A stretch of DNA of 49,440 nt. It comes from a virus. The notes beneath the pieces were generated by a model that was not told the DNA's origin, ran no database searches, and saw only the letters and a list, made by a program, of their open reading frames with translations. The stretch covers positions 1-49,440 of IMG/VR virus record IMGVR_UViG_3300024308_000035. One strand, given 5' to 3'. The position numbers and the translations under genes were made by a program. Positions 1 to 49,440 of this stretch are shown one piece after another. Each line of letters begins with the position of its first letter. Position 1 is the first letter of the stretch.

Positions 1-17
1 CCCTTGCGCCGGGTTTT
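1..17 (+). terminator. Right half of an end-spanning intrinsic terminator
   Basis: GCCGGGT at 8-14 followed by a T run is the 3' arm of a hairpin. Its 5' arm, ACCCGGC, lies at 49427-49433 at the far end of the window. The first 8 bases repeat the last 8, so merging the ends gives a 7-bp perfect stem with a 6-nt loop and a T tail. It would end the transcript of the ThyX block just before the primase operon. Confidence 0.6.
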
Positions 18-59
18 CTTCGTCTGTACCATGTCGCAAAATAACGCGGAGGACGCATT

Positions 60-422
60 GTGACTTTTGTTGACGCTAAACAACTTGCCGAGCTGCTGGG
101 GCTGTCCGTCCGGCACGTTCAGCGCCTGGCCGCGCAGGGCTCTATCCCGCACCACCGCTTCGGCGACCTGATGCGCTTCGACGTGTCTGCCGTACTGGCC
201 GCCACCGGGTGCAGCATGACGGCCGACGACGCAGCGATTACCCGTTTCACCAGCGCCATGCGCGACAAGATGGCCAAGGGGCGAGCAGAAGGTAAACACG
301 GCTGGGAGGGCTGCCCAGTGGATGAGCTGCACGACCTGCTCGCACGGGCCGCCACTCAGCAGGACTACGCGAGCGTGGGGAACTACGCGATGATGCTGCA
401 CGAACGGCAGTCTGAGGCATGA
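60..422 (+). CDS. Helix-turn-helix protein with phage nucleotide-metabolism-type C-terminal domain
   Basis: A 120-aa protein. Residues 1-50 form an excisionase/MerR-like winged helix (a VDAKQLAELLGLS recognition helix followed by the turn and an RFGDLMRF wing). The C-terminal half contains KGRAEGKHGWE and a DYASVGNYAMML tail, a pattern I associate with the N-terminal domain of phage dATP/dGTP diphosphohydrolase-like proteins. The start is GTG, preceded by CGGAGGA at 47-53. The gene overlaps the primase gene by 4 nt, so translation is probably coupled. It may be a regulator or loader for replication; the exact role is unknown. Confidence 0.75.
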   Translation: MTFVDAKQLAELLGLSVRHVQRLAAQGSIPHHRFGDLMRFDVSAVLAATGCSMTADDAAITRFTSAMRDKMAKGRAEGKHGWEGCPVDELHDLLARAATQQDYASVGNYAMMLHERQSEA

Positions 423-3016
423 GCCCCCTTCACCAGTGGGCCCGCTACTACGCCGGGCGGGGCTTCGCTATTTTCCCGCTCGTTCCCGGCACTAAATCGC
501 CCTTCGCGGACTCGCACGGTTCGACCGAGGCGACTACCGACCTTGCCCGTATCGATGCGTGGTGGACCGCCAACCCTGACGCTAACATCGGCTGCAAACC
601 GTCGGCCAGTTGCGGCGGTCTGTACGTCTACGACGTTGACCCGCGTAACGGCGGCGTGGGCGACCCGAACATCTGCTCGCCTATGCGTGTGCTCAGCCCT
701 GGCGGCGGGTACCACGACTGGCTGGTCGCGCCGAACGATCCGACCGTCCGCTACTCCGGTGCGCCGGCGCAGGGCGTGGACGGCAAGTACAACGGCTATG
801 TTGCCCTGCCGCCGTCGCTGCACCCGAACGGCAAGCGCTACGAGTGGGTGAACGGCCCCGACGCCGCGCCGGCGCCAATACCTGAGTACCTCATCCGCCG
901 TTGCAAACCGCGCGAGCGTACCGCGCCGACCGGCGGCACCCTGGCCGACACTGCTCGCATTACTGAAGCGCTGGCACGGCTCGACCCGACCGACTATCAC
1001 CAGTGGGTCAACGCCATGGCCTCAGTGAAACACTGGGAGGACACGACCGAGGGTGCTGAGGGTGTTGGCTTTGAACTGGTCCGCCAATGGTCCGAGCAGG
1101 ATCCGCGCCACGACGACGGGCAGTTCGCCGACAAGTGGGAAACCTGGAACAGCGACGCTTCGAACGCACGCACCCTCGGCAGCCTGCTGCACGACGCCGG
1201 GCTCACCGCTGAGCAGAACCAGGTCGACCCGCTGGCAGCGTTTACCGCCGCTGGCGTACCTGCCGAACTGCCCGCGCCGGCTGCCGTGGTCTGGACGACT
1301 GAGCCGGTGGCCAACTTCAAGGCCGACGCCCCCGCCATGGATATTCTGGGCGACATGCTGGCCGACGATCACCGCGGGTTTGCTGCGCGCTGGCAGGCTG
1401 GCGCTGACGTGCTGGATGATCTGGCGTGGCGCTGCGGCAGTAACTGCGAGCGCGTGGCGGAAATCCTAAGCCTAAGTGGCCGACCAGTCGACGAGCAGGC
1501 AGTGGCCCGGGCCTGTGCCGGATGCACCACCTGGTACACGGTCAAGCCGAAAACGCCCGAGCAGGCGATAGTCATGGCCGATCAGCCGGCAGTGCCAGTG
1601 GACGACGGTACGCTGGTGCACGCGTTCCGGGTGTGCCTCGGCATGTTCCAGCACCTGCCCGGCCTGTTCGAACGAGACGGACTGCTCGTGCGGGTCACCG
1701 CTGACGGTCGAATCCTCGACCATGACGTGCACAGCCTGTCGCACTTGCTGGAAACATACCTGCAGCTTACCAAGGGCGGTAAGGGCGCGGCGGCCAAGTG
1801 CCCCGAGACCCTGGCGCGCCGCCTACTGGGTCACGGCGAGTACCCCGGCGTGCGGTCGATCAAGGCCGCCGTACCGATGCCTACCGCACGGCCTGACGGT
1901 TCGGTGATCACCGAGCAGGGCCTGGACGTGGCCACCGGATTGTACCTACTGGGCGCGCCGATTCGTGAGCCGCGGGCGCTGGCCGGTGCTGAGCTTGAGG
2001 CGGCTAAAGCCCGAGTACTGTGGCCGTTCCGCGAGTTCCCGTTCGCCAATCAGTCGGCGGTGGGTACGCTGCTATCCGCGCTACTCACGGCTGTCGTACG
2101 GCCGGCCCTGGACACGGCCCCGGCGTTTCTGGTCAACGCCCAGGTGCACGGCACGGGCAAAACGCTGCTGTCCGAGGCACTGATGATCGCTGCCACCGGG
2201 TCGACCGCGCCGCTCACCCTGCCCGATGATCCAGCCGAGCAGGGCAAGACGCTGATTTCGATGCTGCTCGAAGGCCCACGGGGCGTGCTGTTCGACAACG
2301 TCATGTCGGTGCTCAAGCCAAACGCCACGTTCTGCTCGGCCATGACCAGTGAGTCGTACCGGGCGCGCGGCCTGGGCGGCATGAAACTGGTGTCGGTCAG
2401 CAACCGGGCGCTGTGGGTGCTGAACGGCAACAACGTCGAGCTCCGCGGCGACGTGGTGCGCCGGGTGCTGTCGATCGTGCTAGACAGCCCGGAGAACCCT
2501 GAGACCCAGCGGCACGACTTCGATCCGCGCGAGGTCATACGGTCCGGGCTGGCTGAATACCGGGCGGACCTGCTCGACCTGATCGTCTCGTATCAGGCGG
2601 CTGGCATGCCGTTGCAGAGCCGTGAGGGCATGGCGTCGTTTGAGCAGTGGAACCGCATGGTGCGCAACTGCGTGTTATGGCTCGGCTTCGCTGACCCGCT
2701 GCAGACGCTGAAAGAGGCCCAGGCCGAAGACGGCGAGACGATGCTGCTGCGCCGCATGCTGACCGTGTGGTACGACCGGTTCGGCGACGACGCCATGCTG
2801 CTGCGCGATCTGGCAGCGCATCCGTTTGAGGGCGAGGTGGCCGCCGAGTGGCAGGAGGTGTACGGGCTGATCACCACGTTCAAAGGCCGCCAGGACCCGG
2901 CGCAGTTCGGCTACTGGCTGCGGCGCATGAAAGGCCGCAAGGTCGACGGTATGCACTTCACGGCCGGCGGGGTGGGTAAGGGCGGGGTGACGAAGTGGTG
3001 TGTTAAAAAGAGCTGA
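419..3016 (+). CDS. Bifunctional primase-polymerase / helicase
   Basis: An 865-aa protein. The N-terminal domain (about 5-160) is an archaeo-eukaryotic primase (Prim-Pol) fold. It has the metal-binding pair D72-x-D74 (YVYDVDP) and a GGYHDW motif. A PriCT-like segment follows (about 190-265: DYHQWVNAMASV, FADKWETWN). The C-terminal half has a P-loop HGTGKT at 577-582 with a downstream GVLFDNV that may be Walker B, so it is probably the replicative helicase motor. It should lay primers and unwind DNA at the phage fork, working with the family A polymerase at 35934-38201. It is translationally coupled to the upstream HTH gene and ends just before a strong terminator. Confidence 0.85.
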   Translation: MSPLHQWARYYAGRGFAIFPLVPGTKSPFADSHGSTEATTDLARIDAWWTANPDANIGCKPSASCGGLYVYDVDPRNGGVGDPNICSPMRVLSPGGGYHDWLVAPNDPTVRYSGAPAQGVDGKYNGYVALPPSLHPNGKRYEWVNGPDAAPAPIPEYLIRRCKPRERTAPTGGTLADTARITEALARLDPTDYHQWVNAMASVKHWEDTTEGAEGVGFELVRQWSEQDPRHDDGQFADKWETWNSDASNARTLGSLLHDAGLTAEQNQVDPLAAFTAAGVPAELPAPAAVVWTTEPVANFKADAPAMDILGDMLADDHRGFAARWQAGADVLDDLAWRCGSNCERVAEILSLSGRPVDEQAVARACAGCTTWYTVKPKTPEQAIVMADQPAVPVDDGTLVHAFRVCLGMFQHLPGLFERDGLLVRVTADGRILDHDVHSLSHLLETYLQLTKGGKGAAAKCPETLARRLLGHGEYPGVRSIKAAVPMPTARPDGSVITEQGLDVATGLYLLGAPIREPRALAGAELEAAKARVLWPFREFPFANQSAVGTLLSALLTAVVRPALDTAPAFLVNAQVHGTGKTLLSEALMIAATGSTAPLTLPDDPAEQGKTLISMLLEGPRGVLFDNVMSVLKPNATFCSAMTSESYRARGLGGMKLVSVSNRALWVLNGNNVELRGDVVRRVLSIVLDSPENPETQRHDFDPREVIRSGLAEYRADLLDLIVSYQAAGMPLQSREGMASFEQWNRMVRNCVLWLGFADPLQTLKEAQAEDGETMLLRRMLTVWYDRFGDDAMLLRDLAAHPFEGEVAAEWQEVYGLITTFKGRQDPAQFGYWLRRMKGRKVDGMHFTAGGVGKGGVTKWCVKKS

Positions 3017-3022
3017 CGAATG

Positions 3023-3045
3023 GCGCCCCTAACCGGGCGCTTTTT
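3023..3045 (+). terminator. Intrinsic terminator after the primase gene
   Basis: A 6-bp perfect GC stem (GCGCCC / GGGCGC) with a 6-nt loop and five T residues. It is followed within 4 nt by a new promoter, so it insulates the primase unit from the next operon. Confidence 0.85.
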
Positions 3046-3048
3046 CGT

Positions 3049-3077
3049 TTGACAGGAAATAAAACGGGCCGCATAAT
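3049..3077 (+). promoter_or_regulatory. Sigma70-type promoter, cassette copy 1
   Basis: TTGACA at 3049-3054, a 17-nt spacer and CATAAT at 3072-3077. It belongs to the dispersed cassette family with CG before the -10 and GCGC after it (here separated by GA). The leader carries AACGAAACGGAGTTA, which supplies the ribosome-binding site for the gene at 3111. Confidence 0.85.
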
Positions 3078-3110
3078 GAGCGCACATTCAACGAAACGGA
3101 GTTACTTAAA

Positions 3111-3287
3111 ATGGCTAATTTCACTAACGGTCAAGAAATCAAAGTAATCAGCGGCACCCACGTCGGCAAGACCGGCTGGTTCAACAAGGAAAATGCCCAC
3201 CGTGCGGGTAAGTGCTTCATTTGGTTCAAGACCGTCAACGTCACCGGCGCTCAAGTGAGCTTGACGGACCTGGAGGCGGCGCAGTGA
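3111..3287 (+). CDS. Small KOW-like protein
   Basis: A 58-aa protein that is the first gene after the promoter at 3049, with ACGGAGTTA as ribosome-binding site. Residues 8-24 (QEIKVISGTHVGKTGWF) resemble the KOW loop of ribosomal L24 and NusG: a KVISG strand, the G-x-x-G-K-T-G turn and an aromatic. The rest is a short beta-rich tail. KOW modules bind RNA or protein, so a transcription or translation role is possible but not shown. It overlaps the next gene by 4 nt (GTGA). Confidence 0.75.
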   Translation: MANFTNGQEIKVISGTHVGKTGWFNKENAHRAGKCFIWFKTVNVTGAQVSLTDLEAAQ

Positions 3288-3466
3288 GCGACCTAACCTG
3301 GGCGGTCGGAGGGCGCGGACCGGCCCGCAGCGCGGTCGTCTTTTGTAGTCACTGTCGGGCGGTGCTGTCGCGGCCCCTCCCCTTGACCGCAGTGTGCGAG
3401 GAGCTGGCCTTGGTGGCTGAAACCCATTTCTGCACACCGGCGAAACCCTGGCGGCCGGCGCCATGA
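3284..3466 (+). CDS. Small hypothetical early protein
   Basis: A 60-aa protein of unknown function. The GTG start overlaps the previous stop, and GGAGG lies upstream in the preceding gene. A CxxC pair (FCSHC) plus a later Cys could bind a metal. It sits in a chain of six overlapping small genes, all driven by the promoter at 3049. Confidence 0.6.
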   Translation: MSDLTWAVGGRGPARSAVVFCSHCRAVLSRPLPLTAVCEELALVAETHFCTPAKPWRPAP

Positions 3467-3651
3467 CTGACAATCAAACCATCGCCGAGCAATGCGCCCA
3501 GGCCGACAACCCGTACGAAGCAGCCGTCGCGGTCTGCGCATACACGTCGAAGCCGTCGGCGCATCGCAAGGTGTTCATTTTCGCAGACCGCAGCACACTG
3601 GCGTTTGCGGTTACCTATCAAGTGGCTGAAACGGGAGTGATGGCGCCATGA
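3463..3651 (+). CDS. Small hypothetical early protein
   Basis: A 62-aa protein with an ATGA overlap to its upstream neighbour. The sequence is an alanine-rich helix followed by a KVFIFADRST strand-like segment. No family recognised. The tight spacing on both sides supports it as a real gene. Confidence 0.6.
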   Translation: MTDNQTIAEQCAQADNPYEAAVAVCAYTSKPSAHRKVFIFADRSTLAFAVTYQVAETGVMAP

Positions 3652-3866
3652 CTGACAGGCCTGAATGGGTTAAGTGCATCAACGATGCGCACCTCGACAA
3701 CACCGGGCTATCTTGGTGCGGTTGTCGAATCGAAACGTTCGAATTCTCGTTCGTCGACATAGGCCACGCAGCGATGAACGGGCGAAATGGCGGCCGCCTG
3801 GTAGCCTGTCCGGAGTGCGTATCCGCAATTTGTGAGGCGCTGCGCAATGGGCAATCCTTCGACTGA
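3648..3866 (+). CDS. Small cysteine-containing early protein
   Basis: A 72-aa protein with two Cys pairs (WCGC near residue 25 and CPEC near residue 55). This is a likely zinc-binding arrangement of a phage zinc-ribbon type. ATGA overlap with the previous gene. Function unknown. Confidence 0.6.
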   Translation: MTDRPEWVKCINDAHLDNTGLSWCGCRIETFEFSFVDIGHAAMNGRNGGRLVACPECVSAICEALRNGQSFD

Positions 3867-4038
3867 TCATGCCGACAGCGCCCAGGCGCGCGAGTGGGAC
3901 CGGCCGACCGCCGGTCCTGCTCAGGACGATTGGCTCGATCCGACCGCGCCGAACGAGTATGAGGCGCAATGCAAACGAACAGCCGCTGCACGTGTGCGGG
4001 CGGCGATTGAGAAACTGGAACGGAGATTTATGCGATGA
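3847..4038 (+). CDS. Small hypothetical protein
   Basis: A 63-aa protein starting inside the end of the previous gene (20-nt overlap). Acidic, Pro/Ala-rich N-terminus and a basic amphipathic C-terminal helix (AARVRAAIEKLERRF). The 4-nt overlap with the following gene supports the reading frame. No family recognised. Confidence 0.5.
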   Translation: MGNPSTDHADSAQAREWDRPTAGPAQDDWLDPTAPNEYEAQCKRTAAARVRAAIEKLERRFMR

Positions 4039-4436
4039 AAGCACCGACTGGAAAACTTGCGTTGGCTTACCGGTCACTCGCTGTGGCGGAAGAAAGAGCA
4101 GAACGGTTTATGGCCGAGCGGGACGCACTGCAAGCGCTGCTGAACGAGCGGGACGGTCAAATTGATCAGCTCGGGCAAGTGCTCGGCGAAATCCTGGTAG
4201 CGGCGGGCATGATTCGGGGTGACGTGCCGTTGAGTGGACCGCAGTTGCTACAGTTCGGCAGGCAGTTCTGCGAGAACTTGCCGGGCCCTCTGGATGAACG
4301 GGCCCTTTTCGAAAACTGGCTCCGTAGCCGTCCGCACGTTTTGAATGTCGGTTTCAACAAAGAGTCCGCTCGCTATGTATTGCAGGAAGATGAGGACTGC
4401 TGGCAGGCCTGGCAAGCACGGGCGGCGCTCAAATGA
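4035..4436 (+). CDS. Coiled-coil phage protein with WQARAAL C-terminal box
   Basis: A 133-aa protein. Residues 15-60 form a heptad-rich coiled coil (AEERAERFMAERDALQALL). The last 45 residues (ERALFENWL ... CWQAWQARAALK) match a short domain that recurs at the C-terminus of the protein at 43422-44342. The two genes probably share a mobile phage domain. Function unknown. Confidence 0.65.
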   Translation: MKAPTGKLALAYRSLAVAEERAERFMAERDALQALLNERDGQIDQLGQVLGEILVAAGMIRGDVPLSGPQLLQFGRQFCENLPGPLDERALFENWLRSRPHVLNVGFNKESARYVLQEDEDCWQAWQARAALK

Positions 4437-4945
4437 GCCGCCTGGTACGCATGGCCCGACTGTTCGCGCAGGCCGCACACGGGGCCACTGGGCAGGTGCG
4501 GCGGTACACCGGTGAGCCGTACATCGAGCACCCGGCAGAGGTCGTCGCACTGCTCAAGCGGGCTGGGGTGACCGACGATGCGATGCTGGCCGCCGCGTGG
4601 TTGCATGACGTGGTTGAGGATACGCGCATTGACCACTCGACAATCAACCGTGTATTCGGCCCCGGCGTCGCCTGGCACGTACACGACCTGACAGATCAGG
4701 TGCCTGCTTTCTCGGGAAACCGCGCATACCGAAAAGCCCGAGAGTGTGAGCGGCTCGCCCAAGTGCACCCGCTTTCGCAGTCGGTGAAACTCGCCGACCT
4801 GATCAGCAACACGCGGTCGATCCGTGAGCACGACCCGAAGTTCTGGCCGGTGTATCGGGCTGAGGCTCTGGCGCTGCTGGACGTACTGCGAGACTGTTCA
4901 CACCCGGCGCTCTGGCGTCAATTGGAAGAGGAACTGCAGGAATGA
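4433..4945 (+). CDS. HD-domain (p)ppGpp hydrolase, MESH1/SpoT-like
   Basis: A 170-aa single-domain protein. The HD motifs are in order: H16, H33 in YIEHPAEV, H58-D59 in AAWLHDVVEDT with E62-D63, and D122 in VKLADLISNT. This is the MESH1/SpoT-hydrolase signature, with no synthetase or ACT/TGS domains. The family removes the 3'-pyrophosphate of (p)ppGpp using Mn2+. In a phage it would relieve the host stringent response and keep nucleotide synthesis and ribosomal-type promoters active. It is in the early operon and overlaps both neighbours by 4 nt. Activity on another 3'-phosphorylated nucleotide is possible. Confidence 0.85.
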   Translation: MSRLVRMARLFAQAAHGATGQVRRYTGEPYIEHPAEVVALLKRAGVTDDAMLAAAWLHDVVEDTRIDHSTINRVFGPGVAWHVHDLTDQVPAFSGNRAYRKARECERLAQVHPLSQSVKLADLISNTRSIREHDPKFWPVYRAEALALLDVLRDCSHPALWRQLEEELQE

Positions 4946-5127
4946 AAGAACTGTACATAGCGTGCGAGAAATCCCGAGACGAGATGCGGTTAGACCTTGA
5001 GGGTGATTCGATCCTGATAACGGTCGAGGCTAGCCACGGTGAACAGGCGTCTGTCTTCCTTGAGAATCCCGACACGGTCGCAGAGCTGCGCGATGCGTTG
5101 GACGAATGGCTGGAGCGAAACGCATGA
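4942..5127 (+). CDS. Small hypothetical early protein
   Basis: A 61-aa acidic protein. Predicted beta strands (RLDLEGDSILITVEA) are followed by a C-terminal helix (TVAELRDALDEWLER). Overlaps its neighbours by 4 nt on both sides. No family recognised. Confidence 0.6.
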   Translation: MKELYIACEKSRDEMRLDLEGDSILITVEASHGEQASVFLENPDTVAELRDALDEWLERNA

Positions 5128-5348
5128 ACCGGGCAGAGCGAAAGGAGGCAGGGGAGGCGTTCAAGGGCATTCTGACAGCCCCCGACCGCATTCAGGCCGT
5201 GAAAGCCCTGGAAAACGCAGGCTTCGGCAAAACGGATTGGCTCAAGGCCGAACTGAAGGCCGCGCAGGGGCTACTAGCAGAACGCAACGCCGAAATCGAA
5301 AAGCTGCGCGCGACTATTCGTCAACTGATGAAGGACCTGATGCAATGA
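5124..5348 (+). CDS. Small coiled-coil protein
   Basis: A 74-aa, mostly helical protein with a C-terminal coiled coil (LLAERNAEIEKLRATIRQL). The start is the ATG that overlaps the upstream stop. AAAGGAGG-like sequence sits downstream of this start, not upstream, so translation is probably coupled. Function unknown. Confidence 0.6.
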   Translation: MNRAERKEAGEAFKGILTAPDRIQAVKALENAGFGKTDWLKAELKAAQGLLAERNAEIEKLRATIRQLMKDLMQ

Positions 5349-5614
5349 AAATCCCCGAACTGTGCTTTTACGATTTCAACCAGCAGCACGCGCCGTGCCG
5401 GGTCGACACATTCCACGAGCGGCACCCGTCGCCCGAGCCGCGCTATACGATGGTGGAGGTGGGGCCCGAGGCGATCCCGGCGCTTGAGCAGCACTGGCAG
5501 ACGGGACGGCCGGTAGAACTGCTGGGGGTTGTTTTTGAATTTGCCGTCGTGGCAAAAACGCGAAAACGGCTTTTTCGGGCAGATCGGTACGTGGTGAGGG
5601 GCGTACTAGGGTAG
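5345..5614 (+). CDS. Hypothetical protein, last gene of the early block
   Basis: An 89-aa protein. ATGA overlap with the previous gene fixes the start. Aromatic and acidic N-terminus (LCFYDFNQQHAPCRVDTFHE) and a beta-rich C-terminus (VELLGVVFEFAVVAKT). No family recognised. The long regulatory gap begins right after it. Confidence 0.6.
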   Translation: MKIPELCFYDFNQQHAPCRVDTFHERHPSPEPRYTMVEVGPEAIPALEQHWQTGRPVELLGVVFEFAVVAKTRKRLFRADRYVVRGVLG

Positions 5615-5958
5615 GGATGAGGCCGGTCTAGGTAGAGATGGTACGGGACTGCACGATTCCATCTCTACCCGCCGGAGCCCAGTGATTCTGCGGGCTCGCG
5701 TATGTCTTATAGGTATGGAATATATACTTCTATATTGATAAGTTATGATATATACATAATGTAAACGGTGCATAACCCCAATAAGTGGTTTACCAGAAGC
5801 GTAGAAAAACCACCTCGCATCTCTCCCTTACCGCAAGACTATCGACCAAAGCCCCGTAAATGCTGAGGGAGAGATAGGGTTGAGATCCCTTATTGTAACC
5901 ACACCTATCCCTTTCAGACAGCGCGTGTTAGAATTCCGCAAAATCTAGGAGTTTTTGC
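5615..5958. other. AT-rich intergenic regulatory region with nested inverted repeats
   Basis: No gene of credible size. It contains: an 11-bp perfect inverted repeat (GGTAGAGATGG 5631-5641 / CCATCTCTACC 5659-5669); GAGCCC...GGGCTC near 5675-5697; a strongly AT-rich run at about 5700-5765 with several -10-like hexamers; GTGGTTT/AAACCAC at about 5785/5807; and a 12-bp near-perfect repeat (ATCTCTCCCTTA 5819-5830 / TGAGGGAGAGAT 5864-5875). The segment at 5704-5732 resembles the one at 20093-20120. This could be an operator region or a replication origin; neither is proven. Confidence 0.6.
5926..5934 (+). promoter_or_regulatory. Extended -10 promoter for the HNH/terminase block
   Basis: TGTTAGAAT fits TGn-TANAAT and has no convincing -35. 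Similar elements precede the neck/tail block (20174) and the lysis cassette (34359), suggesting a late promoter class. Confidence 0.5.
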
Positions 5959-6432
5959 ATGCTCGACATACCGATTCTACAAGCGCTGCTGAAATATGAC
6001 CCGCTTACCGGGCGGCTGATGCGCGGCCGCGAACGCATCAAAGGTACGCGCAAATACGCCGGCGGCCCCCTGGTCTTCTCGCTGCGCGGGAAAATGCACT
6101 CGATGGGTCGCGTTTGCTGGGCGCTGCACTACGGCTTTCTGCCCGGGCAGGTGCGCTACCGAAACGGCGACCCGACGGACAACCGAATCGACAACCTGTA
6201 CGCTCCGGGCGCGACTGAGCTGACGCACGAGGGGAAATACCCGGGCGTTTCGGTGATTCGCGATCAGCGTACCGGCCGGCACCGCGGCTACCAAGGCAGC
6301 GTGTACTTCGGAAACCCGACCCGTCGCCACCGCACAGCCGTCGTTGAAACGCCCGAGGAAGCGCGAGACCTTCGCGCCGCGCTGCAGGAGGGGTTAGAAT
6401 GGTGGGAATCTCAAAAAGGAACCGCACAATGA
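5959..6432 (+). CDS. HNH-family protein with degenerate catalytic motif
   Basis: A 157-aa protein. The framework of phage HNH proteins is present: HSMGRVCWALHYG, then RNGDPTDNRIDNL at about 75-87, with an AP2-like C-terminal segment (YPGVSVIRDQRTGRHRGY). The usual Asp-His before the NG turn is replaced by RY, so the catalytic His appears to be missing. It lies directly upstream of terminase, where many phages carry an HNH protein used in packaging. It may be a DNA-binding relic or a variant nuclease. AGGAG lies 7 nt before the ATG. Confidence 0.75.
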   Translation: MLDIPILQALLKYDPLTGRLMRGRERIKGTRKYAGGPLVFSLRGKMHSMGRVCWALHYGFLPGQVRYRNGDPTDNRIDNLYAPGATELTHEGKYPGVSVIRDQRTGRHRGYQGSVYFGNPTRRHRTAVVETPEEARDLRAALQEGLEWWESQKGTAQ

Positions 6433-7040
6433 CTCCCGATCAACTGGCGCTGTTAGAGCCCCTAACCCGTTTGCAGCGCGCCGTCGTTACAAACCTGGTT
6501 GCAGGCATGACGCAGCGGCAGGCCTACCGGGCGGCCGGCGGCACGGCGAAGAACGACACGACGGCAGATACGTGCGTTTCTACGATGCTTAGCAATGCGA
6601 AGGTGCGGGCCGCGCTGGAGGGCCTGCAGCAGGCCGCTGTGACGTCCGCGGTCATGAGCCGTGCCGAGGCATTGGAAATGCTCTCGCGCATCGCCAGAAC
6701 GCCCCTGAGCGCCCTGGTGGACTTCGAGAAGGTTCCGGTCAAAGTGGACGAGGAGACCGGCGAGGTATTGGCCACCCAAACTGTCTGGAACATCCGCGAC
6801 TCGGCGCAGCAGGACCCGGCCGCCCTGGCCCTTATTTCCGAACTTGAAGTCGGCAAGCATGGGCCGAAGATCAAAACGCACTCACAGCTCCAAGCGTTGC
6901 AGCAGCTCGCCAAGATTCAGGGCTGGGAAGCGCCGACTAAGGTCGCGCAGACTGACAGTGCGGGCAATGACGTAGACCCGGCGAGTGCCGGATTGGCCGT
7001 TCTCGACGCACTGGCGCGCAAGCATGCCCTTGACCGCTGA
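6429..7040 (+). CDS. terS: Terminase small subunit
   Basis: A 203-aa protein. The N-terminal HTH region (LTRLQRAVVTNLVAGMTQRQAYRAAGGTA) is typical of Terminase_2-type small subunits, followed by a central helical oligomerisation domain and a C-terminal segment (LAKIQGWEAP) seen in this family. It should recognise phage DNA and recruit the large subunit. It overlaps the HNH gene by 4 nt and the large subunit by 17 nt. Confidence 0.85.
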   Translation: MTPDQLALLEPLTRLQRAVVTNLVAGMTQRQAYRAAGGTAKNDTTADTCVSTMLSNAKVRAALEGLQQAAVTSAVMSRAEALEMLSRIARTPLSALVDFEKVPVKVDEETGEVLATQTVWNIRDSAQQDPAALALISELEVGKHGPKIKTHSQLQALQQLAKIQGWEAPTKVAQTDSAGNDVDPASAGLAVLDALARKHALDR

Positions 7041-8433
7041 CGAAATCGCGACGTACCGCACGGACCTACTGGCGTACGCGCAGTACATGTTCCGTGCGCG
7101 CAAGGGCGCCGAGCTGAAGTTCAACGCGCACCAGGTGACGATATGCAACGCCCTGGAGCGCGTCGTACTGGGCCGTACGAAACGGCTGATCATCAACGTA
7201 CCGCCGCGCTCGGGCAAAACAGAACTGGCCGTGATCAACTTCATGGCCTGGTGCATGGGCAACTGGCCGGACTGCGAGTTTATCCACGCCTCCTACGCCA
7301 AGCGCTTGGCCACCACCAACACCTGGGCGACCCGGGCACTGGTCGAGCACGAGGCTCACGCCGAGATATTCGGTGCGCCGGACTTGCGCAGCGACTCGAA
7401 CGCCAAGGACGAGTGGCGCACCGCCACGGGCGGTATCGTCTACTCCACCGGTGCCGACGGCACGATCACCGGCTACGGTGCTGGCAAGATGCGCGAGACG
7501 TTCGGCGGGGCCATCATCATCGACGACCCGCACAAGGCCTCCGAAGCGACCAGTGATACGATGCGGCAAAACGTGATCGATTGGTTCAGCACGACGATGG
7601 AGAGCCGGAAGAACAGCAACGACACCCCGATCATCGTGATCATGCAGCGCCTGCACGAGGCCGACCTGTCGGGCTGGCTGCTGGACGGCGGTAACGGCGA
7701 GCACTGGGAGCATGTCTGCATCCCGGCCATTACCGACGACGGCGAGTCGTTCTGGCCCGAACAGTTCGAGCTGGCCAACCTGCAGCGGATGGAAAAAGCT
7801 AACCCGTACGTCTTCGCCGGCCAGTACCGCCAGCGCCCCGCGCCGATCGGCGGCGGCCTGCTCAAGGACGATTGGTGGTCGTACTACGACGAGGCCCCAC
7901 CGTTCACGCATCGCCTGATGTTCGCCGACACGGCCCAGAAGACCGGCCAGGAGAATGACTATTCGGTGTTCCAATGCTGGGGCTACACGCACGACGAAAA
8001 GGCGTATCTACTCGACCAGTTGCGTGGCAAGTGGGAAGCGCCACAGCTGCTCACCCAGGCCCTGGCCTTCTGGAACAAGCACAAGGCACGTTGGCCGGAC
8101 GGTTCGGTACTGCGAGCGTTCAAGGTCGAGGACAAATCGAGCGGCACGGGCCTTATCCAGACGATGAAAGCCCGACCGCACCAAGTGCCAGTGGTCGCCA
8201 TCCAGCGCGAGAAAGACAAGGTCACCCGAGCGTACGACGTGGCGCCTATCATCGAGACGGGCCGTGTGTTCCTGCCGGCCAACGCGACGTTCCTGTCCGA
8301 ACTGCTGGCCGAAACGACGGTGTTCCCGAACGGCAAGCATGACGACCAGGTCGACCCGCTGCTAGACGCCGTCGACGAACTGGTACCGGAGAGCAAACCG
8401 CAGTCCCGAGTATTCATGCGAAAACGCGGTTGA
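7024..8433 (+). CDS. terL: Terminase large subunit
   Basis: A 469-aa protein. The ATPase domain has Walker A PPRSGKT at 60-66 and Walker B IIIDD at 164-168. The RNase H-like nuclease has FADTAQ with D302 and a C-terminal HDDQVD at about 439-444. It drives ATP-dependent packaging into the prohead and cuts the concatemer. ATG 7024 (MPLTADEI) is chosen over upstream in-frame starts because these would lie deep inside terS. A cassette promoter begins at its stop codon. Confidence 0.92.
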   Translation: MPLTADEIATYRTDLLAYAQYMFRARKGAELKFNAHQVTICNALERVVLGRTKRLIINVPPRSGKTELAVINFMAWCMGNWPDCEFIHASYAKRLATTNTWATRALVEHEAHAEIFGAPDLRSDSNAKDEWRTATGGIVYSTGADGTITGYGAGKMRETFGGAIIIDDPHKASEATSDTMRQNVIDWFSTTMESRKNSNDTPIIVIMQRLHEADLSGWLLDGGNGEHWEHVCIPAITDDGESFWPEQFELANLQRMEKANPYVFAGQYRQRPAPIGGGLLKDDWWSYYDEAPPFTHRLMFADTAQKTGQENDYSVFQCWGYTHDEKAYLLDQLRGKWEAPQLLTQALAFWNKHKARWPDGSVLRAFKVEDKSSGTGLIQTMKARPHQVPVVAIQREKDKVTRAYDVAPIIETGRVFLPANATFLSELLAETTVFPNGKHDDQVDPLLDAVDELVPESKPQSRVFMRKRG

Positions 8434-8458
8434 CAGTCGGTACAACTAACCGTATTCT
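8430..8458 (+). promoter_or_regulatory. Sigma70-type promoter, cassette copy 2
   Basis: TTGACA at 8430-8435, 17-nt spacer, TATTCT at 8453-8458, flanked by CG and GCGC. The leader contains AACGAAACGGAGTTATCGAA, ending at the start codon at 8491. Confidence 0.85.
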
Positions 8459-8490
8459 GCGCTCACACCTAACGAAACGGAGTTATCGAA

Positions 8491-8787
8491 ATGGGCAAGC
8501 ACACACCTTTGCCGTGGGAAATCGAGGAAGAGTCCGGCAGCTTCTCGCTGGTTAACCGGCACCACCAGGGCGATGACTGGTGTTTCGCCGAGGTATACGG
8601 ACCCGGGACCGGGGTTCCTATTGAGGTTGCTCGGGCGAACGCGGCGTTACTACTGGCGGCACCGATCCTACTCGCAGACCTGACCGACGCCGCAGCCCAG
8701 TTGCGCAAGCTCGACGGCGAAGTCAACGCAGCACTGGCCGCACGGTTCGAAGCGACGATCGCTGCGGCGGTAGGGGGTGCGGAATGA
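8491..8787 (+). CDS. Small phage protein, first gene of second early block
   Basis: A 98-aa protein. LPWEIEEESGSFSLVNR and the ARANAALLLAAPILLADL helix form a pattern seen in many small phage proteins of unknown function. It is translated from the conserved cassette leader. Overlaps the next gene by 4 nt. Confidence 0.7.
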   Translation: MGKHTPLPWEIEEESGSFSLVNRHHQGDDWCFAEVYGPGTGVPIEVARANAALLLAAPILLADLTDAAAQLRKLDGEVNAALAARFEATIAAAVGGAE

Positions 8788-8957
8788 CTGGCTTGCCGGC
8801 AGTAGGGACGGTATGCGAACACGAATACCGAGACTTGGGGTGGTATGTGGGTACGGTAGTCGCGCATCATCAGGGATGGGCGATATTTTTCATTGATGAG
8901 GACCGTATCGAAGCTTACGCCGGCGGGTTTCGGCCCTGCTCCGACGATGAGGGCTAA
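8784..8957 (+). CDS. Small protein, paralogue-like to the domain at 46993-47451
   Basis: A 57-aa protein. GLPAVGTVCE at the N-terminus, VVAHHQGWAIFF in the middle and GGFRP near the end match GLPPVGTVCE, VLAHHLGFGVH and DFRPL in the 152-aa protein at 46993. This is a short SH3-like beta unit shared by two phage genes. Function unknown. Confidence 0.65.
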   Translation: MTGLPAVGTVCEHEYRDLGWYVGTVVAHHQGWAIFFIDEDRIEAYAGGFRPCSDDEG

Positions 8958-8960
8958 CCA

Positions 8961-9044
8961 ATGGCCATCACCTGGTTCACCCTAAACTATCTGATCCGCC
9001 CGGCGCTTCGTGTGAAGCGTTGGCCGGTGGGAGAAAAGGCATGA
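8961..9044 (+). CDS. Very small hypothetical peptide
   Basis: 27 codons, with a short hydrophobic N-terminus (AITWFTLNYLI) and a basic C-terminus. Starts 3 nt after the previous stop and overlaps the next ATG by 4 nt, which is the only support for it. Confidence 0.4.
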   Translation: MAITWFTLNYLIRPALRVKRWPVGEKA

Positions 9045-9292
9045 CCTATGAACGCATCAAAGGCGAGCCGACCGCCAACCGCCTCGCAATCGAGGCACTG
9101 AGCCACGAAAACCACATCGTGAAAAACGCGCTGCGCATGCAGCAGTACGAACAGGTCGGCTACGTCGAGGCCATGGAAATCGCGGTGCTGCAACTGGCCG
9201 CCGTAAACGCTGAGCAGATGCGCACCCTGGTCGACCGTGCGGCCTTTGCCCCCGTCGTTCGGCCGGCACCGATGCTGAAACCTGGACTCTGA
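9041..9292 (+). CDS. Small helical hypothetical protein
   Basis: An 83-aa protein. Helical throughout, with YVEAMEIAVLQLAAVNAEQMRTLVDRAA in the centre. GGGAGAAAAGGC precedes the ATG. No family recognised. It is part of the operon from the promoter at 8430. Confidence 0.6.
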   Translation: MTYERIKGEPTANRLAIEALSHENHIVKNALRMQQYEQVGYVEAMEIAVLQLAAVNAEQMRTLVDRAAFAPVVRPAPMLKPGL

Positions 9293-9294
9293 AT

Positions 9295-9501
9295 ATGCCC
9301 CTCTTCAACGTAACGCACCAACCGTCGGGCCGCACGCTGCATATCCGGGCGGCCTGCCGGACCTGCGCCCGGCGTATTGCCGTCGAGCACATCGCGCTGA
9401 CCGGCCCGACTGCCGAGTGGCGCGACCCCGAACAGACACGGGTCGATTTCGTCGGTTCGGGGAACGGGCCGTCTGGGGTGTTGACAGACACCGAAGCGTG
9501 A
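9295..9501 (+). CDS. Small cysteine-containing hypothetical protein
   Basis: A 68-aa protein with C-x2-C at residues 21-24 (CRTC) in an arginine-rich segment. The 3' end contains the next cassette promoter (9481-9509). No family recognised. Confidence 0.55.
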   Translation: MPLFNVTHQPSGRTLHIRAACRTCARRIAVEHIALTGPTAEWRDPEQTRVDFVGSGNGPSGVLTDTEA

Positions 9502-9509
9502 CGCATACT
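9481..9509 (+). promoter_or_regulatory. Sigma70-type promoter, cassette copy 3
   Basis: TTGACA at 9481-9486, 17-nt spacer, CATACT at 9504-9509 inside a perfect CGCA-TAC-TGCG dyad. The leader AACGAACGGAGTTA precedes the ATG at 9542. Confidence 0.85.
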
Positions 9510-9541
9510 GCGCCCACTTACCAACGAACGGAGTTACCCGC

Positions 9542-10066
9542 ATGTTCTCCTACACCGACGACGCTATCGTCACCAGCAGCCCGACCGGGCGCCACCTCAG
9601 TACCGTAATTCGCCGCCCTGCCGGCATGCCCGACAACGGCTGGACGCAGCACGCCGAGCAGGTCTGCAAGGTGCTGAACGAATTGGACCGGAACGCGCGC
9701 GTCTGCTACTCGCTCGGGGAGGGCTTTCAGAAGGTAGGACGGGTGAAACGCGATACTGAGCTCGATGAGGCTGTTTTGCGCCTCTACCCCGACGGTCCGA
9801 CGGCTGCGGCGATTCGAGAAGAGTTACGCAGCGCCGAGCCGGTGCCCGCCACCCCTGGCGAGCGCATCGCAGAACTGGAAAAACAGCTCGACGACGCGAC
9901 TACCAAGCTGTGCGCCGCGCAGATGCTGCTGGAACAGGCCGACGGCAAGGTACAGAAACTGGAGACGAAACTTACCGAGGCACTGGGTGTGCGGAAAGTA
10001 CGAGTCCCGATGAAGTCACCACTCCGTGCTCGCAAGCTCGTACGGAGTGGTGATGCATTTCGCTGA
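9542..10066 (+). CDS. Hypothetical coiled-coil protein
   Basis: A 174-aa protein. N-terminal 90 residues are mixed, with VCYSLGEGFQKVGRVKRD; residues 100-150 form a coiled coil (RIAELEKQLDDATTKL). The basic C-terminus is encoded by a perfect inverted repeat. Promoter-proximal gene of the MazG-like operon. Function unknown. Confidence 0.65.
   Translation: MFSYTDDAIVTSSPTGRHLSTVIRRPAGMPDNGWTQHAEQVCKVLNELDRNARVCYSLGEGFQKVGRVKRDTELDEAVLRLYPDGPTAAAIREELRSAEPVPATPGERIAELEKQLDDATTKLCAAQMLLEQADGKVQKLETKLTEALGVRKVRVPMKSPLRARKLVRSGDAFR
10016..10053 (+). repeat. 12-bp perfect inverted repeat inside the 3' end of a gene
   Basis: TCACCACTCCGT (10016-10027) and ACGGAGTGGTGA (10042-10053) flank a 14-nt loop that itself contains GCTC/GAGC-like symmetry. 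There is no T tract after it. Possibly an RNA processing site, attenuator or protein-binding site. Confidence 0.6.
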
Positions 10067-10097
10067 CCAGAAACTAACCATCGAGAGCGCATAACCC

Positions 10098-10607
10098 ATG
10101 ACCCGATTCGAACAGTTCCAACAAAACGTGCAGCGCTGGGCGACCGAGCGCGGCATCTACGAGCACAGCACCGCCCTGGCGCAGGCACTCAAGGCGGTTA
10201 GTGAGGTCGGCGAGATGTGTGATGCGGTGATCAAGAACAACCGTGCAGAGGCGCAGGATGCGGTCGGCGACGTAGCAGTTTGCGTCGTCAACGTTGCGCA
10301 CTTCTTGTCCCATACGTTCGACCCTGACCACTTTGACCCCGATAACCTGCTGAGCCATGATCATTTTCGTGCGGCCGCTGAGGCTGCCCGAGTGGTCGGC
10401 ACGCTCTCGCACCAGGTTTCTACAGTCCACAACATGATGGCTAGCTTTGACAATGACGGGTGCGACCGGGCAATCACCGCTTTGCGTGAGTTCTGCGTGT
10501 GCCGCGGCCTCGACTTCGACGACTGCTGCGAGTCGGCCTGGCAGACGATCAAGGACCGCAAAGGCCGCATGGTCGCCGGCGGGGCGTTCGTTAAGGAGGG
10601 TGAGTGA
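10098..10607 (+). CDS. MazG-like nucleotide pyrophosphohydrolase
   Basis: A 169-aa protein. The MazG metal site is visible as E36-x-x-E39 in VSEVGEMCDAV and D54-x-x-G-D58 in DAVGDVAVCVV. The family hydrolyses (d)NTPs and related nucleotides to monophosphates. The second half (about 75-130) is an insertion or extension that is not typical. Together with the (p)ppGpp hydrolase it suggests control of the nucleotide pool during infection. Confidence 0.75.
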   Translation: MTRFEQFQQNVQRWATERGIYEHSTALAQALKAVSEVGEMCDAVIKNNRAEAQDAVGDVAVCVVNVAHFLSHTFDPDHFDPDNLLSHDHFRAAAEAARVVGTLSHQVSTVHNMMASFDNDGCDRAITALREFCVCRGLDFDDCCESAWQTIKDRKGRMVAGGAFVKEGE

Positions 10608-10855
10608 TGCTTGAAGTGCACGAGAAAGTTCGCAGCGCCGGACAGATCGAAGCGGCTCTACAGCGCCTTGCCCAGGCATCGGGTGACCACGAACAGTTCG
10701 ACAGCCTGTGCGAGCGTGTCAGCATGGCCATTCTCGGAAAGCGCAAGGACCCGAGCCCGGGCGTCGACTGGCACGTTAACCGCTCGTATCGGGTGAACCA
10801 CTTCCGACAGCTCGTTCGTGACGCCCTGCTGCAGGAACTGGCCCGCCATGATTAA
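10607..10855 (+). CDS. Small hypothetical protein
   Basis: An 82-aa helical protein. ATG 10607 is chosen because AAGGAGGG lies at a good distance; a GTG at 10604 overlapping the previous stop is the alternative. PGVDWHVNRSYRVNHFRQLVRDALLQEL at the C-terminus is conserved-looking but not assigned. Confidence 0.6.
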   Translation: MLEVHEKVRSAGQIEAALQRLAQASGDHEQFDSLCERVSMAILGKRKDPSPGVDWHVNRSYRVNHFRQLVRDALLQELARHD

Positions 10856-10982
10856 ACGCCTACTGAACTGGCTGCGCGGCCCTTCCCCGCAACATCAACA
10901 ACTCACCCCGGCCGACCTGCAGCGCTTGCAGGCCGCCGAGGCTAAACGTCAACGTCGAATGGAGAAACGCCGAAATGGATGA
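10848..10982 (+). CDS. Small basic peptide
   Basis: A 44-aa protein. A short hydrophobic/basic N-terminal helix (IKRLLNWLRG) and a very basic C-terminal helix (AAEAKRQRRMEKRRNG). Overlaps both neighbours. It could be membrane-associated or nucleic-acid-binding; unknown. Confidence 0.5.
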   Translation: MIKRLLNWLRGPSPQHQQLTPADLQRLQAAEAKRQRRMEKRRNG

Positions 10983-11130
10983 GACTCACGTAATCCTCGG
11001 TATGATCATAGCTCTTGCAGTATCGGTCGTACTGGTCGTCGGCATGAACGTGGGCGCGACCCTTTCATGCAAGATGCGTGCAATGGCCGCCGGGTACACC
11101 GCTACCGAAGTTCAGGAGCTGTGCAAATGA
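10975..11130 (+). CDS. Small single-pass membrane protein
   Basis: A 51-aa protein. One transmembrane helix at about 6-30 (VILGMIIALAVSVVLVVGM). A cytoplasmic-type C-terminal tail contains YTATEVQELC. Overlaps its neighbours by 8 and 4 nt. Function unknown. Confidence 0.55.
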   Translation: MDETHVILGMIIALAVSVVLVVGMNVGATLSCKMRAMAAGYTATEVQELCK

Positions 11131-11585
11131 AATCAACTGAATTCCTACAAGCCGCCATCGACACTCAGGCCGAGCGCGGTAAGCAGTACGACTCGCCCGA
11201 GGGTGAGCGCAGCATGGGCCGCACGGTCCAGGCGTTCAACGCCATCACCGGGCGCGACCTGACCGAGGCTGAGGGCTGGCTTTTGCTCCAAACGCTTAAA
11301 GACGTGCGCCAGTGGCAGAACCCCGACAAGTACCACCACGACAGCGCACTGGACGGCGTGGCGTACGCTTCGTTGAAGGCTGAGGCGTTGAGCGCCGGCG
11401 AGGCTACAGCACCGCCACAGTGGGTCAAGCACGAGGGCGGCCCAATGCCGGTGGCGGTAGGGACTCCGCTGCTAGTGCGGTACCGGTCGGGTGCGGAGGC
11501 AGAAGCAATGGCCGGTTCGCCGTACGCTCAAGACTGGGGCCACAGCGGACACCCGATGGATATCGTCGCGTACCGTCTCGCCTAA
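11127..11585 (+). CDS. DUF6378-like phage protein
   Basis: A 152-aa protein. Residues 1-85 (AAIDTQAERGKQYD, MGRTVQAFNAITG, KDVRQWQNP, DGVAYASLKAEAL) follow the phage DUF6378 pattern. The C-terminal 50 residues form a separate short domain (PVAVGTPLLVRYRSG ... DIVAYRL) common in small phage proteins. It is the last plus-strand gene before the inverted head module, followed at once by a bidirectional terminator. Confidence 0.7.
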   Translation: MKSTEFLQAAIDTQAERGKQYDSPEGERSMGRTVQAFNAITGRDLTEAEGWLLLQTLKDVRQWQNPDKYHHDSALDGVAYASLKAEALSAGEATAPPQWVKHEGGPMPVAVGTPLLVRYRSGAEAEAMAGSPYAQDWGHSGHPMDIVAYRLA

Positions 11586-11590
11586 CAAAC

Positions 11591-11614
11591 AGCCCGGCTA
11601 ACTACCGGGCTTTT
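11591..11614 (+). terminator. Hairpin terminator between early operon and MuF gene
   Basis: AGCCCGG / CCGGGCT with a 7-nt loop and TTTT on the plus strand. The minus strand has a weaker T-rich tail, so it may serve both converging units. It overlaps the last 10 nt of the MuF coding region. The antisense endonuclease gene lies about 180 nt beyond, so read-through would express it. Confidence 0.8.
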
Positions 11615-13449
11615 CCTTTTTCCGCCGTCTCAACGAACCGTGCCCGGGCTGCCTGGGTGCGCTTCACCACGTCCGGGAATGCCGGCGTGCCGTCATCGTT
11701 CAGTAGTATCTCGCTAGGGCTGCACTTGCAGTTGCTCGCCATTACTCCATTAGCTATCATAAGGCCTGATAACTCCTCCAGGTCGTAAACATGCCCACTA
11801 AACGAGAACTCGCTGACCTCGATCACCTCATTGATCTGTGCCGTAGCGGAATGTCGCTCCAGCAGGTCGCTGATACCGCCCACGTGTCCGGCAGGACGCT
11901 CTACAAGTGGCTTCTCGACGAACGTGGGCTGCGATTTGAGGACCTCGCCCCGAAGCTTTCCGACCGGTTCGATATTGACGCCTTGATCGCCCGGCACGAG
12001 AGCGGGGTCCCGGTCCAGCAGATCAGCGCTGAGACTGGCGTGTCTCGAATTACATTGAACCGATGGTTTGCCGAACGCGGGGTAGGGTCGCGAAGTCGTT
12101 CCGGGGCCGCGCTGCTGCGGAAGGGTCGCGGCAAATTCGCCGTCACCGCTCCCGCCCACGAGGCTAGTCGGGGTCGAATCGATACGGCGGAAACTAAGCG
12201 CCTGCGAGCCCTGACCGCCAGCCGCCGAGTCGGCAAGTACGAACTTGAACTCATCCAAGCACTGCGCGAGGCGGGCGTCCACTGCCAGGGGCAGTACCCG
12301 ATCGGCCACTACAACGTGGATATCTTCCTCGATGTGCGCGGCATCGCCGTGGAAATCTACAGCAGTCACCCCGACAAACAGCGAATGGCCGAGATCCACA
12401 AGCGAACAGAAGACTTCCTCAATCGGGGCTTCTCGCAGTTGACCGTACAAGTCACCGCCCCCGGCGGGAGCTTCGACCTGGGGGCGGTGCGTGACAAGGT
12501 GATCGCCTTTGCGGAGTTCTGCGGCCGGCAGAAGCCCGCGAGCGGTCATCACGGGGTGATTCGGGGTAACGCGCAGGTCGTATCCCGAAGCAGTCACGAG
12601 ACGTACGGCAGGCCCCTCGTAACGGGCTTTTGAACCTGCTATGAAACGGCCGGCCACTCGCGTTCCGGGCAGGTAGCAGTTGTACCGGTTGCCATCTTGT
12701 GCATACCAAGCCCGCTCTTCCTGAACCGAAAAAATGCCACCATGCCTGCGTGCATGCGAAATTCTCGTGGTCGGGCTCAGCGCGCTCAGGTGCATCACGC
12801 CCACGTTCACACCGATCGACCGCGCATCCTCCGTCTCGGCCAGACGGCCCTCGCGCAGCGCCTCGCCGGTTTCTGTCCGTGCGATGTTGTTAGCGCGGCG
12901 CTCGACAATCCCGGTCGATTCGGTGATCCGCTTGGAGATTTCGAGCGGCCCCACCCCGTCTGCCAACCCCTGCGTAAGCGTGGAGGCGAGCGTCTGCTGA
13001 ACGTCCGCCGTGATGCCCTCCATCTTCTCGAACAGCCGACCGCGCAGCAGTGATAGACGCTTGAGGTACGGCGGGGAGGTCAGCAGCTGCTCGAGCGACC
13101 GGGCGTCGGCGTACAGCTTCGACTGGTTGGCGATACTGGCGTTCGCCTTGGCTGTGCCCTGCTGATAGGCGGGCCGCACGTAACCGGTGAACAACCACCG
13201 GCCGCCCTCGTTCATCGTCGTGTCAACGATCCGCGCCAGGTCGGCCAGCAGCAAATCAATCGCGTCGACACTGGTCAGGAACTCATAGCGCTCGACGTTC
13301 ACGGCCAGAAACTGGATCTGCGAGAGGGCATCGCGGTACGCCTTGCCGCACCGGCGCACACGCTTGCCCATTTCGTTCATCGCGCCGCGTTCGCGCCGAT
13401 CAATACCTCCAGGGTCCGCGGGGTTGGTAGGTAAAATCGGAGAGCCCAT
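11602..13449 (-). CDS. MuF-like minor head protein interrupted by an intein
   Basis: A 615-aa precursor. Extein residues 1-257 and 574-615 make a 299-aa SPP1 gp7/Mu F-like head morphogenesis protein. Recognisable parts are the helical NNIARTETGEALREG region, HARRHGGIFSVQEERAWYAQDG and the closing NCKCSPSEILL motif. Start ATG 13449 has AAGGA 7 nt upstream; the longer frame to 13539 lacks a site. The intein splits the conserved NCKC motif between Asn and Cys. After splicing the protein would act in the prohead with the portal. The gene lies downstream of portal on the minus strand, separated by an antisense endonuclease gene. Confidence 0.88.
   Translation of the reverse strand: MGSPILPTNPADPGGIDRRERGAMNEMGKRVRRCGKAYRDALSQIQFLAVNVERYEFLTSVDAIDLLLADLARIVDTTMNEGGRWLFTGYVRPAYQQGTAKANASIANQSKLYADARSLEQLLTSPPYLKRLSLLRGRLFEKMEGITADVQQTLASTLTQGLADGVGPLEISKRITESTGIVERRANNIARTETGEALREGRLAETEDARSIGVNVGVMHLSALSPTTRISHARRHGGIFSVQEERAWYAQDGNRYNCYLPGTRVAGRFIAGSKARYEGPAVRLVTASGYDLRVTPNHPVMTARGLLPAAELRKGDHLVTHRPQVEAPAGGGDLYGQLREAPIEEVFCSLVDLGHSLFVGVTAVDFHGDAAHIEEDIHVVVADRVLPLAVDARLAQCLDEFKFVLADSAAGGQGSQALSFRRIDSTPTSLVGGSGDGEFAATLPQQRGPGTTSRPYPAFGKPSVQCNSRHASLSADLLDRDPALVPGDQGVNIEPVGKLRGEVLKSQPTFVEKPLVERPAGHVGGISDLLERHSATAQINEVIEVSEFSFSGHVYDLEELSGLMIANGVMASNCKCSPSEILLNDDGTPAFPDVVKRTQAARARFVETAEKGKAR
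11731..12678 (-). mobile_element. Intein (Hint domain) in the MuF-like protein
   Basis: 316 residues, precursor positions 258-573. Block A begins at Cys258 (CYLPGTRV). Block B has the T295-x-x-H298 motif (VTPNHPV). Block F is FSGHVYDLEE with a His at 553. Block G is ANGVMASN followed by Cys574 as +1 nucleophile. The penultimate residue is Ser where His is usual; some active inteins tolerate this. The 248 residues between blocks B and F contain no LAGLIDADG or HNH signature on this strand. That region is instead open on the opposite strand and encodes a Vsr-like nuclease. Confidence 0.88.
11791..12633 (+). CDS. Antisense homing endonuclease nested in the intein (two HTH + Vsr/EDxHD-like nuclease)
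   Basis: A 280-aa protein encoded wholly within the intein DNA, on the opposite strand. HTH 1 spans about 12-42 (SLQQVADTAHVSGRTLYKWL) and HTH 2 about 63-95 (PVQQISAETGVSRITLNRWF). The nuclease core spans about 148-222: E151/E153 in GKYELELIQALREAG, D177 in QYPIGHYNVDIFL, E188 and H193 in IAVEIYSSHPDK, then HKRTEDFLNRGF. This order matches Vsr/EDxHD homing endonucleases and the related DUF559 fold. The ribosome-binding site is weak (CCAGG). The last 30 residues lie opposite intein block B and may be unconstrained. It probably cuts intein-less MuF alleles. Confidence 0.8.
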   Translation: MPTKRELADLDHLIDLCRSGMSLQQVADTAHVSGRTLYKWLLDERGLRFEDLAPKLSDRFDIDALIARHESGVPVQQISAETGVSRITLNRWFAERGVGSRSRSGAALLRKGRGKFAVTAPAHEASRGRIDTAETKRLRALTASRRVGKYELELIQALREAGVHCQGQYPIGHYNVDIFLDVRGIAVEIYSSHPDKQRMAEIHKRTEDFLNRGFSQLTVQVTAPGGSFDLGAVRDKVIAFAEFCGRQKPASGHHGVIRGNAQVVSRSSHETYGRPLVTGF

Positions 13450-13582
13450 TTCAAAGTCCTTAGGTGAGCGGAGAATGCCCACATGATACACTGTTAGTGC
13501 GGATAGACCGGCCAGTCGAACCGGTGCAGCGCTGAGCACCCTTCCGCAGTCCCTTCTCGGCGAGACCTTCAGCGAGGTTTAT

Positions 13583-14455
13583 ATGCGAATTAACGTGGGC
13601 CACATCTGGCCGACTCCTAAAAGTTTCCTGCGGGCGGTTGAGAGGCTTCCGGACAGAAACGGGCACAGGGTATTTTCGTTAGAGTGCTCCGTATGTTCTC
13701 AGGACCCGGAGATGTGGCCACCTGGCAGTATCGTAGGGCGAGTCATAAAGTTAAATAGCGGGGCGGTGCCCTGCGGGTGTTCCGAAAGCACTAAGTGGTC
13801 CGAGGCGCAAAACCAGCTGAGGGCAGAACGCGCAGCCGGTAAGGCAGGCCTTAAAATAGAGAGATGGATTACGGACCGCCGCCTCGTCCTGCGTTGCAGT
13901 CTTCACGGGGCCTTTGAGAAGAGTTTAAAGCACTTAGTTACTTCAGGTACGGGATGCCTTCCTTGCTGGTACTCATCTTTAAGGCTACCTGAATCGGAGT
14001 TGGCTAGGAGACTTTCCGAGAGGCAAGATGAGAGCGGCATCCGGGTTGACGGGAGGCTCGGGGATCGACTGGCGCTTGCGTGCCCCATCCACGGGCGGTA
14101 TGAGGCCAGTATCGATACTTTCGTTAGGCAGAAGTGCGGGTGCCCTAGCTGTGCGTTCGGCGGGTTCAAACCCCATAGGCGTGCGGCGCTTTACGTACTA
14201 AAAAGCGAGTGTCAGGCCTACCTGAAGGTCGGCATAACCGGAGGCATTAAGAAACGAATGCAAAAGCTGCGTTTAGAGACCCCGTTTTCTTTTAGGCTAG
14301 TGCAGGTTGTTCGTTTAAACGGGTTTACCGCAGCCCGCTTAGAGAGACAGGCACATGCGCAATTTGAGAGCGCGGGTCTTTGCGGGTTTGACGGGGCTAC
14401 TGAGTGGCTCAAAACTAACCCCGCCGTTCTTACGTTCATTCAGGCCAACGCCTAA
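13583..14455 (+). CDS. Free-standing GIY-YIG-type (T5orf172-like) homing endonuclease
   Basis: A 290-aa protein. Three zinc-binding modules come first: C35-x2-C38 with C64GC66; C105..H108 with C125-x2-C128; C167..H170 with C185GC187-x2-C190. The catalytic GIY-YIG-like domain follows at about 201-290: ALYVL, then YLKVGITGGIKKRMQKLR with R225, and E254 in ARLERQAHAQF, ending GATEWL. GAGG lies 6 nt before the ATG. Codon use is rich in AGG, AGA, TTA and ATA compared with its neighbours, a sign of recent transfer. It lies between portal and MuF, antisense to both, and its stop overlaps the portal stop. Confidence 0.82.
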   Translation: MRINVGHIWPTPKSFLRAVERLPDRNGHRVFSLECSVCSQDPEMWPPGSIVGRVIKLNSGAVPCGCSESTKWSEAQNQLRAERAAGKAGLKIERWITDRRLVLRCSLHGAFEKSLKHLVTSGTGCLPCWYSSLRLPESELARRLSERQDESGIRVDGRLGDRLALACPIHGRYEASIDTFVRQKCGCPSCAFGGFKPHRRAALYVLKSECQAYLKVGITGGIKKRMQKLRLETPFSFRLVQVVRLNGFTAARLERQAHAQFESAGLCGFDGATEWLKTNPAVLTFIQANA

Positions 14456-15729
14456 ACCTGAGAGCCTTCGTCTTCTGGCAGCGGCGACTCGGGTGCGCCG
14501 GCTTCCAGGCCCGCCGCGATACGAATTTCGTCGGCTGCGTACACCACATCGCCGGTACCAGCGTTAGCCTGGTTGGTCTGCGCCATGGTCTGCGCCAGGG
14601 CAGCACGATCAGTGGCGGTCGGCTCGGCCAGGTCGTCCCACATGACGGTAATCCGGCCCGCTGGCTTGATAGCCTTGACGCGCTCCAGGTGCCGAACCAT
14701 GCCGCGAATCTCGCGGGCCACTTCGCCCTCCCGGTCACCCTGGCAGCGCTCGTTGAAATCGCGAATATCCTCGACACTTGCACGCTCACCGGTCTGACTA
14801 CCGACCACCAAGCGAGCGGCGGTGCGGAACGACGCCATGGCCACCTGCAGCGATACGGTGAACGGTTTTTCAGGATCCGGCAGCGCGGCGGAGAGAATCC
14901 CAACCTCCGCGCCTTGGGTGGCGAGTACTAGATCCTGGCGGGTGTTCAGGGCCTTGGCCTGCTGATTCAACTCTTCAGCCACTTGGTCATCGGGCTGGCC
15001 GGGCTTTGTCGGCTCGGCTTCCGAATCGTAGTTTATGTGGATTTGGCGTGCCGCGTTTTTCAGGTAGCCCTCGCCCGAACCACCGGTCACCTTCTCCATG
15101 TCGACGAAGGCGTTAAACCCCGGCTCCAGCATCGACCGACCGCGCTTGTAGTCGCCGACGATGTACAGGCGATCAGGATGCAGCTTAACGGGCGGGCTGT
15201 TTTCCAAGTCCGTGGCGTCTAAACCGGTCGGCGTGTAGTTCCACATGGTCACGTTGCCGAGAGCGTCGCGCGTGGCTGGCTGGAGCTGACCGCGCCATAC
15301 TGGCACCAGGTCTTCGAGGACAGGAACGCCGGTCACCGCATCCGCCAGGGTCTCGCCATCCTTGCCGTTGGCAAACTTGAGGATCAGGCCGGACCATGCG
15401 CCGACCATTCGCATGCCGTACGCTTCCTTGAGGTACCACCAGAGGTCCGTGTCCTCGGCCAGGGTCGCAAAGTCCTTTTCCCAGGTACTGGTAGGCTTGC
15501 GTTCGGCCTCTTTCGGCCCTTGGATCACCCACGGTGCGGTCTGGAAGACCTTTTCGGCGATCCGATCGACTACGCCCGCCGCCACGCCGTGCCGCGTGTA
15601 CAGGTTGTAGAAGTCCTGGAAGCCGAGCTTTTCCTTGTAGCCGTACTCGGCCCAGGCGTCGGGCCGCTTGTTGTCTAGGCCCATTGTGCGCAGCATCCCG
15701 GCGCGGGCGCGTTCTTCGGGGGTAGCCAT
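14452..15729 (-). CDS. Portal protein (DUF1073 type)
   Basis: A 425-aa protein. DFYNLYTRHGVAAGVVDRIAEKVFQ near the N-terminus, GAWSGLILKFANG in the wing region and a long alpha-helical C-terminal half (ASFRTAARLVVGSQTGERASVEDIRDFNERCQ) match DUF1073-like portals. It forms the dodecameric DNA channel where terminase docks. GAGG precedes the ATG at 15729. It is divergent from the capsid operon and inverted relative to terminase, which is unusual. Confidence 0.85.
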   Translation of the reverse strand: MATPEERARAGMLRTMGLDNKRPDAWAEYGYKEKLGFQDFYNLYTRHGVAAGVVDRIAEKVFQTAPWVIQGPKEAERKPTSTWEKDFATLAEDTDLWWYLKEAYGMRMVGAWSGLILKFANGKDGETLADAVTGVPVLEDLVPVWRGQLQPATRDALGNVTMWNYTPTGLDATDLENSPPVKLHPDRLYIVGDYKRGRSMLEPGFNAFVDMEKVTGGSGEGYLKNAARQIHINYDSEAEPTKPGQPDDQVAEELNQQAKALNTRQDLVLATQGAEVGILSAALPDPEKPFTVSLQVAMASFRTAARLVVGSQTGERASVEDIRDFNERCQGDREGEVAREIRGMVRHLERVKAIKPAGRITVMWDDLAEPTATDRAALAQTMAQTNQANAGTGDVVYAADEIRIAAGLEAGAPESPLPEDEGSQV

Positions 15730-15787
15730 GTGTGCCGCCTCGTTCTGAGTTATGATTGCGGCAGTTTAACCCATAGGAGGCCCCGAA

Positions 15788-17011
15788 ATGCGGGAGCTAC
15801 GCGTAAACGCCTTCACGGCGGTCGACAATTCGAAAATCCGGCGCGAAACCGTCGACGGTCGCGAGTACGTTATCGTGCCGTCCTCGACCCTGCCAGCCAA
15901 CGTAGTCATGAACTCCGTTTTGTACCCGGCTGAGGAAACCGCCCGCACCTACAAACAACTGGACGGCAAACTGGCACCGCTCGGGCATCCCAAGGACGCA
16001 GCCGGAAACTGGATTAGCGCCGGCGACCCGGTGGCGATCCATGCGAACCACATCGGCGCATTCAACCGCAACGTGACGCTCGGCGAGGACGGCCGGGTGC
16101 ATGCCGAGAAGTGGATTGATGTCCTGTTTGCCAACGCGACCGAACGCGGGCCGGAAGTACTGGCGGCCATCGAGAAAGGCGAACCGATCAGCACCTCTAT
16201 CGCCATCTGGCTGCGCGTCCACCCAGTGCCGGAGGGCCTGCCGTATTCCGGCAAGGCCGAGTACTTAGCCATTGACCATGACGCCATTCTGATCGGCGAG
16301 ACGCCCGCCGCGGGTGTTGACCAAGGCGTCGGCCTTTTCGTAAACGTCGATGCGGGCACGCTGACCGGCATGACGCAGCAGGAAAAACACGAGGTTCTGC
16401 GAGCGGCTGGCGTGGCCCGCTGGCCCGAACTGTACGTGTGGCTGGCGGACTTCACCGATCAGACCGCCGTTTTCGAGCTGGAGCAGCGTTCAGACGGTCC
16501 GGCACCGGCCAATCGGTACGTCGCGGTCGACTACGAAATGAGCGGCGCGGTGGCCAATTTGGCCGAGGCCGTTCGTCCGGCAGTGCGCAAAAGCCAGTGG
16601 CAAATTCTGGCGAATAGCGTTTTCAATCGCGGCGCGTTAAACTTCGACGTGCAAACCACTAATCAGGAGGCTGTCGAGATGACGCCCGAAGAAATGAAAG
16701 CCCTTCTGGACGCACAGGCGGCCCAACTGAAGGTTAACGCGACCGAAGCTGTAACCGGCGCCCTGGCCCCCGTACTGGATCGCCTCACCGCCCTGGAAGC
16801 TCAGGTAGGTAAAGGCGAAGCAGCGGAAACCGAAGCTCTGCGCACCGAAGTGGCCGCGCACATCGGCGCTGACGCTGCAGCCGAGCTGTCGGTGAACGCC
16901 CTGCGCACCACCCTGGCCAAATTCAAACCGGCGACCGAGGTTCCAGAGGGTCAGCTGTCCGTCAACCGCAACGACGCGAAGCCTCGTGCCCGCGCCGAAA
17001 TGCCGAAATAA
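15788..17011 (+). CDS. DUF2213 head maturation protease / scaffold
   Basis: A 407-aa protein. The N-terminal domain (about 1-190) has the DUF2213 pattern: LYPAEETARTYKQLDGKLAPLGHPKD, HIGAFNRNVTLGEDGRVHAEKWIDV and PISTSIAIWL. The rest (about 295-370: MTPEEMKALLDAQAAQLKVN ... LEAQVGKGEAAETEALRTEV) is a helical scaffold-like segment. The family is thought to combine prohead protease and scaffold in one chain. AGGAGG lies 7 nt before the ATG. A TATGAT at 15751-15756 may be its -10, but I see no clear -35. Confidence 0.8.
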   Translation: MRELRVNAFTAVDNSKIRRETVDGREYVIVPSSTLPANVVMNSVLYPAEETARTYKQLDGKLAPLGHPKDAAGNWISAGDPVAIHANHIGAFNRNVTLGEDGRVHAEKWIDVLFANATERGPEVLAAIEKGEPISTSIAIWLRVHPVPEGLPYSGKAEYLAIDHDAILIGETPAAGVDQGVGLFVNVDAGTLTGMTQQEKHEVLRAAGVARWPELYVWLADFTDQTAVFELEQRSDGPAPANRYVAVDYEMSGAVANLAEAVRPAVRKSQWQILANSVFNRGALNFDVQTTNQEAVEMTPEEMKALLDAQAAQLKVNATEAVTGALAPVLDRLTALEAQVGKGEAAETEALRTEVAAHIGADAAAELSVNALRTTLAKFKPATEVPEGQLSVNRNDAKPRARAEMPK

Positions 17012-17023
17012 GGAGAGCTGACC

Positions 17024-17437
17024 ATGGCTTCCGTTCCGAACAAGGTGTGGCGTGGCGGCGTTCACCGCACCACCCCCGAGACCACCGAAGTGATCATCGC
17101 GGCTGCGGCCGCCCGACTGCCGGGTTGCGTCGTCGGCCTGGACGGCGCCGGCGCCGTTGCTGGCCTGCCAGCCTACGTGTGGGGTGAGCAGCTGCACGGC
17201 GGCATCGACGATGTGCCGGTCGCTACGGACACCCAGCGCCTGTACGACACGCACAGCGGTGACCTGTTCACCGGCCGCGCAGCTGCCGCACAGACTATCG
17301 CCGCCGACGCGCCACTCACCCCGAACGCCACTGGCCGCCTAGTTGTCAGCGACGCCGCCACCGCAGTGTGCTACGCCGATGGTGCCGTTACCGGCGCAAC
17401 CGTCGCCGATCAGCGCATCGCAATCAAGTTCAAATAA
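17024..17437 (+). CDS. Capsid decoration / stabilising protein
   Basis: A 137-aa protein with alanine-rich, beta-type sequence (IIAAAAARLPGCVVGLDGAG, GRLVVSDAATAVCYADGAV). AGGAG lies 9 nt before the ATG. Its place between protease/scaffold and major capsid genes and its size suggest a head decoration protein; the assignment rests mainly on position. Confidence 0.65.
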   Translation: MASVPNKVWRGGVHRTTPETTEVIIAAAAARLPGCVVGLDGAGAVAGLPAYVWGEQLHGGIDDVPVATDTQRLYDTHSGDLFTGRAAAAQTIAADAPLTPNATGRLVVSDAATAVCYADGAVTGATVADQRIAIKFK

Positions 17438-17449
17438 GGAGAACGTCAA

Positions 17450-18526
17450 ATGTCGTTCATTTTCGACCAAGCACGAGCCGCGGGTAACCCCGGCCTCCCG
17501 CGCCAGTGGGAAGACGTTCTCGACCTCCGCGAGTACTTCGCGGTGAACGAAGACACCTTCGCCGCTCAACTGCGCAACCGCAACACGCCGACCATGGGCT
17601 CGCTGACCGTGAACGCGGCGCGTGACCTGGAAGCCGTGTGGCGCGACTTCGACACTCAGACCATGACCCTGGGCCGTGCACCTGAGTCCGAGCTGCTGCG
17701 CGATCTGGCCCCGCTGGCCCGTTCGGTCAACATCGGCAAGATCGTCAGCGAGTACCGTCGTACCAACGGCGAGTTCTCCGCGCAGTCGTCCATTGACGGC
17801 CAGCACAAAAAGCCGATGGACCGCGGCACCTACGACTACGACGGCACCTTGATCCTGGTGCACACCTCTCAAGTCGGCCGTACCTGGCGCGAACTGGAAG
17901 GCGAGCGTTCGGAAGGCTTCGACGGCCTGCTCGAAGATCAGGACGGCGCAACCCGTGAAGTTCAGGACCAGTCCGCGAACTACATGATCAACGGCAACAC
18001 CTCGAAGGTGTACAAGGGCTACAAGGGCCACGGTATCAAAACCAGCCCGAACACCCTGGCAGTCGACCTGTCGGCCGGCGGCAGCGGTATCACCGCGGTA
18101 GACCTGACCTCGCCGACCCTGACCCTGGAAGAGGCGAACAACTTCTTCATCCAGGTCATCGCTGCGATGCGACTGCAGTTCGCTACCGGCCGCATCAAGT
18201 TCTACACCTCCTCGGCGGTGATCCAGAACATGTCGCGTATTGCCGGTGTGGTGGGCTCGACCCGTTCGATCGCTTCGATCGTACTGGACAACCCCGAAAT
18301 CGCAGGCATCGTCTACGACAAGAACTTCAGCGGCAACGAGATCGCCGGTGTAATCCTCGATTCGCGCTACATTAAGCCGATCGTGGGCATGCCGCTGACC
18401 TCCACTCCGATGGTTCGCAAAACCCCGATGGACGACTTCCAGGTTCTCTGCTGGACCGCCACCGGCCTTCAAATCCGCGCCGACGCTGCTGGTAAGAGCA
18501 AAGGCGTATTCTACGGGTCGCCATAA
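17450..18526 (+). CDS. Major capsid protein
   Basis: A 358-aa HK97-fold-type major capsid protein. LREYFAVNEDTFAAQLRNRNT at the N-arm, a central EYRRTNGEFSAQSSIDGQ region and RIKFYTSSAVIQNMSRIAGV are typical. It has the expected position after scaffold and decoration genes. AAGGAG precedes the ATG. Codon use is highly biased (GAC, CTG, GGC), as expected for an abundant structural protein. Confidence 0.87.
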   Translation: MSFIFDQARAAGNPGLPRQWEDVLDLREYFAVNEDTFAAQLRNRNTPTMGSLTVNAARDLEAVWRDFDTQTMTLGRAPESELLRDLAPLARSVNIGKIVSEYRRTNGEFSAQSSIDGQHKKPMDRGTYDYDGTLILVHTSQVGRTWRELEGERSEGFDGLLEDQDGATREVQDQSANYMINGNTSKVYKGYKGHGIKTSPNTLAVDLSAGGSGITAVDLTSPTLTLEEANNFFIQVIAAMRLQFATGRIKFYTSSAVIQNMSRIAGVVGSTRSIASIVLDNPEIAGIVYDKNFSGNEIAGVILDSRYIKPIVGMPLTSTPMVRKTPMDDFQVLCWTATGLQIRADAAGKSKGVFYGSP

Positions 18527-18527
18527 C

Positions 18528-18818
18528 ATGGAAAAGAAAACCTACCGTTTGACGGCTGATATCGGCGACAAGAAACGCGGCGAGACGATCAAGCTGACCG
18601 ACGAGAAAGCGGCAACCCCGCTGTACGCCAGTCGTATCGTTTCGGTTGACGCTGAAGCCGCTCAAGGCGTCGACGTTGAAGCGATCCGTGCCGAGCTGCG
18701 CAAGGAACTGGAAGCCGAAGCGAAGAAGATCGTCGAAGCCGCCCAGGCCGAAGCGAAGAAGATCGTCGAAGCCGCCCAGGCCGAAGCGATGAAACTGGCC
18801 GCAGCCCCCAAGAAGTAA
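18528..18818 (+). CDS. Small head protein with repeat-built helix
   Basis: A 96-aa protein. N-terminal 45 residues are beta-rich (TYRLTADIGDKKRGETIKL). The C-terminal half is a charged helix built from an 11-residue unit (AEAKKIVEAAQ) repeated twice plus a partial copy, encoded by a 33-bp tandem repeat. It starts 1 nt after the capsid stop and is followed by a terminator. Probably head-associated; role unknown. Confidence 0.65.
   Translation: MEKKTYRLTADIGDKKRGETIKLTDEKAATPLYASRIVSVDAEAAQGVDVEAIRAELRKELEAEAKKIVEAAQAEAKKIVEAAQAEAMKLAAAPKK
18714..18790 (+). repeat. 33-bp in-frame tandem repeat
   Basis: Two identical 33-bp units (18714-18746 and 18747-18779) and a partial third that diverges after about 10 bases. 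Each unit encodes AEAKKIVEAAQ. Copy number could vary by slippage and lengthen or shorten the helix. Confidence 0.85.
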
Positions 18819-18840
18819 CAGTCGCTGCGCACCACAACGA

Positions 18841-18860
18841 ACGGCCCTCACGGGCCGTTT
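18841..18860 (+). terminator. Terminator of the capsid operon
   Basis: ACGGCCC / GGGCCGT with a TCAC loop and a following TTTGTCGTTT tail. It ends the capsid transcript just before the oppositely oriented accessory genes. Confidence 0.8.
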
Positions 18861-18867
18861 GTCGTTT

Positions 18868-19083
18868 CTAGAAGGCCTGCGAACTAACAAGGCGGCGGAA
18901 CTCCGACGGCGGCACACACGTAAAGCGGGTCGGCTGCTGGAGCGCGGCGTTCTGCAGGTTGAGGGACAATGCCACCTCGATGCAGTCACCATCGGTTTTA
19001 ACCTCACGGAACTTAGAAGTGGCGTCCATATAACCACAGCCGTCAGAGGTGCACAGGGCCGCTACAAGTACAAGCGTCAGCAT
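18868..19083 (-). CDS. Small exported cysteine-containing protein
   Basis: A 71-aa protein. A short hydrophobic N-terminus (MLTLVLVAALC) looks like a minimal signal sequence without a strict lipobox. The mature part has three more cysteines (C16, C34, C55), suggesting disulphides in the periplasm. Its ATG overlaps the stop of the CsrA-like gene upstream. Function unknown; perhaps a superinfection or host-modifying factor. Confidence 0.55.
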   Translation of the reverse strand: MLTLVLVAALCTSDGCGYMDATSKFREVKTDGDCIEVALSLNLQNAALQQPTRFTCVPPSEFRRLVSSQAF

Positions 19084-19331
19084 CGGGAAATCTCCACTTC
19101 ACGCGGGAAATCGAACGCCAGGGCGGTGTGGCCCGGGCAGGTGCGCTTACCGCCCCACAACGTACCGCCACCGAAGTCGACACCTACGCCGGGGTAGATG
19201 GACTCAGTCATATCAACGCCCGGGCCGGTGACCCGCACGCGGCAGCCGCGACGTTCAAAGGTGCCGAGCACCGTTACTAGGTATTCGCCGACACGGACCG
19301 CCTGGCCGGCTTTTCGAGTGAGTACGAGCAT
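19077..19331 (-). CDS. CsrA/RsmA-like protein
   Basis: An 84-aa protein. Residues 1-46 align with CsrA: MLVLTRKAGQAVRVGEYLVTVLG covers strands 1-2, then RVRVTGPGV and SIY at the end of the core. L4 and R6 of the RNA-binding edge are kept. The Arg of the HREEIY motif (R44 in E. coli CsrA) aligns with Thr42. A 35-residue Gly- and Trp-containing C-terminal extension is not found in classical CsrA. CsrA proteins bind GGA motifs in mRNA leaders as dimers, so this could act on phage or host mRNAs or disturb host CsrA/RsmA. Start ATG 19331 is chosen for the family N-terminus. Confidence 0.7.
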   Translation of the reverse strand: MLVLTRKAGQAVRVGEYLVTVLGTFERRGCRVRVTGPGVDMTESIYPGVGVDFGGGTLWGGKRTCPGHTALAFDFPREVEISRC

Positions 19332-19333
19332 GA

Positions 19334-19540
19334 TTAACGTCCTTGCCGAAGGTCGGCCAGTTTGCGGGTTAGGTCGAGCGAGGCGCGCTTGCAGGCGGCG
19401 TGTTCGACGACTGTGTCGGTAATTGCCCATTCGATTCGAACGCTTTCGGCTGCCTTGCGCTTAGCACGCAGCGCCTTCGCGGCTTTGATGAATCGGTGCG
19501 CCTCTACAAGCGCTTCGTCTAGAGTTTTGTCGGTGATCAT
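19334..19540 (-). CDS. Small helical hypothetical protein
   Basis: A 68-aa, strongly helical and basic protein (EALVEAHRFIKAAKALRAKRKAAESVRI). It lies directly upstream of the CsrA-like gene in the same minus-strand cluster. No family recognised. Confidence 0.55.
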   Translation of the reverse strand: MITDKTLDEALVEAHRFIKAAKALRAKRKAAESVRIEWAITDTVVEHAACKRASLDLTRKLADLRQGR

Positions 19541-19620
19541 GCTGATGGGTCTCCAAAGCCCCAGTTAAGGGGCTTGCGGGTGGCGGGGTTAACGTTGTGC
19601 TGCGCAGTAGCCAGTTTCAA
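19537..19620 (-). CDS. Possible very short peptide gene
   Basis: 27 codons from a TTG start, overlapping the end of the gene at 19589-20026 and joined to the next gene by an ATGA overlap. The C-terminus (RKPLNWGFGDPSA) looks protein-like. A longer reading of the same frame conflicts with the upstream gene. Weak call. Confidence 0.25.
   Translation of the reverse strand: MKLATAQHNVNPATRKPLNWGFGDPSA
19556..19575 (-). repeat. Hairpin in accessory cluster
   Basis: AAGCCCC / GGGGCTT with a 6-nt loop. On the minus strand it is followed only by TTTGG, so at best a weak terminator or attenuator after the first gene of the cluster. Confidence 0.45.
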
Positions 19621-20026
19621 ACCAGGCTTGTTCTTCCGAGCGACTGTCTCGGTGGTAGCCGTAAGTCGGGCCGTGGACGACAAACCCATTCGGGAGACGC
19701 ACGCGATTTTCCGGCTCATCGCGGTAAGCGTGCCAACCATCAACCCAAGCCTTAGCGTCCTTACGGCGCGCAAAATTGGCAGATCCGCTGCGGGTGTTAT
19801 TGCCGCTGTCGTATCCGCCAGCTACGCGCTTTCCAGTGGCGTCGTACACGTACCAGCAAGCGACATGGTTGTGATTGGCAAACTGACCCCAGCAGTAGAG
19901 CCGCCAAATGTAGGCTGGCTCGTTTTCAATGCGGAAGCCGCGATAGTTCATCGTCTTGCCCTCCGGGGCGTTGTTCGTTTCGATGAGCACATAATAGGGC
20001 CGCTTTTCTGCACTGTCAATAGGCAT
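19589..20026 (-). CDS. Hypothetical protein, first gene of the minus-strand accessory cluster
   Basis: A 145-aa protein rich in aromatics (NYRGFRIENEPAYIWRLYCWGQF, WYVYDATGKRVAGGYDSG, DAKAWVDGWHAY). It looks like a compact beta-sheet domain. An internal Met at residue 26 is an alternative start. No family recognised. It is the promoter-proximal gene, downstream of the AT-rich segment at 20090-20160. Confidence 0.6.
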   Translation of the reverse strand: MPIDSAEKRPYYVLIETNNAPEGKTMNYRGFRIENEPAYIWRLYCWGQFANHNHVACWYVYDATGKRVAGGYDSGNNTRSGSANFARRKDAKAWVDGWHAYRDEPENRVRLPNGFVVHGPTYGYHRDSRSEEQAWFETGYCAAQR

Positions 20027-20217
20027 CGTGCCTACATCGAGCTTTTCATGTCTACCCGTCCGAACAGCCTGAAAACACGGGCTGTTCTGTAGGTCTTATA
20101 GGTATGTAGAGATACTTCTAATCTTAATAGGTATAAAATACGTATAGACGTATAAGGCGCCATGGCGGAGCGGTGGTACAATCCCTCCCATCTCACCCAT
20201 CCCTTCCGAGGTGGCCC
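20027..20217. other. Divergent AT-rich intergenic region
   Basis: Separates the minus-strand accessory cluster from the neck genes. It has an 8-bp inverted repeat (GAACAGCC 20062-20069 / GGCTGTTC 20080-20087) and an AT-rich tract. The tract starts with GTCTTATAGGTATG (20093-20106), identical to 5704-5717, and contains ATACTTCTA (20112-20120), also found at 5724-5732. Likely promoters on both strands. Confidence 0.6.
20174..20182 (+). promoter_or_regulatory. Extended -10 promoter for neck and tail genes
   Basis: TGGTACAAT, followed by CCCTCCC. No good -35 at 17 nt. Matches TGCTACAATCC upstream of the holin and TGTTAGAAT upstream of the HNH/terminase genes. Confidence 0.55.
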
Positions 20218-20622
20218 ATGGCGATCACCGCCGACCAACTGAATGAGTACCTCACGGCCCAGGGCATCACTGCACTGCCCCCGTTTGTCGTCGACGCGAT
20301 TGTCGAACTGGTGAACAACCCCGACCTGGCCGAATGCTTCGCCGCGAACGGCTATACGGACGCCGCACAGGCGATGCTGGCGCTATCACTGGCCTACCTA
20401 CTGGCTATGTCCAACTACCCGCGTTACATCACCTCGCAGAGCGCGCCTAACGGTGCGAGCCGTTCGTTCAGCACGCCCCAACTGGCCGAAATGTGGCGCG
20501 GCACCCTGTCCGTGATCGGCGCGTTCGACCCGGCGAACTGCCTGGGCGACGTGATCCCGGTTAACCCGAACGTGACGAAGCGCTACGGCGCGCGCATCGG
20601 GGTTGCGTGCTATGGCAAGTAA
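20218..20622 (+). CDS. Head-tail connector (adaptor) protein
   Basis: A 134-aa protein with helical N-terminus (ADQLNEYLTAQGI, VVDAIVELVNN) and SFSTPQLAEMWRGTLSVIGAFDPANC near the C-terminus. Its position immediately after the capsid region and before a run of neck genes suggests an adaptor-type connector. GAGGTGG precedes ATG 20218. Inferred mainly from order. Confidence 0.6.
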   Translation: MAITADQLNEYLTAQGITALPPFVVDAIVELVNNPDLAECFAANGYTDAAQAMLALSLAYLLAMSNYPRYITSQSAPNGASRSFSTPQLAEMWRGTLSVIGAFDPANCLGDVIPVNPNVTKRYGARIGVACYGK

Positions 20623-20947
20623 CACCACATCCGGCTGGGCTAACACGAACACAGCAATGGTGCGTCCGCGCGGCGAGACAGATACCGAGGACGGAGGGGT
20701 GATGTGGGGCGAGCCCTACCAGATCGAATGCACTTGGCGCATGCCGAAGGAACAGAAGGTCCTGTCCGACAGTCAGGGGCGTGAAGTCGTGCCGGCCTGG
20801 GAGGTGCATACCGAAGACGTGCGGCCCCGAGTGTTCGACGAGATTCGCTTGAACTCGACCAATCCCGAATGGCGCGAGATACTCGGCAAGAACGAAGACG
20901 ACATGTCGTTCTTTGGCGAGCCCCCGGCGTTTCGACTGGACACCTGA
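20612..20947 (+). CDS. Putative head closure / neck protein
   Basis: A 111-aa protein, beta-rich (PYQIECTWRMPKEQKVLSDSQGREVVPAWEVHTED). Starts 11 nt before the end of the upstream gene. Size and place fit a head-closure (stopper) protein. No motif is decisive. Confidence 0.55.
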   Translation: MASNTTSGWANTNTAMVRPRGETDTEDGGVMWGEPYQIECTWRMPKEQKVLSDSQGREVVPAWEVHTEDVRPRVFDEIRLNSTNPEWREILGKNEDDMSFFGEPPAFRLDT

Positions 20948-20949
20948 CC

Positions 20950-21342
20950 ATGGCCAAGAGCGTGCGGAAGAACTGGGCGAAACTGGTCGACAAGATCACC
21001 GGCCCCATGTCCGAGAAGACCGTGACGGAAGTAATGGTCATCGGCGGCATGTACGCGGACCTGATCACGCCGAACGCGCTGGGGAACCTGCTGCGTTCTC
21101 GTTTCCGCGAGGTCGTGAAGTCCGGCAACGGCTGGGTCGGTCGGTACGGGTACACTGCGGCGTACGCGGCAGCTGTGCACGGCGCCAAGGGCACGCTCAA
21201 AGGCACGAACACGCCTCGGCCTACGCCCGGCACCGGCAATTACTGGGACCCGGACGCCGAGCCGGAATTCCTGACTAAGGGCTTCGAGCGCGACGGCCTC
21301 GACGCGATCAAAAAGGCGATTATCAAAGGCATGAGCGTATGA
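20950..21342 (+). CDS. HK97 gp10-like neck / tail-completion protein
   Basis: A 130-aa protein. YADLITPNALGNLLRSRFREVV and GWVGRYGYTAAYAAAVHGAKGT are typical of gp10-like proteins, in which a basic helix is followed by a Y-A-x-x-V-H-G stretch. The C-terminal helix is FLTKGFERDGLDAIKKAI. It should join the neck to the tail tube. Confidence 0.7.
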   Translation: MAKSVRKNWAKLVDKITGPMSEKTVTEVMVIGGMYADLITPNALGNLLRSRFREVVKSGNGWVGRYGYTAAYAAAVHGAKGTLKGTNTPRPTPGTGNYWDPDAEPEFLTKGFERDGLDAIKKAIIKGMSV

Positions 21343-21728
21343 GCCCCTACGAGGCCCTTAGCGAGTGGTTGAAGCAAGACCCCACCTGGGCCACCTGCAA
21401 GTACTTTCGGGGCCCCTGGCGCGACCTGGAGAGCCAACGGAACGAACGTTTGGTGTCGATCGTTGAAGACGATGGCCAGATTGAGCAGGTTATGCAGACG
21501 TACACCTATCGCGTCGTGCTGGTCGGGCCGATAGATTGGGAAACGCACACCGCAGAACTGAAGAATCTGCGCGAGCTGATGCAGCGGATCATCACCCGGC
21601 TGACGAACGAAGGCGACACCGAGGCGTGCGGGGTCGCACAAATCGACGTGATCGGTGGCATAATGGGTCCCGGCTATACTGACACGGGCCGCCCGTGGTA
21701 TGGCGTTTCTCTACAACTTCTCGTTTAG
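21339..21728 (+). CDS. Tail terminator / completion protein
   Basis: A 129-aa mixed alpha/beta protein (YEALSEWLKQDPTWATCKYF ... YTYRVVLVGPIDW ... ELMQRIITRLTNEG). Lies right before the major tail protein, where the tail terminator usually is. ATGA overlap with the upstream gene. Confidence 0.6.
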   Translation: MSPYEALSEWLKQDPTWATCKYFRGPWRDLESQRNERLVSIVEDDGQIEQVMQTYTYRVVLVGPIDWETHTAELKNLRELMQRIITRLTNEGDTEACGVAQIDVIGGIMGPGYTDTGRPWYGVSLQLLV

Positions 21729-21739
21729 GAGGCCATCCC

Positions 21740-22216
21740 ATGGCTGATTGCGCACAAAGTAAATTCACGGGCATCAAGGCCGTGCTCGAGTACCAGATCC
21801 TCTGCCCGGAAGAAACCCCCGTCGAACTCGACTGGAAACGGGTTGGGGCGATGACCACCAAAGACTTCTCGCTCGAGTGGGACCTGACCGAAGCGGACGG
21901 TGACGACAACGAAGGCTCGGTGATGGAACAGCTCGCCGCCTCGCTGAACATGACCGTGTCCGGTGACGGCCTGTGCAAAAAGGCTGACGACAGCACCTCG
22001 AACCAGATCGCGCTGACCCAGCACGTTCACAACCCGGAAGCGACCGGCGGCCAGCCATACGCCTGGATCCGTTTGACCTACCCGGACCTGACCTTCACCT
22101 TCCCGGCGCTGGTCAACAACATGAGCCGCACCGGTGAGAACCGTTCGGCCGTGACCTTCAGCTTCGAGGCGACCGCCATCAAGGCTGGCACCGCTGTTCC
22201 GACCCCTGTCGTGTAA
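21740..22216 (+). CDS. Major tail tube protein
   Basis: A 158-aa protein. DWKRVGAMTTKDFSLEWDLTEADGDD and FPALVNNMSRTGENRSAVTFSFEATAI resemble tail-tube proteins, where a beta-sandwich ends in a strand stating SFEA. AGGAGG lies 7 nt before the ATG. Strong codon bias agrees with high expression. Confidence 0.72.
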   Translation: MADCAQSKFTGIKAVLEYQILCPEETPVELDWKRVGAMTTKDFSLEWDLTEADGDDNEGSVMEQLAASLNMTVSGDGLCKKADDSTSNQIALTQHVHNPEATGGQPYAWIRLTYPDLTFTFPALVNNMSRTGENRSAVTFSFEATAIKAGTAVPTPVV

Positions 22217-22228
22217 GGAGAACGAGAC

Positions 22229-22582
22229 ATGGCTGTAATTTCCAGCATCACCACGCGCGACAAGGCTGGCGACTTCGCGGTAACCCCGACGGAACTGACC
22301 GGCACCGATTCGCTGGTGTTCAACGCCGCGGCGGTGCAGACCTTGTACCTGCAGAACAACACCGTTGCCGAGGTAACCATCGTGATTGACGGGGATGGCG
22401 TTTCCACGGTCAGTCTGCCAGGTCAGGGCCGCCCTATCGATAACTCGGCGGGCTACAGCATCGTACTGGCGGCCGGTGCGACCCGTGCCGTAGTACTGAG
22501 TTCGATCCGCAATTTCCTGACCGGCACTGTTGCCGTGACGGGCGGCGCGGCGGACGTTCTCGCCTGGATCGTCGAGGGGTGA
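22229..22582 (+). CDS. Small beta-rich virion protein
   Basis: A 117-aa protein, Thr/Val/Ala-rich (VTIVIDGDGVSTVSLPGQGRPI, GYSIVLAAGATRAVVLSSI), probably a beta-sandwich. AAGGAG precedes the ATG. It is probably a tail-tube accessory or decoration protein. Overlaps the next gene by 4 nt. Confidence 0.6.
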   Translation: MAVISSITTRDKAGDFAVTPTELTGTDSLVFNAAAVQTLYLQNNTVAEVTIVIDGDGVSTVSLPGQGRPIDNSAGYSIVLAAGATRAVVLSSIRNFLTGTVAVTGGAADVLAWIVEG

Positions 22583-23205
22583 CACTCGTCCATATCGGCG
22601 AGGTAGGCATTCACCATGCAGGGGGGTCGCTAGTTTTGCGGCCCTCGCTGCTTGCTATGTCCCGTCTCGGTACGCCGGCAGAGATTGTACAGACGGTAGC
22701 AGTAGTGTTCGGCCAAGGTCTGAACGGCACCCGCCTGTCGATCAAACAGCAGCTACGTGCCGCGCTCGACGTGTGGTATGCCTGCGCACCTGAAGAAACG
22801 GACCTCGACCCGTTGACCGGCTACTTCTCGCCCCGTGGCGGATGGCGGATGGGCGCTGCAGATCCTGCGGACGTTGTGATGGTCGCCCAGTCACTGCTGC
22901 GCCACGGAGTACTGGGCGACCCCGAACTGCCCGCCGAAAACGCCGAGCCCCCGCGTGACGATGAGTACGAAGCACTGTTCGACTGCCGAAAGAACGCGGC
23001 GTTTGCCATGGGGCACCTAGGTCTGACCGAGCGGGAAGCCTGGAACATGACAATGACCGGCCTGCGCCTGGCCATTGAAGCGAAGTACCCGAAACAGGAA
23101 ACCCCCGAGCAGCAGTCCGCCAAGCGCGCGCCCTCTCTTTCGGAGTATGATGCAACGATGGAATGGCACGATAAGTTACTGGCAGCTAAAAGGGCGACGC
23201 AATGA
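22579..23205 (+). CDS. Tail assembly chaperone (DUF6246-like)
   Basis: A 208-aa protein. SLLAMSRLGTPAEIVQTVAVVFG and RKNAAFAMGHLGLTEREAWNMTMTGLRLAIEAKYP are in the expected place between tube and tape measure. GTG start overlapping the previous stop. Many phages make two chaperone forms by frameshifting; I see only one frame here, joined directly to the tape measure gene by ATGA. Confidence 0.68.
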   Translation: MTLVHIGEVGIHHAGGSLVLRPSLLAMSRLGTPAEIVQTVAVVFGQGLNGTRLSIKQQLRAALDVWYACAPEETDLDPLTGYFSPRGGWRMGAADPADVVMVAQSLLRHGVLGDPELPAENAEPPRDDEYEALFDCRKNAAFAMGHLGLTEREAWNMTMTGLRLAIEAKYPKQETPEQQSAKRAPSLSEYDATMEWHDKLLAAKRATQ

Positions 23206-26200
23206 GTCAAGACCTCGGTACGATCTACTACGAAATTGATGCTAAGGCCGACGGCCTGCTGACCACTTCGAAGCAGGTCGACCGTCAGCTGTCACAGACC
23301 GAGAAAGGCCTTAGCGAGGTCGAACGCGCAGCAGGCAAAACTAACCGAGGCCTGGGCAAACTCGCAGACGCACAATCGGACCTAGCTAAACAGGCCGGGG
23401 CCGCCGCCGGGCCCCTAGACGAAATCGTTCAGACCTTGCTTGAAGGGGCCTCATCGTCGAGTGCGTTAAACCAACAGCTGAGTCTACTGGCCCGTGCCAT
23501 CCAAGCGGTTGTCGCAGCGAGCGCCCTAAAAGAGATTGCCGGCCTTGTACAAGGGTACGAGGAAATGGCAGACCGCGTTCGCCTAGCCACTTCCAGCAAC
23601 GAAGAGTTCGAAATGGTGCAACGCCGTCTGGTCGATACGGCCAACGGCACCTACCGTTCGCTCAGCGAGGCTCAAGAGCTTTACATCCGAACGGCGGACT
23701 CACTGCGCGCGATGGGCTACAGCACGTCCCAGGCTATCGACGTGACCGATTCCATGGCCTATGCGTTCGTGACCAACGCCGCGAGCGCTGATAAGGCTGC
23801 GGCTGCGACAGACGCCCTGTCAAAGGTACTGGCCAAGGGTAAGGTAGAGGCCGACGCTTGGGAGACGATCTTGGCGGCGACGCCTTCCGTGATTGACGCA
23901 GTGGCCCGGGCTAGCGGGAAAACCGCGCAAGAGGTCCGGTCGCTGGGCGCGTCCGGTAAGTTAAGTGCCGCCGACCTTACTGAGGGCCTGCGAAAGGCAT
24001 TGGATGACACCGCTAAAGCGGCTGCGGAAATGTCGAATAACCTGACAGACGCCGGCGTCCGCACGCAGACCGCACTAACCGCCGTTTTCGTGGCGGTGGA
24101 GAAACAAACCGGCGCTTGGCAGAATCTGACTAACGGCATAATCATGGCGGCCGATTGGCTGCTGGCGACTGCCGGCGATTCTGAAAAACTTGCGATGCTG
24201 CTTAACGCAACAACTGGTGCGGCCACGGCCCTCGCTGCCGTAGTGGCCGGTCGCGTCATTACCGCTTTCGTCGGCTTCGCAAACGCGCAAATCGCCGCGT
24301 TGCAGGCTGCCCTGGCGTCCGTATCTGCGGCCCAAGCTGCGGCCCAAGCTAACGTCAACCTGGCCGTCAGCGAATACAACGCGGCTCAGGCAGCAGTCGC
24401 GCAGCAGCGAGCGCTGATCGCGGCCGGCGGCTCCATGCTCGGCGTGGCGGCAGACGCAAACAACCTGGCTATCGCTGAAGGGCGAGCGGCAGTTGCCACT
24501 CAAGGCCTTTCGACTGCTCAGGCCGCGCTAGCCGGGACAGCCACCCGTGCAAGCATCGCTATGGGCGGGCTGCGAACTGTCATGGGTTTCCTGGGCGGAC
24601 CTGCCGGCGTGATCCTCCTTGCCGCAGCGGCGATTTACACCTTTGCGTCTAACACAAAAACTGCAAAGACCGAGGTAGACGCACTTAACGGTTCCCTGGA
24701 AAAACTCACGTTCAACCAGATGACCCGAGCGTCGAACAAGATTAAGGACGAAGTTTCCGAAATTAATAAGGAGTATTCGGCCCTTCTGAACAAGTTCAAC
24801 ACCATGGCGCCCCGCCCATGGGAGACTAAAGACTCGGAGAGCTTCATTGCCCGTCAGGCGGAAGTGCGGGCCGAGCTAGACGACGTAAACCAGGCCTTGG
24901 CCACTCGTAACGACCGCCTGAAAGAAATCGCAGAGGCTCAGGACCGGATTAAAAACCCACCAGCGCCGCCGCCAACCGTCGCCCCGGTACTGGCAGACGA
25001 CCCGGCGGCGGCGGAACGCATTCAGGCTCTGAAAGATGAAGAGGCGCTGCTTAAAAAAGTAGGCGTTGAACGCGCAAAACTTAAAGCCCTGCAGCAACTA
25101 GGCGACGGAGCTACGCCTAAACAGAAAGCCGAAGCCGAAGAACTGGCCGCGTCTATCTACCGTCTTGAGGAGGCAGAAAAGGCAGCAAACGCCGCTAAAA
25201 CTAAGCGAGAGTCCGAGTCGTCTAAGGCCAGCAAGAAAGCCGCAAACGAGATGCTGAAAGGCACCGAGGCCAACCAAGAGGCTTTCGCTAAGCTAGGCGC
25301 CGAGCTAGGCAGCGTCGGCAAGTCTGCCCGAGAACTGGCGATGGACCAAGCGCAGCTTAGTCTGAACGAATATGCAACGCCGGAACAAATCGAGGCTATC
25401 CGGGGGATCGCTGCGGCTCTGTACGACGCCAAGAACGCGAAGCAACTACTGGCACAGGCCGACCCAGTCGCAGCTGCCAGCATAAACTACACTGACCAGC
25501 TTAAGCAGCTGCAGGAAGCGAGGGCGCTAGACCTAGTTAACGAGCAGCAGCATCAAGAGCTGAAGAACGCGGCGGCTACCCAATACGAGCAGCAGCGCTT
25601 AGCGGCCCAGGAACAGATATTCGCCGCGCAGAACCGCGGGAACGCGTTCCTGATGGACTCGCTGAACGCCCTTGGGCAGACCAGTACCCAGGTCCTGAGC
25701 GGTATCCTCAGCGGCACTATGAGCAGTGAAGACGCGGTCCGATCCCTGGCCAACACGATCTTTAACCAAGCAGTAGGCGCGGTAGTCGACTGGGGGCTTG
25801 CTCAGGTAAAAGCTATTGCCATGGGCCAAGCCGCACAAGCCGGCGCGACTACTGCAGGCGTTGCTCAGGCTGCAACCCTAGCGTCTGCATACTCCCCTGC
25901 GGCGGTAGCGGCAAGTGTCGCGTCTTTCGGCGGTGCGGCCATCGCAGGTGCCGCGGCCATGGCCTCTGCCGTGCCTCAGATGCTCGGACTGCTCGGCGGT
26001 CGCAAGAACGGCGGCACCGTCGCAGCTGGCGGCCTGTACCGTGTGAACGAAGGCGGCGCGCCTGAGATTTTCACAGGCGGCAACGGCCAGCAATACCTCA
26101 TGCCGAACAAGCGCGGCCAGGTCGTATCGAACGCCGACGCGATGGGTGGCGGGGGCGGCGCTGTAACCGTTAACGTCTACAACCAAGCGGCCAAGGCCCA

Positions 26201-26330
26201 GGTTCGAACCGAAACACGCGAAGACGAGACCGGCAAGTTTGTCAGCGTGTTCGTCGAGGACATGGACTCGGGCGGCCCTATGTTCCAGGCCCTGCAGGGC
26301 GTTTCTAACGTTACGCGGGTGGGCCAATGA
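23202..26330 (+). CDS. Tape measure protein
   Basis: A 1042-aa protein. N-terminal coiled coil (QVDRQLSQTEKGLSEVERAAG) and a tape-measure core at about 70-290 (YEEMADRVRLATSSNEEFEMVQRRLVDTANGTYRSLSEAQELYIRTADSLR in pieces). Ala-rich hydrophobic helices lie at about 330-480, followed by long coiled coils to about 830. A second hydrophobic Ala/Gly tract precedes a Gly-rich C-terminus. It sets tail length (roughly 150 nm by the usual 1.5 angstrom per residue rule) and may help DNA entry. It is the longest gene in the tail block. Confidence 0.92.
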   Translation: MSQDLGTIYYEIDAKADGLLTTSKQVDRQLSQTEKGLSEVERAAGKTNRGLGKLADAQSDLAKQAGAAAGPLDEIVQTLLEGASSSSALNQQLSLLARAIQAVVAASALKEIAGLVQGYEEMADRVRLATSSNEEFEMVQRRLVDTANGTYRSLSEAQELYIRTADSLRAMGYSTSQAIDVTDSMAYAFVTNAASADKAAAATDALSKVLAKGKVEADAWETILAATPSVIDAVARASGKTAQEVRSLGASGKLSAADLTEGLRKALDDTAKAAAEMSNNLTDAGVRTQTALTAVFVAVEKQTGAWQNLTNGIIMAADWLLATAGDSEKLAMLLNATTGAATALAAVVAGRVITAFVGFANAQIAALQAALASVSAAQAAAQANVNLAVSEYNAAQAAVAQQRALIAAGGSMLGVAADANNLAIAEGRAAVATQGLSTAQAALAGTATRASIAMGGLRTVMGFLGGPAGVILLAAAAIYTFASNTKTAKTEVDALNGSLEKLTFNQMTRASNKIKDEVSEINKEYSALLNKFNTMAPRPWETKDSESFIARQAEVRAELDDVNQALATRNDRLKEIAEAQDRIKNPPAPPPTVAPVLADDPAAAERIQALKDEEALLKKVGVERAKLKALQQLGDGATPKQKAEAEELAASIYRLEEAEKAANAAKTKRESESSKASKKAANEMLKGTEANQEAFAKLGAELGSVGKSARELAMDQAQLSLNEYATPEQIEAIRGIAAALYDAKNAKQLLAQADPVAAASINYTDQLKQLQEARALDLVNEQQHQELKNAAATQYEQQRLAAQEQIFAAQNRGNAFLMDSLNALGQTSTQVLSGILSGTMSSEDAVRSLANTIFNQAVGAVVDWGLAQVKAIAMGQAAQAGATTAGVAQAATLASAYSPAAVAASVASFGGAAIAGAAAMASAVPQMLGLLGGRKNGGTVAAGGLYRVNEGGAPEIFTGGNGQQYLMPNKRGQVVSNADAMGGGGGAVTVNVYNQAAKAQVRTETREDETGKFVSVFVEDMDSGGPMFQALQGVSNVTRVGQ

Positions 26331-26821
26331 ACCCTCTGAACGAATATTACTGCTCGGGCAACTCCGAGCAGGTGCTGCTGCACACCCTGGAGATTACCGC
26401 CGACGCTTGGGCCGAACCTATCCTGCTGTGCCAGGGGTTCGAAGACCAGGTGTGCGTCACAGAGGACAGCCGGGTGCTGACCTTCACCGCCAGTGGCTTG
26501 GATATCGCACTGCCGAAGTCGGAAGGCTCGGCCCGGCAGGAACTGACGTTCGGCCTCGACAACGTGTCGCGGGCCGCGCAGTCGCTCCTGACCCTGGCCA
26601 TTGACCTGCAGTCCGAGGTGACCCTGACTCGCAGGTCGTACCTGTGGCCCAACCTCAGCGCACCGGCCGAGCCGCCAAGCGTTATGACCGTGCTGGGCGC
26701 ATCGTTCGACTCGACGGCAGCCCAGGTTAAAGCGGGCCTGCTGGACCTGCTGAACACGCGCTGGCCGCGCCTTACATACACCCTGGAGTTTGCGCCAGGC
26801 ATCAGGTACATCAATGATTGA
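26327..26821 (+). CDS. DUF1833-like tail tip protein
   Basis: A 164-aa protein. The conserved parts are LLHTLEITADAWAEPILLCQGFEDQ, LTFTASGLDIALPKSEGSARQELTFGLDNVS and RWPRLTYTLEFAPG. This family sits directly after tape measure genes in many siphophages and is thought to build the distal tail. ATGA overlap with the tape measure gene. Confidence 0.72.
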   Translation: MNPLNEYYCSGNSEQVLLHTLEITADAWAEPILLCQGFEDQVCVTEDSRVLTFTASGLDIALPKSEGSARQELTFGLDNVSRAAQSLLTLAIDLQSEVTLTRRSYLWPNLSAPAEPPSVMTVLGASFDSTAAQVKAGLLDLLNTRWPRLTYTLEFAPGIRYIND

Positions 26822-27224
26822 TTTCCGGCGCTATCGGGCCTGGCGGTACGAAGACGGGGCGCGCGGCCCGGTCCACATCGACTGCTGGGGCCTGGTGCGC
26901 GAAGTTCGACACGACATGGGATACCCCTGGTTGCCATCGTTCGCCGAGTGCCGACACACCGACCCGCGCGGGTTCACGCGGGCATATGAGCAGCAAGCGC
27001 GTGAAATGCAGATTGGGCCGCCCGAGTCTGCATCCATCGCTGCTGCGTTTCGCGGGCGGATCTGCGTCCACGTTGGTATAGTAGTGCCCATTGATGGCCG
27101 GCTGATGGTGCTGGACATAAACCCCGGCCGTGGGGTGGGCGTGGAACCTCTGCCCGACTTCGAGGCCCGTTTCGCAGAGGTCAAATACTACCGTGATCCG
27201 GATATACCCCAGCCCCTTCAGTAA
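26814..27224 (+). CDS. NlpC/P60-type tail peptidase
   Basis: A 136-aa protein. Candidate catalytic Cys24 in HIDCWGLVREV and His86 in GRICVHVGIVV are the usual NlpC/P60 pair. The family cuts peptidoglycan peptides and helps the tail cross the cell wall, as lambda gpK does. ATG 26814 overlaps the end of the DUF1833-like gene. Confidence 0.8.
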   Translation: MIDFRRYRAWRYEDGARGPVHIDCWGLVREVRHDMGYPWLPSFAECRHTDPRGFTRAYEQQAREMQIGPPESASIAAAFRGRICVHVGIVVPIDGRLMVLDINPGRGVGVEPLPDFEARFAEVKYYRDPDIPQPLQ

Positions 27225-29916
27225 TCCCGACCTGCACGACCCGATGTGGTCCGGCCCGAACCTACCCGGGGAAACCGTGCTTGAGGTCGTCCAACGCCTC
27301 GTGCCGTCTTACGACCCCCACAAGCCGACGCCCTGGCAGTGTAAGGTCTGCGGCCTGCCACTTGAGCCATCGCGCTATGGCCGCGCTGTGCTGAACGCTG
27401 AAACGGTCGTCGATTTCTACCTGACGCCGCGGGGCGACGTGATCAACGACGTGTTGAATGTCTTCACGCTGGGCGCCTGGAACCTGGTTATGAAGTTCCT
27501 TACGCCGAAGGTCGGCAAGTTCAACACTGGCGGCGACCAGTCACGCGACCGCGACGACATGGACCAGGCGTCGGCCAAGGCAAACAGCGTGAAACAGGGG
27601 TCAGTGATCCGGGAGAAATTCGGGGAGGGCCGAATCTATGCCGACCACTTGACCCAGGTTCGCAGGTACTTCGTGGACGGTCAGCCCAAGCGCCAAGCGG
27701 TTGAAATGGCGCTATGCCTGGGCCGCGGAAAATTTGCTATTGACCTCGGCAAGTCCAAGGTTGGTGAGACGCCGCAAGCCGCGCTGGGTTCAAACTTCAC
27801 GGCCAATATCTACGGCCCGGGTGTTGATGTCTCAGGCGATTCAATGTTCGACAACTGGTACACATCGGCTGAGGTCGGCGGCACATCCGGGGGCTCTGCC
27901 GGCCTGGATATGACCGTGACCAGCCCGATTCAGCAGCAGTCCAGCGCGTCCACCTATGTGATATCCGGAACCTCGGTGACCATACCGGACGGTGCTGGAA
28001 CCTGGCCCGAAGGCTGGGCCGCAGGCATGATCGTCCGCGCTCTGACGCCGTACAACTGGACGGTTGCCGACGGCGGCGCAGGGCTGCGCGATCGAGTTTC
28101 AGGGCCGTGGGCCCAGATCGCGCCGTTTCCTGGCATGAAACTCGAAGTCGCGGGGGCATTTTCCGGCCAGTTTACTGTAAACACGGTCCAGATGGCCGGC
28201 GCAAGCATCGACTACGTGACCTTGGATTACCCGAACGGGTCACCAGTTACCGCACTGCAACTTGGTACAAACGCCTTGACGGTGGGCTATGACGGCTTGA
28301 GGTTCCGGATATTGAGCGAAACCGACTCGGTCATCACACTCGAGCGCCTAACAGACACCGGCGCTACTGACCCCACCTGGCCGGGCTTTGACCCGCTCAC
28401 GACTAGCGGGGCGCAGTTCACTTTAGACCTCAGCAACACCGAAGGCGGCTTTAGCGGGCCGTATGCGGCTTGCCCCGATGGCGAGACCGCAGACCTGCTG
28501 GAGTTTGATTTTTTCTATCCGGCCGGGCTGTACAAGACGAGCGGGTCGAACCCCGAGGCCTATAGCGTTACCGTCGAAGTACAGTACCGTGACCGAGACA
28601 CCGCCGGCCCCTGGACTTCGGTCCAGTTCACTCACACTAGCGCAGAAATCGCCCAAGTCGGGTTTACTCACCGCGTGGCGCTGCCAGGCTTCATAAATCC
28701 GGAGGCTCAGGTCCGCCGGATAACCTTCGACTCGACTGAGGGCACAATCTCTGACCAGGTCCAGTGGTACGGCCTGAAGTCCCGTCTTCGCACGCGGCCG
28801 AGATCGTACTCCGGGGTTACCACTGCAGGTGTGCGGGTGTTCGGCGGCGGCGTACTGGCCGCCCAGGCAGAGCAGATGGTTTCGTTCTGGGGCACCCGCA
28901 TACTGCCGCGGCGCGCAGACGGTCAGTGGATTGCTGAAGGGCCTACGCGTTCAATTCGAGATGCGGCGCTTTATCTGGCCAAGGACCGGGGCTACTCGGA
29001 CGCGCGAATCGACCTGGTGGAGTGGGATAGGCTCGATGTAATCTGGTCTTCGCGCGGCGATTATTTTGACGGGTCTTTTGAAAAAGAAACCACTGCAGAG
29101 GAGGCCCTTAACGTGATCTGCCGGCCAGGGTACGCGCAGGTGATCGCCCCGCGCGGTATCCTGCGGCCTGTGCGGGACGCCAAGCGCAGTGACGCTGAGA
29201 AGGCGGCAGCGAGGCTGTACGGCGTGGGAAACAGCACGGACATAAAGCGCTCCGGGCAACCGGTCACGCCAAACGACACGGACGGTGTCGACGTAAAGTA
29301 CATGGACCCTGTCACCTGGACCACCGAGACTGTAAAGTGCCGTCTGCCGGGTGTAACCTCGCCGAACAAAGTCACTCAGTTGACCCTGGAGGGGGTAAAC
29401 GACCGAACCCGGGCCTGGCGTTTAGGCATGCGTGAGCTAATGATCGCCCGGTACCGCCGCTGGAAGCACAACTGGTCGTGCGACATGTCGGCCCTCGCAA
29501 GCTCATACATGGACTACTGCGAGATACAAGATACCGTGCCGGAGCTGTCCAGCGCCGGGCACTTGAGGTTTTGGGACCGCGCGCAGTACTTCATAGTCAA
29601 CGAGCCAATTCCCGCCGACGCAACAATCATTGCGATGCGAAAGCCGGACGGTACAAAGTTTGGACCGGTGGGGTTCACGCGCGAAGGCGATTATGAGTTC
29701 AGCGTCACCAACCCTATCGAGTTCCAGCCGATCACTGAACAGGACCCCGGGCAGGTCCCGACGCACGTCTTCTTCGGTACGCTTGAAGAGATGTTCTGGC
29801 CCGTGCTCATGTCAAGCGTGACACCGTCGGGTCAGTTCCGTGCGAATGTCGAAGCACTCGGGTATGATGAGCGGGTGTATCAATACGACGACCAGGAACC
29901 GCCGGCCGATGCTTAA
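27193..29916 (+). CDS. Tail tip / host-specificity protein (lambda J-like)
   Basis: A 907-aa protein. The hydrophobic segment near residues 70-100 (VINDVLNVFTLGAWNLVMKF) and the following GDQSRDRDDMDQASAKANSVKQG, then GEGRIYADHL, are typical of phage tail-tip proteins. FWGTRILPRRADGQWIAEGPTRS and RAWRLGMRELMIARYRRWKHNWSC belong to the phage-tail_3 region. GTG 27193 (VIRIYPSPF) is chosen; the longer frame lies inside the peptidase gene. An N-terminal CKVCG could bind metal. It forms the tail hub and contacts the receptor. Confidence 0.8.
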   Translation: MIRIYPSPFSNPDLHDPMWSGPNLPGETVLEVVQRLVPSYDPHKPTPWQCKVCGLPLEPSRYGRAVLNAETVVDFYLTPRGDVINDVLNVFTLGAWNLVMKFLTPKVGKFNTGGDQSRDRDDMDQASAKANSVKQGSVIREKFGEGRIYADHLTQVRRYFVDGQPKRQAVEMALCLGRGKFAIDLGKSKVGETPQAALGSNFTANIYGPGVDVSGDSMFDNWYTSAEVGGTSGGSAGLDMTVTSPIQQQSSASTYVISGTSVTIPDGAGTWPEGWAAGMIVRALTPYNWTVADGGAGLRDRVSGPWAQIAPFPGMKLEVAGAFSGQFTVNTVQMAGASIDYVTLDYPNGSPVTALQLGTNALTVGYDGLRFRILSETDSVITLERLTDTGATDPTWPGFDPLTTSGAQFTLDLSNTEGGFSGPYAACPDGETADLLEFDFFYPAGLYKTSGSNPEAYSVTVEVQYRDRDTAGPWTSVQFTHTSAEIAQVGFTHRVALPGFINPEAQVRRITFDSTEGTISDQVQWYGLKSRLRTRPRSYSGVTTAGVRVFGGGVLAAQAEQMVSFWGTRILPRRADGQWIAEGPTRSIRDAALYLAKDRGYSDARIDLVEWDRLDVIWSSRGDYFDGSFEKETTAEEALNVICRPGYAQVIAPRGILRPVRDAKRSDAEKAAARLYGVGNSTDIKRSGQPVTPNDTDGVDVKYMDPVTWTTETVKCRLPGVTSPNKVTQLTLEGVNDRTRAWRLGMRELMIARYRRWKHNWSCDMSALASSYMDYCEIQDTVPELSSAGHLRFWDRAQYFIVNEPIPADATIIAMRKPDGTKFGPVGFTREGDYEFSVTNPIEFQPITEQDPGQVPTHVFFGTLEEMFWPVLMSSVTPSGQFRANVEALGYDERVYQYDDQEPPADA

Positions 29917-30442
29917 ACAGTACCCATCCGTGCTGCCAGCTGCGCAAAAAGCTGACCGAGAGTTCCAGATGGTCGACCCACTGGTGTCGACCTCCTCGGA
30001 CAACGGCCAGACGCGCTGGGACCGGCGTTTTACGGACGTGCCGAACTCGACGCCCGTTAGCTGGATATTCGACGACGCGGAGTGCGCGTTGTTCCGCACC
30101 TGGTACGCCAACGAAATACGGCAGGGCGCCGATTGGTTCGAGATGCCGCTGAAGGCACCCGAGGGCCGAGAGGTACGCGAGTGCCACTTTGCGCAGGCGT
30201 ACACGGGTCCGACGCGCGTCGGGTACGACCGGTGGCGGGTCAGCGCCACGCTAGTCCTGCGCAGGCTGCCAACGATCGACGAAGACTGGCTGTTGCTGCC
30301 TGATTTCTGGCTGCCGGCCGGCCGGGGGATTTTCGATATAGCAATGAACGTAAAATGGCCGGAGTACGTCGAGTACGTGCTGCTGACCGAGGACGGTTTT
30401 GCGCTTTCCACTGAAGACGGCTACGGCCTGCTGACGGAGTAG
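29909..30442 (+). CDS. Tail protein, tailspike-adaptor candidate
   Basis: A 177-aa protein. FTDVPNSTPVSWIFDDAECALFRTWYANEIRQGADWFEMPL is a pattern seen in siphophage tail proteins downstream of J. The C-terminus has three copies of a short motif (LLTEDGF, LSTEDGY, LLTE), possibly a docking segment for the tailspike. ATG 29909 overlaps the J-like stop. Confidence 0.65.
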   Translation: MLKQYPSVLPAAQKADREFQMVDPLVSTSSDNGQTRWDRRFTDVPNSTPVSWIFDDAECALFRTWYANEIRQGADWFEMPLKAPEGREVRECHFAQAYTGPTRVGYDRWRVSATLVLRRLPTIDEDWLLLPDFWLPAGRGIFDIAMNVKWPEYVEYVLLTEDGFALSTEDGYGLLTE

Positions 30443-30447
30443 AAAAC

Positions 30448-32172
30448 ATGGCAGATTTGCCGACAAAGAAAATCTCAGAGCTGCCCATTGCGGACCCCCT
30501 TAGCGACAATGACGTTGTTTTGGGCGTTCAGGACGGCGTAACAAAGCAGTTTCCGAGAAACCTTTTAGCCTCGAAGCAAAAGACCCTCGCAAGCTACGCG
30601 GCTTTCGACGCCTACACCGGGGACGCTACCGCGGTTCTCATCACCAACACTCCCATTGCTGGCACTTTTGCGATGCTGGCAGAAGACACCGAAAAAACGC
30701 CAAACGGCGGGACCATCCGGATGGCTGGCAACGGCCGATTGTATGAGCGACTTTTCGTTGGCCCGGTTTACGCAGTTTGGTTTGGCGTAAAAGGCGACTT
30801 GGTCAACGATGACGCTCCGGCAATCAATGCGGCCATTGACTCTATTGCTGCTAAATCACCATCAGAACTTTATGGCTCTGGCGGCACCGTGGTTCTGCCT
30901 AGCTTGAAGAAGTACCGGATGCTGATCAAGTCCCCCATAAACGTAAAATTTGGCGTCACACTTATTGGTGGCGGGTCCGACATTTACTCATCAAACATCT
31001 ATGTTGCTTCTGATTTCGTGGGAGAAGCTGCTGTAATTGCCAGGGGGGACGCCGGCGTCTCCTACACCAATGCGCACATAAAGAGCGTCGGGATTTCCTG
31101 CAATAACGTGCCTGGGGCGGGCGGCATTTTGTTCGCGGGAGCATATAACAACGCATCAATCGAAGATTGCTTTGTTCTTGGCGTGCACGGAGATTCTATC
31201 GGTCTTGAAGTGCGCCCCATGAATAGTGCTGAGGCACCGACTCCTGGGACTGTATGTGAAAGCCTGCTCATGAAGGATTTGTACATCCTTCACCATGAAG
31301 ATCAGGCAAATCCTGGCGCAGTCACAAAGCCCACTATAAAGCTATCCAAATGCCAAGAGTCCACCCTGATAAACGTAAAAGCTTTCAGCAGCAGAAACAA
31401 TTCAGGGTCGTCAGCTAGCACTCAGTCAGCGATTGTCCTGGATGATTGTCGTGGTGTGACTATTATTGGTGGAGCTTCGGTCGGATCGAAGTACGGCATT
31501 ACCATTTCTGCTACTACAAGATTTGCTACCGGATTCAAGATTTCCGGTTTCACCTATGAACTTGTGTCCGACTATGGGCTGCGCGTTATTGGCACGGCTG
31601 ATTACACGGTTACTGGCGTCGAGCATGACGTGCCAAGGTACGAAGCACCGCAGCCGACAAATGGACTTTACGCGGAATACATGCAGAATTCAAAAGTCCA
31701 TCTAGGGGTTAAAGGCGCCCTTCTCGGGCCTGGCGTGAGGGGCATAGATCTGCACGACTTCGGTTCTGGAACCGTCGCAACCACAGACGGCACGGCACGT
31801 TACGTCCGCCATGTCGCGCCTAATGCCGTAAACAACAGGTACGTCATCGAGGCTTCAGCCAGCGTTGAAATTAAGGCCCTGACCACTCCTGGTTTCAGGT
31901 TCTCGGCCGGATCGCGAGCGGACTACTGGACGCTAAACTGGTCTGCCTCGGACGCCGTGAATAACGGATTCAGACTGGCACATTCGAGCGGCAGAAGTCC
32001 TATTACCGCAAACGACAACGGTTCTGCATCAACCCTCGGGTTCTTTGGCGTAATCCCCGTTACCCAGCGGGCAGCTAAAGCAAACACGTCAGGGGCAACT
32101 TTGGCGACCCTTGAAACTGAACTGAACGCAATCAAGCAGTATCTGCGCGACCTTGGGCTTATGGCTTCTTAG
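30448..32172 (+). CDS. Tailspike 1, beta-helix (pectate-lyase-like)
   Basis: A 574-aa protein. N-terminal anchor with KKISELPIADPLSDNDVVLGVQDG, then the tailspike linker (VWFGVKGDLVNDDAPAINAAIDSI). A long right-handed beta-helix runs from about 150 to 400, and a C-terminal domain ends in a coiled-coil-like AKANTSGATLATLETELNAIKQYLRDL. Likely binds or cuts a surface polysaccharide. Base composition is more AT-rich and codon use less biased than in the gene before it, suggesting exchange of the receptor-binding gene. Confidence 0.8.
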   Translation: MADLPTKKISELPIADPLSDNDVVLGVQDGVTKQFPRNLLASKQKTLASYAAFDAYTGDATAVLITNTPIAGTFAMLAEDTEKTPNGGTIRMAGNGRLYERLFVGPVYAVWFGVKGDLVNDDAPAINAAIDSIAAKSPSELYGSGGTVVLPSLKKYRMLIKSPINVKFGVTLIGGGSDIYSSNIYVASDFVGEAAVIARGDAGVSYTNAHIKSVGISCNNVPGAGGILFAGAYNNASIEDCFVLGVHGDSIGLEVRPMNSAEAPTPGTVCESLLMKDLYILHHEDQANPGAVTKPTIKLSKCQESTLINVKAFSSRNNSGSSASTQSAIVLDDCRGVTIIGGASVGSKYGITISATTRFATGFKISGFTYELVSDYGLRVIGTADYTVTGVEHDVPRYEAPQPTNGLYAEYMQNSKVHLGVKGALLGPGVRGIDLHDFGSGTVATTDGTARYVRHVAPNAVNNRYVIEASASVEIKALTTPGFRFSAGSRADYWTLNWSASDAVNNGFRLAHSSGRSPITANDNGSASTLGFFGVIPVTQRAAKANTSGATLATLETELNAIKQYLRDLGLMAS

Positions 32173-32204
32173 TGCCAGATTGAATATTTAGGAGGCATCA
32201 CCTC

Positions 32205-32270
32205 ATGCACCGTATCAACACACCGTCAGCCACGGTTGACCGCAAGTTCACAGAGGGCAGCTCCGCATGA
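32205..32270 (+). pseudogene. Remnant of a tail-fibre N-terminus (21 codons)
   Basis: Encodes MHRINTPSATVDRKFTEGSSA then stop. It closely follows the opening of many siphophage tail-fibre proteins (M-x-R-I-x-T-P-x-A, then K-F-T-x-G), which normally continues with GNP..G.PAT. A very good AGGAGG site precedes the ATG, and the stop overlaps the next ATG. It is probably a stump left by tail-gene exchange, possibly kept as a translational coupler for tailspike 2. Confidence 0.55.
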
Positions 32271-34354
32271 CCACATTCGCAACCCGCAACCCGATCGGCT
32301 CGACTTCGCCGAAAGATCTTTACGACAACGCGGAGAACCTCGACTACCTAATGCTCGGGCCTGCCGAGTATTACCCCGACCGGCTAGGCGTTAACCGCCA
32401 GTCCTGGAAAGGGATCGAAAACGCTTTCGAGCTATTCCTTTCCAGTAGCGGTTTCGTGCTGCTGGGCGAGTACGTGGCGGGCCTGACCTTTACTAGCCGG
32501 TCTCAATATGTGATCCGTGACGGCGTAGCCTACCGCATAGCTGACGCGACAGCACTGCCGTACGCCCTCACTGGAACCTGGGCCACGGACCAGTCGAAGC
32601 TCGTCGCCTTCGATTCAGCGATTCCACTTTCTCAAGACCTCGCAAGCTCCGATCCGCTCAAAGGTGTAACCCTGGTCAACGGCGCCCCACGGGCCGTGGC
32701 GGACCTTACGGCGCTTCGAGCTTTGCCAAAAACCGGCACGCGCGTAGTGTTCGTCAAAGGCCTCGGCCGCTACGACCTGGACCCGGCGGACACCACCTCG
32801 GCAGACAACGGGGTTTCGGTGATCGTGGCCACTGACGGCGGTCGTTGGAAGCTCAGCTTGCTTTCCACGGTTGACGTTCGGCAGTTCGGGGCGGTGTGTA
32901 ACGGCGTGGTCGACGACACTGTCGCTGTACAAAACTGGCTGAACTTTCTGCAGTTGACCGGGCTGATCGGTGTCGGCGCAGGTGTTTGCAAGGTTTCATC
33001 CACCCTGGCAACGGTTTCCCCTTTCTCGATCAAAGGTTCTTTCGGGGGCTTTGCCCTTCGGGCCAGTTTCGCCAGCGGGGACATTTTGGCAATCGGCACT
33101 ATCCCCGGCGCGATCCAGGGTGGCGCGGATATCACAGGGCTCGAGGTCTCGAGTTCGGTCACACGTACGGCCGGTTACAACATCAATTTGATAGGTGCCT
33201 ACAACACGCGGCTTGATAAAATCCTGGTTCGGAACGGGTTTAACCATGTGGGCATCACCGGCGCGGCCTCCCAGTCCACGCACCTGAACAACTTCAGAAG
33301 CGAGAACGCCAAGAACTATCATTTCTCTATTTTAAACGTTTCGGCGGACGTTACCCTGGACAACTGGTACTGCAACGGTCAAGGGGCATCCAACCAGTCG
33401 GCTGCGGGTGCCTACATTCGTCAGGCTGGCGACATAACCTTGACCCGATTCAACACGGCGTACTGCGGCAACGACGTGATCGTTACGCCCGGGAACGGTG
33501 AGCGCGTGCAGGCGCTGCACATCAGCAATAGCTACCTGGACACCGCCAGCGGCTACGGGGTATACGTAGTGCCGGAGGGTACCGGGCGAGTCGATCTGTT
33601 GTCCTTGACCAATAACTGGGTTTGCACTCACAACCAAGGGGGTGTGCTGCTCGGTGGCGGCACAGGTGTTATTCGCCAAGCCGATCTGGTGAACAACGTC
33701 GTTTCGAATAACCTGTTGAACGGTATTTTCCTGAACGTCGGGGCCAATAACGTTTCGGTAATCGGCGGGTCGTGCTCGGCAAACGCCAGCAGCGGAATTG
33801 CTGTAGCTGGCGGTGTCAGCAAGTTCAAGATTCTGGGTGTAACCTCCGGCCCGTCTGGGGAATTCGGCGCGAATGGCCAGTGGGGCATCGTGGTTAACAA
33901 CGGGGCGGGTCAGGACTTCATCATCTCGTCGAACAACCTTGAGGGTAACCCACTGGGCGGTCTGTACGACGGGGCAACCGGCCCGTATCGCCAGACCGGC
34001 GGCAACATCCCTGACTCAGGGGCGGTCAAGTCTTATGCGAAACCGGCAACCGACTGGGATTTCGACGGCGCGTCTAAGGGTGCGACCCCGATCGTAGGCG
34101 GCGGCACTCTGATCCTGCCGAGTGGCGGCGGACTGGTCATGCTGGTAGACGACGCTGACGGGGCTTGCGGGCTGTACATGGTGAGTGGCGGCCTGGTGCG
34201 GAAAATCATCGGCGAGGCGAATTTTGTCTCAGGGCCGGCCGCGGCTAACCAGATCGGACTGAGTTACTCGGCGGGCAACTACCGTGTCGGCAACGGCTAT
34301 CCGGGGACCAAGAACATCTATATCACCAGCCTCAAGGGTAAAGTCTCCAGTTAA
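32267..34354 (+). CDS. Tailspike 2 / putative depolymerase
   Basis: A 695-aa protein. N-terminal anchor (RNPIGSTSPKDLYDNAENLDYLMLGP, DRLGVNRQSWKGIENAFELFL) is typical of phage tailspikes and fibres. A linker (VDVRQFGAVCNGVVDDTVAVQNWLNFL) leads into a pectate-lyase-type beta-helix at about 220-560. A C-terminal domain shows GGGTLILPSGGGLVMLVDDADG. Probably the second receptor-binding or polysaccharide-degrading spike. Translation is coupled to the 21-codon remnant upstream. Confidence 0.82.
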   Translation: MTTFATRNPIGSTSPKDLYDNAENLDYLMLGPAEYYPDRLGVNRQSWKGIENAFELFLSSSGFVLLGEYVAGLTFTSRSQYVIRDGVAYRIADATALPYALTGTWATDQSKLVAFDSAIPLSQDLASSDPLKGVTLVNGAPRAVADLTALRALPKTGTRVVFVKGLGRYDLDPADTTSADNGVSVIVATDGGRWKLSLLSTVDVRQFGAVCNGVVDDTVAVQNWLNFLQLTGLIGVGAGVCKVSSTLATVSPFSIKGSFGGFALRASFASGDILAIGTIPGAIQGGADITGLEVSSSVTRTAGYNINLIGAYNTRLDKILVRNGFNHVGITGAASQSTHLNNFRSENAKNYHFSILNVSADVTLDNWYCNGQGASNQSAAGAYIRQAGDITLTRFNTAYCGNDVIVTPGNGERVQALHISNSYLDTASGYGVYVVPEGTGRVDLLSLTNNWVCTHNQGGVLLGGGTGVIRQADLVNNVVSNNLLNGIFLNVGANNVSVIGGSCSANASSGIAVAGGVSKFKILGVTSGPSGEFGANGQWGIVVNNGAGQDFIISSNNLEGNPLGGLYDGATGPYRQTGGNIPDSGAVKSYAKPATDWDFDGASKGATPIVGGGTLILPSGGGLVMLVDDADGACGLYMVSGGLVRKIIGEANFVSGPAAANQIGLSYSAGNYRVGNGYPGTKNIYITSLKGKVSS

Positions 34355-34358
34355 CGCA

Positions 34359-34367
34359 TGCTACAAT
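34359..34367 (+). promoter_or_regulatory. Extended -10 promoter for the lysis cassette
   Basis: TGCTACAAT followed by CCTCG, just after the tailspike stop. Nearly identical to TGGTACAATCC at 20174. No clear -35. Confidence 0.5.
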
Positions 34368-34391
34368 CCTCGCCACCACCGAGGAGGGTGT

Positions 34392-34700
34392 ATGAATAGA
34401 GACGACTGGGGATTGATTGTCGCCGTAACGGTCGGCGCAATAGTAGGTGTATTTTTCCAGAAGGAAATCGTGACCTGGGGGCAACGAGTGGTTTTCGTTG
34501 TCACCGGGCTTGCGGTCGGCTGGTACACAACGCCGCTAGTCATGGAGTTCTACCCGATCAAACCGGAGCTTATCGGCGCGGTCGGGTTCCTCGTCGGCGC
34601 GTTCGGCGGCGGCATCATGTCTGCTATTTACAAGGCCATTGGGAACCTCGACCTGATCGGTCTACTCAAAGCCCGTATGGGTGGCGATGGAGGCCAATAA
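34392..34700 (+). CDS. Holin
   Basis: A 102-aa protein. Three hydrophobic helices at about 6-24, 30-50 and 60-78 (WGLIVAVTVGAIVGVFF, VVFVVTGLAVGWY, IGAVGFLVGAFGGGIMSAI) with a short charged C-terminus. Size and place before endolysin and spanins support a holin. GAGGAGGG lies 3-8 nt before the ATG. Overlaps the next gene by 1 nt. Confidence 0.75.
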   Translation: MNRDDWGLIVAVTVGAIVGVFFQKEIVTWGQRVVFVVTGLAVGWYTTPLVMEFYPIKPELIGAVGFLVGAFGGGIMSAIYKAIGNLDLIGLLKARMGGDGGQ

Positions 34701-34966
34701 TGCTCAGCTTGATTGCCGTTGGTGTGCTCGTCATACATGCCGTGTGGTGCCTGTTGTGCAAACGGGTCAGTGACGGCATAGTCGGCAAGCTGCTATACGG
34801 GCTGCTCTCCCTGGCGGCCCTGTCCTACGTCTCAGACCCCGGCCCCCACTCGCAGACCCTCCTGAACGTCTCGCTGGCCGCCGTGGCTATCCGCCACTGG
34901 TGGATGAAGACCTATTGGCAACGGATCAAGGCGCGTATACTGGCAGTTCATTTACTGCGAAAGTGA
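34700..34966 (+). CDS. Small membrane protein, second holin or antiholin
   Basis: An 88-aa protein. Hydrophobic helices at about 2-18 (LSLIAVGVLVIHAVWCLLC) and 28-42, and a weaker one near 55-63; basic C-terminus (QRIKARILAVHLLRK). Directly follows the holin, as holin partners often do. Function inferred from topology and place only. Confidence 0.55.
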   Translation: MLSLIAVGVLVIHAVWCLLCKRVSDGIVGKLLYGLLSLAALSYVSDPGPHSQTLLNVSLAAVAIRHWWMKTYWQRIKARILAVHLLRK

Positions 34967-34973
34967 GCCTGTC

Positions 34974-35480
34974 ATGCTGCTCGAAGATATCGACGCCGGC
35001 CTCGCACTGACCCCCACGAAAATGCGCAGCGCCGCAGCACGCGTTCTGCTCTACGCGACCAATCGCCAAGAGAACCCGAACCGCGCACCCCGCCAACTGG
35101 TGAAGGTCGACGGCAAGCTTCAGCCGGTCGGCCCGGCGGCGGGTGACTACCAGTTTGAGAAAGGTGGCGGCGTACGGGGTGTCCTTACCCACCGCGCTAG
35201 CTCTGCCCACGCCCGAGAGGTGTGCCGTCAACGAGGGGTGGTCCCGACTTCCGACGCAGTATTCACGGCTGTCCAGACGGACCCTGTACTCGCTGCGGCC
35301 CTTGCTCGGCTGCTGTACTACACAGATCCTAAGCCATTGCCGTCGGTAGGTGACGAACAGGGTGCCTGGGAACTGTATCTGCGAACCTGGCGGCCAGGCG
35401 CCTATGCCCGGCAGCCCGACGAACTGCGGGCCAAATGGTCCGAGTCCTACGCCGATGCGATGAAAGCTAATGGTTATTGA
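34974..35480 (+). CDS. Putative endolysin, lysozyme-like
   Basis: A 168-aa protein. RVLLYATNRQENPNRAPRQ (candidate catalytic E33) and GPAAGDYQFEKGGGVRGVLTH resemble a phage lysin family in which LQES...R is followed by GPARGFWQFExGGGV. No signal peptide, so it would rely on the holin. It lies between holin-type genes and spanins. The catalytic assignment is by pattern only. Confidence 0.6.
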   Translation: MLLEDIDAGLALTPTKMRSAAARVLLYATNRQENPNRAPRQLVKVDGKLQPVGPAAGDYQFEKGGGVRGVLTHRASSAHAREVCRQRGVVPTSDAVFTAVQTDPVLAAALARLLYYTDPKPLPSVGDEQGAWELYLRTWRPGAYARQPDELRAKWSESYADAMKANGY

Positions 35481-35937
35481 CCTGCTGCGCCGGTACTGGC
35501 CGCACCTGCTGGCCGCGGCGGTCATCGTGTTCACAGCGTTCTGGCTGTACGGCAAGGGCCTGCACAATGGCCGCGCCGAGGTCACTGCGAACTGGCAGCG
35601 CGCGCAACTGGCCTACGATCAGGCGGTGCGCCAGCGGGAAGACGACTACGCCGCCGCCCGGACCGCCGCAGCGGCCCAACGTGAAGAGGAACTGAAAGAT
35701 GCGAGCGTTACTATTGCTCGGGTGCATGCTGATCGTGAGCGGCTGCGCACAGCGCTGCGAGACGCCATCGGGCGACTCGATGCCAAGAACGGGGGAGCCG
35801 CCGGCGGGGCCGGAAGTACCGGCGCTGTGCTCGCCAACGTGTGCAGCTGGGCTGGAGAAGTTGCAGCAGAACTGGCTGCGTATGCTGACCGAGAACGAAT
35901 AGCGCGCCAGGAATGCCAGCGCGCCTGGCCTCGTTAG
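35470..35937 (+). CDS. Inner membrane spanin (Rz-like)
   Basis: A 155-aa protein. N-terminal transmembrane anchor at about 11-28 (HLLAAAVIVFTAFWLYG) and a long periplasmic coiled coil (AYDQAVRQREDDYAAARTAAAAQREEEL ... DRERLRTALRDAI in pieces). The Rz1-like outer membrane spanin is nested in another frame at 35699. The pair would fuse inner and outer membranes at the last step of lysis. The 3' end meets the DNA polymerase 3' end. Confidence 0.85.
   Translation: MVIDLLRRYWPHLLAAAVIVFTAFWLYGKGLHNGRAEVTANWQRAQLAYDQAVRQREDDYAAARTAAAAQREEELKDASVTIARVHADRERLRTALRDAIGRLDAKNGGAAGGAGSTGAVLANVCSWAGEVAAELAAYADRERIARQECQRAWPR
35699..35902 (+). CDS. Outer membrane spanin (Rz1-like lipoprotein)
   Basis: A 67-aa protein fully nested in the Rz-like gene in a different frame. 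Signal peptide with lipobox LIVSGC, lipidated at Cys16. The mature 52 residues are Pro-rich in the middle (TGEPPAGPEVPALC). This nested arrangement is classic for Rz/Rz1. Confidence 0.85.
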   Translation: MRALLLLGCMLIVSGCAQRCETPSGDSMPRTGEPPAGPEVPALCSPTCAAGLEKLQQNWLRMLTENE

Positions 35938-38201
35938 TCCTTGCGATACCTCTTGCCACGCCACCCGCCAGCCGCTCGGATGGGCCATCCCCTGGCCCAG
36001 GCGGGCAGGTCTTGCATGATCGCCTCAAACTCTTCGACTGAGCCGAAGTCCTTCCGCACCTCGCTTGCGATTTCGTCATGCACGCGCAGTACGACGGGGT
36101 ACCCCCGTTGCTCCAGGTTCACGACGGCGTTCGCCATAATGTCACGCGCGACCGCCTGAGTGGCGTTTTCGGCCAGCCGCCCGCCATAGGTTGGCATCCG
36201 TACCCAGCCCAGCGGGCCCATCTTCGGGTTGCTGTTATGGGTCATGAACGTCAGTTCGTAGACCGCAGCCCAGCCCTCGCGCTTCGAACCGTGCGTTAGG
36301 CGCGGCTCGCGGTACGAGATACGCCGACCGCTCGGCAGGATCATATACAGCACGTCGGCAACTGGGTCTACTTCAAACGAAATCAGCCGGTAGGTGAATC
36401 GCTGGCCCGGGTTTAACACCGCCTGTACGGCCATCCCCTCAAGTCCGTAGTACTCCGTCGAGGTAGGCGCCCAAGGCGTGCCCCGAAACTGGCCACCCCA
36501 AAGCTCGACGATCATCGGCGAGGCTGCGCGCCACTTCTGGACAATCTCCCGGGCCTCGTCCTCAGTTCCGTCAAAACCGAATGCGAATAGTGCGCCAATC
36601 CAGCCGCCGAAGCCCAGTCCCAGTTCGGCAGGCTTACCGATCTTCTGGCGGTCCGGGTGCTTGCGGCCGTGCTCTTTCGCCCATGCGATATAATGTTCGT
36701 AGGTTAAACCCGACACGCCCGCCGCGCCGTGCAGGTAGATATCCTCGCGCCGTGCGAACGCATCAATCCGCCACTGCTCGCCGGCAAGTTCGGCAATCAC
36801 GACCGCCTCAATGGACGAATAGTCCGAGCAAATCAAGTCGTGACCCGGTGCCGCAACGATCAGCGACCGCACGACCCCGGACACCGTGAGCAGGGCATCA
36901 CCAAAGACGTACTGCACGGCTGCAGCGCTGCGGGTGGCGATAGCGGCCAGGGCGTCAGCCACGGCCTCAAATTTCCAGTCCTCAAGCGCAGTTGAAAAAG
37001 CCGAAGACGCACCGCACCACGGGCAGTTGTCCCCGTGGCCGCCGTACCACCGCTGGCAGCCCATGTCGCCGCACTGGCGGACTTTCGGCCCGGCCTTGGG
37101 CAAGTTACCCGGCTGCACGTCAGCGTGCGTGTCGCGGCCCGTACGGGCACCGTGGTAGATGAAAAGGTCGTGCAGGCGGCCCGCGTCGGAGCAGAACGAG
37201 CGCATGGCGAAGACTTTCTTCACACTAGCCGACCCGGTGAGCTGGCGGATTTCCAGCACGCGCCGAACCACCGGCGGCAGGTCGGTACGCTTGAGCGCTG
37301 TTTCAAGCGATTCAGCGTCGAGCGATTCCATGCGTACGCCCATGGCGGTACACCAGCCAGCCAGGGCTTGCACCTTGCTCGGACCGATACCGCCGGTTAG
37401 CCGCTCACACTCGGCGCCGAACTGGGCTAGGGTCTGGTTCACAATCTCGCAGGCGGCTTCAACGTGCGGCAGGTCGACGCCGAGGCCGCGGAAGTTAACC
37501 GCCTGGTCGGCCTGCCAGTAGGCCAGTTCGGACGGAATCAGGTCCGGCAGCTTGCTCGACGCTTCGTGTTCCGTGTCGCGGTCGGTGTCGCAGTAGCTTT
37601 GCAGCCCTTCGAACGCCTCGGGGTCGTCACTCGGTAGGATGCGAAGACGCTGATCCGCTTTTGTCGGCTTGCGCGGCATGCAGAGTAGCTTGATCAGATC
37701 GGCGCCACGTTTGTCTTTCTGGATGTTCAGGCGCATTGCCGCGCCGAGTTGTGCCAGGGCGCCGGGGTACCCAGCGGCTCGGGCCTTCGACATGCTGCAG
37801 CGCCACTGGGCCGGGTTGATCGGCGGGAACCCGTGCTTCGGAACGAGGACGAAAGTCCACAAGTTCCGTTCGAACATGGCGTTGTGCGCTTCGATCAGAC
37901 CTGAGCGAGCGATGTGGGCGGCTAGGGCGGGCGGGCATGGTTGGCCCGGGACCCAGCGGCCTTTCAGCCCGTTCGGCAAGTTGTAGGAAAAGGTCAGCAC
38001 CTCGGCGGTCGGGTGCTCGGCGTATTTGCGTGAACCGACCGCGCCGAGGCCCTTGGCATTCGACCCTTCCGGACCGAGCCAGGCCCGTTTCTCTTCGTCC
38101 CAGCGGTAACCGGCCTCGCTGTAGGTTTCCATATCGAGGGTTGCGCACAGGGCGTGCTGGGGCAACGCCGGCACGCCAGTAGGCAGCGGTGGGATACTCA
38201 C
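35934..38201 (-). CDS. Family A DNA polymerase with 3'-5' exonuclease
   Basis: A 755-aa protein counted from GTG 38201. Exonuclease ExoI is D23-x-E25 (LDMETYSE). The polymerase has motif A at about 460-466 (DYSSIEA), motif B around K520 (QKIGKPAELGLGFGG) and motif C at about 707-710 (VHDE). A Cys4 insert (C377-x4-C-x10-C-x2-C396) sits between the thumb region and motif A. GTG 38201 overlaps the upstream stop (GTGA) and has AGGTGG before it; an ATG at 38225 without a site is the alternative. Main replicative polymerase, partner of the primase-helicase. Confidence 0.9.
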   Translation of the reverse strand: MSIPPLPTGVPALPQHALCATLDMETYSEAGYRWDEEKRAWLGPEGSNAKGLGAVGSRKYAEHPTAEVLTFSYNLPNGLKGRWVPGQPCPPALAAHIARSGLIEAHNAMFERNLWTFVLVPKHGFPPINPAQWRCSMSKARAAGYPGALAQLGAAMRLNIQKDKRGADLIKLLCMPRKPTKADQRLRILPSDDPEAFEGLQSYCDTDRDTEHEASSKLPDLIPSELAYWQADQAVNFRGLGVDLPHVEAACEIVNQTLAQFGAECERLTGGIGPSKVQALAGWCTAMGVRMESLDAESLETALKRTDLPPVVRRVLEIRQLTGSASVKKVFAMRSFCSDAGRLHDLFIYHGARTGRDTHADVQPGNLPKAGPKVRQCGDMGCQRWYGGHGDNCPWCGASSAFSTALEDWKFEAVADALAAIATRSAAAVQYVFGDALLTVSGVVRSLIVAAPGHDLICSDYSSIEAVVIAELAGEQWRIDAFARREDIYLHGAAGVSGLTYEHYIAWAKEHGRKHPDRQKIGKPAELGLGFGGWIGALFAFGFDGTEDEAREIVQKWRAASPMIVELWGGQFRGTPWAPTSTEYYGLEGMAVQAVLNPGQRFTYRLISFEVDPVADVLYMILPSGRRISYREPRLTHGSKREGWAAVYELTFMTHNSNPKMGPLGWVRMPTYGGRLAENATQAVARDIMANAVVNLEQRGYPVVLRVHDEIASEVRKDFGSVEEFEAIMQDLPAWARGWPIRAAGGWRGKRYRKD

Positions 38202-38350
38202 ATTGCCACCTGCTGCGCAAACCATGCGCGATTCTCGGCGCGGAACTGCTCGAATTGTTCGCGAGTTACCTCTTCAAAGCCCCGGATTTCCCGGTCGTAG
38301 GAAATGCGCGCCAGGCGGGACTCGCGGTTGATGAAATAACGTGGGCCCAT
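38198..38350 (-). CDS. Small hypothetical protein upstream of polymerase
   Basis: A 50-aa basic, helical protein (RYFINRESRLARISYDREIRGFEEVTREQFEQF in pieces). GGAGGG lies 7 nt before ATG 38350, and the stop overlaps the polymerase start. Likely a coupled small partner; no family recognised. Confidence 0.65.
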   Translation of the reverse strand: MGPRYFINRESRLARISYDREIRGFEEVTREQFEQFRAENRAWFAQQVAM

Positions 38351-38372
38351 TGTTTTACCCTCCCCGGATAGT

Positions 38373-38396
38373 AAAAGGGCCGCCCGAAGGCGACCC
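38373..38396 (-). terminator. Intrinsic terminator with UUCG loop
   Basis: On the minus strand, GGGTCGCC-TTCG-GGCGGCCC followed by TTTT, one G-U pair in the stem. It lies between the ssDNA-binding-like gene and the polymerase unit, so it should lower polymerase expression relative to the binding protein. Confidence 0.8.
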
Positions 38397-38403
38397 GTTG
38401 GAG

Positions 38404-39390
38404 TTACTGCTGACGGGCGCGCAGTTCCGCTTCGGTGATCACCTCATTGCCCATATACCAATACTGCGGGTTCTGAGGGTGCTGGGTCCAGCCGGCTGGC
38501 GGCCATGCCGGAGCAACTGGCGCGGCCGGTACTGCGGGTGCCTGCTCCGGCACCGGGATATACCCGCTGTACGGCTCGGGCTGATGGCCAGGTACTGCGG
38601 GGGCTTGCTGCTGAGGTGCGGGCGTAGCCGGTGGCGCGGAGAAAGCCGCAGCTGCGGGGGCTTGCCCGGTCGGCACCTGAACGGCACTCGCGCCCTGAGG
38701 GACGTAGGAAACCGCAGGGGCGGCGCCGAAACCGGCCGAAGCGTCGGGGCCGGCCACCGAGGCACTAACGATGGCATTGCCGATGTGGCACAACTCGACG
38801 CTGGACGCCCGCACGAATACGCCCGGGCTTTCAGTTGACTTGTTAGCTTCGGAGGTGAAGATCACGCGCACATAATCGCCGCGCTTGATAACGCCGGGTT
38901 CGGTGATCTGGTCCTGAGGTTGGTAGCGGCCCTGGTAAAAACGCTTAGCCAAAAACTGGCTGCTGAACTTCAAAACCCAGCAGCCGGCGAAACCTTCCTT
39001 GGTCGCGTTATGGATACCCTTGTTGTCGTAACCATCACCGTCGGTGATCTTGAAAGAGAAGTTCGGGTTCACGCAGGTCGGCGAGTTGTTCGGCCAGAAG
39101 GTCGGCCAGCCAGCCTTACCACATTTTTCCAGGTACGCCTTGCAGCGCGCGAAATCCGGGTTGGGGATCATCTGGCCGGCTTGGGGGTGACCTTGGGGGG
39201 CCTGCACCATCTTCGGGAACGCAACAGCAAAGAAGTTTTCCGGTGCGGCTTCCTGACCCTTGTTCGGGCCGGATTTGACTAGCTTCACGTTGCCTTGGGC
39301 GTCTTTGTTCGACAGGGTTTCCAGGTCACCCTGAACAATGCGCCCCAGGCCGGTAACTTCGTAGTCAACACCTTGTACTTGAGTGGTCAT
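38404..39390 (-). CDS. Single-stranded DNA-binding-like protein (DUF2815 type)
   Basis: A 328-aa protein. Residues 1-200 match the DUF2815 pattern: FFAVAFPKM, FSFKITDGDGYDNKG, GCWVLKFSSQF, GDYVRVIFTSEANKSTESPGVFV. The remaining 120 residues are a low-complexity Pro/Ala/Gln tail ending in an aromatic segment (GWTQHPQNPQYWYMGNEVI), like flexible SSB tails. It probably protects ssDNA during replication and recombination. ATGA overlap with the nuclease gene upstream. Confidence 0.72.
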   Translation of the reverse strand: MTTQVQGVDYEVTGLGRIVQGDLETLSNKDAQGNVKLVKSGPNKGQEAAPENFFAVAFPKMVQAPQGHPQAGQMIPNPDFARCKAYLEKCGKAGWPTFWPNNSPTCVNPNFSFKITDGDGYDNKGIHNATKEGFAGCWVLKFSSQFLAKRFYQGRYQPQDQITEPGVIKRGDYVRVIFTSEANKSTESPGVFVRASSVELCHIGNAIVSASVAGPDASAGFGAAPAVSYVPQGASAVQVPTGQAPAAAAFSAPPATPAPQQQAPAVPGHQPEPYSGYIPVPEQAPAVPAAPVAPAWPPAGWTQHPQNPQYWYMGNEVITEAELRARQQ

Positions 39391-40541
39391 GCTTTGAATG
39401 CCTTCTGTATGAGGGAGTAGTCTGCAACACCGAGCTTCAGCTTGCCCGGAATGCGCTCAATGTACGGCGCGATTAGCGCACCGTCAACACCTTTTTTCTT
39501 CAATTTGTCGCGGCACTGCGCAGGCGTATCGACGGCCAGGGGCTTGCGGAAATCGACGCCCAGCAAGTCACCGAAACCGGCAACGTTCTCGGGCGCCACT
39601 TTCCATTTCTCGGAGCCGTTGCCGCGCCGCATTTCGTAACCTGGAACGGCATGCCCGGTCGTGATTTCGTGTTCGGCCTGTTCTGCCAGCGCGGCCACCC
39701 GGGCTTGCAGCGTCGCCAGCTGCTGCTCGGCCCACATCAGTTCGGTCGCCAGGTCGTGCCCGGTCAGACCGAGCGGCATAGCGGTACCGGCGTAGGCTTT
39801 CGCCCCATCACTGGCCCGCTTGAACGTCGCACAGCCTCGGCGCGCTGGGCAGTACTTGCAGTTTTCACCAACTCGGGTATGCGTCTGATCCATTACCGCT
39901 GCACGCAGGCGATTCCACATTGCCCGCAGTGCACCAGTGGTCGTATCCCAGGTACGGATCGGGCCGCCAGCCGTGTAACAGCGCGGCTGGATAATGTGGA
40001 ACACGACGGGCAGCTCCTGCTCGATCCACTGGTTCGCTTTGCCCTCGGCGCGGAGGCGGTCCAGTACGCCAGCCGCGTAGCAAGCCAACTGCCAGTTTTC
40101 AACCGGGCTGACCTCCAGGTGCCCGTACTTGTAGTCGAAGACGTGGAGCACGGTGCCGTCGAAGTACGTGCCGTCTGGGGTGCCGAACACCAGGATTTCG
40201 CCCGTGCTCTCGTCAACACCGAGGCTAGGCATCTGCTCGCGCTGCTCGAAGCGGCACACGCTCATACCTTTGAGCTGGTTTACCGTGCGGAAAACGTGGT
40301 TGTAGTATTCGCGACCGCCGTCGATCATCGCCTCGTCAACGGCCCAGCCATTGGGCGTGAGCGTGCCGATAGCAGGGGTGCCAACGGTCAGCATCTGAAA
40401 CGCTACCCAGTGCGCCGCGTCGCCCTCGGCTGCGGCTTCCCCGTCGCCAATGTCGGGGAATTGCTCGGCAAGGCCTACCGACCCCGGGCAGTACACCCAG
40501 CGGTCGGCGGAACTCGGAGCATGGCGAGCGTGGGCTGTCAC
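39387..40541 (-). CDS. DUF2800 RecB/Cas4-like nuclease
   Basis: A 384-aa protein. ARHAPSSADRWVYCPGSVGLAE at the N-terminus; AAAEGDAAHWVAFQML. The PD-(D/E)XK core is GTPDGTYFDGTVLHVFDYKYGHLEVSPVENWQLACYAAGVL in pieces, with D in LHVFDYKYG. Cysteines in NCKYCPARRGC suggest a Cas4-like iron-sulphur cluster. It probably makes 3' overhangs for phage recombination or processes replication ends. It is in one operon with the SSB-like protein. Confidence 0.8.
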   Translation of the reverse strand: MTAHARHAPSSADRWVYCPGSVGLAEQFPDIGDGEAAAEGDAAHWVAFQMLTVGTPAIGTLTPNGWAVDEAMIDGGREYYNHVFRTVNQLKGMSVCRFEQREQMPSLGVDESTGEILVFGTPDGTYFDGTVLHVFDYKYGHLEVSPVENWQLACYAAGVLDRLRAEGKANQWIEQELPVVFHIIQPRCYTAGGPIRTWDTTTGALRAMWNRLRAAVMDQTHTRVGENCKYCPARRGCATFKRASDGAKAYAGTAMPLGLTGHDLATELMWAEQQLATLQARVAALAEQAEHEITTGHAVPGYEMRRGNGSEKWKVAPENVAGFGDLLGVDFRKPLAVDTPAQCRDKLKKKGVDGALIAPYIERIPGKLKLGVADYSLIQKAFKA

Positions 40542-41401
40542 TGAGCACCGACAGCGTTGACGGCGGCCAGTGCGGCAGCGAGCAGCACCTGGTCGGTAGT
40601 GCCCGGCAGCCCCATCGGGCCAGCGGAGATACCGGCGCCCTGGATCGCTTGGAACAGCGCGGCAGATTTGGTGCCGTCGGCCATTTGGATTTCCATAGCG
40701 CGGGCCATCACGTCGTTACCGGTCAGCAAGGCCGGGGCTTCGGGAACATCAGGAACGGCAGACGCAGGGGCCGAAGTCGGGCTCGGAGTAGAAATAGCCG
40801 GTTCCGTCGCAGTATCGGCACTCGGCTTTCCCATCAGTTCGTTGCGCACCGACTCGAAGTAGGCCGGATCGACGCCTGGCTTTTTCCGCCAGGTGCCGTC
40901 ACCGATAGTCGCCTTGTTGCTGGTGTGGATCAGCGGAGACCAGGGGCACCCGGCGCTGTCAAGTTCAACTTGCCCACCGACTGGGTCCGCCGCGCTTGTC
41001 GAGGCAGGAGCGGCAGGCACCGACGTAGGAACCGCAGGCACAGCGGGCGGGTTGGTGGACTCGGGCGCAGCTGCAACGGCCGGCGGGGTGTCCCCAGGGA
41101 CAGGCGGAACTTCCGGTGCAGGCCCAGCAGCCTGCGGCAGATCCGGCGCACCACTTGCAGCGTTTCCCATGGCGGGGGTAAACACCGCATCTGCCGCCTG
41201 GGCGTTCGGGGTCAGCAGTTCGGCCACCGCAACTGGCAGCGCGCCGGGGCCCGAGGCAATGACCGCCCCGCTAGCCGAGCGTTTCACATCCCAGCCTTCT
41301 GCGAACTTCTCGGGTGCTACGGAGGCCAGTTTCTGCACGAACTCGGCCAGTGCGTTCAGTTCGAAGGCGGTGGCGTTACGGGTGTCAACGGTGAATTGCA
41401 T
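40538..41401 (-). CDS. Pro/Ala-rich phage protein of recombination operon
   Basis: A 287-aa protein. N-terminal helical segment (TAFELNALAEFVQKLASVAPEKF). A Pro/Ala linker at about 85-145. A conserved box LDSAGCPWSPLIHTSNKATIGDGTWRKKPGVDPAYF in pieces, common in phage proteins next to DNA-metabolism genes. A second Pro/Ala linker and a C-terminal helical domain. First gene of the minus-strand operon; function unknown. Confidence 0.65.
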   Translation of the reverse strand: MQFTVDTRNATAFELNALAEFVQKLASVAPEKFAEGWDVKRSASGAVIASGPGALPVAVAELLTPNAQAADAVFTPAMGNAASGAPDLPQAAGPAPEVPPVPGDTPPAVAAAPESTNPPAVPAVPTSVPAAPASTSAADPVGGQVELDSAGCPWSPLIHTSNKATIGDGTWRKKPGVDPAYFESVRNELMGKPSADTATEPAISTPSPTSAPASAVPDVPEAPALLTGNDVMARAMEIQMADGTKSAALFQAIQGAGISAGPMGLPGTTDQVLLAAALAAVNAVGAQ

Positions 41402-41440
41402 GGGGTGTTTCTCCGTGGTTGATTAGTTGCTACGGGGCGC

Positions 41441-41469
41441 ATAGTGCGGTAAGGTTAGCCACCTGTCAA
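41441..41469 (-). promoter_or_regulatory. Sigma70-type promoter, cassette copy 4 (minus strand)
   Basis: On the minus strand: TTGACA (41469-41464), 17-nt spacer, CACTAT (41446-41441) inside a CGCA-CTA-TGCG perfect dyad. It drives the recombination/polymerase operon. The plus-strand helicase must use another promoter in this 87-bp gap (a weak TTGATT at 41419 is possible). Confidence 0.82.
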
Positions 41470-41488
41470 CACCTACCGAACGGAAATT

Positions 41489-43387
41489 ATGAACGCACCG
41501 TTTCTATTAAAGCCGCTCGCTGCGGCGATACGACCGCGCCCGTACCAGGCAGAACTCATCGCGCGGATTTACGCTGCGTGGCAGGCCGGGGCTGAAAACG
41601 TAATGGCCGTGCTCGCCACCGGTGGTGGTAAGACGGTCGTGCTGTCCGGCGTGTTTAGCCAGCACATCGGCGCGGGTATGCTCGTCGCGCACCGCCAGGA
41701 ACTGGTTGGCCAGATATGCGAATCGCTGAACAAAGCCGGCCTGCGGTTCCGCATCCTGGCGCCGAAGAAAACCATCGCGATCATCACGAAACTGCTGCTC
41801 AAAAAGCACGGCGTCTGCCATTACGACCCGACTGCCGAGCTGGGCGTCGCCGGCATCGATACCCTGCTGAACACCCCGACCAGTGCCCTCGGCAAGGCCC
41901 ACCGCGCTTGGCTCCAGCGGGTCACGCTCGGGGCGATCGATGAAAGTCATCACGTTACCTTTGACAACAAGTGGGGCCGCGGTATGGGCCTGTTGCCCGG
42001 CTGCAAGCGCTGGCTGTTACCCACCGCCTCACCGTGCCGGGGCGATGGCCGTGGCTTGGGGCGCAAGTTCGACGCGAAGGGCGAGCGCCTGCCGGGCTAC
42101 GACGGCATGGCTGACGTTATGGTCGAGGGGCCAGGTACGGGCGACCTGATCGGCATGGGGTATCTGACCCCGTTCAAGGTCGTATGCGCGAAAGTCAGCG
42201 TCAACTATGAGCAGGTAAAGATCGGCGCGTCCGGTGAGTACGTCGCCGCCCAACTGGTCGCCGCCGAGGAACACAGCGGGCTGCTCGGCGATATCGTCGA
42301 GACGTACCAGAAATATGCACCTGGTAAACGCGGCGTGTGCTTCGTGTCCAGCATCAAGCGCGCTGAGGAACTGGCCGAGCGGTTCACCGCAGCGGGCGTA
42401 CCCGCCCTGGCGCTGGATGGCACCACCGACGACGAGATTCGGTCGGACGCTAAAGACCGGCTCGAGCGCGGCGAGCTGAAAATGTTGGTAAACGTGGACC
42501 TCTTCGGCGAGGGCTACGATTTACCGGCGATCGAGGTCGTGATTCTCGGCACCAAGACCGCCAGCTTGGGTCGCTACCTGCAGTGGTGCGGCCGGGTCCT
42601 GCGCCTACTGGTCGACTACACCGGGTACGACGACCTGACCGACGCGGGCCGACTGGAGCGTATCGCGGCCAGTATGAAGCCCTTCGGCCTGATCATCGAC
42701 CACGCCAACAACATCGTCACGCACGGTCTGCCGGACAAGCCGCACATCTGGTCGCTTGAAGGCGGTAGCGGCTCGGGCGCATCGGACAGTGACGCGATCC
42801 CGCTACGAGCCTGCACGAACCCCGGCCTGGCTCTCGTTAAACCCGGCATCGGCTGGGACGCCTGGCGTAAGGCGGGCTGGACGAACGAGCAGCTGCTGGA
42901 GCACGGCCACGCGACCGAGACGGGCATACCGTGCGCCCAGCCGTACGAGGCGTTCCTGCGTTGCTGTGAGTTCTGCGGGTACATGCCTGAGCCTAAAGGC
43001 CGACGCGACCCTGCCGAGGTCGAGGGCGACCTGGAACTGCTTGACGAAGAGACCATGGCTGCGATCCGGGCCAGTTACCTGGAGGCCCGGCAGAGCATCG
43101 AGCATTACCGGTCGGCGATCGCCAGCGGCGAGCATGGGCGCATGAACCACACGATGGCCTCGGCCAACGTGAACCGCCACCGCGAGAAACTGGAGGCACT
43201 GGCAGAACTGGACGACGCCATGGCGCGGTTCGGTGGCAAGTACCGGGCGCGCGGCGAGTCCGACACGCAGATTCAGCGCCGGTTCTATGCGACGTTCGGT
43301 ATTGACGTGCTGACCGCCGCGTCACTGAAACGTGCGGACGCCGAGAAGTTGCGCGGAAAGATTGACAGCCTATTAAACGGGGCGTAA
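41489..43387 (+). CDS. Superfamily 2 DEAD/DEAH-box helicase
   Basis: A 632-aa protein. A Q-like motif (RPRPYQAELI), Walker A ATGGGKT at 43-49, and DESHH at 151-155 (motif II). GVCFVSSIKRAEELAERF opens the second RecA domain, with GEGYDLPAIEVVILGTKTASLGRYLQWCGRVLR as motifs V-VI in pieces. Like the phage helicases related to UvsW/RecG-type branch migration proteins. C-terminal 190 residues contain Cys residues (CCEFCGYMPEPKGR) that may form a zinc site. It likely remodels replication or recombination intermediates. Confidence 0.85.
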   Translation: MNAPFLLKPLAAAIRPRPYQAELIARIYAAWQAGAENVMAVLATGGGKTVVLSGVFSQHIGAGMLVAHRQELVGQICESLNKAGLRFRILAPKKTIAIITKLLLKKHGVCHYDPTAELGVAGIDTLLNTPTSALGKAHRAWLQRVTLGAIDESHHVTFDNKWGRGMGLLPGCKRWLLPTASPCRGDGRGLGRKFDAKGERLPGYDGMADVMVEGPGTGDLIGMGYLTPFKVVCAKVSVNYEQVKIGASGEYVAAQLVAAEEHSGLLGDIVETYQKYAPGKRGVCFVSSIKRAEELAERFTAAGVPALALDGTTDDEIRSDAKDRLERGELKMLVNVDLFGEGYDLPAIEVVILGTKTASLGRYLQWCGRVLRLLVDYTGYDDLTDAGRLERIAASMKPFGLIIDHANNIVTHGLPDKPHIWSLEGGSGSGASDSDAIPLRACTNPGLALVKPGIGWDAWRKAGWTNEQLLEHGHATETGIPCAQPYEAFLRCCEFCGYMPEPKGRRDPAEVEGDLELLDEETMAAIRASYLEARQSIEHYRSAIASGEHGRMNHTMASANVNRHREKLEALAELDDAMARFGGKYRARGESDTQIQRRFYATFGIDVLTAASLKRADAEKLRGKIDSLLNGA

Positions 43388-43390
43388 TGT
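43362..43390 (+). promoter_or_regulatory. Sigma70-type promoter, cassette copy 5
   Basis: TTGACA at 43362-43367, 17-nt spacer, TAATGT at 43385-43390 (overlapping the helicase stop codon), flanked by CG and GCGC. Leader AACGAACGGGGTTATCGAA ends at the ATG at 43422. Confidence 0.83.
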
Positions 43391-43421
43391 GCGCTCAATA
43401 TTAACGAACGGGGTTATCGAA

Positions 43422-44342
43422 ATGAGTGATGAATTTGTGATGGTGCCGCGTAAGCTGACACGCGAAATGCTGGACGAGCTAACGAATGGCGACTCCGAAA
43501 AGAACAACGTCATGAAGTTACGCTGGGGACAGGCTTTGAAGGTTGCTCCAGCCCAGCAGCACCAGGGCGAGCCGGTGGCGCTTCCTGAGCGTCTCGATCC
43601 GCCAAAAAATGGGGAAAGCCATCAACTCTTGCCGCGCTATCTGGTATGGAACGCCTGCCTCGACGAAATCGCCAAGCTTGGGCCGCTGTTTAGCCGTCCT
43701 GTGCAGGGTGAGCCGGTGGCGTGGCTTGACAGAGCCTCTGGAGCGATATGCACCAATCAGCTTAAGCCGCTTATGGGTGAGGGGTTTGAGACCCCGCTGC
43801 ACCCCCACGCCGACCCTGGCGAGGTTGAGCGGCTGCGCAACTGCCTGCGCACTGAAATTGAAGCTGGCGATAGCTGGAAGCGCGAAGCAGAAGACCTGCG
43901 CGCCCAACTTGCCGAGGCGCATGCGCTGCTGCGTCGAATTGGCAAACAGTGGAACGTTCCTGATCCAACAGACGAGGATCATGCTTGTTGGGATGCAATA
44001 GAGTCCGCCCTATCAGGCAGCGCAGAGCCGAGCGCGCCGGCTACCCAACCGATCAACATGAAAACCATGATGCAGGCATATGAGCAGGTTGATCACAAGG
44101 CGCTGCTACACGGGACTTCTAACTGGTGTTCCGCCATGGCTACAGCATTGCGTGGCGCGCTTAACGTAGAGGCCGGCGCGCCGGTTGAGATCGACGAGCG
44201 GGCGGCGTTTGAAATCGAATTCAAGAAGATAGGCAGGCCATTAACCCGTGCCGACTACGACCCTGAGGCATACGGGAATGCATTCGATGACGGGGCATGG
44301 ACTGGATGGCAAGCCCGCGCCGCCCTGGAGCGCAAGCCATGA
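43422..44342 (+). CDS. Hypothetical multi-domain phage protein
   Basis: A 306-aa protein. N-terminus FVMVPRKLTREMLDEL and two GEPVAW/GEPVAL boxes are common in phage proteins of unknown function. A coiled coil lies at about 135-175. The C-terminal domain (AAFEIEFKKIGRPL ... WTGWQARAALERK) shares the WQARAAL box with the protein at 4035-4436. Start fixed by the conserved cassette leader. Confidence 0.65.
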   Translation: MSDEFVMVPRKLTREMLDELTNGDSEKNNVMKLRWGQALKVAPAQQHQGEPVALPERLDPPKNGESHQLLPRYLVWNACLDEIAKLGPLFSRPVQGEPVAWLDRASGAICTNQLKPLMGEGFETPLHPHADPGEVERLRNCLRTEIEAGDSWKREAEDLRAQLAEAHALLRRIGKQWNVPDPTDEDHACWDAIESALSGSAEPSAPATQPINMKTMMQAYEQVDHKALLHGTSNWCSAMATALRGALNVEAGAPVEIDERAAFEIEFKKIGRPLTRADYDPEAYGNAFDDGAWTGWQARAALERKP

Positions 44343-44677
44343 CGCACCCAATCGAAACATCCGAAATCAAGCGCCGCTACGATGCAGGCGATTCGATGGC
44401 GCAGATCAAGCGCGACTTGAATTTGCCGCTTGAGGTGATTCGCTACCGCCTGAAGAAAGCCGGGTACAAGCCGCGTGCCCGTCGACCCAGCGTTACCAGG
44501 GCAGCCGTCCGTACGTTGCGAGAACGCATGCCTGACCTCGTGTCGCTCCTGCAGTTCCTGGAAGGCGATAAGCGCAAGCTGCTGCGCACGATGGGGCAGC
44601 GCCCATCGCCGGATAAACTGGAGCGCTTGGGCCGCCTGACCGATTACATTGAGACACTAACCGAGGTGACAAAATGA
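44339..44677 (+). CDS. Small HTH protein
   Basis: A 112-aa protein. Residues 8-36 (IKRRYDAGDSMAQIKRDLNLPLEVIRYRL) form a helix-turn-helix. The remainder is basic and helical (VRTLRERMPDLVSLLQFLEGDKRKLL). Overlaps its neighbours by 4 nt. Candidate DNA-binding regulator. Confidence 0.62.
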   Translation: MTHPIETSEIKRRYDAGDSMAQIKRDLNLPLEVIRYRLKKAGYKPRARRPSVTRAAVRTLRERMPDLVSLLQFLEGDKRKLLRTMGQRPSPDKLERLGRLTDYIETLTEVTK

Positions 44678-45198
44678 CCCCGTTCGATCAATGGGCCATG
44701 CGCCACAACATCCCGTTCGCCGCGCTGCTCGAACTGCAGCAGATGTTCTTCCCACCCGGGCTGGCCAGCGAGCCGGATCCTGACGGCCGAATGGAAGACT
44801 ACGCCCAGTCGCTGATCCGTCGTGAGGCACCCCGTCGGGGCTGGTGGCTCGGGCGGAATAACGTCGGGGCGTATAACGCTAAGCCGTCGAAAAAGTGCGA
44901 GGCATGTGGCCATGTTCCTAAAGGCCCTTCCCGCTGGGTTCGGTATGGCCTAGCCAACGACTCGGCACAAATGAACGAGGCGGTTAAATCGGCAGACCTG
45001 ATCGGCCTGCGTCCTGTCCTGATCACCCCGGCGCACGTCGGCACGACCATTGGCCAGTTTGTTTCGATCGAAGCGAAGCACCCGGGCTGGAAACCCGGCG
45101 AGGATTCGAAGCGCGAGAAAGCACAGTTCGCATGGGCCGGGCTGATCCGCAGCAAGGGCGGCCTGGCGGTGTTCAGCACGGGGGAATTGCCGGAATGA
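44674..45198 (+). CDS. VRR-NUC domain nuclease
   Basis: A 174-aa protein. The VRR-NUC core lies at about 90-165: SRWVRYGLANDSAQ, SADLIGLRPVLIT, GQFVSIEAKHPGW with the E-x-K pair, then KREKAQFAWAGLIRSKGGLAVF. A zinc knuckle-like CEACGH precedes it. The family resolves branched DNA. ATGA overlaps on both sides link it to the methyltransferase. Confidence 0.78.
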   Translation: MTPFDQWAMRHNIPFAALLELQQMFFPPGLASEPDPDGRMEDYAQSLIRREAPRRGWWLGRNNVGAYNAKPSKKCEACGHVPKGPSRWVRYGLANDSAQMNEAVKSADLIGLRPVLITPAHVGTTIGQFVSIEAKHPGWKPGEDSKREKAQFAWAGLIRSKGGLAVFSTGELPE

Positions 45199-45632
45199 CC
45201 GCGTTTTTGTTACAGGGCGATTGCCTGGAAATGATGAAACTGATCCCGGATAGGTCGGTTGATATGGTGCTATGCGATTTGCCGTACGGCACAACGGCCT
45301 GTGCGTGGGACGCAGTGATCCCGGTAGACCTGCTGTGGGCAGAGTACCGTCGAATTCTTACCCCCACTGGGACAGTGGTACTTACCGCAAACCAGCCTTT
45401 CACTACGGCTATCACTGCGCCTGCGCTGGACCTCTTTAAGCACGCCTCGGTCTGGGTTAAAAACCGGCCTACTGGCCCTCAGCATGCGAAGAACCGGCCA
45501 ATGGCGAAGCATGAGGACGTGTTAGTTTTCTCAAAAGGTAAGATGGGCCACGCTGCTCAACTGGGCGAAAAGCGCATGACTTACAACCCCCAGGGCGTTA
45601 CAGACGCCGGCCTTAAAAAAAGTGGCTGCTAA
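45195..45632 (+). CDS. DNA methyltransferase, N-terminal part (frameshifted)
   Basis: 145 residues. FLLQGDCLEMMKLIPDRSVDMVLCDLPYGTT in pieces carries catalytic motif IV (DLPY, residues 28-31) of beta-class N4-cytosine/N6-adenine methyltransferases, with the target region KNRPTGPQHAKNRPMAKHEDVLVFSKG. The frame ends after a run of seven A residues at 45615-45621. The AdoMet-binding part continues in another frame from about 45622. Removing one A would restore a single protein of about 250 aa. Either a real frameshift, a slippage signal or an assembly error. Confidence 0.75.
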   Translation: MTAFLLQGDCLEMMKLIPDRSVDMVLCDLPYGTTACAWDAVIPVDLLWAEYRRILTPTGTVVLTANQPFTTAITAPALDLFKHASVWVKNRPTGPQHAKNRPMAKHEDVLVFSKGKMGHAAQLGEKRMTYNPQGVTDAGLKKSGC

Positions 45633-45948
45633 AGGTTCACACTCTAGCTTGACAGGCGCTCGCCCTAATCAGGTGGGTCGAGAATACATGGCACAGACAG
45701 GGTTCCCGCATACGATCCTGAATTTCGATAAGGAAGAGGATCACGTCCACCCGACCCAAAAGCCTGTAGCGCTGATGGAGTACCTAATCCGCACCTACAC
45801 CAACGAAGGCGAGACGGTGCTAGACAACACCATGGGCTCGGGCACGACGGGTGTCGCGTGTAACAACACCGGCCGGGATTTCATCGGCATTGAGCGTGAC
45901 CCGGAGTACTTCAAGATCGCCCAGCGGAGGATTTACGGAATTGACTAA
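45622..45948 (+). CDS. DNA methyltransferase, C-terminal part (frameshifted)
   Basis: Open frame of 108 codons. VHPTQKPVALMEYLIRTYTNEGETVLDNTMGSGTTGVACNNTGRDFIGIERDPEYF, in pieces, contains motif X (TQKP) and motif I (DNTMGSGTTG), the AdoMet site. It probably has no start of its own (the GTG at 45622 has no ribosome-binding site). It would be made only by slippage at the A7 run or not at all. Its 3' end holds the next cassette promoter. Confidence 0.7.
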   Translation: MAAKGSHSSLTGARPNQVGREYMAQTGFPHTILNFDKEEDHVHPTQKPVALMEYLIRTYTNEGETVLDNTMGSGTTGVACNNTGRDFIGIERDPEYFKIAQRRIYGID

Positions 45949-45970
45949 TAGCGCCAAACAAGCGCACAAT
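45941..45970 (+). promoter_or_regulatory. Sigma70-type promoter, cassette copy 6
   Basis: TTGACT at 45941-45946, 18-nt spacer, CACAAT at 45965-45970 in a perfect GCGCA-CAA-TGCGC dyad. Leader contains AACGAGACGTTATCT before the ATG at 46005. Confidence 0.8.
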
Positions 45971-46004
45971 GCGCCCTAATGTACTAACCAACGAGACGTT
46001 ATCT

Positions 46005-46667
46005 ATGACCATCACCCGCGACGACGTGCTAGCCGCCGCCCAGCGTGTGGGCGAACGACCGACACAGGCGGCGGTGGCCCGAGAACTTGGCATCACGCGC
46101 CACCAGCTTGTGCGGCTCATCACGCCCGAGGAACTGCGCTCCGCCGTAGGCGCACCGGTGCCGCCAACCGACGTATCAACCGAGCAGATGCTGCAAGCCG
46201 CCGAGACCCTGGCCGAACGGTCGGGGTTCGACAGCGTTACCCTGGCAGCCCTTGGCGCCTATTTCGGCCGGTCCGAGAAGTGGGCCGAGAAGCGTGTACG
46301 CATGTCCGCCGTGTGGGCTAGGTTGAGGGCTCGCGGTTTCACCGGCTCGCGCATGTCGGGCGACGACCGCCGCGCGCAGATTCACGAGGCGGCCCGTGCT
46401 ATGGGTTTCAAGGATCTGACGTACTCGGCGCTGGCCCGGGCGTGCAACTGCTCTGACGTGCTGGTGCGCACGTACTACCCCGACCTGTCCGTGCTGGGCG
46501 AGTCGCCCGCGCCTGCCATTGGCCGCCGCGAACAGATCATCGCCACTGTGCGCGAGCTGCACGCACGGGGCGAGACGATTACCTCGGGCCGTGTGGCTAA
46601 AGAGATTGGCGTGGCCGGTTCGACCGTGCGTTACCACTTCACCGACCTGCGCGCCCTGGTCGAGTAA
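46005..46667 (+). CDS. Multi-HTH DNA-binding protein
   Basis: A 220-aa protein with three or more helix-turn-helix units: about 14-36 (RPTQAAVARELGITRHQLVRLI), about 120-150 (LTYSALARACNCSDVLVRTYY, TetR-like) and about 185-215 (ITSGRVAKEIGVAGSTVRYHF). Made as a single-gene unit between its own promoter and terminator, as expected for a regulator. It is a good candidate for the factor that binds the dyads over the cassette promoters, including its own. Confidence 0.75.
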   Translation: MTITRDDVLAAAQRVGERPTQAAVARELGITRHQLVRLITPEELRSAVGAPVPPTDVSTEQMLQAAETLAERSGFDSVTLAALGAYFGRSEKWAEKRVRMSAVWARLRARGFTGSRMSGDDRRAQIHEAARAMGFKDLTYSALARACNCSDVLVRTYYPDLSVLGESPAPAIGRREQIIATVRELHARGETITSGRVAKEIGVAGSTVRYHFTDLRALVE

Positions 46668-46673
46668 TTAAAG

Positions 46674-46694
46674 GCGGTCCGCGTGGCCGCTTTT
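46674..46694 (+). terminator. Terminator of the multi-HTH gene
   Basis: GCGGTC / GGCCGC (one G-U pair), a 5-nt loop and TTTT. Followed directly by another cassette promoter. Confidence 0.7.
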
Positions 46695-46696
46695 GT

Positions 46697-46725
46697 TTGA
46701 CGATAGAATTAACAGGGCGTATATT
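46697..46725 (+). promoter_or_regulatory. Sigma70-type promoter, cassette copy 7
   Basis: TTGACG at 46697-46702, 17-nt spacer, TATATT at 46720-46725 within GGGCG-TATATTG-CGCCC. The leader (ACAGAGGAAACGACAGT) differs from the other copies. It drives the zinc-ribbon/ThyX block. Confidence 0.82.
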
Positions 46726-46754
46726 GCGCCCATTCTTACAGAGGAAACGACAGT

Positions 46755-47000
46755 ATGCTTACCGAACTGAAATTACTGCACGCGTACATCGGCGGGCTGA
46801 TCGAAGAAGCTGAATCGGGCGGGCTGACGCTGGGGCATTTTTCGCAGCGCGGCGACGAGGGCGACTTGTCGGTGGCTTTGACTTGGTGCCGCAACCGGGC
46901 TGAATCCGTGTTCTGTGACCATGAGTACCGCCGAATCGCCTCGGGCGAGTATGAGTGCCGGACCTGCGGCCAGATCACTGAGGAACGAGACGATGTCTGA
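46755..47000 (+). CDS. Small zinc-ribbon-like protein
   Basis: An 81-aa protein. Helical N-terminus and a C-terminal zinc-binding segment (CDHEYRRIASGEYECRTCG: Cys-x-His, then Cys-x2-Cys). Similar ribbons recur in the next genes. GAGGAAA lies before the ATG. Function unknown. Confidence 0.65.
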   Translation: MLTELKLLHAYIGGLIEEAESGGLTLGHFSQRGDEGDLSVALTWCRNRAESVFCDHEYRRIASGEYECRTCGQITEERDDV

Positions 47001-47451
47001 ATACAAGTACATTTTGAACTGGCCGGGCCGCGATTGGAGCGGCGAGATTTACCGCGATGGCGGTGACCGGTACGTGCAGGAGTCGAGCGCGTACGTCCTG
47101 AAAGCCGACGTCGAGCGCCATGGCGTTGTCGTGTCGATGGTTGCTTGGGACGGTCAGGGGTTGCCGCCAGTCGGTACGGTGTGTGAGGTGCAAACCTGGG
47201 TGAACCGAGAGTGGAAGGTAACAACCGTTCTTGCGCACCACCTAGGCTTCGGTGTGCACAGTTCGAGCACTGACGGGGACGACGTGGAGGCCGAGGTGGC
47301 GCCCTGCCAGGACTTTAGGCCCCTCGGCTCCGCCGATCGGGAGGCCGCCATTGCTGAAATGCGCGAGTTGACCCGCGCTCCTGGCGTGGACTATCCCGTC
47401 AGCTATGACCAAGCCGCAAGGCTTTACGACGCGGGGTACCGCAAATCATGA
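46993..47451 (+). CDS. Phage protein with GLPPVGTVCE-type domain
   Basis: A 152-aa protein. Residues 55-110 (GQGLPPVGTVCEVQTW ... VLAHHLGFGVH ... DFRPL) match the complete 57-aa protein at 8784-8957. The C-terminus YDQAARLYDAGYRK is a short helical motif common in phage proteins. Overlaps its neighbours. Function unknown. Confidence 0.65.
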   Translation: MSEYKYILNWPGRDWSGEIYRDGGDRYVQESSAYVLKADVERHGVVVSMVAWDGQGLPPVGTVCEVQTWVNREWKVTTVLAHHLGFGVHSSSTDGDDVEAEVAPCQDFRPLGSADREAAIAEMRELTRAPGVDYPVSYDQAARLYDAGYRKS

Positions 47452-47792
47452 AACACGGAAACACTCACAGCACGCCGCTCAATTCGCTCGATGTGGTGCT
47501 GACCATGGCGCTCGCGCTCAAGTTCCACGGAACGGCTCAGGCGCTCCGCGACACTGCGCGGCGCATCCGGCCACGGGCACCCTATGAGCACCGCCCGAAA
47601 CTGAAAGCACTGGCGGCCTTGCCGAACGACAGCCGCGTGCTGGCTTGCGCCTGGCAGCTGCTGGACAACACCCGCGAACTGCTCGGCTGTGAGGCGCCAG
47701 AGCCGCCGCGCTGCCACATGAAACCGATGCGGTTCGGCGGGCACTACTGGTATTGCGGCCACTGTGGCCATACGAAGGAGCGAGTATTGTGA
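47448..47792 (+). CDS. Small zinc-finger protein
   Basis: A 114-aa protein. Helical N-terminal 75 residues and a C-terminal ribbon C-x-M...W-Y-C-x2-C (CHMKPMRFGGHYWYCGHCGH). ATGA overlap upstream, GTGA overlap downstream. Function unknown. Confidence 0.62.
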   Translation: MKHGNTHSTPLNSLDVVLTMALALKFHGTAQALRDTARRIRPRAPYEHRPKLKALAALPNDSRVLACAWQLLDNTRELLGCEAPEPPRCHMKPMRFGGHYWYCGHCGHTKERVL

Positions 47793-48040
47793 AAACCACC
47801 CCTGAGCAAATAGCCGCAGCCCTTGAGTCAGCCCAGTGGCCGGGAGTGAGTATCGGGAACAAAGTCCTGATCGCAGCGGCTATTGAGTGCCTGCGCAGCG
47901 CTCCGGCGGCTGCGAAACCCTCGACGTGCTGCCCGGGCGAACACCTGGTGCCTATGCACAGCACCGACACGAAACTTTGCACCGGCTGCAAAACCGAAAA
48001 ACACTGGCCGCTTGAGCCTGGACAAAAGAGAACCTACTGA
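47789..48040 (+). CDS. Small zinc-ribbon protein
   Basis: An 83-aa protein with GTG start overlapping the upstream stop; GGAG lies before it. Cys residues CCPGEHLVPMHSTDTKLCTGCKTEK (in pieces) form a likely Cys4 ribbon. Its stop overlaps the thyX start by 1 nt. Confidence 0.6.
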   Translation: MKTTPEQIAAALESAQWPGVSIGNKVLIAAAIECLRSAPAAAKPSTCCPGEHLVPMHSTDTKLCTGCKTEKHWPLEPGQKRTY

Positions 48041-48984
48041 TGAAAGTCGAACTGATCGACCGCAGCAACGGCGACCTGCTCGCCGTCAACTCGGCCCGCG
48101 TGAGCATGGCCAAGCATCACGGCACGTTCGATCCGGATACTGACCGGCGGCTGCTGGCGTACCTGGCGCGGGAAAACCACTTCACGCCATACACTCATGC
48201 GCGGATGACGATCGTTTTGCAAGGTGGCGCGCTGCAGCTATGGGCGTGCGACGAAACAGACCTAGCCGGCATGGTCTACGAATTTGACCACGGTCAGGTG
48301 CTTAAGGTACGGCATTCCGTTTGGGGCTGGGTGCAATTACTGCGTAAGCGCCGAATAGCAGGCCTGGCCGCCCGGGGCGTCACGGCAGCGCTGCTGGCAC
48401 GGTTCCCTGAGCAAGCGTCCGTACTTGGGCTGTCGGAAAGTATGAAGCTTGATGAGTTCAACGAGGGTTTTAGCGTTGACGACTCCCGCGAGAAAAACCC
48501 CCGGTTCATCGACGTGACGTTCCGCCTCACCGCGCCGATCCCGGTCGTGCGGCAGATTCAGAAAACCATGGTTGGGTTGGCGCTGAACGAGGTGAGCCGC
48601 CGCTACGTCGACGAGGCTCCGACGTTCGATACGCCGGCAGTGTGGCGCGCACGGCCTGCCGGGAACATCAAGCAAGGGAGTGGCGGTGCGTTGCTCGGGT
48701 GGCGCCAGTACGCGGTCCAGGCGCTGTTCGCCGTGGCGCGTGAGGTCAGCCGGTTCGCATACGCTGCGATGATCCGCATCGGCGTGGCGCCTGAGCAAGC
48801 GCGCTGGGCGCTCCTGCAGGCGATGGAGACTCAGGGGTACTTCACGTACAGCCTCGCCACGTTGAAGCGACTGCACGACCTGCGGGCCGATGGGCACGCC
48901 CAGGCCGAGGCGGGCGAAGTGGTGCGGCAAATGTCATTGGTGGTGGCCTGCTCCGATGTGGCAGAAGTGTGGGTGAATCAATGA
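48040..48984 (+). CDS. thyX: Flavin-dependent thymidylate synthase
   Basis: A 314-aa protein. ENHFTPYTHARMT (residues 45-57) matches the H-x-T/S-P-F-E-H motif. The signature region 171-189 is RQ...K-T-M...NEVSRRY, with E184, S186 and R188 kept. The usual RHR or KHQ triplet reads KTM here. AMETQGYFTYSLATLKRL is the C-terminal dUMP/FAD region. It makes dTMP from dUMP with methylene-tetrahydrofolate and FAD. It fits with the MazG-like and (p)ppGpp hydrolase genes in nucleotide control. Confidence 0.85.
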   Translation: MKVELIDRSNGDLLAVNSARVSMAKHHGTFDPDTDRRLLAYLARENHFTPYTHARMTIVLQGGALQLWACDETDLAGMVYEFDHGQVLKVRHSVWGWVQLLRKRRIAGLAARGVTAALLARFPEQASVLGLSESMKLDEFNEGFSVDDSREKNPRFIDVTFRLTAPIPVVRQIQKTMVGLALNEVSRRYVDEAPTFDTPAVWRARPAGNIKQGSGGALLGWRQYAVQALFAVAREVSRFAYAAMIRIGVAPEQARWALLQAMETQGYFTYSLATLKRLHDLRADGHAQAEAGEVVRQMSLVVACSDVAEVWVNQ

Positions 48985-49418
48985 AAGTTTCGGACGCGGA
49001 TATCCTCAAAGCAATTTGGCGCGAGCAGGTAAAACGCACCGCCCGGGGTGTTATTGACAATTACGTCGGCGACCGCAAGGGCTTGCGCCCGGAAAGCTCG
49101 AAACGTTATTCGCAAGCCCTTTACATGATCGGCCGGGCTGGGCTTAACGTCCCCCTAAGCAAGGGCCATCTAGGCAAGCGCCTTAAACAGTTGATCGGCA
49201 CGGTTGAAGGTCTTGAGTGGTTCGGCAGGCCGGGTAATTCCTATCAGTTTGTCGGTGAACGTCCCGACGAGGTCTTCACCTACGCCTGGCACTGGTGGTC
49301 AGCACGAGGCGTGCCGGACGGGTACGAACCGGGAAAGGGCTGCCGTTGTGTTAAGGTGGAAAACTTCGACCAACTCGCGGCGGACTTAGAACTCGAACTT
49401 GTCGGTAAGTTCTGCTGA
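48981..49418 (+). CDS. Hypothetical protein, last gene of the window
   Basis: A 145-aa protein. Basic N-terminal helix (DADILKAIWREQVKRTARGVI), central helices (RYSQALYMIGRAGLNVPLSK) and an aromatic C-terminal half (FTYAWHWWSARGVPDGYEPGKGCRC in pieces). ATGA overlap with thyX. Possibly DNA-binding; no family recognised. Confidence 0.6.
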   Translation: MKVSDADILKAIWREQVKRTARGVIDNYVGDRKGLRPESSKRYSQALYMIGRAGLNVPLSKGHLGKRLKQLIGTVEGLEWFGRPGNSYQFVGERPDEVFTYAWHWWSARGVPDGYEPGKGCRCVKVENFDQLAADLELELVGKFC

Positions 49419-49426
49419 CAATCTTT

Positions 49427-49440
49427 ACCCGGCCCTTGCG
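49427..49440 (+). terminator. Left half of the end-spanning terminator
   Basis: ACCCGGC at 49427-49433 pairs with GCCGGGT at 8-14 once the ends are joined. The last 8 bases (CCCTTGCG) equal the first 8. Ends the thyX transcript in a circular or concatemeric genome. Confidence 0.6.

Follow-up and report, generated by a model that had tools for sequence, protein, structure and literature searches.

Stable-RNA-like discriminators in the early promoters of a phage clade that also encodes a small alarmone hydrolase

Analysis of a window of 49,440 bases, which is a whole IMG/VR virus record, revealed nine sigma70-type promoters that share a GC-rich discriminator and, downstream of one of them, a gene for a small alarmone hydrolase (SAH; Table 1). 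The evidence for the promoter class is solid in the clade to which this phage belongs, and promoter class and hydrolase are both retained in all seven clade members found, while the genes between them are exchanged. The original prediction had joined the two in a self-reinforcing circuit, in which lowered (p)ppGpp keeps early promoters active in starved hosts. Both parts are real; the circuit is hypothetical.

An unbiased scan for pairs of TTGACA-like and TATAAT-like elements showed that nearly every intergenic site continues with GCGC(C/T)C, GAGCGC or GTGCTC. The nine promoters follow the form TTGAC(A)-17/18-nAnnnT, and the six bases after the −10 element are GCGCCC at four sites, GCGCTC at two, GAGCGC at two and GTGCTC at one. 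A gene starts shortly 3′ of each; site 39487 lies within the end of an exonuclease gene, before the next gene. Strong −35/−10 pairs with a GCGC-type discriminator number 10 in the window, under a looser rule that counts one site beyond the nine claimed, against a mean of 0.39 and a maximum of 2 in 100 dinucleotide shuffles. GCGC had been expected directly after the −10 element of these promoters; as a class they are indeed far above chance, but the hydrolase promoter at 3049 reads CATAAT-GAGCGC, with A rather than C two bases after the −10 element. Judging from their elements, the promoters are probably used by polymerase, and no RNA polymerase or sigma factor was found among the phage genes scanned.

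Table 1. Positions of promoters, genes and other features in the window. L numbers are handles for other phage loci; L007 is phage TPWB-08.
Feature	Position	Strand	Details
Terminator-like hairpin between Prim-Pol operon and promoter 3049	3022..3041	+	terminator scan
Promoter of hydrolase operon	3049..3084	+	TTGACA-17-CATAAT, GAGCGC, predicted start A3084; identical in L002–L005
Small ORFs from promoter 3049 to hydrolase, all in one direction and mostly with head-to-tail overlap	3111..4436	+	content differs among relatives
Small alarmone hydrolase (SAH; HD_4, MESH1-type), 170 aa	4433..4945	+	profile, residues, fold
Promoter	8430..8465	+	TTGACA-17-TATTCT, GCGCTC, A start; 5′ of ORF 8491
Promoter	9481..9516	+	TTGACA-17-CATACT, GCGCCC, A start; 5′ of ORF 9542 and cassette with MazG-like gene
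MazG-like nucleotide pyrophosphohydrolase, third cassette	10098..10607	+	PHROG 1992, E 8e-38; NCBIfam weak; Pfam no match
Promoter	19984..20019	−	TTGACA-17-TATTAT, GTGCTC, A start; 5′ of 120-aa ORF 19951-19589
Promoter-like site in exonuclease gene	39452..39487	−	TTGACG-17-TACATT, GAGCGC; upstream of ORF 39390-38404; conserved in L007 and L006 record
Promoter	41434..41469	−	TTGACA-17-CACTAT, GCGCCC; 5′ of ORF 41401-40538 and exonuclease/polymerase block
Promoter	43362..43397	+	TTGACA-17-TAATGT, GCGCTC, A start; 5′ of ORF 43422-44342
Promoter	45941..45977	+	TTGACT-18-CACAAT, GCGCCC; upstream of ORF ending at 46667
Promoter	46697..46732	+	TTGACG-17-TATATT, GCGCCC, A start; 5′ of ORF 46755

The class is present in seven phage genomes, namely the window and six relatives. 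The pattern TTGACNN16-18NANNNTGNGCNC matches 8 sites each in the L002 record and in phage TPWB-08, 9 in the window and 10 in the L006 record, against 0 or 1 for the reversed pattern in the same genomes, and it has no match in Pseudomonas phage MR14, which shares the terminase. A set of 29 unique phage sites, for which the selection already prescribed part of the discriminator, has a 17-bp spacer in 24 cases and A as the seventh base in 26; two bases after the −10 element, 24 sites have C and none has G, and the six-base discriminator averages 92% GC. When promoters were instead chosen by −35, −10 and a downstream Shine–Dalgarno sequence and ORF, with the discriminator ignored, GCGC-type discriminators were found at 8 of 9 in the window, 3 of 3 in L006, 6 of 7 in TPWB-08 and 0 of 7 in MR14; the sole exception in the window (10333) lies inside the MazG-like gene. 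With the start taken at A, nearly all phage promoters have C at position −1 (gene-linked promoters: window 8/9, L006 3/3, TPWB-08 7/7). A terminase search revealed no distant relative with the promoter series, and a literature search for phage promoters with GCGC discriminators found none described. Several promoters of MR14 (L008) have TTGACAC and then GTCA in the spacer, a palindrome over the −35 element which suggests that control by a repressor replaces the GCGC discriminator there.

These promoters had been called rRNA-like, and comparison with bacterial promoters bore this out. Read directly, E. coli rrnB P1 is TTGTCAGGCCGGAATAACTCCCTATAATGCGCCACC, and stable-RNA promoters (rrnB P1 and bacterial tRNA/rRNA promoters) share with the phage series the GCGC core after the −10 element, GC-rich six bases, a G after the −35 element and a C shortly before the −10 element. 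A strict promoter pattern had no match in ten bacterial genomes; the pattern TTGNCA-16-18-TATANTGCGCNC was then applied to 295 genomes of the order of G034 and 274 genomes of the class of G035. The core-pattern loci precede tRNA or 16S genes in 25 of 41 cases (a tRNA within 300 bases at 16, a 16S start within 1.5 kb at 9), and 8 further loci are incomplete or masked. The corresponding figure is 2 of 30 for control promoters with a non-G discriminator, a looser control adopted after two control patterns had yielded one match each (Fisher 2e-6 for all loci, which is optimistic, since loci of related genomes are not independent). This enrichment indicates that the GCGC core is, on sequence grounds, that of the stable-RNA promoter class.

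The likeness is not complete, as spacer and start base differ. Bacterial matches have a 16-bp spacer in 24 of 41 and C or T at position 7 in 36 of 41, so that the phage promoters, with their 17-bp spacer and A, lack the combination of a 16-bp spacer and a pyrimidine after the GCGCNC core that marks most of them. Compared with stable-RNA promoters, they also have a consensus TTGACA −35 element and mRNA genes downstream, and no conserved A/T-rich element above the −35 element. A 17-bp spacer, a consensus −35 element and A as the seventh base are expected to weaken inhibition by ppGpp/DksA.

ppGpp-repressed promoters are enriched in GC-rich discriminators (PMC3293720), and C at −1 is reported to be very frequent in ppGpp-inhibited promoters (PMC7601328; also PMC8422995). 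By analogy, the phage promoters may be sensitive to ppGpp/DksA. We assume here that the host has DksA and keeps its rRNA promoters under stringent control; the best identity in a terminase-based host search was 54%, so no host was assigned. A search of the phage for a DksA mimic found no DksA/TraR zinc finger. The role of the discriminators could instead lie in promoter escape or in sensitivity to supercoiling, and not in a ppGpp response, and GC-rich discriminators do set supercoiling sensitivity independently of ppGpp (PMC8422995). We consider this fairly unlikely as a replacement, given that both properties share one sequence basis and are hard to separate; neither is favoured alone.

TGNGCNCA, conserved where the −10 element ends, could also be the operator of a phage regulator, overlapping the start site, rather than a stringency discriminator. 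It is its own reverse complement, nearly invariant and largely confined to promoters; it occurs 22 times in the window, where 16 copies are expected, and several of the 22 lie at promoters. However, the site is very short, its inner N positions are not complementary, and its T, C and A are already expected from the −10 element, the C at −1 and the start site. The GCGC core also occurs at bacterial tRNA/rRNA promoters without a phage, and we regard an operator as very unlikely.

The product of ORF 4433-4945 had been predicted to be a stand-alone HD hydrolase of the MESH1/SpoT type, and profile, residues and fold all agree. Pfam HD_4 is matched with an E value of 1e-13 (51.5 bits against a curated cut-off of 27.2) and no other domain is present; the PHROG assignment is metal-dependent phosphohydrolase, and the first sequence matches are MESH1 proteins. 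The metal and catalytic residues R23, H33, H58, D59, E62, D63, D122 and N126 are intact and invariant in 27 phage homologues; the TPWB-08 hydrolase has alanine at position 63. Since single-sequence structure prediction reached a pLDDT of 50, a 27-sequence alignment was used instead and gave an AlphaFold model with a pLDDT of 95.9. The leading fold matches are all SAH or Rel/SpoT, beginning with Drosophila MESH1 (3nqw, TM 0.87) and human MESH1, followed by the Corynebacterium and Pseudomonas SAHs. The (p)ppApp hydrolase 7smg matched the model less well, which favours a broad or (p)ppGpp substrate range for the modelled enzyme. In the cell, tRNA-3′-pyrophosphate and (p)ppApp would be as plausible substrates as (p)ppGpp, and general removal of 3′-pyrophosphates is, by analogy, the better-supported role.

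With the small alarmone hydrolases MESH1, P. aeruginosa SAH, C. glutamicum RelH and PaSpo of phage SSU5, the window hydrolase shares a single HD_4 domain, a length of about 170 aa and all metal/catalytic residues. Its identity to solved structures is about 32% or less, and it lies in an early operon of a phage, with no synthetase as partner. Between close relatives (L003 compared with the window), residues 65-118, which form the middle third of the protein, vary while the ends are nearly identical. At L002:9653-10453 the hydrolase lacks its first 20 residues and has instead an in-frame fusion to the upstream small ORF.

Promoter 3049 lies 1.35 kb upstream of the hydrolase ORF, and the operon is apparently unbroken: genes 3111 to 5614 are co-directional and mostly overlapping, the stretch from 3077 to 4433 yielded no further sigma70-like site, and terminator-like matches in the promoter–hydrolase region are no more frequent than by chance. 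This layout suggests that the hydrolase is expressed from promoter 3049. Relatives swap the genes between promoter and hydrolase (for example, L003:4000-5158 compared with 3111-4433 in the window), but promoter and hydrolase stay. Directly after the operon, positions 5620-5900 are AT-rich in a genome of 61% GC and contain two inverted repeats (GGTAGAGATGG/CCATCTCTACC and ATCTCTCCCT/AGGGAGAGAT), which could mark a replication origin.

A selected positive-feedback circuit would mean that the hydrolase evolved to relieve ppGpp-inhibited early promoters, as a switch between productive and stalled infection. Both parts are present and are retained together in all clade members found, a Prim-Pol search revealed no clade member without the hydrolase, and a MazG-like protein is encoded behind a sister promoter. 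A functional tie should, however, make promoter class and hydrolase travel together, and this was seen only within the clade, that is, in one lineage. Among the best 80 hydrolase loci in IMG/VR, the promoter pattern occurs at six clade loci and one other, and is absent from 73; many of the remaining loci have strong sigma70 promoters with AT-rich discriminators. Conversely, no HD_4 domain was found in 26 other viral records with one such promoter, many of which are fragments. The self-reinforcing circuit is thus not supported by its distribution. The hydrolase promoter also carries the less typical GAGCGC. Moreover, if ppGpp inhibits the promoter of the hydrolase, synthesis of the enzyme would be lowest at high ppGpp, that is, in starved cells, so such a loop could maintain low ppGpp but not easily start there and rescue the host. 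We therefore regard a selected circuit as distinctly unlikely. Equally doubtful is the larger idea that the early programme is wholly under host-style stringent control, with the phage's own hydrolase as the release, forming a bistable switch that reads the growth state of the host.

The hydrolase could instead be a counter-defence protein that strips the pyrophosphate added to the tRNA 3′-CCA by toxSAS enzymes of the CapRel, PhRel and FaRel2 type, or that destroys (p)ppApp. As the phage uses GC-discriminator promoters for many early genes, the position of the hydrolase behind one of them would then be incidental. PaSpo, the SAH of Salmonella phage SSU5, to which the window hydrolase is 43% identical over 154 residues, removes the tRNA modification made by FaRel2 (PMC11559606), and the SAHs of PVP-SE1 and SSU5 relieve FaRel toxicity (PMC7644958). 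SAHs are also widespread, occurring in hundreds of phages, mostly without GCGC-class promoters and with quite different ones. On this analogy, repair of toxSAS-modified tRNA would be as good a role as the promoter–hydrolase circuit. However, MESH1-like enzymes also cleave (p)ppGpp, so the activity would not be exclusive; we consider counter-defence with incidental promoter placement a real possibility, though somewhat less than probable. A RelA_SpoT synthetase domain was not found in the record, so the hydrolase is not adjacent to a small alarmone synthetase as in a toxSAS toxin–antitoxin pair. PADLOC, which lists defence proteins, gave no match and is uninformative for counter-defence.

A mechanism is proposed that combines growth-linked early promoters with a hydrolase of broader use. 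Host sigma70 RNA polymerase would read small-gene cassettes and replication genes from one uniform promoter class, whose GC-rich core (GNGCNC, with C at −1) would tie early transcription to the growth state of the host through ppGpp/DksA, supercoiling and the supply of initiating nucleotide. The operon behind promoter 3049 would supply the hydrolase, which would remove 3′-pyrophosphates, hold alarmones low after the first rounds of early transcription and possibly also repair tRNA to which toxSAS defence enzymes have added pyrophosphate. As a result, translation and the growth-linked promoters would both stay on, to what we infer is the benefit of the phage. Promoter protection is probably one consequence of the hydrolase and not the reason for its existence. 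For this explanation as a whole, our confidence is evenly balanced.

Other phages offer partial parallels. Pseudomonas phage Adele (Pakpunavirus) also encodes an SAH and a MazG-like protein, for which alarmone modulation has been proposed (PMC12846349); it differs in being a lytic myovirus of another genus, and the available text of that report does not link the alarmone idea to promoters. The lambda pR and T4 early promoters are likewise early promoters of host polymerase that have been studied with ppGpp and DksA, but no conserved GCGC discriminator series is described for them in the accessible part of the source (PMC6024815). The same source describes only modest changes of T4 infection when the host lacks ppGpp, which counts against the growth-linked explanation preferred here. 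If the promoters are sensitive to ppGpp/DksA, the clade would offer a clean natural example of viral early genes coupled to host growth via the discriminator. It would then also be a tractable system in which to ask why alarmone hydrolases are so common in phages.

No tRNA genes were found in the window. The DNA methyltransferase at 45132-45948 is present as two overlapping ORFs for its N- and C-terminal parts, which could reflect a split gene or a frameshift. The 120-aa ORF 19951-19589 on the minus strand lies antisense within the structural block and has its own GCGC-class promoter, for which TPWB-08 has a counterpart (L007:20302).
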